Assembly (NCBI GenBank): GCA_031264185.1
Contig: JAISEL010000021.1
Location: 1-64,000 of the forward strand
Direction: 5' to 3'
From: Deltaproteobacteria bacterium
GTDB lineage: Bacteria > Desulfobacterota > Desulfarculia > Adiutricales > Adiutricaceae
Length of the DNA stretch: 64,000 bases
The notes below the pieces were generated by a model. That model saw nothing but the letters and a program-made list of their open reading frames with translations, was not told where the DNA came from and made no database searches. Both the position numbers and the translations under genes were made by a program. This document shows, one piece after another, positions 1 through 64,000 of the stretch. Within the stretch, counting starts at the first letter, position 1. The number at the start of each line of letters is the position of its first letter.

Positions 1-32
1 TGCAAAACGATCATTCAAAAGTTAAAAAAATT

Positions 33-117
33 TTTGACCATGATAAAATTAAATACGCGAAAGTCGAGGCGAAACCAAAGAATAAATAGATTATCATAAT
101 TATCCGCCGGGGTAATA
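33..117 (+). repeat. Small dispersed repeat, copy 1 (truncated)
   Basis: About 85 bases closely match positions 2735-2816 in the same orientation, both ending with the core CATAATTATCCGCCGGGG. The left terminal arm seen in copy 2 is missing here. Together the two copies bracket the ORF block at 278-2639. The copies differ at roughly one base in seven, so this is not a fresh duplication. Confidence 0.75.
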
Positions 118-277
118 TCGCATTAATTGCGAGATAGTTTTCTTGTTCGTCATTTGCTTTTTGGGTGTCAATAATAAATGCTTTTATTTTAAAATACTTT
201 AGCAGATTATTTCAATGAAATCGCAGAGTGTTGTCGGTTATCGGACAAAATTTCATTTTGCCACCGTTCTCGGTCTG

Positions 278-712
278 TCATGCTCGGTTGTATTCATTCC
301 GGTAATCATTGAACAGCTTGCAGACGCCTTTGGGAAGATGAAGATAGCTTAATCTAGCGCCACACCTGCCCAGTCGAGCGTTGAAATAATGTGAGCGACT
401 AATAAAATTCATCTCATCTCTAACATTCAGCCAAACATCCAACGAAGGGACGATTTTTGCACAATCTGCCAATCTCATCGGCTTCCGGGCGTTATCCTTA
501 ATCAACTTTTTACCAATTTTCTTGATGAGACTATCATTGTAAATAAAGTTGTTATCATCGCTCTTGATTAATAATTTGCGTAGCGCGTCCACCGCAGAAG
601 TTATTCCGCTATATTTTGCACCTACGAACAACGAACGTTTTATTTTCGTTGAGTATAATCCGAACATCTTTAAGGCTGCAAAAATTGAATTGCGCAGCTT
701 TTCTATTCTCAA
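278..712 (-). CDS. Hypothetical protein, 144 aa, third gene of the Schlafen-type block
   Basis: I do not recognise a family. The reading frame begins with TTG at 712, preceded five bases upstream by a perfect GGAGGT ribosome site (minus strand). This argues that it is translated, or was until recently. It lies 34 bases downstream of the AlbA/Schlafen-type gene on the same strand, so it is probably co-transcribed with it. The protein is basic, with many Lys and Arg, and has no signal peptide or membrane segment. The C-terminal third is rich in Arg, Tyr and Leu. It could be a small nucleic-acid-binding partner or a decayed fragment; no catalytic motif is visible. Confidence 0.45.
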   Translation of the reverse strand: MRIEKLRNSIFAALKMFGLYSTKIKRSLFVGAKYSGITSAVDALRKLLIKSDDNNFIYNDSLIKKIGKKLIKDNARKPMRLADCAKIVPSLDVWLNVRDEMNFISRSHYFNARLGRCGARLSYLHLPKGVCKLFNDYRNEYNRA

Positions 713-746
713 ATATTACCTCCATTAGTGCCGTATAGTTTTTATG

Positions 747-2141
747 TCATCGTTTTGCCTTGTATTTTCTGTTTCTGTTTGCCCCTGTAGCAACAGCAAC
801 TCCGTCTGCTACAAGCTCCGCAAGTAATCTTCGTGCCGTAGAGGGTGCGCGGTCAATGATTACCGCCGCCTCTGCCGCTGTTACTTCACCGTTCTCCTGC
901 AGGTATTTGAGCAGTTTGTCGCGAGTAAGTTTATCGCTCGTTTGAGTGTTATCGCTCACACCAATGAGCGATAACGGTACGATAGTCTTAAATACATCAC
1001 CCTCGATTAGCACAGGTTCGCCACCGTTGGTATAGATTTTCGTGTATTTATACAGATTGCGAACACCTGAACCGAGCGAGTCAGCGAAACCGATATTCAC
1101 AAAGAAGTTAGCTATAAGTGGATTTTTCGGTTGTGGCGTGAACGTTTCAGGGTCGAGTTTGCCGGGCAGCTTCGGTAAGCACCAGTTTTCAGTGACAATA
1201 CGGTCACGCTCAATAACTACTTTCGCCGGAACCGTACTTGTAAATTCGCGGTGTGCGAGGATATTGCTCACAAGCTCACGAGCGATCTTGGTTCGTGGAC
1301 TTACAGACTGCACACCCTCAATGTAAAACCTGTCAAGCGTGTGTTTGGCAATGAATTCCATGATCTTGTCGAACGCCTCAATAAGATTGCACGACACGCG
1401 CAGACGGTCATCGTATCGATCTAAATCATCGCGACGCAAAATGCAGTCAGTGACATACCCGGGCAATATGGACCGTATCACCTCTTCACGCCCGAACAGC
1501 AGTACCGATGCTAACGAATAGCCTGACTTACCGGATTCATGATCAACCTGATACAATCCCGCGCTTTTCAGAATATCCATATCGGGGAGACTTCTCCACG
1601 GGTGGTCGTTAATTCTCGTGGTAGCCATTATCCGAACCTTCGGCATTAGATCTCTTAAAAGCAAATCATTCTCGGTTATGAACGGATAGATTTTGTCCTC
1701 TGTAGATAAGCCTTTCTTGCGTGCGCCAATCTGCCACACTAAATCCGGGCTGTGGGTGACATCAAAGTCACCGTCAGCGTTACGGTCAAAAATTTTGCTG
1801 TTATACATAGCAATCTGTGAAGTCAGGGGAATGTGGCAATACAACACGATTTTTCCGTCTACCTCAACTTCGTCAAGCTCGACAAAAAGCGTAGGATTGA
1901 ACATTTGCGGGTTATTCAGAGCGTTCGCAAAGTCTTTTTTTAGCTGCTTCGCCGCCGTCCGCGCAATTCCAGTGATAGTGCCGTCATCCTCAACGCCAAG
2001 CAGCATATCACCACCGTAGCGGTTTGAAAACGAGCATACAGTCTCATAAACTGTATGCGACAGTTTGTCGTGACAGCGTTTGAATTCTATTGTCAGCCCC
2101 TCGCCATCGTGGAGCAATTTCCGAATCTTTGTGTTCATCAC
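747..2141 (-). CDS. AlbA_2 (Schlafen-type) DNA-binding/ATP-binding transcriptional regulator
   Basis: A 464-residue protein with the usual order for this family. Residues about 13-125 form an AlbA_2/Schlafen domain, shown by GLTIEFKR, then CSFSNRYGGDMLLGVEDDG. Residues about 255-375 resemble the HATPase_c_4 region (IARELVSNILAHREF, then NPLIANFF and GSGVRNLYKYT). The last 60 residues form a winged helix (GEVTAAEAA...APSTARRLLAEL). Such proteins are usually annotated as putative transcriptional regulators, and several sit in accessory or defence loci. The start overlaps the stop of the upstream small ORF by four bases (GTG at 2141, or ATG at 2138), so translation is probably coupled. No frame breaks are seen. 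The function in this organism is not known. Confidence 0.85.
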   Translation of the reverse strand: MMNTKIRKLLHDGEGLTIEFKRCHDKLSHTVYETVCSFSNRYGGDMLLGVEDDGTITGIARTAAKQLKKDFANALNNPQMFNPTLFVELDEVEVDGKIVLYCHIPLTSQIAMYNSKIFDRNADGDFDVTHSPDLVWQIGARKKGLSTEDKIYPFITENDLLLRDLMPKVRIMATTRINDHPWRSLPDMDILKSAGLYQVDHESGKSGYSLASVLLFGREEVIRSILPGYVTDCILRRDDLDRYDDRLRVSCNLIEAFDKIMEFIAKHTLDRFYIEGVQSVSPRTKIARELVSNILAHREFTSTVPAKVVIERDRIVTENWCLPKLPGKLDPETFTPQPKNPLIANFFVNIGFADSLGSGVRNLYKYTKIYTNGGEPVLIEGDVFKTIVPLSLIGVSDNTQTSDKLTRDKLLKYLQENGEVTAAEAAVIIDRAPSTARRLLAELVADGVAVATGANRNRKYKAKR

Positions 2142-2386
2142 CGCACATCCTCAACGCTTTTGCTCACCGCGAGTGCCGCCATAATTTCACTTTGCCTATC
2201 CTCTATCAGTGCGATTAGCACCGTATGAGTGCGTGTGTCAATGATGACGACGCAATTTGGGTTTACGGTTTTCAGGCCGTAAACGGTGTTCTCCACAACA
2301 TTAACGCTGTCGCAAATCCAACCACACTGCGGCAATGTTTGGTCTATCAGTTCGAAGCGCGTTTTGGCATCATCACGCACTGGCAT
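2138..2386 (-). CDS. Small hypothetical ORF upstream of the AlbA_2 regulator
   Basis: An 82-residue ORF that overlaps the downstream regulator by four bases. Its first 20 residues (RFELIDQTLPQCGW) resemble the opening of type I restriction HsdR-like subunits, in which an Ile-Asp, two-Leu, Gly-Trp pattern is common. The rest does not follow that family, so this may be a truncated or chimeric remnant. It lies just downstream of a broken XRE regulator in the same orientation. I cannot assign a function. The resemblance to HsdR is weak and based on one short motif. Confidence 0.4.
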   Translation of the reverse strand: MPVRDDAKTRFELIDQTLPQCGWICDSVNVVENTVYGLKTVNPNCVVIIDTRTHTVLIALIEDRQSEIMAALAVSKSVEDVR

Positions 2387-2433
2387 ACAGTTATCATTTA
2401 TTGTGGTACATTGTCTTCATTAGACACTGCGGT

Positions 2434-2639
2434 TTATACGTTCTCTGTTTCCATTATCTCGTTAATCTCTACGTTAAACGCATACATATTTTTAACAGTA
2501 CATCAGTCTGCATACTCTAACCACGCGCCATTTTAGCGATGGAGGTCGTGCTAACTCTCGAGCGTTCCATCAGTTCCGTCTTGGTTATATGCCTATCAAG
2601 CAGCAGATGCCAGAGTTTCATATTGGTAATCATTCTCAT
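2434..2639 (-). pseudogene. Broken XRE-family (Cro/C1-type) HTH regulator
   Basis: Reading the minus strand from ATG at 2639 gives 40 residues, including KLWHLLLDRHITKTELMERS and VSTTSIAKMARG, before TAG at 2517. This is the first half of a short XRE repressor. Shifting frame recovers the second half (MQTDVLLKICMRL), and a second shift gives the typical ending (VEINEIMETENV, then TAA at 2434). At least two frame disruptions therefore separate recognisable parts. This is a decayed regulator at the head of the 278-2639 block. Intact relatives are about 68-75 residues. Confidence 0.75.
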
Positions 2640-2704
2640 GCCAGTTCACAATGTATAGTTTTGGATGCCGTTTGGGTGCTTTTTCTCTAAGGAGGTGTAA
2701 TTAA

Positions 2705-2824
2705 ATAAAGTTGTTATTACTCCGGCGGATAATTTTGACCATAGATAAAATTAAATACGCGAAAGTCAAGGTGAACCCGAAGAAAACAGATTCTCATAAT
2801 TATCCGCCGGGGTAATAACTTTAT
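2705..2824. repeat. MITE-like palindromic element, copy 2
   Basis: A 120-base element whose ends (2705-2734 and 2798-2824) are inverted repeats of about 27 bases, differing by one base and a three-base insertion. The inner 80 bases match copy 1 at 33-117. It has no coding capacity, as expected for a non-autonomous miniature element. It begins within 10 bases of a strong ribosome-site-like AAGGAGGT (2692-2699) that has no gene after it, so the insertion may have removed or displaced a gene start. Confidence 0.7.
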
Positions 2825-3418
2825 TACTTTACGGCTCCTAAAGGAGACACTCACCGTTTTTCTGCGGGGGAGTCGAGCTTGGTATTAAACGCCTTGCCTT
2901 ACGCTTAGTGGGTCAGTCCGCACTGCCAAGCCATATTGAACGCATAACGCGGCGGGTTCGCACCAAGATATATACATACAGTATAAATATTCATTCGAGT
3001 TTGTCAAGTCAATTTTTGAACTTTCGCAAGGTAGCTCACACATCTATGTGAAACTCTGCGAACAATTACGAGTATAGGCGGTTGCTATCCCCGTGCCAAT
3101 CAACGTACGTGTTCACAATTATTTCACAAAAAATTTACAATTTGAAATATACAAACCACCTTCACAAACCTCCCCGAAACTTCGGTTCCATGTCCAGTCT
3201 CATCGGACGGTCAGCTTGACGGCGTATCCTTTGGGCGAGACCCTGACTTGAGTTGAGTCAAGGGAGTCAAGCTGCCGTTGCGGCGTTTACTGGTGTTCCA
3301 GTTCAAATTTCTGGTCAAACAGAAGACAATTCAGCTGCGGTCACGCCCATTTCAAAACACGTCCAGAATCGGCTCCAAAGATTCCAGCTTTAAGTGATGG
3401 GTCAAAATACTTGGGACT
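2825..3418. other. Non-coding stretch between repeat and insertion sequence
   Basis: No gene is supported here. Positions 3213-3220 and 3266-3273 form a perfect eight-base inverted pair (AGCTTGAC/GTCAAGCT), extended by CGG/CCG, enclosing a smaller CTTGA/TCAAG pair. The stretch can therefore fold into a nested hairpin. Its role is unknown. Confidence 0.5.
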
Positions 3419-4684
3419 TGTAAAAAAATAACTTTACACAGTTAGGGGAGGAATGTATAGTTCCATTCACCGTGAAATTTTGCACGCTTTACCTTAATTT
3501 TTTCAATTTCTTCATCGGAAACCTTTATTCCTATTGGGTACTCATTAAGATCAAGATCACACTTAACAGCCAGGCCGGAATTTGTTTTCGTCGAACCAAT
3601 CAAATTGACAACAACTTCGTGACTAACCAGAGGTCTGCCACGCCAATTCATCGTTATATGTGAAAAAAAACAGTGTTCAATTTTAGTCCATTTACTTGTG
3701 CCTGCGGGAAAATGACAAACACTAATACATAAATTAGACTCTTTTGCAAATTTTGACAGCTCCGCCTTCCATAATTTTCTCCTATACCCATTACTGCCTC
3801 CACAATCAGCAGAAATAAACAGACGTGCAGCGTTTGGATAAGTTTTTAACCCCATACTTATCCACCAATTTCTTATTGATTGTACTGCAAAAGTTGATAT
3901 ATCATGGTCAACACCTGTATTCACATATCCATTATTTTGAGCTATGTCATAAATTCCAAATGGAATTATTTTACCAAGATCTTTATCTATAAAATCATGG
4001 TCTTTTACTTTGATTGGGTTGCCTTTAGGTTGATATTCACACCCATTATTTTTATAATTACCAATTAATTCATGCTTCTTGCAGTCTATAGATATTACTG
4101 GCTGACCAAGCCGCTGAAAAGCTTTTGCCCTATTGTTTATAAACTCAAACTGAGCGTTCCTGTCCGGATGATCGGCTCCTTCAAGAACTTTTTTATTGGC
4201 TTGCAGGCTGTAACCTAACCGATCCAGCATTGATGCCACTGTTGAGTGACTAACCCTGAATCCCAAATTTGTAAGCTCATCAGCCAGATTTCTTAGACTT
4301 TTGCAAGTCCACAGCAGCAGAGATTCAGGGTCACCTCCGGTCGTTGACCCGACAAGCCGCTTCAGCGCTTCTAACAGTTCAGGACTGACTGCCGAAAGCT
4401 TTTTACGTCCGCCGCCGGGTTTTCTGATTTTTAGAGAATTGTTGCCGGATAAAGTTCCTTCTTTGAGTTCAACAAGTCCTTTACGGATAGCTTGAAAAGA
4501 AACCCCTGTCTCTTTCGAAATTTTGCTGCGCAGACCATATTCATTGCTCAACGCCAGAGAAGCAGCGAAAAGCCGGCGTGTTTTTTCGTTAATATGAGGT
4601 CCTAAGGCCTCGAATGCTGCTTTAAGATCTATCATGAATTCATGATAGCACAATTTTAAAACTGTGTAAAGTTATTTTCTTACA
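3419..4684 (-). mobile_element. ISAzo13-type insertion sequence, apparently complete
   Basis: Terminal inverted repeats of 25 bases with one mismatch lie at 3419-3443 and 4660-4684. Their inner part is AATAACTTTACACAGTT on both ends. They enclose a single intact transposase gene whose stop codon sits inside the left repeat. I could not see a matching target-site duplication in the immediate flanks, which may have diverged or be absent. The element lies next to other accessory DNA. Confidence 0.85.
3442..4635 (-). CDS. ISAzo13 family transposase
   Basis: DDE-type transposase that cuts and rejoins the element's ends. The N-terminal half has helix-turn-helix character (KISKETGVSFQAIRKGL and FRVSHSTVASMLDRLGY). 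The catalytic core shows the family order: Asp in VISIDCKK, Asp in LFISADCGGSNGYRR, and Glu in WTKIEHCFFSHIT. I place the start at ATG 4635 (397 residues), because the family begins close to a MIDLKAAFEAL-like segment. An in-frame TTG at 4653 would add six residues. No frame breaks are present, so the gene may be active. Confidence 0.9.
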   Translation of the reverse strand: MIDLKAAFEALGPHINEKTRRLFAASLALSNEYGLRSKISKETGVSFQAIRKGLVELKEGTLSGNNSLKIRKPGGGRKKLSAVSPELLEALKRLVGSTTGGDPESLLLWTCKSLRNLADELTNLGFRVSHSTVASMLDRLGYSLQANKKVLEGADHPDRNAQFEFINNRAKAFQRLGQPVISIDCKKHELIGNYKNNGCEYQPKGNPIKVKDHDFIDKDLGKIIPFGIYDIAQNNGYVNTGVDHDISTFAVQSIRNWWISMGLKTYPNAARLFISADCGGSNGYRRKLWKAELSKFAKESNLCISVCHFPAGTSKWTKIEHCFFSHITMNWRGRPLVSHEVVVNLIGSTKTNSGLAVKCDLDLNEYPIGIKVSDEEIEKIKVKRAKFHGEWNYTFLP

Positions 4685-5450
4685 GGCCATTATATTTAAT
4701 TCCCGTATAAGTTGTGACCACACCATTTTTTTAAAAAATCTCAAAAAATTATTTTAGTACCGTTTCGGTCAATTTTTTAACCAATGACTATTATAGCAGT
4801 TCATTTATCTTAACTATGGCCTTTAGTGGCTATTTTTTGTTTGAAAAAAATATTGACAAGCCTATTCATTATATGATAAACAGATGAGTGAATTCGCTGT
4901 TTCTCTTTCTAACTCATTATAAGGATGACCGTGAGTGAACGGAATTTTCTGGGTCATGATCAGAGGAATTAAGGAACAGTTTTACTAACGCTTACGACCA
5001 AATGAGTAAAGAGCAAATGTGGAAAACAGCTGTAGAAGACGCTCCAATATTACTTCAATTCTGCAAGATAATTATCAAAAATGGAAAGACCTCAGATAAC
5101 TCTATCCCTAGCTCAATCCCTAAACAAGCATGAAAATATAGGGGAGAATTTTTCTAAATTAATTTAAATAATTAATATAAATAAATACCTATTAGTAAAA
5201 AAATTTATAATTATAAATATTATTGATATTATATATTTAAAAATATCAGTATAGCAATAAACTAAAAAATAACTAAATACGTTAATATAATTATAAGATA
5301 AATGGGCTCCTTTTAGAGATTTAATTACCTTGCCGCCAGCTCCAAAAACCACCCAAAAAGTGAAAAGAGCGGCCGAAGTAGTCGAATCTTTTCCGGGACG
5401 ACCTCTTATATGACATTTTAAACTCGGCCTTTTCGGCAAATGATAGATTT
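4685..5450. other. AT-rich intergenic DNA
   Basis: No convincing gene. A 43-codon ORF at 5002-5133 (plus) has no ribosome site and no recognised family. From about 5160 to 5290 the DNA is almost pure A and T. A less AT-rich patch at 5290-5440 could encode minus-strand residues GRPGKDSTTSAALF and may be a transposase scrap, but this is too short to call. Confidence 0.45.
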
Positions 5451-5849
5451 ATGCCAAAAAACTTGTGGTTCTTCTTATTAATTTTGGCCGTCGTATGTCC
5501 GGTCGCCTCTACGGCCTATGGTCAGCCAGAAAAGCCGAAACTTCTGTTTTATGGCAGTGAAGAAGGCTTCTTTTGTGGCTTTGAACCTTCACAATCAGGA
5601 GACGGTCCCGGTGAAATATTGGTAAAAAGAGGGAGATTTATTTTTCGTTTATGGACAAGTTTTAGCTCAGAAAAACTATGGACTCAACTTGAGACTTTAA
5701 AACCGGATGTGCCCCTTAAATTTGATTTTATAGTCGTAAATGATTACGATGAAAGTGGTGGAGAACGTACTACATTTGTGGGCATTCGCAAATTTGAAGT
5801 GACAGGCGATCCTGTCCCCGGTTCATGCAAAAACGGCAAAATCCCCTAA
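5451..5849 (+). CDS. Secreted small protein of unknown family, paralogue 1
   Basis: A 132-residue protein with a clear Sec signal peptide: Lys near the N-terminus, a hydrophobic core (WFFLLILAVVCPVAS) and likely cleavage after TAYG. The mature part is about 107 residues. It keeps FFCGFEPSQSGDGP, a VKRG turn, DESGGER and VPGSC. The two mature cysteines, one near each end, could form a disulfide across the domain. It is a close relative of the next gene, aligning along its full length. No known domain is recognised. The spacing suggests a small beta-rich periplasmic or exported protein, which is inference only. No strong ribosome site precedes the ATG. Confidence 0.75.
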   Translation: MPKNLWFFLLILAVVCPVASTAYGQPEKPKLLFYGSEEGFFCGFEPSQSGDGPGEILVKRGRFIFRLWTSFSSEKLWTQLETLKPDVPLKFDFIVVNDYDESGGERTTFVGIRKFEVTGDPVPGSCKNGKIP

Positions 5850-6023
5850 TAATGCTGTCGCATTAGAGGCCGGACATTTCTTTTGTCTTTATACTACAGA
5901 GCCTGTGGTTAGCCTGCCTGATACTTGTCACGCGATATGTTCGGCCAACAGCCATTGACAATACAGATATCATTCAGCCATCATTTTGGTGGCTCAATAC
6001 CAAAATTTGAGGTGTATTAAATC

Positions 6024-6419
6024 ATGAAAAAATGCCTTTGGTTCCTTTTGGCTTTGGCCGCTGTAAGTTTGACTGTAAGTCCAGCCTGGTCTCAGCAGGA
6101 CGGACCGAAAACGTTATCCTCCGGAAATTCAAGCGGTATTTTTTGTGGCTATGAACCTTCAGAGTCAGGGGACAGCCCGGATAGTATTTCAGTGAAAAAG
6201 GGCCAGAAAATTTCTTATTTATCCGCCGGCATGAAGAATCAAGATGAATGGTATCTTATTCAGTCCCTAAAAATTGATGCGCCCATTACTTATGAATACG
6301 AGGTGGTAAATTATTACAATGAAAGCGGAGGAGAACGCGAAACTACTACGTTTATTACTAAATTTAAGGTCTCCGGGGAGCCGGTTCCCGGTTCTTGCCA
6401 GGGAGCCGCCAAACGATAA
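6024..6419 (+). CDS. Secreted small protein of unknown family, paralogue 2
   Basis: A 131-residue paralogue of the gene at 5451, separated by 174 bases. It has a signal peptide (MKKCLWFLLALAAVSLTV, likely cleavage after PAWS). The conserved mature motifs are IFCGYEPSESGDSP, VKKG, YNESGGERE and VPGSC. The paired cysteines and spacing match paralogue 1, while the residues between motifs have diverged widely. A GAGGTG ribosome site lies 11 bases before the ATG. Tandem duplication followed by divergence suggests selection on exposed surfaces. Function is not recognised. Confidence 0.8.
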   Translation: MKKCLWFLLALAAVSLTVSPAWSQQDGPKTLSSGNSSGIFCGYEPSESGDSPDSISVKKGQKISYLSAGMKNQDEWYLIQSLKIDAPITYEYEVVNYYNESGGERETTTFITKFKVSGEPVPGSCQGAAKR

Positions 6420-6943
6420 TAATAATAAAACTATTTATAATTTTTGCATTTTTTTTTGGAACGTGACCTGAAGGATTGGATGTCACAAATCATTAGCTGC
6501 TTTTCTTCTGTCCATGGCGAATTTTTTCTGGATTATGCTCCTTTGAAAAGCATAACAAAATGCATACAATTTCATTAAGTATTAAAAATTAGACAGACAG
6601 CCGTAAAATCTGCCTGTCACACTGTAGACTGGGAGACCGAAAAAACATCCGAAAACAACTAAAAACAAAATTCTTGAGTCCTTCTGCCAATTTGTCTAAT
6701 TTATCGCTGAAATACAAATTTTGTTTTTACAAACACATGATGCTCCTTTTATATGTAATTTAATGTTACACAAAAATGAGTGGCTAAAAGGCCAAAAATT
6801 ACTGACTGGCCGATGAACAGGTTATGAAAATTTGAATATCAGATTTTGAAATCCCGGCGGGCTTTGTATCTTATAATATATAAAGCCGACTAACGATAGC
6901 TAAAGCCTTTGGAGCTTTGGCCAGAAAGCAAAAGAAGGTCCCG
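6420..6943. other. Intergenic, AT-rich
   Basis: No gene seen. A TATAAT hexamer at about 6871-6876 could be the minus-10 element for the downstream flavoprotein, but no well-spaced minus-35 box accompanies it. Confidence 0.4.
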
Positions 6944-7582
6944 ATGAAAGTTCTGCTTGTAAACGGCAGCCCCCACGAAAAAGGCTGCACTTTTACTGCT
7001 TTAGAAGAAATAGCAGCCACCTTGACCCAGGAAGGAGTTGCAAGTCAGCTCTTCTGGCTCGGCAAAAAACCAATTTCCGGCTGCCTGGGTTGCCAGAGCT
7101 GTGTCAAGAAAGGCCGCTGCGTCATCGAAAACGATCCTGTCAACGAATTTGTGGAATTAGCCAAATCAGCCGCCGGTTTTATCTTCGGCTCACCGGTTCA
7201 TTACGCCGCCGCCAGCGGTTCCCTGACCTCATTTTTAGACAGGGTTTTCTATTCCGGCAGCAACGCCACCGGCAGTCGGACTTTTTATTTAAAGCCCGGT
7301 GCCGCCATTGTCTCCGCCCGAAGAGCCGGCACGACCGCCGCCTTTGAACAGCTTAATAAATACTTCACCATTTCCCAAATGCCCGTTGTCTCTTCGTGTT
7401 ACTGGAACAATGTCCACGGGTTTACTCCCGAAGACGTCCGAAAAGACGAGGAAGGTCTTTATGTCATGCGGGTTCTGGCCAGAAATATGGCTTATTTGTT
7501 AAAGTGCCTCAAGGGCGGCCAATCTTCAGGCGTACCTCTTCCGCCTCAGGAAGAGCGCAAAGTCACCAACTTTATCAGTTGA
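6944..7582 (+). CDS. NADPH-dependent FMN reductase / flavodoxin-fold iron-sulfur flavoprotein
   Basis: A 212-residue flavodoxin-like protein that binds FMN and transfers electrons in the cytoplasm. The phosphate loop is VLLVNGSPHEKGCTFTAL at the N-terminus. The GSPVHYAAASGSLTSFLDR segment is typical of the NADPH-dependent FMN reductase family. A cysteine cluster (GCLGCQSCVKKGRC, around residue 50) follows the compact pattern of iron-sulfur flavoproteins and may hold a [4Fe-4S] cluster. I chose ATG 6944 because AAGAAGG lies five bases upstream; an in-frame TTG at 6917 would add nine residues. A terminator follows. Exact substrate unknown. Confidence 0.85.
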   Translation: MKVLLVNGSPHEKGCTFTALEEIAATLTQEGVASQLFWLGKKPISGCLGCQSCVKKGRCVIENDPVNEFVELAKSAAGFIFGSPVHYAAASGSLTSFLDRVFYSGSNATGSRTFYLKPGAAIVSARRAGTTAAFEQLNKYFTISQMPVVSSCYWNNVHGFTPEDVRKDEEGLYVMRVLARNMAYLLKCLKGGQSSGVPLPPQEERKVTNFIS

Positions 7583-7608
7583 GATAACCGGCCAACGCCA
7601 GAACTTTT

Positions 7609-7635
7609 ACGGCGGCCAAAAGCCGCCGTTATTTT
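7609..7635 (+). terminator. Rho-independent terminator after the flavoprotein gene
   Basis: Perfect eight-base stem ACGGCGGC/GCCGCCGT with a five-base loop, followed by TATTTTAAT. It sits between convergent genes, 26 bases after the flavoprotein stop. Confidence 0.7.
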
Positions 7636-7637
7636 AA

Positions 7638-8669
7638 TCATAAGTTAATTCTGCCCAGAGACCCAAACCGTCCCAAAGAAGCTCTTCGGTGGTAAGGCAA
7701 ATTACTGGCGGCAACAAAATTGACCGCCGCCGGGGCAATTTTGAGCTTAATCTCTTTATCCACAAACACTTCCCCATCGAACTGCATAACCAGCGGATCT
7801 TCTGAACTGATACTGACTTCCCGGGCTTTAAGGTACTTGATATACTTGGGGTACTTATGGTATCGGCCACGATTGTAATTTCCGTACATACCGTAAAATT
7901 TGGCAGGTGAGCAGCTTTTCACTAGCAGGACATCCAACAGACCGTCATCTGGGGTGGCGCAGACCGCCGAGCATTTACTGTCAGAGGAGCACGGGCCATT
8001 GGCTATGTTAATGCAGCTGTAGCTGCCGGAATGACTCTCCCCGTCCACCAGAACTTCATACCTCTGATTTAATAAAGTGCTGTTGGCTATGGCAGTCAGT
8101 TGAGCCAGACAAATTTGGAAGCGGTTAAAAGCCCGGCCCAGCATTGGGGGCAGAAAACAGTTTATATTTTTAAAGCGTTCGGCGAATTTATTTACCCGGT
8201 AGGTGACGTATGATTCCAAACCTATGGTACAAAAATTCAATGCATAGACCGAGCCGCATAAAATGGCGTCAGTCATAATAACCTGGGAGGTAGCCTGAAG
8301 CTCAATGTCTCTGAAGAGCTGATTTTTACCGTCTCCGAAAGCCCGGATGAAACCGGCGTACTGACCTAAGGGCACCGAGGCCAGCTCAGTATCTTTCAGA
8401 TCAATAATAGCATTGAGGCAATCAAACAGAATAGAGTCTCCGCCAACTGCGTATATTCTGATTATTGTTTCAGGACATTCGTCCTTAAAACGCCTGATGG
8501 TGGCTAAGGCATCCCGTGGAAAGCGCGAAATATGGAAATAAGGATCCGGCAGTCCGATTTTTAAAAATACTCCTTCGGTATTGCTGATAAATTTGTCAAT
8601 ATCTACCCCGGCCTTGAGCAGATCCTGGCTGATGATAAAAATATGCTTTTTGGAATGGAGAGAGTTCAT
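7638..8669 (-). CDS. Diacylglycerol kinase-like / YegS-type lipid kinase family protein, with altered signature
   Basis: A 343-residue protein with the DAG-kinase catalytic fold. The first 100 residues end in IYAVGGDSILFDCLNAI. The C-terminal part carries NIANGP, DDGLLDVLLV, and the QFDGE...IKLKIAPAAVNFVA segment that closes the family's beta domain. In active members the first motif is GGDGT; here it reads GGDSI, losing the second glycine and the threonine that contact ATP. The rest of the fold looks intact, and there is no frame break. It may be an inactive or re-specialised homologue. No close partner gene: it converges on the flavoprotein gene and stands alone. Confidence 0.75.
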   Translation of the reverse strand: MNSLHSKKHIFIISQDLLKAGVDIDKFISNTEGVFLKIGLPDPYFHISRFPRDALATIRRFKDECPETIIRIYAVGGDSILFDCLNAIIDLKDTELASVPLGQYAGFIRAFGDGKNQLFRDIELQATSQVIMTDAILCGSVYALNFCTIGLESYVTYRVNKFAERFKNINCFLPPMLGRAFNRFQICLAQLTAIANSTLLNQRYEVLVDGESHSGSYSCINIANGPCSSDSKCSAVCATPDDGLLDVLLVKSCSPAKFYGMYGNYNRGRYHKYPKYIKYLKAREVSISSEDPLVMQFDGEVFVDKEIKLKIAPAAVNFVAASNLPYHRRASLGRFGSLGRINL

Positions 8670-8845
8670 TAGTCTAAAAACCTGTTAAGAGCCCTGAAAA
8701 AATAATTTGAAACCTTAGTCTGCGGTCTTTTTCAAACAATTACCCATTAAAAGACAGGCTCAAGTAAGCCCAGGGAGATCTGTGAATCGAACCTTAAAAA
8801 AAATGACCTGAACTTAAAAAACAAAAATTAACTGTCAGACAATGA

Positions 8846-11800
8846 CTACTTCCTTGTGCTTTCCACAATTTTATCCACCAGGTGCAGAGCCTGATCCAGC
8901 TCAAAAACCAAAATCAGATTAGAGATGTTGGTTAAATAGCCGCTGATCTTAGCGTCGCTAAAGGCATTGGCTTTCAGGCCCGATATGAGCTCATCGGCTT
9001 CCGTCACTTTCTCGTGCCTTAAAGCCTCTTTGATCTGTTCGAGGAGGTCTAATACCTCTTCATCGGACAGAGAGGTTTTAGGCCGCTTCTCTTCTTTCAG
9101 GGACTTTAAAACCTGGGCAATATCAATGGACGTCTGGGCCAGCTCCTCTAAGCAGGGATCTAAAAGTTCCTCTATGCCCAGCCGGTCGTTGGTTTTACCG
9201 AAAGCCTCCAATCTGGCCAGGGTTTCAGCCAAATCTTTAGCCCCGATGCTGGCCGAAGCGCTTTTTAAGGCATGGGCGTTAATAGTAAAATCGCCCAGAT
9301 CCTCTTTGTAAGCCTCCCGGCGTACAGCCCTCAGACGGTCATTGACATCAGAGCAGTAGACTTCCAGCACCTTCTGGTATAAATCCAGATTGCCTCCGGA
9401 CATGGCAATTCCTTTTTTGACATCCACTCCGTTAATAAAAAGACCGACTGCCTGGGTAGGGTAGCTGACTCTGGCCGGAGTATTATCCGGTGTATTATTC
9501 TTAGGTCTTAAAGAGGGATCTGGGTCAATTGAGCCGCTTTCAACATATTCAATTTTATCGGCCGGCAGCCATTTTTCAATAATCTCTTCCAATTTGCGCG
9601 TCTCTATTGGCTTGGACAGATAATCGTTAAAACCGTTATTTAAGAAAAACTCCCTCATCCCAAAAATGGCGTTGGCCGTCAGAGCCACGATGGGCAGATT
9701 TTTAAAATAATCCCCGCCCAGGGAACGAATAGCGTTGGTGGTGATAACTCCGTCCATCACGGGCATCATATGATCCATCAGAATAAGGTCGTAGTGCTTT
9801 TCAGTCACCAGACGGATAGCGTCCCCTCCCCTTTCGCAGGTATCAACTTTAATACTGTAGGTCGACAGAAGCCTGGAGGATACCTTAAGATTAGTTCTGG
9901 TGTCATCGACAATTAAAACCTGAGCCGACGGGGCAATAAACCTCAGCTTAAAGGCGTAGGACGACTGACCCTGGTAGGCAATGTCAAGGATGTTGTTTAA
10001 AATATTGGCAAACGATAAGGCCCCAATTGGCATCGCCACTGACTGGACATCGCCGTTGGTCAGAGCCTCACCCAAGCCACCTAAAATTATCAGCTTGGCC
10101 CCGGAGTTGGTGTCCTGTTTTTTTAGGAGCTGAGCGGCGCTTTCAAACAGATAAGAGGAAATGAAAATGAAATCAAACTTCTCCCGTCTGATTGCGGCCA
10201 GAAAAGCCTCCTGATCGGAGACTAAAATATGGGGCACCCCAAGGCTTTTTAGGGAAAAATCCAATGAGGCGGCATAGACATGACGATTTTCGTATAAAAG
10301 GACATTTTTTGCTTCCGGCTCCACGACCGCAGCCAGAGGAATATGATCTTTGACTTTCTGGACCAGAGTGGCAGTAAAAGTCGAACCGTGCCCGAAACTG
10401 CTTACAACCTTGACATCCCCGCCCATGGCAATGCACAGGTTTCTGGTAATGGCCAGGCCCAGTCCGGTCCCCTCAACGTTGCGGTTAAACTGGGAGTCTA
10501 TCTGGGTGAAGTCGTTGAAAAGTTTCCGGGTATTTTCTTCTTTAATGCCAATACCGGTGTCGGCCACCTCAATGATCAGCATAATCTGGTCGTTTCCCAG
10601 CCTGTCGCCGTTAACATTAAAAACTATATGGCCGCTGTCGGTGTATTTGACGGCATTGGACAGAAGATTTACCAGAATCTGCCGGACACGGACTTCGTCG
10701 CCGACCAGGGTTTTGGGCAGCTGACTGTCAATATTTATGACAAATAATATGGATTTCTCTAAAAGGCGCATACGTATTATAGTAATGACATCGTTTAATA
10801 AAGAATCAAAACCGTATTCCGAGGCCGCGATGTCCATCCGGCCGGACTCTATTTTAGAAAAATCCAGCACATCGTTAATAATGGACAGAAGATTGCCAGA
10901 AGCCTGGCGCATTTCCTGGGCGTATTCCCGGATAGAGGGAGATACCTCTTCCCGCAGAATAAGCTCCGACATACCGGTAATGGCGTTCATGGGCGTCCGG
11001 ATTTCGTGGGACATACGGGCCAGAAAGCTGCTTTTAGCCTGATTGGCCTGCTCGGCGGCCATTTTGGCGGCCATAATGGGGGTAATGTCGGTTATATCTA
11101 TAAACCGACCGCCTTTTTCCCCGAAAAAAGTATCGGAGATGATTTTATAGTGCCGGATCTCGCCGCCAATTTTGATTTCCTTAGTTTCCTCGTAAAAACC
11201 CCGGCGGACAACTATATCGCTTATAATGAGCTTTATATTTAAATCCGGAAATATATCAATTAAAGGCCGCCCGATCAGCATGCCCATTTCGCTGGTCCTG
11301 GACATTTTAGCCAGTTGATGGCTTATGAATTCCACCCGGTTTTCCTTATCCACCAGGACGACCAGCTTGGGTGTAGCCGTCAGGATCTGGCCGAAAGTCT
11401 CCGAAACCCGGAAGGAATGTTTCCTTTTTTCTGTCAGAACGTAACTGAGGATGGCAAAAAATACAGAAGAATAAAAAGCCATAACCCAGTTTATGCCGAC
11501 CTCGGCAACCGAATAGCCTGGTCCGATTGGCGAGACGCCGAAGACTGTCAAACCCAGGATAACCAGCTGGAAAAAAATTATTAAGATGACCAGACGGGAA
11601 AAATCATTATATAAAGAGGCAAAGCCGCAGATGACCAGATAGGCCAGAAGATAATAACGCGTACCGCCATGGATGGCGGTACCGACAGTCAAAATTACAA
11701 AAGTCGTACCTGAGTACAAAAAGGCCAGGAGCTTATCGCTGCTGACTAAAAAATCCAGTATAAAATAAGATAGGATTACGGCGAAAACGCAGACAAACAA

Positions 11801-12136
11801 AAGGATTAAGCTGTCATAACGGCCATGGAGATAGTACCAGGGACCCAGTAACTGGGAGTAGATCCACAGGCTCAAAGCCGCCATTAAGATGCCAATATTA
11901 AAATACCTGGGATTGAGTTTTTTAATTCCCCGGCGGCCGATGTAATTTAAGGTGGGGAAACTAACCAGAAAAATGGTTACCAGAACCAGACCGACTGGCA
12001 AAGCCACATATTTCAGCCAGAAGTTCAGAGGATAGGCCGACAGCTGCACTAAGGCCAAGAAAAAAATACTGCCCATCGCTATGGCTGCGGCGGCCAGGAA
12101 ATAATTGGAGACAGTAAACTTTCTGGACAGGTTCAT
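8846..12136 (-). CDS. Membrane-bound hybrid sensor histidine kinase (PAS-HisKA-HATPase-REC-HPt)
   Basis: A 1096-residue hybrid kinase. About eight hydrophobic segments occupy residues 10-235, forming an integral-membrane sensor. A PAS-like region covers about 245-345. HisKA has the phospho-accepting His377 in ARMSHEIRTP. The HATPase domain shows the N box around Asn494 (LVNLLSNAVKY), DTGIG and GTGLGLAI. A degenerate receiver-like stretch (about 610-720) is followed by a full receiver with Asp788 in LILMDHMMP. The HPt domain has His955 in NAHALKSASASIG. The protein can therefore run an internal phosphorelay. The next gene upstream on the same strand is a REC/HD-GYP regulator, a plausible output. 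The sensed signal is unknown. Confidence 0.93.
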   Translation of the reverse strand: MNLSRKFTVSNYFLAAAAIAMGSIFFLALVQLSAYPLNFWLKYVALPVGLVLVTIFLVSFPTLNYIGRRGIKKLNPRYFNIGILMAALSLWIYSQLLGPWYYLHGRYDSLILLFVCVFAVILSYFILDFLVSSDKLLAFLYSGTTFVILTVGTAIHGGTRYYLLAYLVICGFASLYNDFSRLVILIIFFQLVILGLTVFGVSPIGPGYSVAEVGINWVMAFYSSVFFAILSYVLTEKRKHSFRVSETFGQILTATPKLVVLVDKENRVEFISHQLAKMSRTSEMGMLIGRPLIDIFPDLNIKLIISDIVVRRGFYEETKEIKIGGEIRHYKIISDTFFGEKGGRFIDITDITPIMAAKMAAEQANQAKSSFLARMSHEIRTPMNAITGMSELILREEVSPSIREYAQEMRQASGNLLSIINDVLDFSKIESGRMDIAASEYGFDSLLNDVITIIRMRLLEKSILFVINIDSQLPKTLVGDEVRVRQILVNLLSNAVKYTDSGHIVFNVNGDRLGNDQIMLIIEVADTGIGIKEENTRKLFNDFTQIDSQFNRNVEGTGLGLAITRNLCIAMGGDVKVVSSFGHGSTFTATLVQKVKDHIPLAAVVEPEAKNVLLYENRHVYAASLDFSLKSLGVPHILVSDQEAFLAAIRREKFDFIFISSYLFESAAQLLKKQDTNSGAKLIILGGLGEALTNGDVQSVAMPIGALSFANILNNILDIAYQGQSSYAFKLRFIAPSAQVLIVDDTRTNLKVSSRLLSTYSIKVDTCERGGDAIRLVTEKHYDLILMDHMMPVMDGVITTNAIRSLGGDYFKNLPIVALTANAIFGMREFFLNNGFNDYLSKPIETRKLEEIIEKWLPADKIEYVESGSIDPDPSLRPKNNTPDNTPARVSYPTQAVGLFINGVDVKKGIAMSGGNLDLYQKVLEVYCSDVNDRLRAVRREAYKEDLGDFTINAHALKSASASIGAKDLAETLARLEAFGKTNDRLGIEELLDPCLEELAQTSIDIAQVLKSLKEEKRPKTSLSDEEVLDLLEQIKEALRHEKVTEADELISGLKANAFSDAKISGYLTNISNLILVFELDQALHLVDKIVESTRK

Positions 12137-12378
12137 TAAAATTCCGCCGAAAAACCCACGGTTTAAACCGTAGCCAATGGCCCTCCATTTCAGATTGAAA
12201 CCGAAACGAAGTCTTCGTATCCGTCACCATCCGAATCAGTGTTTTGTCTTGGGCCAATAATATACTGACCGGAACCTTGGTTCCGGCCTTATAAACTTTG
12301 TCCGCCTGACCTGTCCGGTCAAAGGTTTCGCCCGGTCAGAAACTGGGCCGTCGGTTAAAAACAGTTTACCTTTAAGCC

Positions 12379-13467
12379 TCAGACCAGATTCCGAAATTTG
12401 TCGGAAGCATGGACAAAGACATCGACTAAGAAAGGATCAAAATGGGTGCCACGACCGTCAACTATGACCTTGACCGCTTCCTCATGGGTCAGCTGCCGTT
12501 TATAGGCCCGCTTGGAAATAAGGGCGTCATAGACATCAACAATAGCCATCAGACGTCCGGGCAAGGGAATCTGCTCGCCGGACAGACCCTTGGGATAGCC
12601 GGAGCCATCCCACTTTTCATGATGAGTCCCGGCAAAAATCTTGGCAAACTTCAGAAAATCGTTTTCCTCTTCAGTCTTGGCCACCCGGTCTATCAAATTG
12701 ACCCCCTGACTGGTGTGGGTCTTGATTGTCTCGTATTCGTGGACCGTGAGCTTGTCGTTTTTCTTAATAATATCGTCGGCAATGGTTATCTTGCCCAAAT
12801 CGTGGAGCTGGGAAGATAAAAGCATGAGATCAAAATCCCACTGCTCAATCTGGTCCCGGTAGATGTTTAACTCTTTCATTGAGTTAATCAGGATATCCAG
12901 CCTCTCCTGCCCCAGAGCCGGGACTACCTCTATATCGGTGTGGCGGCTCTCCACTAAAGTAGCTACAATTTTCAGGATGGTTTTCTGGACATCGTAGACC
13001 TTGGCCGTTTTCTCCAGAACCATTTTGTGGAGACTGTCCTTAAACCGCTGAAGTTCCAGCCGCTGATTTTCCAGCTGCAAAGCCTGGGCCTCCAAGACCT
13101 GCTTTTGATCATCAACCGCCAGGTGTAGCTCAATGCGTTTCCGTAAGAGCTGAGGCATGAAGGGTTTATAAATATAGTCCACAGCCCCCAGATTCAAACC
13201 GTCCAGTTCGCTTTTCTCATCCGTTTTGCTGGTCAAAAAAATGACCGGAATGTGCCGGGTGGCCGGGTTCCGCTTCAGCATGGAAATGACCTGATAACCA
13301 TTTATCCCGGGCATTTCAATATCCAAAAGGATCAGCTTGGGTTCGTGGCGCTCCAGAAAATTCATCAGCTTTTCACCGGAAGGCAGGGTAAAAACATCGT
13401 AAAAACCTTCCAGGGCATTTTTGGCCAAACGCAGGTTAGAGATATTATCGTCTACTATTACTATCAT
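12379..13467 (-). CDS. Response regulator with HD-GYP domain (cyclic di-GMP phosphodiesterase)
   Basis: A 362-residue regulator. Residues 1-120 form a receiver with phospho-acceptor Asp49 (LILLDIEMPG) and Lys101 (YIYKPF). A coiled linker spans about 121-160. The HD-GYP domain follows, with HD at 222-223 (QLHDLGKI), HHEKWDGSGYP at 282-292 and the downstream DVYDAL. All metal- and substrate-related motifs are present, so it should hydrolyse cyclic di-GMP. It lies 242 bases upstream of the hybrid kinase on the same strand, so the two probably form one signalling route. Ribosome site AAGG precedes ATG 13467. Confidence 0.92.
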   Translation of the reverse strand: MIVIVDDNISNLRLAKNALEGFYDVFTLPSGEKLMNFLERHEPKLILLDIEMPGINGYQVISMLKRNPATRHIPVIFLTSKTDEKSELDGLNLGAVDYIYKPFMPQLLRKRIELHLAVDDQKQVLEAQALQLENQRLELQRFKDSLHKMVLEKTAKVYDVQKTILKIVATLVESRHTDIEVVPALGQERLDILINSMKELNIYRDQIEQWDFDLMLLSSQLHDLGKITIADDIIKKNDKLTVHEYETIKTHTSQGVNLIDRVAKTEEENDFLKFAKIFAGTHHEKWDGSGYPKGLSGEQIPLPGRLMAIVDVYDALISKRAYKRQLTHEEAVKVIVDGRGTHFDPFLVDVFVHASDKFRNLV

Positions 13468-15253
13468 AGCCTTTTTTCCGCTAAAATACTACAACTTCTA
13501 TTTGCATACATGATAAATAGTTAAAATTATTCCATGATATTGAAAACGAAATATACCAATATTGAATTCAAATAGCAATCTTATACTAGCAAATAAGATC
13601 TTAATAAAATTATTTTACCAATCAACATAACAAATAAAGTAAACAAAATAAATTTATTATCAAATATAGCTATATACAAAAAAAACACAGCCCATTGATA
13701 TGATTTTTTTAACAACATACCCAACAGAAAAAAAACGATTGACCTGTTATCAGCAGAAATTTTCAGAAAATTTGGCTGGCCTTAAAACATTTTAATTTTT
13801 TATTTTACCTCATTTAACTTAATTAGTAAAGTAACTTCTGACCTATCCTGGGCTAAAAAGCCAATAGACTTTTAAATGTACTTAAATCAATAAGCATCAG
13901 CAAAGCTGTATTTATAAGATAAAACTCTAAATAGATAAAATTAATATAGTATATATTTAGTAGTTAATATATAATTTATATATTAACTCTATATTAAAAT
14001 TATTATATATTAATAGCACTATAAATTATATTTATTATTTATAAATAAATATATTATTATTATATAAAATATTTTACATATTATTATTTGAAAATTTTAC
14101 ATATTAGTATTTGAAAATGAATTAAATAGGCTAAAAAACTCGTCTTAAGGACTAATATTATTATTTTAATAATTTTTCTAAGATAATTTAAGAACTAATA
14201 GTATTTTAATTTTCCTGAAAATCAACTTAATAGGCTATTATATAAAATAAATGACTACTAAAGCTATAATTACATTTTTAGTTGATATTTTAATCATATT
14301 TTCTGACTAATATTGCTCAGTATCTTCAAATTTTAGATTGACAGCACAAGCCTGACCTGCCGACGAAATAATGCCCTTTCCAGCTGTTTTGCCAGCTGTT
14401 CTTAAAGCCGCAGGTCCACAAAAAGGACCGGAAATTCAAGCCGGCCTTGAACCAAAGGGCCCAAAACCCAGGCCGCAGCTGAACGAAAAAACTGAGCCCC
14501 CCTTTACTTACACGTCGTTTACTTGAGTCAGGCCATCATGAGAAGTCCACTGGGCACGTGCGGCCGCTGTCATCCTAAAAATTGACATAAACCGACCGAG
14601 CGAGACACCGGGAGCAGGGTAACGATCATAAATACAAGAGCTCCTGCCCCAGGTCAGATGAACTCTTGCCCCGCGCATTTTTTCTTCTTGCCGAGTAAAA
14701 AAAGCGCTAACCTAAATCCGCCCAAAAACAAATCGAAATCTGGTATAGTTGTCTCTCTGGCTAAAGTTGGCCGGCGGCTTATGTTTGGGCGGACTTGGTC
14801 AATCAGGCCACAAATAAATCCAGACGGACGGGGAGAACGAAGACTAGACTGCTCAGACTGCTAAGCAGGCTTGACCGGTTCGGTCAACAGCGCTATGGGG
14901 AATCATATCAGGGCGAATTGAACCAAAAAGTTCGGTTGGCCGAACATTGACCGCTCCATTTTGGAATCATGGCCGGGATTTGGCGATGCTGGCGGTCGAC
15001 TCTGGAAATTACTAATGGGCCTTTTATCCATCACATGGCTGTCGGCCAGACTTTTAGCTCTCAGAGTCCGGTTGTTTCTTTGGAGCGGATTTTGCAACCC
15101 TGCGGCCATGGACAGGATAACCCTTGGAAAGGAGTTTTTAAAGCCCTGTTCCGTGCTCTGATTGTAAACCCTATTTCCCATTTGCCTGCCCGTGGCTGCT
15201 CAAAAGACAGGGCTTAAAAATGCAGCCGTTGAGAGCCCTGAATCGGAGGTGAC
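13468..15253. other. Long gene-free stretch: AT-rich tract then unrecognised GC-richer DNA
   Basis: From about 13480 to 14330 the DNA is extremely A/T-rich with no ORF of note. From about 14340 to 15250 it becomes GC-richer, and short frames open and close on both strands, as in decayed coding DNA. I could not recognise a parent gene. An imperfect inverted pair (CCGCCCAAA near 14718, TTTGGGCGGA near 14785) lies in it. The stretch ends at the start of the broken AAA-ATPase gene. Confidence 0.5.
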
Positions 15254-16980
15254 ATGAAAAAAACAACAGTGAATGTAAAAAAACAGAAAAGACTTCCCGG
15301 AACTCGCCAAAAATTACAGGAGAACCATAATTTCTGAAGATCGAATTTATGTCGACAGGACACCCTACATCTACAAAATGTCAACGGAATTGGATGTCTG
15401 CTGTTTATTCCTTCCAGACCCAGACGCTTCGGGAAAACCCTGTTGCTGGACACTGTCAGTGAGTTATTTCTAGGTCACCGGCATCTTTTTGAAAATCTCT
15501 GGATAGGCCGGGAGACCGGTTATTATTTCCGGCCCCATCCGGTCATTCGTCTGTCCGTTAACTACGCCGTGGCCGACAGCCAGAACAACTAAAAAACTAC
15601 ATCATTGGGGATATCCTGGAAGCGGCTGAATCCATGGAAGTGACTATCACCAAAACTTAATACGACAGCATTTTAGTGAAACTTCTGAAAAAGCTCTCCA
15701 GGAAGCACGGCGCAGGAGCGGCAGTCCTGATTGACGAGTATGACGCCCCGGTGCCAGGCATATTGACCGCCTGGACTTGGCTCAGGCCAACAGCGAAGTC
15801 CTCCATGGGCTTTATACGGCCCTTAAGGTATCCTAAGAATACTTTCGTTTCGTCTTTGTGACCGGCATAACCGGATTCGTCATGACCGCCCTGAATTCCG
15901 GCCCCAACAATTTTAAGGACATCTCCCTTTCACCGGAATACGGCGGGGTTTGCGGCTTTACTGTTTCAGAATTCGACCGTTATTTTGGCAACAGGATGGA
16001 GGACCTGCTTCAGAATTTAATAGACATGGAATATTTTTCGTCAGACAAGAGGCAAGACGATCAAAATAAATCTAATACTGGCCTGGTACGACGGCTATAA
16101 TTGGCTGGGGCCGGAGAGGGTTCTGAATCCGGACGCGCTAGTGAACCTTTTTGCCGAGAAAAGTTTCTCCGACTAATTGGATTCAGAGCGGCCGCCAATC
16201 ATACCTGACGATGATGATATCCGGACCAGACCCCAGGATTTTCTGGGTCCCCAGGCGGCCGTTTATCTTTCCTCAAATCTCAGAAAAGTCGATCTCCATC
16301 ATCCGGAACCTTTACGGTTCTTTTCCATTCGGCTATCTGACCATTGATACAATAATCTTCACCCAGTTGAAATCCCAAACTCCTGACGGTGAGCCTGTAA
16401 AATATACCAGCTGCACTTTCAAGTTTCCGAACATCGAAGTGGCGGATGGCTGTAGTAATTTATTGAAGACAACTTTAGGCGAATCGAAGTACTAGGCGCT
16501 TGCCGGCCGGACTTCAGTTTTTTTGGACGCTGCGGACAGCCGGGATTCCGTAGCTGCGGCCGAGCGGTTCGCTAATGTGCTGTCCGCTGTTACTTTCCGC
16601 CAGCATACTCCTGATGAGTCGTTTTATCACGTCATCCTTCAAGGCTGCCTGGTTTCAGGCGGGCTTAAAGTGCTGGCTGAACTGGCCGGGGCCATGGGAC
16701 GCTCGGACATCATCGCCGAACGTCCCGTATAGAGATGTCTGATAATTGAGAGCAAATACCGGAAAAAAGAAGAGGGCCAGACTGAATCCGACCTGAAAAA
16801 AAAGCCGGCCAAAGCTTCAAGAGAAGCCTTAAAGCAGATAGTTAAAAATGACTGCGCCGGACCGATCAGGGGCTGGGTCAAATATAGATCACCGGACTTT
16901 CTTTGGCTGTGTACGACCAAAAAGATGTCAGACTTGATTTTACGACCGAAGATCTCATGAAGCCCCGGCCGATGCGGTGA
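15254..16980 (+). pseudogene. Broken AAA-ATPase-like / PD-(D/E)XK nuclease family gene
   Basis: An almost full-length but multiply disrupted member of the AAA-ATPase_like plus PDDEXK_9 family, common in gut anaerobes. A good ribosome site (GGAGGT, 15245-15250) precedes ATG 15254. Across all three plus frames I can read family landmarks in order: YVDRTPYIYKM; RPRRFGKTLLLDTVSELF (P-loop); VLIDEYDAPV (Walker B); FVFVTGITGF; the sensor-like SPEYGGVCGFT; WYDGYNWLG; ESFYHVILQGCLVSGG; IIESKY (nuclease core); ALKQIVKNDCAGP; and AVYDQKDVRLDFTTEDLMKP before TGA 16978-16980. Several frameshifts and stops lie between them. The parental protein would have about 570 residues. It cannot be translated as one protein. 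Confidence 0.85.
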
Positions 16981-17549
16981 GACCATAAGCATTCTCTGCA
17001 GGCAAGCAAGATTTGCCTGACAGGAGTCAAGCTGAAAAGAGTCCCTTCAAAGTCTGAAGACGCAGACAAAAGCTCCATAAATAAAACGAGGCATCGCAAC
17101 CTTAGCCGTCGTTCCGGAACCGCCGGTTCTGCGGTCTTCCGAAAAAATTAAAATACAGTGAGGCGTCCGTTTTTCCTTAAAAATTCCAAAAAACACCAGC
17201 ATTACCCCAAGGCAGGCGGCTATCCGGGCGCCTCCTATGAACCTAAAACAATCAGACATTCGGTATCTCGAAACTGACTAAACTGCCAGTGTCAGGGTTT
17301 TGCTGGCCTTAAAAATTAAAAAAACCAGAGGCCAAATTTACCTGATCATAGTTCCTCCGGCTGAAATTAATCAATGGAGAGATTATAAAGCAAAGGGCTG
17401 GGGTCTTAGTCTTTATTATCCGGGGTTTTTAGTCTTTAGCTGGAAAGAGTCCGGCCTGTCAGCCGATGGAAAAAAAGTCACTCAAAGCCGGTTCGCTTTT
17501 TTTGTTCAGGAAGATATCTTTGTTCAGGAAGATATCATTGGCCAAAAAT
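16981..17549. other. Gene-free stretch with an 18-base tandem duplication
   Basis: No gene supported. Two perfect adjacent copies of TTTGTTCAGGAAGATATC lie at 17501-17518 and 17519-17536. The short ORF crossing them (17300-17617) has no ribosome site and runs antisense into the IHF gene. Confidence 0.5.
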
Positions 17550-17858
17550 TTAACCGGCCCCGCCGGTCGACTTACCCTCTTCAGTCAGTTTTTTTCTCAA
17601 AATGCCGGAGAGCTTAAAGGTCACAACCCGACGTCCGCGCAGTTCCAGAGCCTCGCCGGTTTTGGGATTCCGGCCGGGACGGGGGTTCTTCCGGCGGACT
17701 GAAAACTTGCCAAAGCCGGAGATCATGACGTCTTGATCCTGTGCCAGAGAGCTTTTTATGATGTCCAGAAGGGATTCCAGATAGGAACGGGCATCATCGG
17801 TCTGAACAGACAAGGCCTCGGCAATTTTAGCGGAGATTCGCTCCTTAGTAATTGACAT
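17550..17858 (-). CDS. Integration host factor alpha-like (HU/IHF family) DNA-bending protein
   Basis: A 102-residue member of the HU/IHF family, which binds DNA as a dimer and bends it strongly. It matches IHF alpha in the opening helix pair (SITKERISAKIAEAL) and in the DNA-binding arm (VMISGFGKFSVRRKNPRPGRNPKTGE), where the Pro at the arm tip intercalates into DNA. The tail TEEGKSTGGAG is a few residues longer than usual. ATG 17858 is preceded by AAGGAAG. The adjacent upstream gene encodes a histone H1-like protein, so this is a small nucleoid-protein cluster. I cannot exclude that it functions as HU rather than IHF. Confidence 0.85.
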   Translation of the reverse strand: MSITKERISAKIAEALSVQTDDARSYLESLLDIIKSSLAQDQDVMISGFGKFSVRRKNPRPGRNPKTGEALELRGRRVVTFKLSGILRKKLTEEGKSTGGAG

Positions 17859-18158
17859 GGTACCTGGCTTCCTTGAAAAAACTAAAAACGGCCATGAAAC
17901 GCTTTTAATACATTATATCTTTAAATCCTGAAGCTGGCTAGACGACCTCTAAACAAATTTGGCGCTAAATGTCCAGTATTATACCAAAACTTTACCCAAG
18001 ACCCCAATTCCGGCCCCCAGCAGCCTGAACTTCAGCAGACTGGACCGGACTTTTCAGAATATGACAAAATTAAAGGCCGCCCGGTCCGGTGTTGATCCGA
18101 GCAGCCGAAATGCCAAAACCTAAACTTCTGAAAAACTGGCTTTCCCCGAAAAAACAGG

Positions 18159-18626
18159 CTACGAAGACACCGGAACAAACTCGCAAGCGCCGTCCTGACA
18201 GACCATCTTGGTGGCTTTGGCCGCCTTTTTAGCCGGAACCTTTTCCTGAGTTTTGGCAGCAGTTTTGGTCTTAGCCGGGGCCTTAGCGGCCATTTTGGCC
18301 TGAGCCTTGGCCATTTTAGCCGGGGTTTTAACCGCTTTAGCCGGGGCCTTGGCCACTTTAGCCTTAGCCGCTTTAGCCTGAACTTTGGCTTGGGCTTTGG
18401 CCGGGGCTTTAGCGGCCGCCTTAACCGCTTTGGCCGGGGCTTTGGTCTCGGTTTTGGCAGTCGTTTTGGCCGGAGCTTTGACGGTCATCTTCTTGGCCGG
18501 GGCTTTGGTCTCGGTTTTGGCAGTCGTTTTGGCCGGAGCTTTGACGGTCGTCTTCTTGGCCGGAGCTTTGGCTGCGGTTTTAGAATTGGCCGCTTTGGCT
18601 GCGGCCGAGGTTGGAGATTGAGCCAT
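18159..18626 (-). CDS. Histone H1-like Lys/Ala/Pro-repeat protein
   Basis: A 155-residue protein built almost wholly of AKAPAK-type repeats, like the C-terminal tail of histone H1 and bacterial AlgP/Hc-type proteins. It should be disordered, very basic and able to neutralise and compact DNA. The last 16 residues break the pattern: MVCQDGACEFVPVSS has two cysteines and an acid, which could be a redox or metal-sensitive tail. A 63-base unit (21 residues) at 18432-18494 is repeated almost perfectly at 18495-18557, so repeat number probably varies between strains. Ribosome site GAGGTG lies just before ATG 18626, and a promoter-like pair is upstream. Confidence 0.85.
   Translation of the reverse strand: MAQSPTSAAAKAANSKTAAKAPAKKTTVKAPAKTTAKTETKAPAKKMTVKAPAKTTAKTETKAPAKAVKAAAKAPAKAQAKVQAKAAKAKVAKAPAKAVKTPAKMAKAQAKMAAKAPAKTKTAAKTQEKVPAKKAAKATKMVCQDGACEFVPVSS
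18432..18557. repeat. 63-base tandem duplication inside the H1-like gene
   Basis: Two adjacent copies, 18432-18494 and 18495-18557, differ by one base (A/G). They keep the reading frame, adding 21 residues per copy. Such repeats expand and contract by slippage. Confidence 0.85.
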
Positions 18627-18648
18627 GGGTCACCTCTTGATAGGCAAA

Positions 18649-18677
18649 TTTATAATGTATATTACCATAAGTTCCAA
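18649..18677 (-). promoter_or_regulatory. Probable sigma70-type promoter of the H1-like gene
   Basis: On the minus strand TTGGAA (18672-18677), a 17-base spacer and TATAAA (18649-18654). It lies just upstream of the GAGGTG ribosome site, giving a very short leader. Confidence 0.5.
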
Positions 18678-19139
18678 AAAAACCAATCTTTTTTTTTAAA
18701 GTAAGCTCTTAAAAAAACCGCTGTTTGGAAATTAAGTACGACTTACACCCAGCCTATCAACTAAGCAAATATATAGCGTCAATTAATTATTGGAATATTT
18801 TGTATAATTCTTACATTATTATGGCTATGATGCTGATTAAATTATTAGCCCAAAAAAGGTCATGTAAAATAAATCCTTTGTCTTAAAATCACCTGAAATA
18901 TTTTGAGTAACCGGTTGTCCCTGTTTTTTATTGCCCATTTCTCCAAAATGACCCATTTTTTGTCTGACAGGAACAAAACAGCACCTGAAGAATTTAGCCC
19001 CTCCGGTCCAGGAAAAACAAGTCTGTGTTTGACCAAATATGAAAACTTAAGAAACTATTGCCAAAATCTGATTAAAAGTTTATACTTTTGTCTTTATATT
19101 TCTAGTCGGATCGCAGACCTTCTGCTCCCAGGCAAATTC
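18678..19139. other. AT-rich gap before tamA
   Basis: No gene. An in-frame TTG at 18903 extends the tamA frame upstream, but the peptide it adds has no family features. A TATAAT at 18803-18808 could be a minus-10 box for tamA; the matching minus-35 is poor. Confidence 0.4.
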
Positions 19140-21146
19140 ATGATATCTTTGGTTCGATGGTGCTGGCCAATTCTGTTCCTGACTATCCCGGCCCTGGTGG
19201 CTTGCGGCCGGGTCCGTCAAGAGTTCCCTTCTTTGTCCAGAACCGAACCAGCCCCGCCGGTCTCCGACGATCTAATCAGAAGCGATCCGGAAGGTCCCAT
19301 TCACAAACCCCAGCTGCCGACCTACCAAGCCCAGCCGCCGGCCGGACCTGAACCGCCGGCTGAAGTTATTAAATATAATGTCCTGGTCGAGATAGAACCC
19401 AAAGACTTAACCTCAGTCACCGAACTTTTCCGGCAGACGGCCGATCTATTTACTCTGGCCGACAAACCCATTTTAAACCCTATGACTTTATCCCGCCGCC
19501 TTAAGACTTCCCTGGAGAAAGGGCATCAGATCTTACAGTCTCTGGGCTATTACGAAGGCCAGGCGATCGGCTGGCTGGAAAGAAAAGACGGCGTAAGCGA
19601 AACTACAGCCGTTGTAAAGTTTGAGCCAGGTCCTGTCTACGGTCTTGGCACCGGTTTGGTGACGGTCGGACAACCGGAACCCTCAGCTGACCAGGGCCGT
19701 TCGGCCGCAGCCGAAGAACCTGTCTCGGCCGTCACTCCGCCGCCCGGCGGCCAGTGGCCGACAGCTGACCTGACTGAAGCGGGCTGGAAAGCCGGTCATC
19801 CCGCCGTTGCCTCCGATGTTCAGGCCATACTGGAGCAGAATACCGTCCTGTGGGCCGAACGGGGCTATCCCAAAGCCAAAATTTTAAAAGCCCGCCATTA
19901 TCTGGAACCGGACAAAAAAGTCTTAAGCACCGAAGTGACCATGGATCCCGGCCTTTACTGCCTTATGGGGGCTTTGGAAGTCAGAGGTGACGACGGAGTC
20001 AAACCGGGCTATATGGAAAATCTGGTCACCTGGAAAACCGGCCAGGTCTGGAATCAAACTTTGGTGGACAGATTTGTAGACAGCCTTTTTCAGACAGGTT
20101 TGTTTAAATCCGTGGAAACTTCCATGGGCCCCGCTGACCGGGACGGACGCTCGGCGGTGGTGGTGGAAGTGGCCGATGCCCCTTTAAGAACCGTCAGCGG
20201 TTCGATTAACTATGATTCCGACTTCGGACCGGGTCTGGTCATGTCCTGGGAACACCGCGACTTAACCGGCTGGGGCGACCGCCTGCGTCTGGAAATGCCC
20301 GTCTGGCCTGATCTTCTCCAGTTGGGCGCAGGCTATGTCCGGCCGTACTTTCTGTCCCGCAACCAGAATTTATTGATTGATCTGGCGGTTATCCACGAAA
20401 ACGCCGATGCCTATACCTTATCCGCCGCCTCTTCGGCCGTTGGGCTGGAAAGAAGACTATCCCGTTACTGGTCAGCTCTTTTTCAGGTTAAACTGGAGGC
20501 CGGTTATCTGGAGGAATTTTTAAAGGCCAAAACCAGATATATGATCACCGGTTTGCCTTTAACGTTTAATTGGGACATGACCGATGATTTGCTGAATCCC
20601 TCCCGGGGCACCCGCTTTAAAGTCAGTATCCAGCCCTATTTCGGCCAATATTTCCGAGATTTTGAGATTGTAAAATCCCGAGTGGATTTGAGCCGTTATT
20701 TTCAGCTCATTTCCGAAGGGCGTCTCGTTCTGGCCCTCCGGGGAGCAGTCGGGGGCATCTGGGGAGCTGAGAGGTCCATGTATCCGGCCACTTTGCGTTT
20801 CTTTGGCGGCGGCGGCGGATCCATGAGAGGCTATGAATACCAGTCAGTCGGTCCCCGCAATGAAAGAGACAAACCCGACGGCGGCGGCTCAATGGCCGAA
20901 GTCAGCGGAGAATTCCGGTGGCGGTGGTCGGAGACTATGGGCGCCACTGTTTTTGTGGACGGCGGCATGGTTTATGACAAACCCGATCTCTCCCAGATCG
21001 GCCAAAACTTTCTCTGGGGCGGCGGAGTGGGTTTCAGGTACTATACGCCCATAGGACCGTTCCGTCTCGACCTGGCTACCCCCCTGACCCCCAGAGATCG
21101 CGACAAACCCCTTCAGTTTTACCTGAGCCTCGGGCAAAGTTTTTGA
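19140..21146 (+). CDS. tamA: TamA-like Omp85 protein with a lipoprotein signal
   Basis: An outer-membrane Omp85-family protein that, with TamB, helps insert or move material to the outer membrane. I place the start at ATG 19140 (668 residues), because it exposes a lipoprotein signal: Arg6, hydrophobic stretch, and lipobox LVAC with Cys22. POTRA-like repeats cover about residues 55-330, and a Pro/Ala-rich insertion (SADQGRSAAAEEPVSAVT) interrupts one of them. The barrel region (about 345-668) shows YDSDFGPGLVMSWEHRDLTG, GGGGSMRGYE (lid-lock RGY) and a terminal Phe. TamA is normally cut by signal peptidase I, so lipidation is unusual. The next gene, tamB, starts 13 bases later. Confidence 0.87.
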   Translation: MISLVRWCWPILFLTIPALVACGRVRQEFPSLSRTEPAPPVSDDLIRSDPEGPIHKPQLPTYQAQPPAGPEPPAEVIKYNVLVEIEPKDLTSVTELFRQTADLFTLADKPILNPMTLSRRLKTSLEKGHQILQSLGYYEGQAIGWLERKDGVSETTAVVKFEPGPVYGLGTGLVTVGQPEPSADQGRSAAAEEPVSAVTPPPGGQWPTADLTEAGWKAGHPAVASDVQAILEQNTVLWAERGYPKAKILKARHYLEPDKKVLSTEVTMDPGLYCLMGALEVRGDDGVKPGYMENLVTWKTGQVWNQTLVDRFVDSLFQTGLFKSVETSMGPADRDGRSAVVVEVADAPLRTVSGSINYDSDFGPGLVMSWEHRDLTGWGDRLRLEMPVWPDLLQLGAGYVRPYFLSRNQNLLIDLAVIHENADAYTLSAASSAVGLERRLSRYWSALFQVKLEAGYLEEFLKAKTRYMITGLPLTFNWDMTDDLLNPSRGTRFKVSIQPYFGQYFRDFEIVKSRVDLSRYFQLISEGRLVLALRGAVGGIWGAERSMYPATLRFFGGGGGSMRGYEYQSVGPRNERDKPDGGGSMAEVSGEFRWRWSETMGATVFVDGGMVYDKPDLSQIGQNFLWGGGVGFRYYTPIGPFRLDLATPLTPRDRDKPLQFYLSLGQSF

Positions 21147-21159
21147 GGTCCGAAATAAA

Positions 21160-24100
21160 ATGAAAAAGCCCGGTCGCTGCCGCAAAATTATTATAGGCTT
21201 ACTGGCTTTGCCGGTCCTGCTGGCCGGTCTGGTTTTAGGGGCCATGTTATTTTTGCGCACCGACGCGGGCACAGAATTTATCTTAAGTCAAATCCAAAAA
21301 GCTCTGGCTAAATCGCAACTGTTTCTGAAGGCCGCCTCTTTCCAGGGGCCTTTGCCTCAAAAAATTTTAGCTTCCGGTGTTACATTAGCTGACCGGGACG
21401 GTGTATTTTTATCAGCCCGAGATTTAGAAATTAATATCAGTTTAGCGCCCCTGTTGTCCGGTCTGGTTAAAGCCCGGCTTAATTTAAGCGGAGCCGATTT
21501 TTCAAGGCTCCCCAGTCTTCCGGCCAAAGAAAAAGACGATCCGCCTTTCAGCCTGCCGGCAGGTCTGGAAATTGCCTTTGTCCTGACCGATAATCACATC
21601 CAGGGGGCGGTCCTAAATCCCCAGAATCCCGGACCACAGACTTTGGTTAATCTGCAAGGTCAGGTGCATTTAAAAGACGCCCGTCTGTCTTTCGGCTGGG
21701 ACGGGACCATATTGGACCAGGACGGCCGAGGTCTTTCGGGTCAGGGACAGCTGGGCCCCGAATCTCCCGGTCAGCCGGAAAATCTGAATTTAAACCTGAC
21801 CTTTCAGGATATTGACGGGCGTTTAACCGGTCCAAGACCCGATCTGCCAAGGATACTGGCTTTGACTTTGCAGGGCTGCGGACCTTTAACCGACTGGAAC
21901 GGGCAGCTGGAGCTTCAGGGAAGAAATAATTTAAATTCCTCCGAACCCCCGGCTGTCCGCCAGAAACCGGCTGACCCGAATGAGCCCTATAGCCCGGAGA
22001 TTTTAGCGGCAGCCCGGATTAATTTAAAAACCCAGACCGGCCGGCTGTTTGAAGATTTAATAAAAAACCCCTCCTTCAGTCTTGATCTTTCTTTAGGCGG
22101 CCTGGCCAAACTCATTCCGCCGGAAAAAAGGTCTTCTGTTCCCTGTACCGCCCCTCTGCCGCCCGAGTCTCACTTAAGCCTGACCGCTGAAATAAGCGCC
22201 CAGAAATCTGATGTCCAGGGCCGGGCCAGTCTGGCTACTCCCTATTTAAACGGCGAAATAAGCCGTCTGACCATCGCGGACAGCGAAAACAGAAAGAAAC
22301 TTTCGGCGGTCATGGCTTTAGTCCCCGGCTCCCTTTGGGAGTTGCCGGACGAAGCTTATAATCTGGAGTTAGAGGTCAGCTCAGAAGGCCATAAAATTAC
22401 TGTCCATGCTTTAAATATAAAAGCCCGAGGGTTTGACAGTCAGATAACGGCCTCAGCCGAACCGGAAAGTCAGACCGTAAAAGCCAATGTAAAAGTTTCA
22501 GCCGGCAGCCCCCTTTACAGCCTGATCAAAAAAATCGCCCCGGACCTGAAACTGCCCGGTGAAGTGGAAACAGAGGTCGATTTCTTCAGGGACCCGGCCA
22601 ATAACCGCTATAAAGCCAGCGGCCAAATCGCCCTGGCTGATTTATCCCCTTTAATGGCCGACTGGGCCGGACCTCTCAACTTAAAATATGATCTGGCCGG
22701 ACCGCCCGATGATATTGACCTGTCGGCAGCTCTCAACAGCCCTGCGCTCAGCACCCCGGCCGGACCCTGGACGGAACTGGAGCTGGGGTTAAGCGGCCAT
22801 TACCAGAAAACCGCTGATCCGCCAAAAACGGAAGATCCGGACGCCTCCCTGCCTGACGGGCCGCTTAAAGACAGGGCGGGCAGCCTTATCCGGGCCAGCC
22901 TGACAGCCCGGGCCCAGACCCGGGAAAACCCTCTGGAACTTACGGCCGAGGTCAAATTTGAAAAAAAGGAAAATGATTTCAGCCTTGATATTTCCGACTT
23001 TCTGCTAAACGCTCCGGGCATTTCAGCCAGAAGTTCGGGGTTGAAACTGGCCGTAATCTCAGGGAAACCGCCGGAAATGGACGGACAGCTTTCGGCCGAT
23101 GTTTCCGACTGGGCTTTTCTCGGCCAGATATCGGGCCAGGCTATTGAAGGCAGTCCGGCCTCACTGGACATTAAATCGGTTAAAGAGCCGGTTCCAGCAG
23201 CCGAAGCCCTTTTAAAGCTGCCCGAATTTAAGCTGAACCAGACCGTATACTTAAAAGACGTAAATTTATCGGTGGCTTCCCAGGCGGCCGATAAAGCAGA
23301 TCTGATCCTTAAATACTCCCAAGGCCCTGGCCGGGCCGGACCTTTAGTCATTAAAAACAGCCAGATTTCGGTTACAGGCCACGGACTTTGGAGCCGGGGT
23401 CTGGCCGGGGAGGCTGAGGCTAAAGTCATGGGTGAAAAGGGCGAACTGCTTAATCTTTCAGCCTCATATGACCTGAGTAACCGGACAGCGGTAATTAAGC
23501 GTCTTTTTCTGCGTCCGCCCCAGTTAACCGGTCCAGTCTCAGTCACTGAGGAAGTCCGGCTGTCCTTTAAAGACGGTTTAGACATTGACAGTCTTTCGGC
23601 TTCGGTTGGTCAGAGCGGACAGCTGACTTTAGGCGGCCACTACGGCGGCGGCGCCCCGCTGAAAATCCGGGCCGAAGCTAAAGCTCTGCCTTTAAATTTA
23701 CTGGCCGGGGGACCCGAGCTTCTGTCCGGGGGGCTGGCTGATTTTAAAGTTGATTTGGGTCAGGCCACCGGAGGCACGTTTGAGATCAGTTCCTCTCTGC
23801 GCTCGCCCAGACCTTTAACAATCAAAGCCGGCGGCCGCTTGTCTGGCAGCAGCTTAACCGGCCAAGCCGAGGTCTCCTGGCCCAGAAGCGCCCGGCCGGT
23901 TAAAGCCGCTTTCAGCCTGCCCCTTAAACACGGCAGTAAGCTGCCGGTTCCGGATAATAACGGCCGCCTTGAGGCCGAGGTCAGCTGGCAGGGCCCGGCC
24001 GACCAGGTGTGGGCTTTTACCGGCCTTGAAGCCATGGATTTAAAGGGCGAGGTGGATTTAAAGCTTAATGTTCTGGGCAGTCTGAGTCAGCCCAAACCGG

Positions 24101-25302
24101 AACTGAACGTCTATCTGGCCAAAGGCGGTTTCCAGGATCCGACCACCGGTTTTGCCCTGACCGGCTTAAATCTCTCCGGTCATATGGATGCCAGGGGCGA
24201 GATTAAAGTTCTGGCCGAAGCCACCGACGGCGGCGCGGGGCGGCTGGCTCTTGAAGGGGCCGTTAACCCCCGGGCCTCCCCGCCCCACCTGAAAGCCAGA
24301 GCCCAGATAAGCCATCTGAGCCCCATCCACCGTGACGATATAGATCTGACAGTCTCTTCTCTGGCCACCCTGGAAGGCCCTTTGAGCGCCCTGAAGCTGA
24401 AGTCTAAAACCATTATTGAAAAGGCCGAAATCTCCCTGGCCCAGGGTCTGGGCGGACCGTCCGTCAGTACTTTGGATCTGGGCACGGAGACGGAAAACCC
24501 GGCCTCACCTCTGGAAATGGATCTGTCAATTGAAATTCCCCGCCGGTTCTACATCCGGGGCCGAGGCCTGGACAGCGAATGGCAGGGCCAGCTGAAACTG
24601 ACCGGAGCGGCCAATAAGCCTTTAATCGCCGGGACCATCAAACCTGTCCGGGGCTATCTGGAACTGTTGGCCCAGCAGTTTACCATCACGAACGGCGAAG
24701 TCCGTTTCTACGATACGTCCACCACCATAAACCCCTCTTTGAATCTTGAACTGACCCGGGAAACTAACGAAATTACGGCCATTATCCGGCTGTCCGGCAC
24801 GAAAATGTCGCCTCACCTAAGCCTGGAAAGTCAGCCTCCCCGGCCGCCGGACGAGGTTCTGGCCCAGATCTTATTCGGAAAAAATACTTCCCAGCTGTCC
24901 CGTCTGGAAACTCTCCAGCTGGCCAACAGTCTGAGATCTCTGACCGGAATGAGTTCGGTCGATATATTCTCCCCCTTGAACACGGTCAGGGACACTTTGG
25001 GTCTTTCAGTTTTAAGGTTCGGCGAATCCACTTCCGGCGGCGACCACCGCATACTGCAGGGCAACAGTTTCCGGGACAACTTAAACTTAGACGACGAAGA
25101 AAATTCCCAAGCCGAAACCGCCGCCACCATTGAGGCCGGTAAGTACATAAACGACCGCATCTATGTCGGGGTGGAGCAGAACCTGGGGGAAAACACAACC
25201 GGAGTCAGGATTGAGGTGGAACTGACCCCTCACTTGAACCTCCAGTCCAAATCCACCACCCAGTCCAGCCGGGTAGGCCTGGGCTGGAAGAAAGATTACT
25301 GA
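21160..25302 (+). CDS. tamB: TamB (DUF490) translocation/assembly module protein
   Basis: A 1380-residue protein. An N-terminal inner-membrane anchor (ALPVLLAGLVLGAMLFL, about residues 15-33) is followed by a very long beta-rich, low-complexity periplasmic region with AsmA-like features. The C-terminal 350 residues are the conserved TamB/DUF490 domain, seen as VRGYLELLAQQFTITNGEV, PRPPDEVLAQILFGKN and the ending VGLGWKKDY. TamB bridges inner and outer membranes and takes part in outer-membrane protein and phospholipid transport. The length is typical (1250-1400). It lies 13 bases after tamA on the same strand, forming the classic operon. Confidence 0.93.
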   Translation: MKKPGRCRKIIIGLLALPVLLAGLVLGAMLFLRTDAGTEFILSQIQKALAKSQLFLKAASFQGPLPQKILASGVTLADRDGVFLSARDLEINISLAPLLSGLVKARLNLSGADFSRLPSLPAKEKDDPPFSLPAGLEIAFVLTDNHIQGAVLNPQNPGPQTLVNLQGQVHLKDARLSFGWDGTILDQDGRGLSGQGQLGPESPGQPENLNLNLTFQDIDGRLTGPRPDLPRILALTLQGCGPLTDWNGQLELQGRNNLNSSEPPAVRQKPADPNEPYSPEILAAARINLKTQTGRLFEDLIKNPSFSLDLSLGGLAKLIPPEKRSSVPCTAPLPPESHLSLTAEISAQKSDVQGRASLATPYLNGEISRLTIADSENRKKLSAVMALVPGSLWELPDEAYNLELEVSSEGHKITVHALNIKARGFDSQITASAEPESQTVKANVKVSAGSPLYSLIKKIAPDLKLPGEVETEVDFFRDPANNRYKASGQIALADLSPLMADWAGPLNLKYDLAGPPDDIDLSAALNSPALSTPAGPWTELELGLSGHYQKTADPPKTEDPDASLPDGPLKDRAGSLIRASLTARAQTRENPLELTAEVKFEKKENDFSLDISDFLLNAPGISARSSGLKLAVISGKPPEMDGQLSADVSDWAFLGQISGQAIEGSPASLDIKSVKEPVPAAEALLKLPEFKLNQTVYLKDVNLSVASQAADKADLILKYSQGPGRAGPLVIKNSQISVTGHGLWSRGLAGEAEAKVMGEKGELLNLSASYDLSNRTAVIKRLFLRPPQLTGPVSVTEEVRLSFKDGLDIDSLSASVGQSGQLTLGGHYGGGAPLKIRAEAKALPLNLLAGGPELLSGGLADFKVDLGQATGGTFEISSSLRSPRPLTIKAGGRLSGSSLTGQAEVSWPRSARPVKAAFSLPLKHGSKLPVPDNNGRLEAEVSWQGPADQVWAFTGLEAMDLKGEVDLKLNVLGSLSQPKPELNVYLAKGGFQDPTTGFALTGLNLSGHMDARGEIKVLAEATDGGAGRLALEGAVNPRASPPHLKARAQISHLSPIHRDDIDLTVSSLATLEGPLSALKLKSKTIIEKAEISLAQGLGGPSVSTLDLGTETENPASPLEMDLSIEIPRRFYIRGRGLDSEWQGQLKLTGAANKPLIAGTIKPVRGYLELLAQQFTITNGEVRFYDTSTTINPSLNLELTRETNEITAIIRLSGTKMSPHLSLESQPPRPPDEVLAQILFGKNTSQLSRLETLQLANSLRSLTGMSSVDIFSPLNTVRDTLGLSVLRFGESTSGGDHRILQGNSFRDNLNLDDEENSQAETAATIEAGKYINDRIYVGVEQNLGENTTGVRIEVELTPHLNLQSKSTTQSSRVGLGWKKDY

Positions 25303-25821
25303 TTTCTTTCAGACGAAATCAGGCCAAAGAAGCTGAACCTTTTCAACCGGGGCCCGGTCCACTATAATGCCCCCAGCCCGCCCCTTTAAACATCAACCGG
25401 GGATTAAGGCTTTTTTTGTTTTCTGACCGGAAAATCCGGAAAATCATTTTTGGCTTCGTCAGTGATCCCAGGCGGAAAAAAGGCTTAATAAGCCCCTGAT
25501 TGACCGGGGAAAGCGGCAACCGGCCTGCTGTTCTGAAAAAAAGCCGCCTTTGATCATAAACGGCCGGGGGCTGAAAGCGTATCCGGATTCCGAACAGGAG
25601 ACCCGGTCCGGGCTGAAATGCTTAAAAGCCGGCAGACCGGAATTCACCCAGGACACAGCCGTCCGGACTTCCGGTTCATCAGCGGGGCGGCGCTCAGGTC
25701 AGCCTTTTTTCCCGGACAAACTGCACCTGATTCAGAGAGCGGACGGATACGGATACTTACTGAAAGGAGGCGGCGCGGCCTCTCCGGCTTTCCGGCCGGG
25801 GTTCCGGCGCCGAAAATTCGG
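25303..25821. other. Gap between tamB and guaA
   Basis: No gene supported. The guaA frame is open upstream to 25618, but that extension has no family residues. A strong AAAGGAGG ribosome-site-like sequence near 25762 has no start codon at the right distance. Confidence 0.45.
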
Positions 25822-29051
<3,230 letters not shown>

Positions 29052-29215
29052 AGCCCTAAGAGCCGCATAAGCTGCAGAGTCAGCCGCTGACCGGCAGTCA
29101 GAAGGCCGAATCAGGCTGAACTGCAGAGATAAAGTTTTTTGGCCGCCTGGGTCATAAAACAAGCGCTTTTATCTGCCTGCTGCCCAAAAAACATACAGGA
29201 ATAAAAGGAGGTCAC

Positions 29216-29287
29216 GTGATTTCAATTTTCCCTGTCAGCAGAACCTGCGGCAAGCTCCGGCCGCTGAGGCTCTTAAAGCGGAGTTAA
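29216..29287 (+). CDS. Possible 23-residue ORF with perfect ribosome site after pyrG
   Basis: A near-perfect AAAGGAGGT (29204-29212) lies three bases before GTG 29216. The frame then encodes 23 residues (ISIFPVSRTCGKLRP...) and stops with TAA at 29285-29287. It could be a true short peptide or the surviving start of a deleted gene downstream of pyrG. No family is recognised. Confidence 0.3.
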   Translation: MISIFPVSRTCGKLRPLRLLKRS

Positions 29288-29304
29288 ACGATTCTCCGTC
29301 ATTT

Positions 29305-29670
29305 TCATTTCCTGGTCGCCTCTTCCTGATTCCTTAGCCGGCCGGCAGTCTTTTCACAGCCCTCTTTCAGCACAGGAACATTGTTAATAAGCGCTTCCCA
29401 GACTAAATCAATATCTGTAGCCGCGTAAGGATGAATAAAGATATTTCTCATCCTTTTCATGGCGGGCCAAGGGGCATCAGAGTATTTCGCTTTGAAATCA
29501 GCAGCAAAATGGGGGGCCAATTATCCAATCCGGTAAACGTTCACCGCCGCTGCGCTTATAAACATGTCATTGGACTTAAAGATCTCAAAGTCTCCATAAA
29601 TATATTTGCGAACATCTAAGATCTTACCGCAGCACTTAATAATTTAAGTTAAATCGCTGATATTTCTCAT
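29305..29670 (-). pseudogene. Broken HepT/DUF86-family ribonuclease toxin
   Basis: From ATG 29670 the minus strand reads as a HepT (DUF86) protein of about 120 residues with two in-frame TAA stops: one after eight codons (29644-29646) and one at 29521-29523. The latter falls where intact proteins usually have Glu in an IGELA-like motif (here RIG-stop-LAPHF). After it, 71 residues follow the family closely: YSDAPWPAMKRMRNIFIHPY, with the catalytic R-x4-H motif, then VWEALINNVPVLKEG. No MntA-type nucleotidyltransferase partner is found beside it. The toxin is therefore probably inactive unless the stops are read through. Confidence 0.75.
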
Positions 29671-30040
29671 GCTAATAGTATATGCCATAATTGCAAAAAT
29701 CCGTATACTGTTTATTTCACTAAATATAATACCGATGCACCCACCCTTAAAAAGATGAGGGGATTTTCACGGAACAAAAAGGCGGGAGCTTGATGCAGCC
29801 GAAATCGGCCTCAGAATGGCTTTAGCAATGCAATCATTGGGAGCCGGCCGCTTAAGTTTTCAGCGGAGAGGAATTTTCTTCATGTTTTAATTCCGGTTGC
29901 ATGAGAGCAACCACAATCTCAAAAAAAAGCAAAATTTGCACCACAAAATCAAGACCTTATTTGATTAATATTGATATTGATATAAAAATATACTATCTTA
30001 AAAAGATTTAAATCTTATTAAAACTCTTATTAAGATTTTA
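29671..30040. other. AT-rich intergenic DNA
   Basis: No gene. The expected MntA antitoxin partner of HepT is not present. The part after about 29950 is very A/T-rich. Confidence 0.4.
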
Positions 30041-30386
30041 TTAGTTAAAATATATTCTTTTAGATATCTTTAAACAAAAAAATATGCAATTTTTAATTGA
30101 GCAATTCCTTGGCCATCTTTCATTAAGCCGCAACAGGCTAAAAAAATCTTTTAAAGCCCAAATTCCAAGACCGCCTAAGGAGAAGAACATTAAAAGTCCG
30201 GTCACAAGCCTCCCGGCGTAAATTCTGTGAGTACCGAAAACTCCAGAAAAAAAAACATAATAAAATCAAAACATTGCGGTCTTTAAACGAAATATTTTCT
30301 TCTGGCCCCAAAACAGGCTCACCGCACTCAGGGCAGGTATCGGTCGAATCAGAAATTAATTCCCCGCAATAAGTGCAATATGACAT
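30041..30386 (-). pseudogene. Zinc-ribbon plus TM2-domain membrane protein, frameshifted at a T9 run
   Basis: ATG 30386, preceded by AGGA, opens a zinc ribbon (SYCTYCGELI...DTCPECGEPV, four cysteines in two pairs). This is followed by SFKDRNVLILLCFF, the start of a TM2 domain. The frame as read then gives unrelated residues to a stop at 30138. One frame over, the TM2 domain continues perfectly: SGVFGTHRIYAGRLVTGLL, then GGLGIWALKDFF, to TAA at 30041. The shift occurs at nine consecutive T (minus strand; positions 30247-30255). Eight T would restore a protein of about 115 residues. This may be a sequencing error, a decay event, or phase variation. Confidence 0.75.
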
Positions 30387-30404
30387 AATTAATGTCCTGC
30401 TCAT

Positions 30405-31073
30405 TTAGACAGGCGCTTCTCATCCGGCATTACCCAGAGTCTTCAATCAACGCGTTGGGTCTTTCCGGTGCCCAAACTAGCTCCCCAAACTAGCTCCCCA
30501 AAAAAGTGAATCCGCCCTTCACCAACGGGCCCTGATTTTAACAGTCCGGCAAATCTTGTGCCAGCTCACGCAGAGTCTTCCGTGTTGCCGCGCCCCCCAC
30601 TTAGGTACAGGCGTCTATATCCGGCGGAATCCAAAAATGTTTTAACTGCCGGCAACCGTTGGCCTATGAAATTCTTCAAATTATAACCAATGCAATAATT
30701 TAATTTCCGCTTAATCTAACCATTTTTTTGGACCTCTTCAACTGAACTGCTTGAGACCAAGACAGGATTCGACTACTAAAAAAATCTGCCCAATCGCCTG
30801 CTTCCTCACTTTGTAAGCAGCCTGACCGGCAGCGGCCGTAAATTTTTCCTGCATATTTTTAATTTGACCGCCGTTGTCTGACAGTTTTATCGGTGCGGGA
30901 TCTTCTAATTTCTTTGTGTCGGCTGCGGGCGGGAAATTCGGACATCGGCAGTGTGACGATCAATTTCATCCCCGCAAGCTTTCAGTATTCATAATTTCCC
31001 CAAGGGAGACAGGAAGCTGCTGCGCTGTCTCCATCACCGCTTATTTACATCGCGCTTCAGAACAAGAAAAAAA
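30405..31073. other. Gene-free stretch with a 13-base tandem duplication
   Basis: No gene supported. AAACTAGCTCCCC occurs twice in tandem at 30474-30486 and 30487-30499. A plus-strand ORF at 30874-31077 has no ribosome site and no recognised family. Confidence 0.5.
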
Positions 31074-32282
31074 TTAAGCCGAGCGTACGGTTAAAAATGT
31101 GATTTCCGAAGGATCGAATAGACGCATGGGAAAGCCGTTCCACAGGCCTAAGCCCGGCTGGACAAACAGCTTAAGCTTTTCTATGTCATACCAACAGACC
31201 ACAAACCCGCCGTTAACCTTCCGGACCGCTGATTTTAAGATCGGCAGCATTCCCCCATGGGTATGCCCGGAAATCTGCCAGATAATCCGGGGATTCAGGG
31301 CATTTATTCTGGCCCTGACCGGCCGGTGCTCCAGTAAGACGACGGGAACATCAGGGGGCGCACCGGCTAAAGCCTGCTCCAAAGAAGGGCCCGGCAGATT
31401 AAAACGTGGCTCCAGCGCGGTCAGATCGGTTAAACCGGCGATTATCAAAGGCGCTCCGTGGGGTAAAATGACTACGTGGCTATTGTACAGAATTTTTAAG
31501 CCCAATTTTTCAAAGGCCGGCAGCCATTCTTTTACGCCTGAATAGTATTCGTGATTGCCCACCGAAGCCAGAACCCCGAAAGGGGCTTTAAGGTCAGCTA
31601 AAGGTGCCACATCGTTTTTTCTCTGTTCAACCGAGCCGTCTACCATATCACCTGGTAAAAGGATCAGATCCGGCTTTAAATCCATGGTCCTGTCCACCAC
31701 TTTCCGGACCCACGGTTCGTCAAAAAACCTGGAAATATGCATATCGCCTAAAATAGCCACTGTCAGACCGTCCAAAGCGTTGGGCCAGGCCGGGATGGTC
31801 ACTTCGGCCTCTCTGACTCTGGGCACCCGGGCCGCTTCGTACAGACTGTAACCTGAAATAACAGCTGATATCAATAATATGGCCAGACTGGCTTTTGGCC
31901 CTATGATCAGGCTCCTGAATGTTTTGAACAATTGGCCGAACCAGCCTGGGCAGAAACTAAGCAAAAACGATAAGCCCAAAATCAAAAGTCTGGCCAAGCC
32001 TAAAAGCAAAAGGATAACAAGCAGGCCCTGGATAAATGAAGTAATAAAAAGTATGATTTTAGGGGCCTCAATTCCGCCGATGCCGCCGCAGACGGCTCTT
32101 AAAACAGCTACCCGGGCGGCGCCCAAAAAAGCGGTCAGACTCAGAATGAGGCGAACTGGCCAGGAAAAAGGCAAAAAGATGATAAAACCCAAAAAGACGC
32201 CCGCAGTCAGCACTATACCGAAATAGACAAACATCTGACACCAAATGGCCACAAAAAAGCCCGCAGCTTTAATAAAAGCCAA
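31074..32282 (-). CDS. Membrane-anchored metallophosphoesterase (calcineurin-like)
   Basis: About four or five membrane segments (residues 5-150) precede a calcineurin-like phosphoesterase domain. Metal-binding motifs occur in the right order: GDMHIS (Asp180, His182), LPGDMVDG (about 211), VGNHEYY (about 242), LLEHRP and SGHTHGGMLP. The domain organisation resembles YkuE/YaeI-type metallophosphatases, which act on phospholipid-linked or envelope substrates; the substrate here is unknown. The only in-frame start near the N-terminus is TTG 32282, with no good ribosome site, so the true start may be a little further in (ATG at residue 17 would cut into the first membrane segment). Confidence 0.85.
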   Translation of the reverse strand: MAFIKAAGFFVAIWCQMFVYFGIVLTAGVFLGFIIFLPFSWPVRLILSLTAFLGAARVAVLRAVCGGIGGIEAPKIILFITSFIQGLLVILLLLGLARLLILGLSFLLSFCPGWFGQLFKTFRSLIIGPKASLAILLISAVISGYSLYEAARVPRVREAEVTIPAWPNALDGLTVAILGDMHISRFFDEPWVRKVVDRTMDLKPDLILLPGDMVDGSVEQRKNDVAPLADLKAPFGVLASVGNHEYYSGVKEWLPAFEKLGLKILYNSHVVILPHGAPLIIAGLTDLTALEPRFNLPGPSLEQALAGAPPDVPVVLLEHRPVRARINALNPRIIWQISGHTHGGMLPILKSAVRKVNGGFVVCWYDIEKLKLFVQPGLGLWNGFPMRLFDPSEITFLTVRSA

Positions 32283-32347
32283 AAGCTTAAGAATAAATAT
32301 TAGCCAGAAGAAAGGGTTTTAGGATTAAACCCAGATATTTCTGCGAA

Positions 32348-32370
32348 GGCTCCCGGTAAAACCGGGAGCC
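32348..32370 (-). terminator. Hairpin after the chemoreceptor gene
   Basis: Perfect ten-base stem GGCTCCCGGT/ACCGGGAGCC with a three-base loop, eight bases after the receptor stop on the minus strand. It has no downstream T run in that direction, so it may be a weak terminator or an mRNA 3-prime stabiliser. Confidence 0.5.
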
Positions 32371-32377
32371 GAAAAAA

Positions 32378-34414
32378 TCACTGCCCCCGATCATCCGTCA
32401 GAAGGCCCATCATTCTTGGGGTCAGCTCCAATGCATCGGCATTTTTCTTTTTTACGCCGTAAACCATGTCGTTTATCTGGTCGACTACGAGTAAAAGACC
32501 ATGGGCTGACTGGAATAAGGTTTCCGCCATTTTGGCCGAACTTTCCGCCGCTGCAGCGCTCTGGGCAGTGACCGTCTCTATCTGGGAAGTGGCCTTGGAT
32601 ATGTTTTTAATATTCGCAGCCTGCTCATGGGCGGCCTGGTCCACTTCGGAAATAAGCCTGGCTGCGTTGGTTTCGTTATCCACCAGAGTGGCAAAACCGG
32701 TAAACGTTTCCTGAACTAATTTGACGCCCTTTTCAATATTCGAAATTGTATCCATAATAAGCTGGGATGTATTCTGGACAGCTTCCCCGCTTTTTACGGC
32801 CAGTCCCCGCACTTCTTCGGCCACGACCGCAAACCCAGCCCCGCTTTCACCGGCTCTGGCCGCTTCCACGGCCGCGTTTAAGGCCAGAAGATTTGTCTGA
32901 TAGGCTATCTCGTCAATGGTTTTAACGATCTTACGGATCTCCCGGCCGGAGTTGCCAATCTGATCCATGGAGTCTTTAATTTGCTGCATGGATACCCTGG
33001 CATCGTGGGCCTGCTTGTCAACCCGGGCCATTAAATCATTGGCCCGGGTCGAGGCATCGGAATTCTTTTCGACCATGGAGGCCAGTTCTTCTATTGACAT
33101 TTCCACCTCTTCCAGAGAGGAAACATTACTGCCGGCTCCATTGGCGATGGTGTGGGCCGAATCGGTCAGGTTATGGGAGGCTCTTTCGGTTTTCATGGAG
33201 CTGTCCGAAAGGAGCTCAACTATGGAAACCAAAGTGTTGTTAAGTCTGGTCGTAAAAATGATCATACCGGTCACACCCAGGAGAAGGCCCAGAACGGAGA
33301 GCGCAATTAAAATCAGTCTGGCCCGCGAGAAGATGCGCTCCGAATCGGCCACGGTCTCGGCCACGAGCCGGTTGCCGGATTCGGCCAGACTGTCTAAGAC
33401 CAGAGTTTCTTCGTGGCGGACAGGATTACATTCCCCCAGCAGAATGCCAAAGGCACGGCCGTTTGTGTCGGCGGAGGACATTTCGCTGACCCGGTTAAAG
33501 ATCTCCGTGCCTCCGCCCCGTTTTGGTTTAACTTCATTCCAGTAAACGACGGAGGGGGATTTTAAAATCGGATGAATAAAATTGGGCGGCAGATCAAATT
33601 TGATATCCGTGCTTTCCACTTCCCCCTGCTGCCCGAACTTGACATGATCGGCGGAGGCCTGCCGGAACGTCCGGTTGAATTCCTCCAGCTCTTCTTTCGT
33701 GACTTCGGGGTTAGTTAAAATGTTCTCCAGCTGGTTAAGGTCGGCCGTCACCCTGGTCAATTCCCGGCGGCCGTCGGCGATATGACGTTCCTTTTCTTCC
33801 TGGCTTAAAGACATTACAGACAATTTTTCCCGGAGCTGCAACCCTTTGATGGCCTCAATACAGTCTAAAGCCAGAAAAGAGACGCTTAAGGCCTCATAGG
33901 ACCCCGGACTGCCCTCGGGCCAATTCACCACCGCATCATGGATTTTCCGCAATACAGGCTCATAGTACATCCAGTAATCAAAACTGCCGTTGACCGAGGT
34001 CACTTTGCTGTAATAACCGGTATTCTGGATGCTCAGATCATATATTTTATTAATTATCTTGTGATGCTCAGTTCCCAGAGCCTGAAACTTTTCCCAGTCA
34101 GCCTTCTGGGAGGGAGAGGGCACAAACCGTTCGATGGCCGGATTTATGCTGTTGGCGATAAGATCTTCAATGACCTTTTTTTCTTCAGTCTTGACGGCCA
34201 CATCGTCGTTTAAAACTATTTCCCTGATTTCTAAAGACAGCCGATCAATGTCACTTTTTAAAGACTTAAGAATGCTGGACTGGTTCTGGACCTGAAAACT
34301 AACCTGTGTGCCTTTGTGCAGAGATTCCAGAGCCGCAACACCGCAGACAGCCACTATCACGGTAGTCAGACAAAGGAACCCGCTGATTAAGTATAGCTTT
34401 GACTTAAATGACAT
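32378..34414 (-). CDS. Methyl-accepting chemotaxis protein
   Basis: A 678-residue chemoreceptor. TM1 lies at about residues 7-28, an all-helical extracytoplasmic sensor domain spans about 30-360, and TM2 lies at about 366-388. The cytoplasmic signalling domain has the invariant hairpin tip EIAYQTNLLALNAAVEAARAG followed by GFAVVAEEVRGLA. No clear HAMP domain is seen between TM2 and the methylation helices; the linker (TTRLNNTLVSIVELL) is short. The ligand is not predictable from sequence. ATG 34414 has AGGTG seven bases upstream. It stands alone with no che genes nearby, so its partners are elsewhere in the genome. Confidence 0.95.
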   Translation of the reverse strand: MSFKSKLYLISGFLCLTTVIVAVCGVAALESLHKGTQVSFQVQNQSSILKSLKSDIDRLSLEIREIVLNDDVAVKTEEKKVIEDLIANSINPAIERFVPSPSQKADWEKFQALGTEHHKIINKIYDLSIQNTGYYSKVTSVNGSFDYWMYYEPVLRKIHDAVVNWPEGSPGSYEALSVSFLALDCIEAIKGLQLREKLSVMSLSQEEKERHIADGRRELTRVTADLNQLENILTNPEVTKEELEEFNRTFRQASADHVKFGQQGEVESTDIKFDLPPNFIHPILKSPSVVYWNEVKPKRGGGTEIFNRVSEMSSADTNGRAFGILLGECNPVRHEETLVLDSLAESGNRLVAETVADSERIFSRARLILIALSVLGLLLGVTGMIIFTTRLNNTLVSIVELLSDSSMKTERASHNLTDSAHTIANGAGSNVSSLEEVEMSIEELASMVEKNSDASTRANDLMARVDKQAHDARVSMQQIKDSMDQIGNSGREIRKIVKTIDEIAYQTNLLALNAAVEAARAGESGAGFAVVAEEVRGLAVKSGEAVQNTSQLIMDTISNIEKGVKLVQETFTGFATLVDNETNAARLISEVDQAAHEQAANIKNISKATSQIETVTAQSAAAAESSAKMAETLFQSAHGLLLVVDQINDMVYGVKKKNADALELTPRMMGLLTDDRGQ

Positions 34415-35065
34415 CGTTATACACCTGAAGAAGTAAAATTTTCAATACATTTATCTATTAACCCATTTTTTTGGCTAACTGAAAGCCGGACAAGCCGCAA
34501 GAGGGCTAAAGGCCTTAGAGGTGTCAAAACAAAAACTCATTGACCGAAAATGACAGAAGAAAAAATATCGCCAAATCAGCCAGAAATTAAAATAAAAAAA
34601 TCTTAAAAAAATTTTCCCGAAATATTTGAACTTAAAACCGGACAAAAAACTTAGGAGAGGAACAATTAAAAAAATTTTTCCGCCTTTTTGCCTAATAAAT
34701 TTTACCTTCAAAACTCTCCGGGTAAAACCAACAAAACGAAAAGCCGAAATCAAAATTTATTTATCTGTATTTCTTAACTAACAATAAATATAAAATAAAT
34801 ATGCCCCGCACCGGCGCTTTACCGGGGCCGGGATTTTTTTGCAGTAGTCTTTTATTTAAGTCTGAAAAAAAATGAAATACAGTTAACTGAGCTTTTTTAT
34901 TTTTTCTTTGAAAAGAAAGATACAATACACTATACACTGTAATTATACATTATAAATTGAAATAATATATATGTTTAAACAAAAAAAATACACTGAATTT
35001 ATTATATACCTACAATATAATAAATTAGTCAAATTAAATACAAAAGGTATATACCGATCGGAGAA
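34415..35065. other. Gap between chemoreceptor and bactofilin genes
   Basis: No gene. Around 34801-34842 a GC-rich, imperfectly self-complementary segment is followed by seven T on the plus strand. It could act as a terminator but no plus-strand gene precedes it. The part from about 34905 to 35045 is AT-rich. Confidence 0.4.
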
Positions 35066-35614
35066 TTATGAGGCAGTCTCACTAATAGGTGTCAGTTCAA
35101 TATGCTCCTGTTCCATGGCCTGAGGCAGTTCCAAAGATTTTCTGGGTGGGGGAACAACCTCAACGGGTGGCTTTTCTTCCTGAGGACTTTCCGATTCTTC
35201 AGGCAAAGCCAGTTCGGCATGGATCTTGTCTGAAAGGGTCACTCTCTCTTTTTCCGAAAACTGGTGACTGTTGCCTTCCAAAACCGCTCCGGGGACAATA
35301 CTTAGGGTATGATAGCTAATGTTGCCGCTGACATGGGCGGTATGATTCAAATGGACCTCACCGGTGGCGTAGATATTCCCGATCACCGTGCCGCTTAAAA
35401 TGAGATTTTCCACAAAAATATCGCCCACTATCCGAGCGTTCGTACCGGTAACCAGCATACCTTTGGCCACAATAGCCCCGGTCAGATGGCCGTCAATATT
35501 CAAAAGCCCGGAAAAACGCAGAGAACCCTCAATTTCTACGCTGCTGGCAAAAAACGCATTCCAAACCTGCTTACCTGGTTTACTGTTTTTTTTGTCCCCG
35601 GATTTGCCGAACAT
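35066..35614 (-). CDS. Bactofilin family cytoskeletal protein
   Basis: A 182-residue protein with the single bactofilin domain (about 20-125), a right-handed beta-helix built from short hydrophobic repeats: VEIEGSLRFSGLLNIDGHL, VGDIFVENLILSGTVIGNI, VSGNISYHTLSI. Such proteins polymerise into filaments without nucleotides and help set cell shape or localise other proteins, often at the membrane. The N-terminal tail (KKNSKPGKQ) is short and basic. The C-terminal 50 residues are acidic and Pro-rich, the usual disordered tail. No peptidoglycan hydrolase neighbour is seen. Confidence 0.9.
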   Translation of the reverse strand: MFGKSGDKKNSKPGKQVWNAFFASSVEIEGSLRFSGLLNIDGHLTGAIVAKGMLVTGTNARIVGDIFVENLILSGTVIGNIYATGEVHLNHTAHVSGNISYHTLSIVPGAVLEGNSHQFSEKERVTLSDKIHAELALPEESESPQEEKPPVEVVPPPRKSLELPQAMEQEHIELTPISETAS

Positions 35615-36114
35615 TATGTATATACCGCCATGTAAAATATCAGACCTTGAAACATATTATGTCCAATGGCTAGCGAGCCAAGTAAGGATTCTAACTTAGC
35701 TTTGGTCTTACAGACTCAATATTGGTCAAACTTTAAACTGTAAAAAACATCCTGACCCCAAACATTCAGGGGCCCAAAGCCGCATCAGGGCAAACATACT
35801 GATAATAACACAACAGGCCAGCCCGGACAAGCCTTAAAAAAGTCAAAAGAATAAAAGTCCTTAAAACCATAAGAAATTTTGCCGACGGTCTCACAAATGC
35901 CGCTGTTTATTATATTAGCCATTTAAAAAGATATGTAAAAGCGATACATTATAGATGAAAAAATCAGCAATACTGACTTTTTTTCCATGGCATCTTTACT
36001 GACAAAAACTTATCAATTTCAATTTCTGAGTTTTTAAATCAGATAATTAAACCCGATTCGGTCTTTAAAAAATCGTATCCTGTACGGGCCGGAACAAAAA
36101 AAATAAAAGACCCT
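35615..36114. other. Intergenic
   Basis: No gene or repeat recognised in this stretch between the bactofilin start and the zinc-ribbon terminator. Confidence 0.4.
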
Positions 36115-36141
36115 AAAAAAACCGACGGCCCGGACCGTCGG
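36115..36141 (-). terminator. Rho-independent terminator of the small zinc-ribbon gene
   Basis: Perfect seven-base stem CCGACGG/CCGTCGG with a six-base loop, followed on the minus strand by seven T. It lies 27 bases after the stop of the 62-residue gene. Confidence 0.85.
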
Positions 36142-36167
36142 CGAGCAGACAGCTTTAAGACCACGTA

Positions 36168-36356
36168 TCAGATGGACAGGTCAAGTTTCTTGGCAAACTC
36201 CCTGGGATCAAAAGGAGCTTTACAAATGTAGCAGTGGCTCTGATTTCTCAGTTCCGAGATGCTGAAAAACTCCAGTTCTCCGCCGCACTTGGGGCAGGGA
36301 CCGGTGATAAGCTTCGTGTCTTCTTTCATGCAATCAGGGGTGGATTCTATTTCCAT
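36168..36356 (-). CDS. Small zinc-ribbon protein, 62 aa
   Basis: A 62-residue protein with two Cys pairs, GPCPKCGGEL and HCYICKAPFD, forming a likely zinc ribbon, then a short helical tail ending in FAKKLDLSI. A good GGAGG ribosome site lies five bases before ATG 36356, and a strong terminator follows, so the gene is complete and probably expressed as a single unit. Role unknown; such ribbons often mediate nucleic-acid or protein binding. Confidence 0.75.
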   Translation of the reverse strand: MEIESTPDCMKEDTKLITGPCPKCGGELEFFSISELRNQSHCYICKAPFDPREFAKKLDLSI

Positions 36357-36504
36357 GGCTGCCTCCAGGTTAGAATAAAAAAACCTAAACCGGAATAAAC
36401 TGAAAGGACCAATGGGGCTCCGGCCAAATAAACACCAAACAGGCCAAGACGGAAAAAACTAACAGGTGATCGGCCTAATGATGTCAAATTGTCAAATTCG
36501 CCGG

Positions 36505-36534
36505 TTGAAGTCAATGGGCCAAGGGTGCTATACT
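36505..36534 (+). promoter_or_regulatory. Possible promoter of the tsaC-to-APH gene run
   Basis: TTGAAG (36505-36510), an 18-base spacer and TATACT (36529-36534), about 190 bases before tsaC. The minus-35 box is imperfect. Confidence 0.35.
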
Positions 36535-36726
36535 TATTAGTTCCAAAAAAGCTTGAGCCGGGACAGAGGTTTGACCTTAACCGACTGCGGTCCCATCATC
36601 TGTGCTTATTTTAGACAATTTTTATCTTAAAATCAAATGTATTTTGCTGTTTAATATGTAAACATTAAATTATCCAAGAGCTTCTATTCTCCACCGGGAG
36701 CTTGACAGCCTTTTGCCGGAGTCACC

Positions 36727-37377
36727 TTGACCTTACGCCTTACTGTTGAACCCAAAACCGCCACATTCCGGGATTTAGCTCCGGCGGCTGAAGTCTTATT
36801 GGACGGCGGCCTGATTGTGGGGCCGACCCAGTCCTTTTACGCCTTCATGGCTCTGGCCGACAAACCCCAGGCCCTGGAGAGAATCGCGGCCTTAAAAGCC
36901 GGCCGGGCTATTGAGCAGCCTTTTCTGCTTTTAATAGATTCTGTCCCGCGGGCGGCCTGTTATGCTCAGGAAACGGGCCAGGCAGCCAAAAAACTCATGG
37001 ACCGTTTTTGGCCCGGACTGCTGACCCTTTTATTTACCGGCCATAACGGCCTGCACCCCCTGTTACTGGGTAAAGCCCGGACAGTGGGGCTGAGGGTGGA
37101 GGGCCTGGAAATCATCCGCCGCCTTATCCGCTTGGTCGACCGCGGTCTGACCGGCACCAGCGCCAATATCCACAAAGCCAGCCCGCCTACCACGGCTGAT
37201 GAGGTTCTGGCTGTCTTTGACGGCCAGGTCGATCTCATTCTGGATACCGGACCCACTTCCGGCCGGGCCTCTTCGACCATTGTCGATGTCAGCGGTTCGG
37301 AACCGTGGATATTCCGTCAGGGAGCCATACCATTAGCTGAATTGGAATCGGTCTGCCCTGATTTAAAATATTCCTGA
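36727..37377 (+). CDS. L-threonylcarbamoyladenylate synthase (TsaC/Sua5/YrdC family)
   Basis: Makes threonylcarbamoyl-AMP from threonine, bicarbonate and ATP, the first step of the t6A37 tRNA modification. The 216-residue protein has the YrdC core: GGLIVGPTQSFYAFMALAD, FWPGLLTLLF, RVEGLEIIRRL and the SANIHKASPPTTADEV segment that holds the substrate. It has no Sua5 C-terminal domain. The KxR motif is loosely represented by LKAGRAIEQPF. The only sensible start is TTG 36727, with CCGGAG five bases upstream. It opens a same-strand run of translation and replication genes; the next gene starts 15 bases after its stop. Confidence 0.88.
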   Translation: MTLRLTVEPKTATFRDLAPAAEVLLDGGLIVGPTQSFYAFMALADKPQALERIAALKAGRAIEQPFLLLIDSVPRAACYAQETGQAAKKLMDRFWPGLLTLLFTGHNGLHPLLLGKARTVGLRVEGLEIIRRLIRLVDRGLTGTSANIHKASPPTTADEVLAVFDGQVDLILDTGPTSGRASSTIVDVSGSEPWIFRQGAIPLAELESVCPDLKYS

Positions 37378-37392
37378 ATTTAAGGACTCTCC

Positions 37393-38091
37393 ATGGAAGC
37401 CTCTGACTGGCTGACCCAATATTTGGGCGGCCTGATTGATTTTATTCTCCACATCGACGTTCACCTGGACCAGCTGGTGGCCAGATACGGCTGGCAGACT
37501 TACCTGATCCTCTTTGTTATTGTTTTCTGGGAAACCGGTGTGGTTGTCTGCCCGTTTTTGCCAGGGGACTCCCTATTATTTGCCGCCGGCGCCATCGCCG
37601 CCAGGGACGGCTCGGCTTTAAACCCCTGGACCCTGCTTTTGGTCATTATCTCAGCCGCTTTTTTGGGCGATACGTTTAATTACTGGATCGGCCGCTTTTT
37701 TGGCCCCAAAATCCTGAACCGGGACGGCCGGATCTTAAAAAGGAAATATTTGGACAAAACCCGGGATTTTTACGATAAATACGGGGTCTCCACCATTATT
37801 ATCGCCAGGTTTGTGCCCATAGTCAGAACGTTTGCCCCCTTTGTGGCCGGGGTGGGCAGCATGCACTATCCCCGCTTTTTAGCTTTTAACTTAATCGGCG
37901 GGGCCGGCTGGGCCCTGACTTTTATCTGGGCCGGTTATTTCTTCGGGGCCCTGCCGATGGTCCGAAAAAACTTTACCATGGTCATTATGGCGATCATAAT
38001 TCTGTCAGTCCTGCCCATGGTTTTTGAGTATTTTAAGATCAGGCGGGAGAAGAAAGCCGCCTCCGGCGTAAAATCGGATATTCAGCCTTAA
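37393..38091 (+). CDS. DedA family membrane protein
   Basis: A 232-residue inner-membrane protein of the DedA/DUF368-like superfamily, which helps flip or recycle polyprenyl-phosphate lipids and maintains membrane potential. The conserved DedA block is visible as FLPGDSLLFAAGAIAA and the downstream GDTFNYWIGRFFGPKIL, then FYDKYGVSTIIIARFVPIVRTFAPFVAGVGSM (seen over two pieces) and GGAGWALTFIWAGYFFG. It has five or six membrane segments and an acidic N-terminus. It lies between tsaC and ileS with short gaps (15 and 45 bases), suggesting co-transcription. Confidence 0.92.
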   Translation: MEASDWLTQYLGGLIDFILHIDVHLDQLVARYGWQTYLILFVIVFWETGVVVCPFLPGDSLLFAAGAIAARDGSALNPWTLLLVIISAAFLGDTFNYWIGRFFGPKILNRDGRILKRKYLDKTRDFYDKYGVSTIIIARFVPIVRTFAPFVAGVGSMHYPRFLAFNLIGGAGWALTFIWAGYFFGALPMVRKNFTMVIMAIIILSVLPMVFEYFKIRREKKAASGVKSDIQP

Positions 38092-38136
38092 CCTGTATTA
38101 AGATCTTCAGGGCACAGACCCCTTTCTGGACACTTT

Positions 38137-40881
38137 ATGGACTACAAAAAAACCTTAAACCTGCCCGCAACCGATTTCCCCATGAAAGCCTCCCTGGCCA
38201 GACGGGAACCGGAATTACTGAAAAAATGGCAGGACGCTGATATCTACGGCCAAATCCAGGCCCGCACACAGGACCGCCCCCCGTGGGTTCTTCATGACGG
38301 TCCGCCATACGCCAACGGCCATATCCATATGGGTACGGCTTTAAATAAGATCTTAAAGGACATTATTATTAAGTCCAAGGTCATGAGCGGCTACAGTTCA
38401 CCCTATATTCCCGGCTGGGACTGCCACGGACTGCCGATTGAGCACCAGGTCGATCAGTCTTTAGGCTCCAAAAAATACTCACTGTCCCGGTCGGAAATAA
38501 GAAATCTTTGCCGCCGGCACGCCGAAAAATTTGTGGACATCCAGTCCAAACAGTTTCAGCGTCTGGGGGTTTTCGGCAACTGGGCCCAGCCTTATCTGAC
38601 CATGAGCTACGATTACGAGGCTGTCATTGCCAGGGAACTGGGCCGGACAGCTCTTGACGGACGATTACACCACAGTCTTAAACCGGTTTTATGGTGCGGT
38701 CAGTGCCGGACGGCTCTGGCCGAAGCCGAGGTTGAGTATCAGGACGTATCCTCCGATTCTGTCTTTGTCGCCTTTCCTTTAGTCTCCGATCCGTCGCAGC
38801 TGAACCCCCAACTGACCGGAAAAAAAGTTTCCGCCGTTATCTGGACGACTACACCATGGACAATTCCGGCCAATATGGCTGTTGCCTATAATCCTGCAGT
38901 CGAATACGCCGCTTACGATGCTGGGGACCGGGTTCTAATAGTGGCCAAATCTTTAGCCGAAGGACTTTGGACCAAATTTAAACTACAGCCGCCTAAAGAG
39001 CCGATCGCTTTAGAAACCGCTTCCCTAAAGGGTTTAATAACCCGGCATCCTTTATACGAACGGGATTCTGTTCTCTTGCCGGCTTTGTATGTGACTTTGG
39101 AGCAGGGCACTGGCTTGGTCCATACCGCCCCCGGACATGGCCGGGAAGATTACGAAACCGGTTTAGCCAACAATCTGCCCATTTTTTCGCCTTTGGACGA
39201 GGAAGCCCGCTTTACCGGGGAAGTACCGGAACTTTCCGGCCAGAAAGTTCCGGCCGCCAATCCTAAGGTGATTGAGATGCTCCGGGAAAAAGGAGCCTTA
39301 ATTGCCGCCGAAACGGTCAGCCACTCCTATCCTCACTGCTGGCGCTGCCGTAAGCCGGTCGTTTTCAGAGCCACCCTGCAGTGGTTTATTTCCATGGAAG
39401 AAAAAAACCTCCGCCAGGAAAGCTTAAAAGCCATTAACCGGGTCACCTGGATACCCAAATGGGGCCGGGAGCGGATCTACGGCATGATTGAAAACCGGCC
39501 CGACTGGTGTGTCAGCCGCCAAAGATCCTGGGGGGTGCCGATTACGATCTTTTTCTGCCAGAAGTGCGGTAAGTGGCATTACAGTCAGGCTATTTCCGAT
39601 CATCTTTACGGACTTTTCCTGGCTCAGGGGGCCGATGCCTGGTATAATCTGGAAGCCGGGCAACTCCTCCCGGCCGGGGAAAAATGCCAAGCCTGCGGGC
39701 ATGATGAATTTACCAAAGAATCGGACATCCTGGATGTCTGGTTTGATTCCGGCTCCTCTTTTGCCGCAGTCTTAGAACCCAATCCCCAACTGCCGGATCA
39801 GGCTGACATGTATCTGGAGGGATCGGATCAGCACCGGGGCTGGTTCCACTCCAGCTTACTGATCTCAATTGCCAACCGCCATACGGCTCCCTATAAGGAA
39901 GTCTTAACCCACGGCTACGTGGTCGACGGCTCCGGCAGGAAGATGAGTAAGTCTTTAGGCAATACCATTGATCCGGAATCGGTCATCAATAAGTTCGGAG
40001 CCGATATTATCCGTCTGTGGGTGGCGGCCGAAAACTATCAGGACGATATAAGGATCTCCGCTCAGATTCTTGACATGCTGGCCAAGGCCTATTTCAATTT
40101 CCGCAACACCATACGGTTTGCAATCGGTAATCTGTACGACTTTACCGCTGCCGACGCTCTGCCTTACAGCCGGCTGGACGCTCTGGACCGGTTTGTTCTT
40201 CACCTTTTGAGCGTCTTGATCGAAAAAGCCAAAAATGCCTACGAAAGCTACGCTTTCCACGACGTCTATCAGCTGGTCAATAAGTTTGTGGGCCTAATAT
40301 CGTCGTTTTATTTTGATGTGGTCAAAGACCGCCTCTATACGCTGGGGCCCAGAGATCCCCGGCGCCGCGGCACTCAGACCGTCATGAGCCTTCTGCTGCC
40401 GGCCTTAACCAAGCTCATGGCCCCTATTATTTCTTTTACGGCCGAAGAGATCTGGAGCTATATTGATAAAAGCCCGGACGCATCAGTCTTTCTGACCGAT
40501 TTCCCCCAGGCCCGGGCTGAATACTTTCAGCCCCAGTTAGCCCAGGATATGGAAGACATCATATCTGTCCGGGATAAGGTCAATAAAGCCCTGGAAGAGG
40601 CCCGGAGGGCTAAATTGATCGGTTCGGGCCTGGAAGCGGAACTGACTCTGGCCGCTCCGGCGGCCGAATACGCTCTTTTAAAAAAATATGAAGACCTTCT
40701 TTTGGAGATCTTTATCATAAGCCGCCTGGAACTAATTGAGACGGATTCCGAAATTTCGGCCACTGTTGCCGTAAGCCAAGATCCCAAATGCCCCCGCTGC
40801 TGGATGCGCCACCCCGCCGTGCCGTCCGACCAGAGCGGCGTTTGCCCCAAATGTCAGAAAGCTCTGGCCGAACGGGAATAA
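38137..40881 (+). CDS. ileS: Isoleucyl-tRNA synthetase
   Basis: A 914-residue class I aminoacyl-tRNA synthetase that charges tRNA-Ile and edits mischarged valine. The signature HIGH motif appears in PYANGHIHMGTALNKILKD, the KMSKS motif in GRKMSKSLGN, and the CP1 editing domain contains TTPWTIPANMAVAYNP. The C-terminus carries a zinc-binding module (CPRCWMRH...CPKCQKAL), typical of the bacterial form that has CxxC pairs. Length and domain order are normal. dnaX starts six bases after the stop. ileS in a translation/replication run is unremarkable; lspA, a common neighbour, is absent here. Confidence 0.96.
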   Translation: MDYKKTLNLPATDFPMKASLARREPELLKKWQDADIYGQIQARTQDRPPWVLHDGPPYANGHIHMGTALNKILKDIIIKSKVMSGYSSPYIPGWDCHGLPIEHQVDQSLGSKKYSLSRSEIRNLCRRHAEKFVDIQSKQFQRLGVFGNWAQPYLTMSYDYEAVIARELGRTALDGRLHHSLKPVLWCGQCRTALAEAEVEYQDVSSDSVFVAFPLVSDPSQLNPQLTGKKVSAVIWTTTPWTIPANMAVAYNPAVEYAAYDAGDRVLIVAKSLAEGLWTKFKLQPPKEPIALETASLKGLITRHPLYERDSVLLPALYVTLEQGTGLVHTAPGHGREDYETGLANNLPIFSPLDEEARFTGEVPELSGQKVPAANPKVIEMLREKGALIAAETVSHSYPHCWRCRKPVVFRATLQWFISMEEKNLRQESLKAINRVTWIPKWGRERIYGMIENRPDWCVSRQRSWGVPITIFFCQKCGKWHYSQAISDHLYGLFLAQGADAWYNLEAGQLLPAGEKCQACGHDEFTKESDILDVWFDSGSSFAAVLEPNPQLPDQADMYLEGSDQHRGWFHSSLLISIANRHTAPYKEVLTHGYVVDGSGRKMSKSLGNTIDPESVINKFGADIIRLWVAAENYQDDIRISAQILDMLAKAYFNFRNTIRFAIGNLYDFTAADALPYSRLDALDRFVLHLLSVLIEKAKNAYESYAFHDVYQLVNKFVGLISSFYFDVVKDRLYTLGPRDPRRRGTQTVMSLLLPALTKLMAPIISFTAEEIWSYIDKSPDASVFLTDFPQARAEYFQPQLAQDMEDIISVRDKVNKALEEARRAKLIGSGLEAELTLAAPAAEYALLKKYEDLLLEIFIISRLELIETDSEISATVAVSQDPKCPRCWMRHPAVPSDQSGVCPKCQKALAERE

Positions 40882-40887
40882 TTATCC

Positions 40888-42564
40888 ATGTCGTATCTGG
40901 TTCTGGCCCGCAAATACCGGCCCAAAACATTTGAGGATCTGACCGGTCAGGAACAGGTCAGGCAAACCTTAACTAAAGCGCTGGCCACCGGCCGGGTGGC
41001 CCACGCTTATCTCTTCACCGGTCCGCGGGGAGTCGGCAAAACCACGGCCGCCCGTCTTCTGGCCATGGCCTTAGCCTGCCGCAGCGAAGGCCCCCGTCCC
41101 TGCGGTGTCTGCCGGGAATGCCTGGAAATCCAGAACGGGGAGTGTGTCGATCTCATGGAGGTTGACGGGGCCTCTAACCGCGGCATTGATGCAATAAGAG
41201 GTTTAAGGGACACAGTTAAATACCTGCCGGGTAAAAATCCCTATAAAGTCTATATTATTGACGAAGTCCACGCTTTAACTCCCGACGCATTCAACGCTTT
41301 GCTCAAGACTTTGGAAGAGCCGCCCGACCACGTTGTCTTCATCTTTGCCACGACCGAAGCCCACAAAGTCCCGGCTACCATCCTGTCCCGCTGTCAGAGG
41401 TATGATTTTAAGCGCATACGGACGGAAGACATAACGGCCCGCTTAAAGCGGGTCTCGGACACGGAAAACATCAAGGCCGAAACCGAGGCTTTAACTGTCA
41501 TTGCCCGCCAGGCCGAAGGCGGTTTACGGGATGCTCTGGGCCTTATGGACCAGGTCATTGCCTCGGCCGGAGAAATTACGGTCCGGGCTGTGGATCAGGC
41601 CCTGGGTTTAATTAATCAGAATCTGGTCAGCCAGACGGCTCTGGCCGCCTTTAAAGGCAATACGGCTCTGGCTTTGGAACTTATGGACCGGGCCTATAGC
41701 TTAGGCTCCGATTTCAGAGAACTGGCCTTAAGGATTTTGGAATATGTCCGGGGTCTGACTTTATATAAAGCCAATACCCAGACCGCCGCCTTTTTGGACC
41801 TGACCGAAAAGGAACTGGAAGAGTACGGCCAAATCGGAAAAGAACTCTCTTTATCCCTTCTCCACCGCCATTTTGAGGCCTGGCTGAGATTTCACGGGGA
41901 AATGGCCGGCCACCCCCAGCCGAGATGGCTGATGGAAGCCCATCTCATTAAACTTTGCCAACTGGCTCCCTTAAGCGATCTGGCCTCTCTGACCGTCCGG
42001 CTGACCTCACTTCTGGAATCATCGCCGGACTTACTTAAAAAAAGCCTGGACTTAAAGCTCCTGGAAGCCAAAAGCTCATCGCCTCAGACTCAGGCAGCCG
42101 CCTTGCCCCCGGCCGCTGCCCCGTCAGCTCCTAAGGCTCCGGCCGAACCGGCCCCGCCTCCGGTTCCTGTTTCGGTTTCTGTTCCGGAAGCTCCTGCCGA
42201 TCCGATTCCGACCCCGGGCCAGCCGCCCAAAGCAGCTGCCGCCCCTCCGGATCCTTTGGCCGGCAACGGACCGGTCCCCGCTCCAGAGCCGCCCAAACCC
42301 CAGCCGCAGCCGTTCCATAAGCCTTTTTTAACCCAAGAGGAAATTACGGCCCAGATGGAGGCACTCAAAAATGATCCGGCCTTTAAGGCCTTTGCAGAGC
42401 TGGTGAACGGCAAAATAACGACTTTGAACAGCCGGGCCGAACCTATTATCCCCATGCTACTGCCCGAACTTGAGGCCGAAGACGAGGAAAACGGTCCGGA
42501 GGAAGACGAGAACAGCTCGGATGTCAATAATAAAGCTGTTCCCCAAAACGAGGAAATAGACTAA
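40888..42564 (+). CDS. dnaX: DNA polymerase III subunit gamma/tau
   Basis: The clamp-loader ATPase of the replicative polymerase. Walker A is FTGPRGVGKTTAARLL, and the zinc module has four cysteines (CRSEGPRPCGVCRECLEI). Walker B (VYIIDEVHALT) and the sensor region (LEEPPDHVVFIFATTEAHK) are intact. A long Pro/Ala-rich linker at about residues 395-475 and an acidic tail (ELEAEDEENGPEEDEN) replace the E. coli tau domains IV-V, so this is gamma-like in length (558). It is followed by ybaB 62 bases later, the usual dnaX-ybaB pair; recR, which often follows, is missing from the cluster. Confidence 0.95.
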   Translation: MSYLVLARKYRPKTFEDLTGQEQVRQTLTKALATGRVAHAYLFTGPRGVGKTTAARLLAMALACRSEGPRPCGVCRECLEIQNGECVDLMEVDGASNRGIDAIRGLRDTVKYLPGKNPYKVYIIDEVHALTPDAFNALLKTLEEPPDHVVFIFATTEAHKVPATILSRCQRYDFKRIRTEDITARLKRVSDTENIKAETEALTVIARQAEGGLRDALGLMDQVIASAGEITVRAVDQALGLINQNLVSQTALAAFKGNTALALELMDRAYSLGSDFRELALRILEYVRGLTLYKANTQTAAFLDLTEKELEEYGQIGKELSLSLLHRHFEAWLRFHGEMAGHPQPRWLMEAHLIKLCQLAPLSDLASLTVRLTSLLESSPDLLKKSLDLKLLEAKSSSPQTQAAALPPAAAPSAPKAPAEPAPPPVPVSVSVPEAPADPIPTPGQPPKAAAAPPDPLAGNGPVPAPEPPKPQPQPFHKPFLTQEEITAQMEALKNDPAFKAFAELVNGKITTLNSRAEPIIPMLLPELEAEDEENGPEEDENSSDVNNKAVPQNEEID

Positions 42565-42626
42565 TATAATATATCTTTTTTAACCGCGCCCCGTACCGTC
42601 GGCGGCCAAAGACCGGGGAAGAGACT

Positions 42627-42956
42627 ATGTCTGAAGATTCCAGCAGTTTTAGCGGCCATGACCTTCTGAATAAGGCCAAAATCATCCGGGAGAAGATCAT
42701 AAAGTCCCAGGAATCGGCTCACCAGAAAACCGTGACAGCCACAGTCGGCGGCGGCATGGTCACAGCGGTGGCCAACGGCTTAAACCGGCTCGTGTCCATC
42801 AAACTGGAGCCGGAAGTCATTAATCCCGACGATCCAGAGATGCTGTCCGATCTGATCGTAGCCGCGGTCAATGAGGCTTTATCCCAAATCCAGGACCAGA
42901 TGCTTAAAGACGCCGCCAGTATCACCGCCGGTCTCGATCTGACCGGACTATTTTAA
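42627..42956 (+). CDS. YbaB/EbfC family nucleoid-associated protein
   Basis: A 109-residue dimeric DNA-binding protein that coats DNA and may protect or organise it. The conserved core is TVTATVGGGMVTAVANGLNR, then VSIKLEPEVINPDDPEMLSDLIVAAVNEALSQ (seen over two pieces). A ribosome site (GAAGAG) is just before ATG 42627. dnaX-ybaB linkage is widely conserved. Followed by about 200 bases before the next gene. Confidence 0.93.
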   Translation: MSEDSSSFSGHDLLNKAKIIREKIIKSQESAHQKTVTATVGGGMVTAVANGLNRLVSIKLEPEVINPDDPEMLSDLIVAAVNEALSQIQDQMLKDAASITAGLDLTGLF

Positions 42957-43153
42957 CTCCGTTACGGGCATTTTTAACTTTTCAGACCAGAGCCGCAAGC
43001 CAGGGCGACCTTTATTGTATTTATCCCAGTCCGACCCCGGTATATGTCTTACGGACCACAGCTTAAGGCAGATACTGTCCGGTTTAAACCAAATTGCAGG
43101 AGGCGGCGCCCGTCCCCGGGCCTTTTGGCTCCGGGTCACACGCCGAAGATCGG

Positions 43154-44296
43154 ATGAAAAAAAACGCTGCCAAAGCCCGAACGTCTTCACCGGAAAACTG
43201 CGGCCCGGAGATTACCGCCGAAGATTGGGCTGTCTTCAACCGACTGACGTCCGTGGAACTGACGGCCAAAGAGGCCGGTGTAGCCGCCCAGCCCAGCCGC
43301 CGCGAGCCGGAAGAAAAACGCCTTTTAGCTGTCCACTGGCATCCGGAATGGATTCCTCTGGAACTGATTAACGAAAGGATCAATAAAGCCTTTCCGGCGG
43401 CCACAGATCGATTAGTTATTCCCACCCAGCATAATCGTCTCATGACTTTAGGCGACTGGACCGGAGTTGAGGCCGACGCCTTTGCCCCGGAGTACGGTTT
43501 AAAGGTTCAGCTTTTAATTCACCTGCCGAGCCGAAAACTGCCCAGAGCCGCCACCCTGGCAGGCATGATGGAAAGAACATTCCGCTACCGGGCTCTTCAG
43601 CTTCTGGATATTTTGGAGAACATCATAAATCCCGACGAAGCCGTCAAAGGGGAAATTAAAAAGCTGGGCTTTTCCTCCGATTCCGTGGATTTGGCGACCC
43701 TTCTGGCTTTAAGGCTCAGGACTCTAATTGAAAAGGCCAACTTAGGCGATTCCGAGCGGGCCGAGATGCTGAAAAACCGCCTTTTGCCCGATTTTATGGC
43801 CGCCAGGGGCGGTGAGTTTCCGCCGGCCATTTTAGACCGGGCTATGGCTCTGAGCCGCTTAGTCAAAGGTCTCGTCAAGAGAAGACTGCTGCCCAGCCGT
43901 TTCCATACGGTCCGGGAAGTCATTGAAGAGGCCCGGGGCTTAGGGGCCGGCATAGTCATTCCCCATCCGCCTTTATTCTGGCCGATTTTACTGGACAACC
44001 TGGATGTGGACGGGTGGGAGGTCTGGAATCCATCCTCCCCGAATCACGCGGTTTTTTTAATCGAAACACTGGCCAGGCAGCAAGATACCAAAACGCCTCT
44101 TCTGGTTTTTATGGGCGATGATACCCACATGTCGTCCAAGATACGGCCGGAACAGAAATCTGAAGAGAAAAACAACCTGGACCGGGAGATAGGCTTTCAG
44201 TCAGCCTGGCAGGATCCCTACGTGGCAGCGGCTTTAAAAAAAGCCGGACAGAGCCGGGAAAAAACCCTGGACGAATACCGGGCCCGACTGTCCTGA
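43154..44296 (+). CDS. Conserved unknown protein with PHP-like metal-binding motifs
   Basis: A 380-residue protein. I choose ATG 43154; the frame is open to a TTG at 43094 but the extra residues are low-complexity. The motifs LLAVHWHPEWIP (His61, His63, Glu65), VIPTQHN, GAGIVIPHPPLFWPILL, DVDGWEVWNPSS and MGDDTHMSS together look like a PHP-type or amidohydrolase-like metal site, in which early HxH, mid-sequence His and late D-x-H residues bind metals. The overall family is not one I can name. It lies between ybaB and an amphi-Trp gene on the same strand, so it may belong to a conserved run. Function unproven. Confidence 0.6.
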   Translation: MKKNAAKARTSSPENCGPEITAEDWAVFNRLTSVELTAKEAGVAAQPSRREPEEKRLLAVHWHPEWIPLELINERINKAFPAATDRLVIPTQHNRLMTLGDWTGVEADAFAPEYGLKVQLLIHLPSRKLPRAATLAGMMERTFRYRALQLLDILENIINPDEAVKGEIKKLGFSSDSVDLATLLALRLRTLIEKANLGDSERAEMLKNRLLPDFMAARGGEFPPAILDRAMALSRLVKGLVKRRLLPSRFHTVREVIEEARGLGAGIVIPHPPLFWPILLDNLDVDGWEVWNPSSPNHAVFLIETLARQQDTKTPLLVFMGDDTHMSSKIRPEQKSEEKNNLDREIGFQSAWQDPYVAAALKKAGQSREKTLDEYRARLS

Positions 44297-44353
44297 GCGT
44301 TTCTTTTTTCCGGGTCTTATATCAGACCCGGCTGTCCGGGTCTGGAGCTCATA

Positions 44354-44710
44354 ATGAGCAAGAACCATTTTACCTATAAATTCGTAACCGATCCCCTGGA
44401 TGTGGCCCGCTACCTGGAGGCCTTAAAGCAGGGCTTTGAAAACGGCGAGCTGCGCCTTTCTGAGCAGAATAACCAGATAACTTTGAAACCGGCCGAAATT
44501 TTAGAACTGACTGTGGACTTAGGCCGCCGCAAAGGCCGGATCAACCTTTCCGTGGCCATGAGCTGGGCCGAGACTCCCGGCCACAAGCAGTTGTCCCTGT
44601 CATTTGACAATTTAAACGAAGCCGAAAATCCGGACGACGTTTCCGGAGACGACCCCGACCGGACCGAAGACCGCGGCCAAACCGGCGAATCAGAAGCCCC
44701 CGAGACCTGA
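44354..44710 (+). CDS. Amphi-Trp domain-containing protein
   Basis: A 118-residue protein that follows the amphi-Trp domain pattern: YLEALKQGFENGELRLS, an acid/base alternation (ILELTVDLGRRKGRINLSV) and the hallmark Ser-Trp (AMSWAE). The last 40 residues (NLNEAENPDDVSGDDPDRT) are acidic and disordered. The function of the domain is unknown; it occurs in many anaerobes and archaea. It is directly followed, one base after its stop, by a PhoU/phosphotransferase fusion, so the two are almost certainly translated together. That tight pairing suggests they act in one process. Confidence 0.7.
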   Translation: MSKNHFTYKFVTDPLDVARYLEALKQGFENGELRLSEQNNQITLKPAEILELTVDLGRRKGRINLSVAMSWAETPGHKQLSLSFDNLNEAENPDDVSGDDPDRTEDRGQTGESEAPET

Positions 44711-44711
44711 C

Positions 44712-46385
44712 ATGTCCAGATTCGAAGAAATAAAGGACGATGTCCGGCTCCTGACCAGGGAAGTACTGCAGGCGGGCACAGAGGCCAGAGATCTGCTGCT
44801 GAAAAAAGATACGGCCAAAAGCCGGGGACTCTATAACCGGGTAGCCTACATAACCACTCAGGTGGCCTCTGTCCAGAAAGAAACATTAGATTTAGTTTTC
44901 ACAAAAACCTCCGGCCCGAAAGACAGCCTTTTTCTTCAGGCCATAAGCTCCATTGCCTCCCGCCTGGAACGAGTCAGCGAACTTTTATTAAACTTAGACG
45001 GGCAGGCCGGCTATCTTCTGGAAGTGGATTTTTTAAAAAGCTATAATTTAGAAGAATTCTTCCAGGAAATATTCTCCGGTTTGCGTCTGATCTCTCCGGC
45101 CATTGAAAAAAGAGAAGTCAGTTTAGCCGTCCGTCTGGGCCAAATTGAAGAAAAGCTGGACGCCCTGTACGCCGACCGCTTTGCCAGGTTGATTGCCGAA
45201 TTCGGCACCGGGCCCCACCCGAAAAATCTGGTCACGACATTAATGATTATTCATTACTTAGAACGGGTCGGCGATATGCTTTTGGAAATAGGCGAGAAGA
45301 TTATCTATTTCATTTTAGGGGAGAATATTAAGCTGGAACAGTTTAAGGCTCTGGGAGCCGGCTTAAAAGCCACAGGCCAGAGTCTGGAACTGGAAAGACT
45401 GGATTTCCGGTCCATCTGGGGCGGCCGGTCCGGCTGCCGCATTGGAGTCGTCGGTACGGCGGACGGTGAAAAACCGGTTTTATTTAAACACGGACCGGCT
45501 TTTAAACTGACCATGGAAAGATCCAATTTAGACCTCTGGGCCTCCCTCAAACCCGGCTTAACTCCCCAGGTCAAAGCTTTTATTCCGCCCAGAGGCAGCC
45601 AGGAGGCAGCCTTAATCTTAGAGTTCATACCCAGCCGGACATTGCAGGCATTTTTCCTGGAAAGTACGCCGGTCACGGCTTTCAGAGGCTTAAAACTGGC
45701 CCTGGAGACCATGATCGGTCTTTGGCGGACCACTATGTCCGACAGACCGGCCAAGGCCGAATTCAGCCGCCAGGCCGAAAGCCGTCTGTCCGAAGCGGCC
45801 ACCCTGTATCCCCAGCTAATGAATAATTTCGGGGCCATAGGCAGCCTGCCGATCCAGCCGGTTGAAACGCTGCTGACCGAAGTCAGAGAACTGGAAGAGC
45901 AGCTGGCCGCGCCCTTTACAGTCAGGATCCACGGTGATTTCAATCTCTCCAACCTTCTTTATAACCCGGCCAGTGCTCATCTGCACGTTATTGACCTTTA
46001 CCGGAGCCGGGAGTCGGATTATGTTCAGGATATCTCAGTACTTCTGGTGTCCATAATAAGACTGCCTGTCTTCGGGGTTAACCGGCGGGGACTTTTGACC
46101 AAAGCCGCTCTGGAAGCCGCCTTCTTAGCCGGCCGGTTTGCCAGGGAAATGGATGATCCGACCTACGAAGCCAGACTGGCCTTCGGTCTGGCCCGCTCAT
46201 TTGTCACCTCGACCAGGTTTGTCATGAAAGAAAAGCTGGCCTCTTTCTTTGTAGCCAGAGCCCGCTATCTGTGGGACAAACTGCTGGCCCACGGCCAAAA
46301 CGGCAGAGACTGGGCGGACTTTAAGTTCAGCCTGGAAATCTTAAACATCCCCGCCGAAGGCAGCCTGTCCGGCCGGCCGGCCTGA
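44712..46385 (+). CDS. PhoU-like domain fused to an aminoglycoside phosphotransferase-like kinase
   Basis: A 557-residue two-part protein. Residues 1-220 are all-helical and resemble PhoU: LLLKKDTAKSRGLYNRVAY, LERVSELLLN, NLVTTLMIIHYLERVGDMLLEIG. The latter has the ERVGD motif by which PhoU proteins bind metal. Residues about 250-540 form an APH-type kinase fold, with the catalytic loop VRIHGDFNLSNLLYNP and the metal-binding VIDLYRSRESDYVQDI. The small molecule phosphorylated is unknown; a role linked to phosphate or sugar metabolism is inference. It begins one base after the amphi-Trp gene. Confidence 0.78.
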   Translation: MSRFEEIKDDVRLLTREVLQAGTEARDLLLKKDTAKSRGLYNRVAYITTQVASVQKETLDLVFTKTSGPKDSLFLQAISSIASRLERVSELLLNLDGQAGYLLEVDFLKSYNLEEFFQEIFSGLRLISPAIEKREVSLAVRLGQIEEKLDALYADRFARLIAEFGTGPHPKNLVTTLMIIHYLERVGDMLLEIGEKIIYFILGENIKLEQFKALGAGLKATGQSLELERLDFRSIWGGRSGCRIGVVGTADGEKPVLFKHGPAFKLTMERSNLDLWASLKPGLTPQVKAFIPPRGSQEAALILEFIPSRTLQAFFLESTPVTAFRGLKLALETMIGLWRTTMSDRPAKAEFSRQAESRLSEAATLYPQLMNNFGAIGSLPIQPVETLLTEVRELEEQLAAPFTVRIHGDFNLSNLLYNPASAHLHVIDLYRSRESDYVQDISVLLVSIIRLPVFGVNRRGLLTKAALEAAFLAGRFAREMDDPTYEARLAFGLARSFVTSTRFVMKEKLASFFVARARYLWDKLLAHGQNGRDWADFKFSLEILNIPAEGSLSGRPA

Positions 46386-46998
46386 CCAGGCTTAAATCAT
46401 TTCAGACAATCATTAAGCCGGATTTTGATTTTGGCTTCTGACAGGCGGCCAACCCCGGCCATTACACAGGGCATCGAATAATATGAGGACAGGCCGCCTA
46501 AAACCCTGAAACACGGTTTTTTAGCATTACACCGGAGGCGGGATGACAAAAACAAAAGCCGGAAAAACTGTCTGCGTATGGCCAAGGAAGAGAGACGCAG
46601 CGGCAGTAATTTCGGTATATTTTGGCGCTGACCCGGTCTGCTGACTTTACTGGCAGTATAAATTTTTGATGATTGTTTTAGTATCCCCGGTAAGAAATAC
46701 TTCTTGACATATCCTCCATCATCGTTTAAAATATCCAGTCATATAAAGACTAAATGCGAGCAAGCCAGTTAGAATCAGGAATTTATCCGGTTTAATTGCA
46801 GCAATTATGCCATTAAATAATGCAATGTTCAAAGTATTTAAATTTAATCTGCCTGAAGCCGGCAATTTGATTGATTTGGTACAATTGCCGCGATTAACTG
46901 CAGAACGCTGTCGTTTAAAAGCAATCGGGATCATATCTCGGCAGTCTGCACCATTGATCAGGTTATTACAAAGGCATGATAAAATATCAGGAGGCTTT
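46386..46998. other. Gap before the PD-(D/E)XK gene, containing a promoter
   Basis: No gene is supported. The nuclease frame is open upstream to ATG 46807, but that extension lacks family residues and a ribosome site. An antisense ORF (46719-47099) overlaps it and has no support. Confidence 0.5.
46704..46732 (+). promoter_or_regulatory. Strong sigma70-type promoter upstream of the PD-(D/E)XK gene
   Basis: TTGACA (46704-46709), a 17-base spacer, and TAAAAT (46727-46732). The predicted start lies about 260 bases before the ribosome site at the nuclease start, giving a long leader. Confidence 0.6.
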
Positions 46999-47826
46999 AT
47001 GCTCAATGACCGTTCAGAAGCCGAACTGTGTAAGGCGTCAAAAGATTTTTTCTTGCGCTGCAGGGCTGCTGACAAAAATTCAAAAACAGAACTGTTCAAA
47101 AAACTGCATAATTTCTGCCGGCTTTACGGGGCCATTAATAAAATTGCGCAGCAAAGCTGGAAGGAAATTAATAAGTTTTTGGCCAATGATTTTTCTGTCT
47201 TTAATTATTTCAGCTGCGAAGAAATGAAGTTGTCAGCCATTATTGCCGATCTTCTTCATCCCTTCGGTTCGCACGGCCAGGGCCAGCTTTTTTTAAAAAT
47301 GTTCATACAGCGTATCAATATGATGCTGCCGGCTGACAGTCATTTAAAAATGGAACGTCTCGACACGACAAAAATAGCCAGAGAGGTCGCCACCAGATGC
47401 ATAGAAGCTACCCAGCGGCGCATTGATATTGTTCTGGAAAACGATGAGTGGATTTTAGGAATTGAAAACAAACCCTGGGCCTGCGAACAGGACAATCAGC
47501 TCCAGTCATACCGTCAGCATCTTGAAAATCAATACAGGTCCAGAGGCATCCCCTGCCATATTCTTTACTTGCCAGGCGACTGTTCACTTCCCTGCAGCGA
47601 TCGTGACAACTATGAGACCCTCGTAATGGGGTATGTTTGGAATGAGGAAATATGCGGATCAAAATTTAAGTACGCCCACCTGGACGATTGGCTGAATGAA
47701 GCGTCCCGTCACTGCCGTGCTGAACGGGTACGGTATTTTTTGCATGATTTCACCGTTTGGCTGAAAAAGACTTTCACAGTCCAACTGGCTGCAGGCCACA
47801 AGGAAACTTTCCATGACCATACCTGA
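46999..47826 (+). CDS. PD-(D/E)XK nuclease family protein (PDDEXK_4-like), possibly N-terminal part of a split gene
   Basis: A 275-residue protein starting at ATG 46999, where AGGAGG lies five bases upstream. The nuclease core is LSAIIADLLHPFGSHGQGQLF, then RRIDIVLENDEWILGIENKPWACEQDNQLQSYRQHL (seen in two pieces). The Asp of RIDIV and Glu-x-Lys of IENKP are the expected catalytic residues. Intact PDDEXK_4 proteins run to 400 or more residues, with a C-terminal helical region that follows directly. Here that region appears in the next ORF, which overlaps by 14 bases in a different frame. Either the gene has suffered a frameshift or it is two coupled genes. Role could be defence or nuclease housekeeping. 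Confidence 0.75.
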   Translation: MLNDRSEAELCKASKDFFLRCRAADKNSKTELFKKLHNFCRLYGAINKIAQQSWKEINKFLANDFSVFNYFSCEEMKLSAIIADLLHPFGSHGQGQLFLKMFIQRINMMLPADSHLKMERLDTTKIAREVATRCIEATQRRIDIVLENDEWILGIENKPWACEQDNQLQSYRQHLENQYRSRGIPCHILYLPGDCSLPCSDRDNYETLVMGYVWNEEICGSKFKYAHLDDWLNEASRHCRAERVRYFLHDFTVWLKKTFTVQLAAGHKETFHDHT

Positions 47827-48496
47827 TATATTATTTGCAGAGATGGTGAAGAACCCGGATGACCTGGAATTGTTTTTGAAAATGCATGAGGCCTTTCCAG
47901 CCTTTCACCGGAAAACTTGTCTGGATTTTTTTAATCTTATCGTCACCCCTGGAATTGAGCAGAAAGTCATACAATACAACAGCGGTCATCCCGGTCTCGG
48001 CCTGTCCGTGAGAATGCCGAAAAATTATGACGGATATTTTAACAAAGCCCCGGATGGCTCCTTGTTTATATCGCCAGGAACATCTTCTGTCTGGCCGGAG
48101 GGGATTGAAGTGGAACTGGCCAGTGAAACCTATGGCCTGCGGAACTTCTACTGCCAGATCTGGGTTCCCAGCGCTAAGGATATGCCGGCATCAGAAACAT
48201 TTCGTCCTGCCTTTGTTTCCAGTCTAATCAAGGCTTTCCGGGAGACATTCCCCAGCACTGACAGTATCGGCTCCAATGATTGCGGCGCTTGGTTTTATTA
48301 TGGCGGCGCCCACCGAAATTTATTTCTGCCAGAAGCCGCCATGGCAGTAAGCCTCGAGGTGGCGAATTTTAAAAACGGCAGAACCGAGCCAGGACCATTC
48401 GCGGCCAGGTATATTCAAGACGTTATAGATTTGGTTGATCTGGTCGATAAATTCTTCTGCCAGACCGCTACAGGCGACGGTCCTCCTCCAGTGTGA
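47813..48496 (+). CDS. Hypothetical partner ORF, possible C-terminal part of the PD-(D/E)XK protein
   Basis: A 227-residue ORF that starts inside the end of the nuclease ORF (ATG 47813, with AAGGAA seven bases upstream). Its opening (PDILFAEMVKNPDDLELFLKMHEAFPAFHRKTCLDFF) resembles the helical segment that normally follows the PD-(D/E)XK core. The middle (NYDGYFNKAPDGSLFI, WPEGIEVELASETYGLRNF) has no recognised motif. The 14-base overlap is a +1 shift relative to the nuclease frame. If the frameshift model is right, a single protein of about 500 residues is restored; if not, this is a translationally coupled partner. Confidence 0.55.
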   Translation: MTIPDILFAEMVKNPDDLELFLKMHEAFPAFHRKTCLDFFNLIVTPGIEQKVIQYNSGHPGLGLSVRMPKNYDGYFNKAPDGSLFISPGTSSVWPEGIEVELASETYGLRNFYCQIWVPSAKDMPASETFRPAFVSSLIKAFRETFPSTDSIGSNDCGAWFYYGGAHRNLFLPEAAMAVSLEVANFKNGRTEPGPFAARYIQDVIDLVDLVDKFFCQTATGDGPPPV

Positions 48497-49088
48497 AAGG
48501 AAATACCATGGCGCAAGCAGCGGATACCTGAGATGCCGTGCAGGTTCAGCTGACACCGAAAATCAGCTCCTCTGCCGCAAACGCTAAAATGGGCGCAGCA
48601 TTGAATGGTCAGCCATAGCAGCTGAAGGAAAGAATCAGTCCACTTGTGCTTGAACGCCGCAAAAAAATGACTAAATGACCCTTGGCCGGATCCGAGCCAT
48701 ATTTTTTGATGTCACAGGGCCTGAAAAAAATCTTACCTCTTTGGACAGGCAAAATAAGAAAAAAACTGACTTTTAAACTGCGGCCGGATGATCATCCGAA
48801 CGACCGGCCATAAAAAAGGAAAGTTCGATCAGATTATTTGAAAATTCGGCAAGAAACCCGGATAAGGAGTTTTCAGCCTATTTCGCTTTAGGTTCTTCGT
48901 CATTTATATATTCCGCATAACTCGGAAATGCCCTCTTCCAAAACCGCAATTTTCATTGCCTTCGGTTAAATGCCTGAATTTACGTTTTTTGATTTAGGCT
49001 GAGGAACTTAATTTTTATATTTTCTGCAGTAAAAAATCACCCGTCTGCTTGCCATGATTTCCCATGCTGCCCGGGTGAACTCAATATC
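48497..49088. other. Gap with a possible short broken ORF
   Basis: A frame from ATG 48508 (AAGGAAA just upstream) runs 56 codons to TGA 48678 but has internal stops after seven and 36 codons. It directly follows the PD-(D/E)XK pair and may be a decayed third gene. No other feature is seen. Confidence 0.3.
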
Positions 49089-49112
49089 AAAAACGGCCGG
49101 GTCTCCGGCCGT
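49089..49112 (-). terminator. Rho-independent terminator of ackA
   Basis: Perfect eight-base stem ACGGCCGG/CCGGCCGT with a four-base loop, followed on the minus strand by five T. It lies about 35 bases after the ackA stop. Confidence 0.85.
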
Positions 49113-49145
49113 CTGAGTAAGTCCTGATTAAAATAATCCGTTCTG

Positions 49146-50348
49146 TTACCCGACAAGCTTTAAAGTAGCTTCAGCAATGGCCAGCTCTTCGTTGGTGGGA
49201 ATGACATGGATTTTGATGGGGCTGTCGCCGGTGGAGACCACCCTTGGCTCGGGAGAACGGACTGAGTTTTTCTGGGCATCAAGCTTTAAGCCAATGCCTT
49301 CCAAATCCTGGCAGATAGCCGCCCGCATGGTGGAGGAGTTTTCGCCCACCCCGGCGGTGAAGACCAAGATATCCAAACCGCCCAAAGCGGCCATATACGA
49401 GCCGATGTACTTTTTGACCCGGTAGGCAAAGACTTCCAGAGCCTGAGCGCAAAGCTTATTGCCTTTGTTGGCCTCGGCTTCCACATCCCTTAAATCAGAG
49501 GAGCCGATGCTGGCCAGACCTAAAACGCCGCTTTTTTTGTTTAAAAGATTATCCGCCTGATCCGGGGTCAAACCGTCTTTCTTCATGATATACAAAACAG
49601 CCGAAGCGTCCAGATCACCGGAACGGGTGCCCATGATGACGCCTTCCAAAGGAGTCAGACCCATGGAAGTATCCTGGCACTGACCATTTTTAACCGCTGC
49701 CAGAGAGCAGCCGTTACCCAAGTGAGCGGTGATGATCTTTAAGGAATTTAAGGGCCGTCCGTCCAAAGCCGCAGCCGCTTTGGCCACAAAACCGTGGCTC
49801 GTGCCATGGAAACCGTAGCGGCGGATGTGGTCTTCTTCGTAATATTTGTACGGCAGAGCGTAGAGAAAAGCTCTGGAAGGCATGGTGGAATGGAAGGCAG
49901 TATCAAAAACGCCGACATTGGGCACTCCGGGCAGGACCGCCTCGCAGGCCTCAATGCCCATGAGGTTGTGGGGATTGTGGAGAGGCGCTAAAACCCCGCA
50001 TTCCCTAACAATAGTTTTGGCCTTTTCGTCCAAAAGAACCGGTTCAATGATCTTCTCCATGCCCTGGACCACCCGGTGACCGATGGCCTTGATGTCGGAC
50101 ATGCTCTTCAAAACCCCGACCCTGGCGTCCAAAAGGCGCTCGGTAATGATTTTAACGGCATCTTTGGGGTTTTTCACCGGAACTTCACCCTTGACTTCTT
50201 CCCCCCGGAAGTTGGTATACTTCATGGAGGTGCCTTCAATGCCGATACGCTCAATCAGGCCGGAGGCCAGGACCTTTTTCTGGTCGGCCATGTCGAAAAT
50301 GGTAAACTTGACGGAAGAACTGCCAGCGTTGATTACTAGAATAATCAT
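49146..50348 (-). CDS. ackA: Acetate kinase
   Basis: Converts acetyl phosphate and ADP to acetate and ATP, for substrate-level ATP in fermentation. The 400-residue protein starts at ATG 50348 (GAGGTAGGT ends just before it); the frame is open 11 codons further but without a site. The N-terminal VINAGSSSVKFTIFD and the conserved RYGFHGTSHG, HLGNGCSLAAVKNG and MGLTPLEGVIMGTRSGDLD blocks are all present. pta, its usual neighbour, is not in this window. A strong promoter and terminator flank it, so it is expressed alone. Supports an anaerobic, acetate-producing or -using lifestyle. Confidence 0.96.
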   Translation of the reverse strand: MIILVINAGSSSVKFTIFDMADQKKVLASGLIERIGIEGTSMKYTNFRGEEVKGEVPVKNPKDAVKIITERLLDARVGVLKSMSDIKAIGHRVVQGMEKIIEPVLLDEKAKTIVRECGVLAPLHNPHNLMGIEACEAVLPGVPNVGVFDTAFHSTMPSRAFLYALPYKYYEEDHIRRYGFHGTSHGFVAKAAAALDGRPLNSLKIITAHLGNGCSLAAVKNGQCQDTSMGLTPLEGVIMGTRSGDLDASAVLYIMKKDGLTPDQADNLLNKKSGVLGLASIGSSDLRDVEAEANKGNKLCAQALEVFAYRVKKYIGSYMAALGGLDILVFTAGVGENSSTMRAAICQDLEGIGLKLDAQKNSVRSPEPRVVSTGDSPIKIHVIPTNEELAIAEATLKLVG

Positions 50349-50457
50349 ACCTACCTCACTTGGGAGTAAAAAAAGCTTCAAAAAAGATGTTTCCGGCCTA
50401 TATAAGAGCTAAATGAGCCCGGAATTAATAATTGGAGCAAGACTAGTGAATTTGTGG

Positions 50458-50486
50458 ATTTTAGCCCTTTTTGGCTTAGGGGTCAA
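50458..50486 (-). promoter_or_regulatory. Strong promoter of ackA
   Basis: On the minus strand TTGACC (50481-50486), a 17-base spacer and TAAAAT (50458-50463), about 110 bases before the ackA start. Confidence 0.6.
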
Positions 50487-50822
50487 GAAAATTTTAATAT
50501 GAAAAACTAAACAAAAAAATGATATTAAGAAGCAAAAATATCATTAATTACATTAAAACATGCTGTTTTAAAAAATATAGAGTACATACGTCCAATTTCA
50601 TGCAAGCTACTGTTGGGGAACTAGTGCAGTTTACGAAGTCGCTCTCAAATACAAAACCAGTCATACCCCCGGCGACGTTTGGTCCGAAATAAATCCTACT
50701 GGTGTCTGTTCCAGCCGCTTTTTGGCTATAGTCCGAGAGGCTTTCAGAGCTGACTTTCTGACATTTAATAGCGGGAAGTCCAAAACGGCTAAAAAACGGT
50801 CGGACGGAAATTTAACTGCGGA

Positions 50823-50851
50823 TTAACAAATCCTTTTTCCCGGGCTATAAT
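50823..50851 (+). promoter_or_regulatory. Strong promoter of tag
   Basis: TTAACA (50823-50828), a 17-base spacer and TATAAT (50846-50851), 30 bases before the GTG start of tag. Confidence 0.6.
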
Positions 50852-50880
50852 GACTTTCAAAACGCTTTAAAGGATAACCT

Positions 50881-51450
50881 GTGACCGAGCTGAAACGCTG
50901 TCCATGGGCTCAATCAAGTCCTCTGAACATGGAATATCATGACACCAAGTGGGGCATCCCATGCCACGACGAGCGGGAGCTTTTTAAGATGCTGATTTTG
51001 GAGGGCCAGCAGGCCGGTCTGTCCTGGCTGACCATTTTAAGGAAAACGGACAGTTTATCCGCAGCCTACGATAATTTTGACCCTGAAAAAATGGCCAAAT
51101 ACGGAGAGAGAAAAATCGCCTCCCTTATGGAAAATCCCGGCGTAATAAGAAACCGTCTGAAAATCATGACCGCTGTCACCAATGCCCGGGCATATCTGGC
51201 CTTAAAAAATGAACACGGCTCTTTAGACAAATTCCTGTGGTCCTATGTTGATAACCGGCCGATTGTAAATAACTGGAAGCCGGAAGAGAAGCTGCCTGCC
51301 TCAACTCCCCTGTCTGACACAATAAGCCGGGAGCTTAAAAAACGCGGCTTTAAGTTTGTCGGCTCTACGATTATCTATTCTTTTCTCCAGGCGGTTGGTC
51401 TGATTAACGATCATGTTGCCGGCTGCGCCTTCAAAAAAGCTGACAGCTGA
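50881..51450 (+). CDS. tag: DNA-3-methyladenine glycosylase I
   Basis: Removes 3-methyladenine from alkylated DNA in base-excision repair. The 189-residue protein starts at GTG 50881, with AAAGGA six bases upstream. The zinc ligands match E. coli Tag spacing: Cys7 and His20 near the N-terminus, and His178 and Cys182 near the end (INDHVAGC). Conserved blocks include KRCPWA, YHDTKWGIPCHDERELFKML and AGLSWLTILRK. A strong promoter lies directly upstream. No frame damage. Length is normal. It stands alone between ackA (divergent) and a QueG-like gene (convergent). Confidence 0.93.
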   Translation: MTELKRCPWAQSSPLNMEYHDTKWGIPCHDERELFKMLILEGQQAGLSWLTILRKTDSLSAAYDNFDPEKMAKYGERKIASLMENPGVIRNRLKIMTAVTNARAYLALKNEHGSLDKFLWSYVDNRPIVNNWKPEEKLPASTPLSDTISRELKKRGFKFVGSTIIYSFLQAVGLINDHVAGCAFKKADS

Positions 51451-51549
51451 CTTTAGCCGGTATTTTTATTTTTAACTCCCGATAATCTAACATTTTCAAA
51501 AGGATTATGACTGCCGCCTGAAGAACTTATAGACTCCAAGCGGCTTAAG

Positions 51550-52608
51550 CTATAGACCAGACCTTCTCTTTAATAACCTGCCTGCCCATTCTGCCATCTG
51601 TCTGACCTCGGGTCTTTCGTCATTCAGGGCTCTCTCTAAATAAGGTCCATACTCAGGCTTCCAGCGGTTTTTCATAGCGTTTAGGGCATTGACTTTCCAC
51701 TGCCAATCCCGGTCGGCCGTCAAATACCAAAATTTAGGCACCAGGTTTTCCCGGATAAAGCTGTAATCAGCGCCTATAATCTGTCCCAAATCCAGATGCC
51801 GGCTCAGTTCCTCTAAACCCGGAAAATCTTTTTCCTCCTGCCATTTTCCCTGGTTATAAGGACAGCAAGTCTGGCAAAGCTCACAGCCGTAAATCCAATC
51901 ACCGGCCGCCTGGGAATAAGGATGATCAATCCAGTTAACCGGCCTTAAAGCGTTTATCAAAGTCAGGCACGAACCGGGTCTGGTTAGATAAGGCTCGGCC
52001 AGAGCCCCGGTGGGGCAGGCCTTTTGGCATTTCTGACATTCTTCGGGGCAGGGCTTCAGATCCGAGGTTTCTGTTAATTCCAGATCCCGGTCGATGAGCC
52101 AGGACTCCAGATGGATCCAGGACCCCCTTCCGGTGTAAAAAAAATTGTTCCGTCGGCCGACGCCCAGACCGGCTTTATATGCCGCCCACCTTAATGGCAG
52201 CAAGCCGTATTGCCTTTCGGTTTGGATCTTCAGGCCCAATGAGGTCAGATAGTCCTCAAAAGCCTGACTGGCCTTAAATTCGCCGCTTCTTTCATCCTTG
52301 CGGCTGTCCACGCAGAAATACCTGGCCACCCGATTTTTTAAATTGTCGGGAATGCGGTAGACACCGTAACCCATGACACAGATTACGGCGGCTCTGGCCC
52401 ACGGGTAGAGTTCCGCCAAACGGTCAAAGGCCTTAAATCTGTCCAAAACCGCCTTATCTATAGCCTTGCGGTTGTCATCGGGAATCTTGTCCAAACGCCG
52501 GTCAACCTCCGAACCGAAGCCGTCCAGGTTGGCCAAAGGCAATACGGCGCACTTTTCGTAGCCCAGTTCCAGAGCTTTTTCTCTGATGGCTTCAGGCTGT
52601 ACATTCAT
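51550..52608 (-). CDS. QueG-like epoxyqueuosine reductase family protein
   Basis: A cobalamin-dependent, iron-sulfur protein of the QueG family, which makes queuosine from epoxyqueuosine in the tRNA wobble position. Two cysteine clusters are in place: PCPEECQKCQKACPTG and GCELCQTCCPYN, each suitable for a [4Fe-4S] centre. The N-terminal domain is as in the family (AAVICVMGYGVYRIPDN), and the last 90 residues show short HEAT-like helices. I choose ATG 52608 (352 residues), since GAGAGG precedes it by six bases; the TTG six bases earlier is unlikely. Some paralogues with this fold do other reductions, so the exact substrate is not certain. Confidence 0.75.
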   Translation of the reverse strand: MNVQPEAIREKALELGYEKCAVLPLANLDGFGSEVDRRLDKIPDDNRKAIDKAVLDRFKAFDRLAELYPWARAAVICVMGYGVYRIPDNLKNRVARYFCVDSRKDERSGEFKASQAFEDYLTSLGLKIQTERQYGLLPLRWAAYKAGLGVGRRNNFFYTGRGSWIHLESWLIDRDLELTETSDLKPCPEECQKCQKACPTGALAEPYLTRPGSCLTLINALRPVNWIDHPYSQAAGDWIYGCELCQTCCPYNQGKWQEEKDFPGLEELSRHLDLGQIIGADYSFIRENLVPKFWYLTADRDWQWKVNALNAMKNRWKPEYGPYLERALNDERPEVRQMAEWAGRLLKRRSGL

Positions 52609-52614
52609 GCCCAA

Positions 52615-53094
52615 CCTCTCTGTTTTTTACTGTATATACATTAATTATACTACAATTTACAGAACAATAGCTACAGACATCAAGCGCAGAGCCATTCAGC
52701 CTTACTGACCTGAAAATTGACAGGTGCTCTGATTATAAAGCAATGAACCCAAAAAGGAAATATTATTTTTTGCCTTTTTTGGGTGCTGCCGACTGAGAAA
52801 TCAGGCAGAGGCAGGCTCTCGCCGGCCTCCTTACCCAATACCGGACTGGCCATCCGGCAACCGGCGGTTTGTTAAACGTAAACCTTAAGAGCGGCTGCAG
52901 CGACTCCTCCGAGAGCTTTAGCCTGCTGAACGCCTTCCGGCTCTTCAGGTTGTCGCTGGTCATAGATGGAAATAATCTGGCTGTTGGCCGCACGTCATTG
53001 CCTCTAAAGTCAGAACAGGCTATGTTCGGCTGAAGTCTTTCGGTCGGCGTTACCGCTGCCCGCAATAAACTCTGATATATGCGGCATACCATCA
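52615..53094. other. Gene-free stretch upstream of the QueG-like gene
   Basis: No intact gene. A minus-strand ORF at 52763-53095 has no ribosome site or family, and another minus frame of the same DNA contains stops. The region probably holds decayed coding DNA next to the broken PIN gene. Parent not recognised. Confidence 0.4.
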
Positions 53095-53250
53095 TTATTC
53101 CTGATATTGCCCTAATTCTGCCGCCTTGAGCATCGTTGGCTGAGACAGGCCTGATTCCAAAAAATCCTGGCCGCCGGTCAGCAGAATGTCAGCTTTTGGG
53201 GTCAGCGCCGCCTGATAAATCGCGGCAGATCGGTTAAATCTCCGATTTTT
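53095..53250 (-). pseudogene. PIN-domain toxin, C-terminal fragment
   Basis: A minus-strand frame ending in TAA at 53095-53097 reads NRSAAIYQAALTPKADILLT, then GGQDFLESGLSQPTMLKAAE. This resembles the C-terminal third of PIN-domain (PilT N-terminal) toxins, with the late acidic site (here Gln-Asp after LLTG) followed by a stretch around the last beta strand. The N-terminal two thirds, including the first catalytic Asp, are not found. The IS630 remnant lies directly before it, so the insertion has probably removed them. Confidence 0.42.
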
Positions 53251-53370
53251 TTCCTCTCCTCAGCCTCATTTGTCCGTCATTATCCTCACAGTGGAAGGCG
53301 GTATGATATCAGCCCAAAAAGGCCAACCCGGCGATATAGCGCTCATTCTAAGTAGCGTTTAAGTTGCTAT

Positions 53371-53748
53371 CTATCCATGGCCAACAAGTAAGATCATTGA
53401 GAGCCTTCCTGTTTGATTTAATTTGAGAACAACCACGTATGACTTGGGCACAGCTTCTTCCAAACAATCGAAGTATCTGTTTGCTGTAAAGTCTCTCCTC
53501 AAGACGTTCCAAATCCTTTCCGCAGGGTCCAATTCCGGCGAATATGGCGGCAAAATGACAAGAAAAACATTATCAGGTACTACCAAGTCTTCAGACTTAC
53601 GGGAAGAGGCGCCATCAGCAATCATCACGATGTGTTTGCTTGGATGAGCTTTTTTTACCTACCTTAAGAAGGAAGACAGACATAGTCTCAGTTTTCATAT
53701 TACCGCCAGTCATGCAATCAGGGTGCCCTGCGGTGCTAAGCAGGACCA
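53371..53748 (-). pseudogene. IS630-family transposase, C-terminal remnant (frameshifted)
   Basis: On the minus strand, residues NMKTETMSVFLLKVGK, then (after a frameshift at a run of A) AHPSKHIVMIADGAS, then VPDNVFLVILPPYSPELDP and AERIWNVLRRDFTANRYF match the last 100 or so residues of the DDE_3 domain. They include the PPYSPELDPAERIW catalytic-Glu motif. The first two thirds of the transposase and both insertion-sequence ends are missing. It sits between the AbrB antitoxin and the PIN fragment, all on the same strand. Confidence 0.85.
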
Positions 53749-53751
53749 GCA

Positions 53752-54022
53752 CTGCTCTCGCACCTCAGTCCGCATCTCAGACAACAAAGCCGCCAATTCT
53801 TCATCTGAACGTAACAAAGCTTTCTCGGCTCCGCCTTTCGTTGAGGCTTGCAGCATTTTCACGGCATAAACCAGCTGAATTCATCATAGTGACCTAATCA
53901 TCCTGGCGAATCAGCGTCACCCGGCCGCCGGTACGCACTCCGAACGCTTCGCGGATATCTTTCAGCAGAGAAATCTGGCCACTGGCCGTCACTTTTGGGT
54001 TATAAACTGCAACGTTTCCCAC
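53752..54022 (-). pseudogene. AbrB-type antitoxin, frameshifted
   Basis: From GTG 54022 the minus strand reads NPKVTASGQISLLKDIREAF, then GVRTGGRVTLIRQDD, the full DNA-binding swapped-hairpin domain of AbrB/MazE/SpoVT antitoxins, ending at TAG 53894 after 42 codons. In the neighbouring frame the typical C-terminal tail continues: VYAVKMLQASTKGGAEKALL and RSDEELAALLSEMRTEV. A frame change near 53890 has therefore split the protein. In the intact family this tail binds a PIN toxin, which fits the PIN remnant 500 bases downstream on the same strand. Confidence 0.72.
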
Positions 54023-54598
54023 AAAAAACTCACCCCCAAATGTTGCCGACAATCCTTACTTAGGCTGTGCGAACAAATTAAATTTACAAGCTTTTATTTT
54101 TTATAATATAATTTATTCGCCATAAAATTTATTTTATAATATACAAATAGAGTTAATTTGCTATTTAGTAAGATTGATGCCTGTTTTATATTTTCTCCAA
54201 TCTAATTTACAGATAATTTTTAATCCTTTAGAACATTATTAAACTATAATAATCAATATAGATGATATAATAACATATATTTTGTAAAATTATCAGTTTT
54301 TTTAAAAAGTTAAAAATAATAAAAATTTTAATTTATCATTAATTATTATAAATAAACTGCAATTATGAGTTGTAAACTTTATTTGTCAGCGGCGCCTTAC
54401 GATATTTACCATACTGTCACTACAGCCGTTTGATCTTAAAAAAACAAGCTGCCCGTTGCTCTTCCCTGAGTGTATTTGTAATAGAGCATCATCGTCCGGA
54501 TACACCTTCAGCCCAGTCAAGAGCCTGTCCTGGCTGACAGTACCTGCGGCCAAATCTGTCAAAGACTTCCTCCTGCAATCACAGTCCTGGCCGGGCAC
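54023..54598. other. AT-rich gap between the toxin-antitoxin remnant and cstA
   Basis: From about 54060 to 54375 it is nearly all A/T. A 70-codon minus frame at 54386-54598 has no recognised family and no ribosome site. No supported gene. Confidence 0.45.
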
Positions 54599-54622
54599 AA
54601 AAAAACCGGGCCAGGGCCCGGT
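54599..54622 (-). terminator. Rho-independent terminator of cstA
   Basis: Perfect nine-base stem AACCGGGCC/GGCCCGGTT with a two-base loop, followed on the minus strand by a run of T (six in all). Lies 26 bases after the cstA stop. Confidence 0.85.
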
Positions 54623-54647
54623 TAAAAGACAAAAATTTAAAAACAGC

Positions 54648-56129
54648 TTACTTGGTTACAGCCCCATGTTCCGGCGGCAGCTCCAGAAGGACATGTTTAC
54701 GGAATCCTCCGCGGTTTAAAAGAAACCAGACTAAAGCCAGAGCCGCCGCCATGATGCCTATGGTCACCGAAATATTATACGGCAGCTTGAACCCTTCCGG
54801 CGCCACACAGATATAAGAAATAACCGTGGCGGTCATAAAGGTTGCCGGGATGGTTATGAGCCAGTGGCAGGTGCCCCGCCGGACAGCGTAAGCCGCCGCC
54901 GACCAGAGCATGACTGTAGCCAGAGTCTGGTTGGACCAGCCGAAATAACGCCAGATAATGGTGAAATCTATCTGGGACAATAATACCCCGATAGCAAAAA
55001 GAGGCACAGAAATCATAAGCCGTTTGGGGGCTTTGGACTGATTTATGCCGCCGAAATCGGCTACTAAAAGACGGGCCGCTCTGAAGGCGGTATCGCCCGA
55101 GGAGATGGGCAGGACCACAACACCCAAAATAGCCAGAATCCCGCCGACAGGACCCAGTAAACTGATGGAGACTTCCTTGACTACCCCTGCCGGGCCTCCG
55201 CCGTTGCTTATAACATTCAGTAAAGCCTCCGGGCTTTGATAAAAAGTCATACCGGCCGTAGCCCACACCAGAGCGATAGCCCCTTCAGCCACCATGGAAC
55301 CGTAGAAAATCCGGCGACCGACTTTTTCGTTCGTCACGCATCTGGCCATCAGCGGCGACTGAGTGGCGTGGAAACCGGAGAGAGCGCCGCAGGCAATGGT
55401 AATGAACATCAAAGGCCACATAGGCAGGCCTTGGGGATGAACGTTAGCGAAAACGCTGGTTCCCTCGGTCATTGGCCAGGAGTAGAAATTATAGCCCTTA
55501 ACAATCAGGCCCCCGGAAATACCGAAAGCCATAATCAGCAGGACGGCGGCAAAAAGCGGATACAGACGGGCAATAATGACATCAATCGGCAGAATGGTTG
55601 CTAAGAAGTAGTAAATAAAAATAACCGCCAGCCAAAAGTTCAAGGAGCCCCAGGAACCCGACAGACTGGCCAGTATTCCGGCCGGGGCGCTGACGAAAAC
55701 TACGCCCACCAGGACCAGAAGGACTAAGGAAAAAACCCGCATGAACTGCTTGAAAAAATTGCCCAGAGTATAGCCGACTACGTCCGGAACTGATTTTCCG
55801 TTATAGCGGAGACTTATCATGCCGGAAAAGTAGTCGTGAACCCCCCCGGCCAGCAAGGTTCCGAAAACAATCCACAAAAGAGCCGACGGGCCGTACAAAG
55901 CACCTAAAATAGGGCCAAAAACAGGTCCGACTCCGGCAATATTTAATAACTGGATTAAAAAGATCTTCCAGTTAGGCAGAGGAACATAATCAACCCCATC
56001 TTGCATGGCCAGGGCCGGAGTGCTGCGGTTGGGATCCGGGACAAAGAGTCTTTCGGTAATTTTCCCGTAAACGATGTACCCAACAACCAATGCTCCGACA
56101 GCCACAAAAAAATACCCTAAAGGTGACAT
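54648..56129 (-). CDS. cstA: Carbon starvation protein A family transporter
   Basis: A 493-residue inner-membrane transporter of the CstA/BtsT family, which takes up peptides or pyruvate. The protein has about 14 hydrophobic segments. Family blocks include PNWKIFLIQLLNIAGVGPV, FGPILGALYGPSALLWIVFG and GGVHDYFSGMISLRYNGKS (substrate-facing loop). I choose ATG 56129 over the upstream GTG 56144, because GAGG lies nine bases before it and the family starts near MSPLGYF. A strong promoter, a structured leader of about 200 bases and a strong terminator frame it. The exact substrate (peptide, pyruvate or both) cannot be told from sequence. Confidence 0.93.
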   Translation of the reverse strand: MSPLGYFFVAVGALVVGYIVYGKITERLFVPDPNRSTPALAMQDGVDYVPLPNWKIFLIQLLNIAGVGPVFGPILGALYGPSALLWIVFGTLLAGGVHDYFSGMISLRYNGKSVPDVVGYTLGNFFKQFMRVFSLVLLVLVGVVFVSAPAGILASLSGSWGSLNFWLAVIFIYYFLATILPIDVIIARLYPLFAAVLLIMAFGISGGLIVKGYNFYSWPMTEGTSVFANVHPQGLPMWPLMFITIACGALSGFHATQSPLMARCVTNEKVGRRIFYGSMVAEGAIALVWATAGMTFYQSPEALLNVISNGGGPAGVVKEVSISLLGPVGGILAILGVVVLPISSGDTAFRAARLLVADFGGINQSKAPKRLMISVPLFAIGVLLSQIDFTIIWRYFGWSNQTLATVMLWSAAAYAVRRGTCHWLITIPATFMTATVISYICVAPEGFKLPYNISVTIGIMAAALALVWFLLNRGGFRKHVLLELPPEHGAVTK

Positions 56130-56287
56130 GGTATTTAGCCTCACAGGAAAAAGTCCGGTTGGAGAAAAAAAGCTTTCCAGCCGTCTTCAGAAGACCAACT
56201 CCAGAAAGCCCACAGAATGCAAGAATCTAAGCCCACACTTTTAAGGGCCTGATATCGGACAATAGGTATTCCGTGCCACAAACATAA

Positions 56288-56325
56288 AGGCCGCGAACGG
56301 CCTGTGAAGATCCAAAAGGATCTTC
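56288..56325 (-). promoter_or_regulatory. Twin hairpin at the 5-prime end of the cstA leader RNA
   Basis: Two perfect adjacent inverted repeats: GAAGATCC/GGATCTTC (56306-56325, four-base loop) and AGGCCG/CGGCCT (56288-56303, four-base loop). They start within a few bases of the predicted transcription start. No downstream T run is present, so they are not simple terminators. Confidence 0.5.
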
Positions 56326-56335
56326 AATTTTCAAT

Positions 56336-56364
56336 ATTATACAGCCGAAAGCACCTCCAGTCAA
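56336..56364 (-). promoter_or_regulatory. Strong sigma70-type promoter of cstA
   Basis: On the minus strand TTGACT (56359-56364), a 17-base spacer and TATAAT (56336-56341). One of the best matches to consensus in the window. Confidence 0.7.
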
Positions 56365-56777
56365 AATAAATTTCTGACAGGTCAATCCCTTTTATGCCTA
56401 AATTCCTCTTGTTTTAGTCACTGCGGCAGGATAATTTACTGATAATTAGTCATACTAAGGCAGACAAAAAGTTAAAAAGTTGAAAAGTTTTTTGTTATAG
56501 TAAATTTAACATTTCCTTTATTGCGACCAAAATAGTTTGGGCTGTTGACAGCCAACTCTAATATCAGCCAATTAGCGCCCCCAAAGGCTTCTGTTAGCCA
56601 GGATTCGCAGCTTTATTGGGAAAATAATTAGAGCCCATACGGGGATCTAAAAAAATTCGGCAGAAAGTCAAAAAATTTAAAGGAAAAAGTCGATCCGAAG
56701 GGCACGGGGAGGTTTTTGGGGAAAAGCTTATCTCCGGCCGAAAAACTCGGCCGGAAAAGAATTTATCAGTCCGGGGG
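56365..56777. other. Gap between cstA promoter and SWIM gene
   Basis: No gene. A perfect eight-base hairpin CCGGCCGA/TCGGCCGG lies at 56734-56754, 24 bases after the SWIM gene stop, without a T run on either strand; it may be a weak terminator or 3-prime stabiliser. Confidence 0.45.
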
Positions 56778-58070
56778 CTATTTTATGGGCTTTTGAGCGG
56801 CTTTCCTGGCTTCCTGAGCCTCAATAATGGACATAGCTATTTCCCAGGCCCGGTTGGAATTTTTTTTGCCCGGTGTTTCCTTCAACGGCTCGGGGGCAGC
56901 CTTGAGGGCTTTGGCTGCGGCGTCCGGGACAGCAGTCTTAGTTTTACTGTCCGGCTCGGATTTAGCCCTTGACCGTACGACCGGTTTTTGAGTCCCGGCA
57001 GCGGAGGCCTTCGCCTTTGGCTTCGGGGAGTTCTTTACAGTTCGTGCAGGTTCAGAGGCCTTTGTGGCCGCCTGTCTGGCCTTTTGCGGGCCGGCTTGAA
57101 TCGGCTTGGCGGCCCTGGCCTTTAAAACAGGTTTAGGGGCCTTATGAGCAGCCTTTTGATTAAGTTCTTTGGCTTTACCATGGCCATCCGGGCTCTTTCC
57201 GACCGGCTTGGCCGCAGATTTCCGGCCTTTTGGGCCAACAGACTCAATTTCTTTAGATTTAACCGTTGTTGCCGGTTTTTCGGACTGGCCGCCCGCCTCC
57301 GGAGCCGGCACCAAAGTCAGTTTAGTTGTCCGAGGCTCATTTTTTACGGCCGACTGTTCGGACTCCGAGCCTGTTTCGTCAATTTCCACACCAAAAAGAG
57401 CCTCCAGATCCGAGCCGCCCAGACCGAAGTCCTCTGGCATGTCCATGGCCATTTGTCCCACCCCTTCGGCCAGCAGATCCCCAGGGTCGACGCCCCTGAG
57501 CTTAAAGATAAGTTCCGGGGAAGAGTCTAAACGATTGCCGATGCCGTAAAAAACGGCGGCAACGTGCTTACACAGACCGGCCCAGTCGGGACAGGAACAG
57601 GTGTAAGAAATCTCGCTCGCTTGGGGAAAAAGACCGTCCCTGGGGTGACTTATGGCCTCAAGGAGCTCCGGTGACAGCCTGCCGGAAATCAAATCGACCA
57701 TGGTGGTCAGTTTGGACCGGAAAACCTCCTTAATCTGCGTCCATTTCTCCTCCGACAGCGGGCTTATGATCATCTCAACTTCGTAAAGCTCGGTTCCGGA
57801 GACCAGAGCAAAAACCCGGCCCTGGGTCATTTCCAGATGGCAGACAGCATCATTAATTATGTAGCTGCGGCCCCGGGCCAGACGGTTGGGGAAGTCGGCC
57901 ATACTGTCAAAATGCCGACACCAGCCTTTGCCCCAGAAACTTTCGGCAATCTGACGGCCGGAAATACGCACCGGCAGAAGGCCTTTTTTCTTTTTTGTCA
58001 GTTTGGCAACCAGTCTCTGAGCTTTTGCCCGCTTCTGGCTGACCGAAACATAAGGCTTATTCCACCACAT
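56778..58070 (-). CDS. SWIM zinc-finger protein with a histone H1-like basic tail
   Basis: A 430-residue protein. The SWIM zinc finger is clear: YTCSCPDWAGLCKHVAAVFY (Cys, Cys, Cys, His), within a conserved segment. The final 190 residues are a Lys/Ala/Pro-rich, disordered basic tail (KAPKPVLKARAAKPIQAG, AGTQKPVVRSRAKS) like that of the H1-like protein at 18.2 kb. The SNF2 helicase gene ends 11 bases upstream, so they form a classic SNF2-SWIM pair, common in bacteria but of unproven cellular role (possibly DNA repair, RNA metabolism or defence). GGAAGGGACTT precedes ATG 58070. The tail likely adds non-specific DNA or RNA binding. Confidence 0.85.
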   Translation of the reverse strand: MWWNKPYVSVSQKRAKAQRLVAKLTKKKKGLLPVRISGRQIAESFWGKGWCRHFDSMADFPNRLARGRSYIINDAVCHLEMTQGRVFALVSGTELYEVEMIISPLSEEKWTQIKEVFRSKLTTMVDLISGRLSPELLEAISHPRDGLFPQASEISYTCSCPDWAGLCKHVAAVFYGIGNRLDSSPELIFKLRGVDPGDLLAEGVGQMAMDMPEDFGLGGSDLEALFGVEIDETGSESEQSAVKNEPRTTKLTLVPAPEAGGQSEKPATTVKSKEIESVGPKGRKSAAKPVGKSPDGHGKAKELNQKAAHKAPKPVLKARAAKPIQAGPQKARQAATKASEPARTVKNSPKPKAKASAAGTQKPVVRSRAKSEPDSKTKTAVPDAAAKALKAAPEPLKETPGKKNSNRAWEIAMSIIEAQEARKAAQKPIK

Positions 58071-58081
58071 AAGTCCCTTCC

Positions 58082-60739
58082 TCAGATAACCGCCCGGCTG
58101 ATATCCAAACTGATGAGATCCAACAGAGCCTGGTCATCAATGTTAACTAAGTTTATTTCCCCGCCCTGACCTAAAACTTCTTCGGCCAGGTTTCTTTTGT
58201 CTGTGAGCATGGCGTCGATCCGCTCTTCCAAAGTGCCCCGGGTGACAAATTTATGGACCAGAACATTTTTCTTCTGACCGATGCGATAAGCCCGGTCGGT
58301 GGCCTGATCCTCCACTGCCGGATTCCACCAGCGATCAAAATGGATAACCTGGTCGGCTGCGGTCAGATTAAGACCGGTGCCGCCGACTTTAAGCGACAGA
58401 ATGAAAAACGGCGGTCCGCCGTCTTTTTGAAACTCAGCCACCAGTCCCGGACGCTGACGGACCGGAGTGCCCCCGTGGAGAACGAGGCCTGGACGGCCGA
58501 AAATCTGGCCCAGCCACCCGGACAAAGGTTCGATTATTTCCTGAAACTGGGTAAAAACCAGAAGCTTATCCTGGCGGTCGGCCATTTCCTTAACCAGTTC
58601 GGCAATGCGCATAAACTTGCCGCTGCGCTCATGGGACCAGTCCCCGTCGCCGGTCAGCTGGGCCGGATGATTGCAAAGCTGTTTAAGCCGCATAAGGCTT
58701 CTAATGACCAGACCTTTGCGTTTAAACTGATCGGACTGGTCATCGGAAAAATTCTTGAGGCTGCCTTTCAGTTCTTCGACTATCTGACCGTATATTTTAG
58801 CCTGTGCCTTACTCAGCCAGCACTGGACAGTGGTCTCAGTTTTGTCCGGCAAATCGGAGATGATACTTTTGTCAGTCTTAAGGCGTCTCAATAAATACGG
58901 GGCAAGCAATCTTCTTAATGGTCCGTATTGATCGTGTTCTCTCTGCTCCAGAAGTTCCAGGGTCTTTTTAAACTTCTTAGCCGAACCCAGAAGACCGGGA
59001 TTTAAAAAATCATACAAGGACCAGATGTCCGACAGCCGGTTTTCAATTGGCGTTCCGGTTAAGGCCAGACGGCTCTGGGCTTTAATTTTCCGGACCGCCT
59101 TACTTTGGCCGGTCTGCGGGTTTTTAATGGCCTGAGCCTCGTCAATAATCATGAGGCGAAAGTTTTGGGCGGAAAAAAATTCCAGATTCCGGACCAGTAA
59201 AGCGTAACTGGTGACCAGGAGATCGCTTTCTTTCAGCATATACTCCGGATGCTTTTCCCAAAAAGACAGTTTCTCTTTGGACGTCTCCGAAGGATGAAAG
59301 ACATTGACCTTTAAATCCGGGGCAAACCTTTTGGCCTCCATCTTCCAGTTACTGAGGAGTGAAGCCGGGGCCACCAGCAGAGAACACTGGTGTTCGGTAG
59401 TCCGGCGGCGGTCTAAAAGCAGTAAAGCCAGAATCTGCATGGTCTTGCCTAGACCCATATCGTCGGCCAGACAGGCCCCCAAACCCAGACCGCTGACCAG
59501 AGCCAGCCAGGTCAGACCTTTTTCCTGATAGGGTCTTAAAGTGGCCGTCAGTTCTTTAGGCACTCCGCTGGCCTGGGGATCCCTTAACTGCTTAAGAAGT
59601 TCGGCCATCTCCCGGCCTGCTTCCGTTTTAACCCAGGCACTTTCTTCCTCGTCTTCGTCCCCGTACTCGTCGTCTCCCGCCTCTCGGCCCCTGGCGTTGC
59701 TCGGATAACCGGCCAGTAAGCGCATAGCCTCAATAAATGACAAACCGCCGCCGGCGCTCTGGGCCTTAGCCGCTGACCAAAAACTCAAAGCCTCCTGCAG
59801 CTTTTCCGGATCAACTTCCAGCCACTGACCTTTAAAAAAAAGCAGTTTCTCGCCGGTGTTCAGGACTTCAGCTATCTCCTCTTCGGTCAGGGTCTCCTGG
59901 CCGATGGAGAGATTAAACCGCCAGTCAATGAGACTGTGCAGCCCGAATCTTGGGATAGTGTTCTCCCCGACTACGACTTTGACCTGAACCTGGGGTTTTC
60001 TGCGCCACCAGTCGGGAATCCGGACCATCAGGCCGCAGTCTTCCAGAACCGGCACATCCATCAAAAACCGGTGAGCCTGATTAATACTCATGGGGGTCGG
60101 ATAGTAGACTGATTTATCGTCCGACATCCGGGCGACCCATTGAAGTTTTTCCGAGGCCTTCCGGACCGGAGTCAGAAGCTGAAGAAGAGCCGACTTATCC
60201 CCTTCCCCGGCGTACTGCCTTAAAGCTTTGTGAAGAGGCAGATAGCGTTCTTTGCCCGAATCGGACAGACCCGTGATGTAAGTAGCCATAAAAGCAAACG
60301 GCCGGGCCGAGTCGGTCCGGTTTTCGGCCAGATGGAACGTCACCCGGCCGACTCTTTGCCATTTGGAGGCCCTTTTGGCCAGAAACTGGACTAGATTTTT
60401 TGAACCTGAGGACTGACCGGAAACCCACGCTGTCATCTTCTGCCAGATGTCTCTAATCATATCCGGGGTCAGATACTCGCCTCCGCGCATGGGCGGCGCC
60501 CCCTGGACCCATAAATTCAGCCTGTTCTCCGAAGGCGGCGTCGTCTCCTCGGCCGGTTGGTTTTCAGCCAGGCGACAGAGGGCAAAGAGCATGTTCTCGG
60601 CTATCCGCCGCCAGAAATTGATAGCCGCATCCCCGCTCTGATCTCTTTTAGCGGCTAAATCAAAGAGCATCTCCCGCCAGTCGCCGGGGCGTTCGTCAAA
60701 AATTAATGACCCGTGGGGAGTTAAAGTTAAAGTGTCCAT
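58082..60739 (-). CDS. SNF2-family DNA-dependent ATPase
   Basis: An 885-residue SNF2 ATPase. The N-terminal 400 residues are the bacterial SNF2-associated region, and the motor starts at about 400. Motif I is ADDMGLGKT (about 425-433), motif II is DEAQ (533-536), and motif III is ALTGTPIENRLSDIWSLYD. The C-terminal lobe has LVFTQFQE, QVIHFDRWWNPAVEDQATDR and AYRIGQKKNV, in the right order. Such enzymes translocate on duplex nucleic acid. The following gene is the SWIM partner. No frame damage and no unusual insertions, apart from an acidic stretch (DDEYGDEDEEE, about 356-366). Confidence 0.92.
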   Translation of the reverse strand: MDTLTLTPHGSLIFDERPGDWREMLFDLAAKRDQSGDAAINFWRRIAENMLFALCRLAENQPAEETTPPSENRLNLWVQGAPPMRGGEYLTPDMIRDIWQKMTAWVSGQSSGSKNLVQFLAKRASKWQRVGRVTFHLAENRTDSARPFAFMATYITGLSDSGKERYLPLHKALRQYAGEGDKSALLQLLTPVRKASEKLQWVARMSDDKSVYYPTPMSINQAHRFLMDVPVLEDCGLMVRIPDWWRRKPQVQVKVVVGENTIPRFGLHSLIDWRFNLSIGQETLTEEEIAEVLNTGEKLLFFKGQWLEVDPEKLQEALSFWSAAKAQSAGGGLSFIEAMRLLAGYPSNARGREAGDDEYGDEDEEESAWVKTEAGREMAELLKQLRDPQASGVPKELTATLRPYQEKGLTWLALVSGLGLGACLADDMGLGKTMQILALLLLDRRRTTEHQCSLLVAPASLLSNWKMEAKRFAPDLKVNVFHPSETSKEKLSFWEKHPEYMLKESDLLVTSYALLVRNLEFFSAQNFRLMIIDEAQAIKNPQTGQSKAVRKIKAQSRLALTGTPIENRLSDIWSLYDFLNPGLLGSAKKFKKTLELLEQREHDQYGPLRRLLAPYLLRRLKTDKSIISDLPDKTETTVQCWLSKAQAKIYGQIVEELKGSLKNFSDDQSDQFKRKGLVIRSLMRLKQLCNHPAQLTGDGDWSHERSGKFMRIAELVKEMADRQDKLLVFTQFQEIIEPLSGWLGQIFGRPGLVLHGGTPVRQRPGLVAEFQKDGGPPFFILSLKVGGTGLNLTAADQVIHFDRWWNPAVEDQATDRAYRIGQKKNVLVHKFVTRGTLEERIDAMLTDKRNLAEEVLGQGGEINLVNIDDQALLDLISLDISRAVI

Positions 60740-61683
60740 GGAGACCGGTCGAGGTTGAGCTGTTTAAAAAATAATAACCCACTAACGGGGCAGTTTTTGA
60801 GTACCATAATGTTTTTCCTATATAAAATTAGAAATTTTACTAAAATTAAAAATATAATATTATAACCACCAAGAAAGCATATATATTTCAGTCTAAATTT
60901 CATAAAAAGTTTTAAGAGCAATTGGCTAAAAATGTTCCTTTAATTTAAGTTGGTCTTAAAAAAATGTCAAGAGCTTGGGGAGAAAAAAAATAAGACTCAA
61001 GATGTCGGGGTAAGACCCGTTAGAAAAAAACGGCGGCTTTTTGAACATTTATGGGCTTCCGAAAATTTAAAACAATGCCCGCTTTCAGCTGTCAAAAAAA
61101 GAAAAAATGCTCGCTTTTAACTGTCCTTTCCTGGCAGTATGGACTTTTCCGTAAAAAAATTTAACAAGAGAATTGATAAATAAAAAAAATGTAACATGAA
61201 AGAGAACAGCCTAAAATCTGAAGTTCTTGTTAATCAGCCGAACTCTTTATATATAAAAATTATATTTAAAAGATAATTAAGTAATATTTATAAATATTAA
61301 ACTATAAAAAAGGCCAGTCCATTGGCGGAAAATTGCATAAAGGCCTGCTGAAAGCCAATGCTTGGCCCCAAAATCACCGGCCCACGATCCAAAATCCCAA
61401 AAAAGCCCAAAATTGGCCGAATCTTTTTAGGAGGGCTTTTTCTTATCCCAGATGACCCATTTTTATCCGGCCAGAAATTAGCTGACCGCCTGTAGTTTAT
61501 AAAAATAAACGGCTGCGGTCTTTGGAGAATCAAGAAAAAAACTTCCCGAAAAAATAAAAATTTATTTTCCGAAAAGCCCGAATCGGCAAAAATTTAAACG
61601 GTCTTAAGCGGACGAAATTAAAATCTCCGGATCTAAGCCGAATTTTAGACAAAAACCCGCCGAAGAAATTATAACTCAAATAT
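60740..61683. other. AT-rich gap upstream of the SNF2 gene
   Basis: No supported gene. A minus-strand 78-codon ORF at 61297-61533 has no ribosome site or recognised family. The first half and the part near 61250 are AT-rich. The SNF2 promoter probably lies here, but no well-spaced consensus pair was found. Confidence 0.45.
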
Positions 61684-63984
61684 CTAACTGTGGTTATGCT
61701 TAAAAGGAGCGGAGACTACCCAGGGCTTTAAATTAGAGCGACCATCGCCATCACCCCGGCGGCCGGTCAGGGGCAGACTTTGGCTGTCAAACTCTTTAAA
61801 TTCGCCGGTCAAGTGGCGTTTTAAAAGATCCTGAACCGTATCTTTAAGTTTTCCGACCGCCGAGACCGACAACCTGCCTCCCCCTGCTCTGACCGCAGGC
61901 TGTTCCAGCATCATCTGCTCGAAAGCCGGCCACTCGGCCGGCAGACCTTGGCCGGATAAGATCTGAGACATGGTTTTGTGGATGGCTCTGGCCTCTTCAA
62001 GACGGTTATTTTCGGCCATGTCCATTAAAAGCTCCATAGCCACCTGAACTAAACAGGGACTGACTTCCTTAAGTTCCGGGCCGGGCTTGAAACGGGTGAA
62101 CAAACGGGCCGCCTCGGCCGACCGGCCGCATTTGATGTAGCCTAAGATAACATTGTAAAGCATCTTGGCGCGGTTTAAAGACATCTGGGAGCCGTGGCCG
62201 AGTGTCTGGGCCTTTTCGTACAGTTCCAAAGCCTCTTTCAGCCGGCCGGCCTGCCCTAAGGAGCTGATGACATTAACAGCGGCCTGGGCCCGATATAACA
62301 GAGCTATCTCGGTCCGGCCATGTTCTTCCATAGCCGCCAGAAGGGAGACGGCTTCATCCAGCCGGCCGGCCTCAGCCCGGAAAGTAATGCGGTTAAAGGC
62401 GGCTTTGGCCCATTCATGCAAAACTTCTTTACGGCGGCCCAGCTGAGGTATGGCTAAATAAACCGTCTCAGCCTCGTCTGAAAGGCCGGCTGTCTCCAAA
62501 GCCGAGACAAGATTAACCAAAGCGCCGCCCCACTCGGTAACTTCCGGACTCTGACCGGCCAAACCGTCCATGCCGGAAAAAACCCTCCGGGCCAGATCCA
62601 GCTTTTCCCATGGAGTCAGGTCTTCTTTTTGCCCAGCCGGTTCCAAAGTCCAGTGGCAGGTTAAGGAGTTCATCAAAAAGACTGCCGCCCTGGTCCGATA
62701 CTGAAGAAAATCCCTTGAGTTCCGGCCGTTGGCCATGATCTCATAGACGGCGTCGGCCACTTGATAGCGGCCGACCAGACAGGACTCCCGGATAACTTCC
62801 AAGCTGGCCTCGGACATGAGAGACGATATGGACCGGCTGTGGCCCAGCTGGCTTAAAAAGACAAACATGTCGTATGCCAGATCTATCTGTCCGCTCTGGG
62901 CATAGTCAAAAACCAGATTAAAGGCGGCCAGGCTCTGATTGTCAATGACCACAGCCGAAGCTCTCAACCGGCCGAATTCCCGAAATAAAGAACCCGCTTC
63001 GTCAAATCTCCGGGCCGAACCTAAGCAGCCAATTATATTGACCAGAGCTTTTGATCTCTCCACTTCCACAGCCGAGGTGGTGCCCAGAAGATCCATGGTC
63101 CGAAAAACTGCCACCGCCTCGTCCAACCGGCCGTCAAAAGCCAGAGCCGAAGACAGAACAAAACTCGCTCTGGCCCGAAAGAGGATAATCTCTTCCGAGC
63201 CGGTAAAGCCGGCCAGATAACGGTAAATTGTCTTTGCCTCGTCGTACTGCCTCGTCCTGGCGTAACCGTCGACCAGACTGAAAGCGGCCGACGCTCTTTT
63301 GTTTAAATAACTGGGAAGAGACTGATACTGAGAGAAACCGTCGTAAATCAGGCGGGCTAACTGAAGATGCCCTTCCTGGGCCAGACCGGCCAGCAGATGG
63401 ACGGCTGCATCTCCCCGGACAGCTAAGGGAAAGCCGATTTCACCTAAAGTGGACAAATTTTGATAAAGAGTTAAGGCGTCGTTCCAGAGGTTGTTTTCCT
63501 GGTAACGGTGAAAAAGAGTCGCCACTGCCCGGCCTTTTTCGGCCATGGACTGTTCGTTGGTGCCCAGACCGGCCAAGTCCCGGAGCATCTCCTCGGCTTT
63601 AATCCACAAGCGGGCCTCGCTGTAAAGAACAACCAGATTGGCAGCGGCTTTGGCCCGAAAATTCTGGCGGTCGTCAGGATCCAGTTCGGCCAGATAGTCG
63701 TAAAGCTTACTGGCCGAAAGCCAGCGCCTGTCCCGGGCGTAGGAGTAGACCATGTCGCTGGTGGCCCTTATGAGGTAGTTGCGTGAACCGCCGGTCAGGC
63801 CTAAACCCCGGAAATAACCGTAAATCTCAGCTGCGTCTTCAGTCCGGTTGGCCAGGACGTAGCTGGTAATCATATTGACCGAAGCTTTGGCTATGGTCTG
63901 GGACATAAGTTCCCGGTAATCAAAAGCCTGGTCAGAAGTCTTAACTTTAGGCCCCACAGCCACCATAACCAGTTCCGGCCTCAA
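61684..63984 (-). CDS. Large TPR/PPR-like helical-repeat protein (runs off the window edge)
   Basis: At least 766 residues of tandem helical repeats of about 35-37 residues with a loose pattern: a small residue, then two helices (for example AAVNVISSLGQAGRLKEALE, LYNVILGYIKCGRSAEAARL, SMVNAL-type). They look like TPR or PPR-like repeats used as protein scaffolds. The repeats fill nearly the whole protein. The frame is open to the window end (position 64000), so the first codons shown (TTG 63984) are probably not the true start. The last 60 residues (FKEFDSQSLPLTGRRGDGDG) are less regular. No signal peptide is visible here, and neither the partner nor the function can be told. Confidence 0.75.
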   Translation of the reverse strand: MRPELVMVAVGPKVKTSDQAFDYRELMSQTIAKASVNMITSYVLANRTEDAAEIYGYFRGLGLTGGSRNYLIRATSDMVYSYARDRRWLSASKLYDYLAELDPDDRQNFRAKAAANLVVLYSEARLWIKAEEMLRDLAGLGTNEQSMAEKGRAVATLFHRYQENNLWNDALTLYQNLSTLGEIGFPLAVRGDAAVHLLAGLAQEGHLQLARLIYDGFSQYQSLPSYLNKRASAAFSLVDGYARTRQYDEAKTIYRYLAGFTGSEEIILFRARASFVLSSALAFDGRLDEAVAVFRTMDLLGTTSAVEVERSKALVNIIGCLGSARRFDEAGSLFREFGRLRASAVVIDNQSLAAFNLVFDYAQSGQIDLAYDMFVFLSQLGHSRSISSLMSEASLEVIRESCLVGRYQVADAVYEIMANGRNSRDFLQYRTRAAVFLMNSLTCHWTLEPAGQKEDLTPWEKLDLARRVFSGMDGLAGQSPEVTEWGGALVNLVSALETAGLSDEAETVYLAIPQLGRRKEVLHEWAKAAFNRITFRAEAGRLDEAVSLLAAMEEHGRTEIALLYRAQAAVNVISSLGQAGRLKEALELYEKAQTLGHGSQMSLNRAKMLYNVILGYIKCGRSAEAARLFTRFKPGPELKEVSPCLVQVAMELLMDMAENNRLEEARAIHKTMSQILSGQGLPAEWPAFEQMMLEQPAVRAGGGRLSVSAVGKLKDTVQDLLKRHLTGEFKEFDSQSLPLTGRRGDGDGRSNLKPWVVSAPFKHNHS

Positions 63985-64000
63985 AGGCGGTCCAAGCTTA

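Follow-up and report, generated by a model that had tools for sequence, protein, structure and literature searches.

The window analysed here is the whole stretch of 64,000 nucleotides at the start of contig JAISEL010000021.1 (assembly GCA_031264185.1, Adiutricaceae). It contains two adjacent genes for small exported proteins, separated by a spacer of 174 bp. Major features of the pair and of the segment that holds it are listed in Table 1. BLASTP aligns the two products over 127 residues at 48% identity (E=4e-41), and their mature parts align with a score of 261, where the best of 2000 shuffles reached 52. Both begin with a signal peptide that is recognizable from its K/R n-region, hydrophobic core and small-x-small motif before Q. 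Scans for promoters and terminators gave results at chance level only. A sequence-only reading of this DNA had described a tandem pair of homologous small genes, with a signal peptide on each product, two cysteines that could pair and a set of shared motifs (FCG-aromatic-EPS, SGD-x-P, VK-basic-G, ESGGER and VPGSC). The alignment scores establish the homology of the pair, and all of the quoted motifs are found in it. The signal peptides are evident from the sequence and are carried by all intact full-length relatives as well, and the two cysteines prove to be a pair conserved across the family described below.

Table 1. Coordinates of the gene pair, its predicted protein features and the duplicated segment (window positions unless a contig is named).
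Feature	Position	Strand	Basis or remark
Duplicated segment holding both genes, 1.28 kb; second copy on contig C83	5294..6576	+	blastn, alignment
Gene 1, 132 aa, exported OB-fold protein (predicted)	5451..5849	+	ORF, sequence
Gene 1 predicted signal peptide, residues 1-24, cut before Q25	5451..5522	+	sequence; hydrophobic window 3.42
Gene 1 Cys42, strand b1, invariant column	5574..5576	+	family alignment
Gene 1 Cys126, C-terminal tail, conserved in 98%	5826..5828	+	family alignment
Gene 2, 131 aa, exported OB-fold protein (predicted)	6024..6419	+	ORF, AF2
Gene 2 predicted signal peptide, residues 1-23	6024..6092	+	sequence
Gene 2 Cys41, strand b1	6144..6146	+	family alignment, AF2
Gene 2 loop L12 (PSESGDSPD), conserved acidic-Ser-Gly loop	6156..6182	+	AF2, conservation
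Gene 2 loop L45 (NESGG), conserved acidic-Ser-Gly loop	6318..6332	+	AF2, conservation
Gene 2 Cys125, C-terminal tail	6396..6398	+	family alignment
98-bp MITE-like element	G000:C83:25574-25671 (L053 about 7575-7672)		between two family genes

The tandem duplication proposed earlier is real, and the pair has itself been copied: the segment in the window and its counterpart on contig C83 of the same genome share 78-80% DNA identity (blastn, alignment). The real unit is larger than the gene pair, namely a recurring 1.28-kb segment and a family of over 50 domains. The first gene of the C83 copy is intact, and its product is 75% identical to that of gene 1 in the window. The second is broken by an in-frame stop and a frameshift. 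The two C83 genes are separated by a 98-bp element that has no equivalent in the window copy; it has imperfect inverted ends of 27 bp (24/27 matching), and the genome contains 40 or more copies of it that are 96-100% identical. Judged by these sequence features, it is a recently active MITE-like element. Ends related to it also occur in the window at 87-117 and 2714-2820. About 0.8 kb upstream of the pair, on the minus strand, lies an intact-looking transposase gene with a full-length DDE_Tnp_ISAZ013 match (3442-4653). A further stretch of 280 bp, outside the duplicated pair, is 73% identical between the window (15327-15599) and C83 (L053 12252-12529).

Family membership and taxonomic range

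A profile built from the window pair recovered two more copies in the window genome, one intact and one broken, and relatives in 16 further genomes. Members were taken after one profile-building round that followed the fetching of their loci, all with a whole-protein E below 1e-22, and the resulting family alignment (A2) holds 56 domains from 17 genomes. Its sole invariant column is Cys41. Cys125 is conserved in 98% of the domains; the only exception is L055, where an in-frame stop lies upstream of the open frame. None of the 56 members has a significant match to any family in Pfam, and matches to PHROGs are at chance level, none of them convincing. No significant match to the two window proteins was found in NCBIfam or among the anti-phage defence profiles of PADLOC, and a PDB sequence search with the family profile gave no match. 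The family had been called unrecognised from its sequence; a strong match to a known family, which would have spoken against this, was looked for in all five collections and is absent.

Of 37 genomes from the bacterial family to which the window belongs, 17 carry the genes, which are thus missing from more than half of them. No member was found in 26 other genomes of the same class. An even sample of 395 genomes from the phylum yielded four positives, all from the window's own bacterial family, and none among the 388 others sampled; sensitivity in this sample is lower because only the best ten candidates per genome were scored. Plasmids and phages gave no match to the family. The profile searches ranged over the phylum, and coverage beyond it came from pattern scans of genome_contigs. 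Patterns from the two-sequence alignment matched nothing in genome_contigs or IMG/VR; those from a seven-row alignment matched five named loci in genome_contigs and again nothing in IMG/VR. The five belong to gut "Deltaproteobacteria" MAGs (Gx485_bin194, 207, 40 and 203, and Roe453_bin26), and some of the MAGs so named come from termites (PMC11707648). Adiutricaceae, in the class Desulfarculia, is a gut-associated family of Desulfobacterota from termites and millipedes (PMC9137090, PMC10823672). As far as sampled, the protein family appears to be confined to this one, mostly termite-gut, bacterial family. The sequence-only reading had expected homologues only in related gut bacteria, each with a signal peptide, and for intact full-length members the profile search agrees: none of them has lost it.

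Gene fusion, arrays and selection

Four genomes of genus g7 (G024, G027, G030 and G033) encode two-domain proteins, with up to five such genes in a row (G024:C405 and G030:C363). In a maximum-likelihood tree of the domains, which has few columns and many weak forks, all first domains group together (support 98/94), as do all second domains in a clade of their own (100/96). A further g7 genome, G012, has separate, adjacent single-domain genes on one contig (L050 3866-5659). Two of these fall in the first-domain clade and one in the second-domain clade, and each has its own signal peptide. The family genes of G012 and G024 are probably at the same, orthologous locus, unfused in the one and fused in the other, because a DNA polymerase IV-type (IMS) gene adjoins both sets (L050 6722-8398 and L043 91-1776); in both genomes it is transcribed away from the family genes. 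The simplest reading of the g7 history is that a tandem pair like that of the window was fused and then amplified. Fission in G012 would be the alternative, and is not the simplest reading. Every stage is represented in the family, from single genes and tandem pairs through a copied pair to two-domain genes and an array of five. The array of G030 is adjoined by a gene on the minus strand for a glycine-rich, repetitive protein of 577 amino acids with GGxxGxIxGG repeats (L042 7192-8922), which has no Pfam match. A relative of this protein is encoded near the family gene of G036 (L060 7603-8292).

The dN/dS of gene 1 between the window segment and the C83 segment is 0.38 (bootstrap 0.23-0.64), and pairs of g7 array genes range from 0.27 to 0.49. 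These values represent moderate purifying selection, not demonstrated positive selection. The pair had been described as fast-diverging; this and "diverged strongly" are fair descriptions of the rate, but the pairwise dN/dS does not support positive selection or an arms race. The genes might alternatively be decaying and weakly selected, without present function, as relics of a duplicated segment. One of the four copies in the window genome is broken, and truncated or interrupted copies occur in G007, G025 and G033. A dN/dS clearly under 1, the retention of cysteines and motifs in intact copies and the arrays of intact genes in g7 all argue against decay, which we consider improbable.

Predicted fold, export and conserved loops

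AlphaFold2 predicts the structure of the gene 2 protein with a pLDDT of 91.9 at full length and 92.6 for the mature chain. The predicted elements are strands 29-44, 54-59 and 62-68, a helix at 73-81 and strands 86-99 and 104-116. This order, b1-b2-b3-helix-b4-b5, is that of the OB fold, with a predicted five-stranded barrel. The structural neighbours in the PDB are OB domains of LysRS, SSB, ExoVII and telomere proteins, which Foldseek matches with a probability of 1.0, a TM to query of 0.4-0.59 and an E of about 1e-3; the viral library is rich in SSBs. TM-scores of 0.5-0.6 between a model and solved structures indicate fold, not function. The fold is a known one and the family is new: an OB barrel is predicted, yet the family is without a database entry. 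The two genes belong to a real, previously undescribed, lineage-restricted family of exported OB-fold domains.

Signal peptides, present in all intact full-length members, mostly end in small-x-small before Q, D or E. No lipobox with Cys at +1 was seen at the predicted cut in the intact sequences inspected by eye. Almost without exception, each domain of the mature chains contains two conserved cysteines, and a few chains have one extra, although some of these counts include signal-peptide cysteines where the automatic cut was placed too early. Since the cysteines are conserved as a pair and the proteins are exported, a disulphide probably links b1 to the C-terminal tail. The window genome has a DsbA-like gene that scores just over the family cut-off.

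The polar residues that are most strongly conserved cluster in two loops, L12 (SESGD-x-PD) and L45 (D/N-E-S-G-G). Both loops flank the classical ligand face of the OB fold. Because the polar residues sit there, beside the usual ligand face, we infer that the domains bind a ligand. Positions 47, 50 and 100 are acidic in 80, 72 and 82%, respectively, of the domains that are single or come first. The second domains of two-domain proteins have lost these acidic residues, so that not every member can depend on acidic loops.

The nearest solved folds, SSB and the anticodon-binding OB domain of LysRS, might point to periplasmic nucleic-acid-binding proteins, involved for example in DNA uptake or with extracellular DNA. 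These OB domains are cytoplasmic and bind nucleic acids, whereas the window family is exported, and at 6-17% identity there is no sequence relation between them. The mature proteins are acidic in all intact members (pI 4.1-5.2, median 4.4), as are the conserved loops; in comparison, KPN03535, an exported OB-fold protein proposed as a DNA binder, is basic, with a pI of 9.4 (PMC2954213). A nucleic-acid ligand is, in our judgement, highly unlikely. Because domains and conserved loops are acidic, a cationic ligand would be favored instead.

Candidate functions and comparison with known exported OB families

The proteins are very probably exported OB-fold binding domains. The fuller reading, that they are lineage-specific, Sec-exported, acidic, disulphide-locked OB domains acting as stand-alone binding modules, has about an even chance of being correct. 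Each protein would be a Sec-exported acidic OB domain, probably locked by one disulphide from strand b1 to the C-terminal tail, and would act alone, as a binding module without enzymatic activity, either in the periplasm or extracellularly. Copy number and domain number would change as genes are duplicated in tandem and fused. The ligand face would be flanked by L12 and L45, and the ligand may be cationic: an antimicrobial peptide, a polyamine, a metal ion or a basic protein surface. Antimicrobial peptides are bound by SipA, a periplasmic BOF protein with an OB fold (PMC6370654). By analogy, a periplasmic or extracellular peptide or cation binder that works like SipA, yet is not a BOF protein, is the concrete reading that we prefer, though tentatively and as less likely than not.

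At the copies examined there are no conserved or secretion-related neighbours, and the neighbours differ between genomes; the exceptions are ABC-transporter genes common to some g10 orthologues and the DNA polymerase IV-type gene of G012 and G024. No partner gene or operon hinting at function lies beside the copies examined. This bears on another explanation, in which the OB domain would act outside the cell and recognize glycans or proteins of the termite, of gut flagellates or of neighbouring bacteria, different copies covering different targets. Restriction to a gut-associated bacterial family and strongly diverged, lineage-specific arrays are consistent with such a role, and secreted bacterial OB-folds include some that serve as the binding subunits of toxins, as discussed in PMC2954213. 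However, with dN/dS at 0.27-0.49, positive selection is demonstrated for no pair, a toxin partner or secretion gene is found beside none of the copies examined, and there is no sign of passage through the outer membrane. The sequence-only reading had taken tandem duplication, secretion and uneven conservation as typical of surface, toxin-like or host-interaction proteins; a predicted plain OB barrel, purifying selection and varying neighbours do not demonstrate such a role. We regard a role directed at host or protist as possible though unlikely. That duplication, fusion and array growth build lineage-specific repertoires of exported OB recognition domains for termite, flagellate or competitor molecules is a rather speculative proposal. 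Should their ligands be molecules of the host, of protists or of competitors, the proteins would give practical access to the way in which uncultured symbionts of the termite gut interact with their surroundings. If they are ordinary binders in the periplasm, they still make up a new, testable protein family with a confidently predicted fold. The OB fold itself is common; the family, as far as sampled, is private to an insect-gut-linked bacterial family.

The window family resembles several known OB proteins that are exported. BOF proteins (PF04076; YgiW, YdeI and V. cholerae SipA) are small exported OB-folds with a signal peptide, as in the window family. The tRNA_anti-like family (PF12869) comprises exported or membrane-anchored OB-folds. 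Both occur in the same genomes as the window family. With fold class and export shared, the window family might consist of divergent members of one or the other. Membership of BOF was rejected: 0/56 members exceed the Pfam gathering score, and in an hhalign comparison with the BOF proteins of these genomes the alignment spans 47 columns, chiefly the signal peptide and its short flank. The BOF sequences examined are without the cysteine pair and the FCGY/SESGD and ESGG blocks, and those genomes in which BOF was found encode it as a distinct protein, in one copy each. Membership of tRNA_anti-like was likewise rejected, with 0/56 Pfam matches and an hhalign probability of 8%. Descent from either family is very unlikely. 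Another parallel is the KPN03535-type OB lipoprotein (PDB 3f1z; PMC2954213), like the window family an orphan exported OB-fold of narrow taxonomic range. KPN03535 is a lipoprotein with extra N-terminal helices and a basic pI (PMC2954213). The window family, in contrast, has no lipobox at the cut, is acidic and possesses a conserved cysteine pair.
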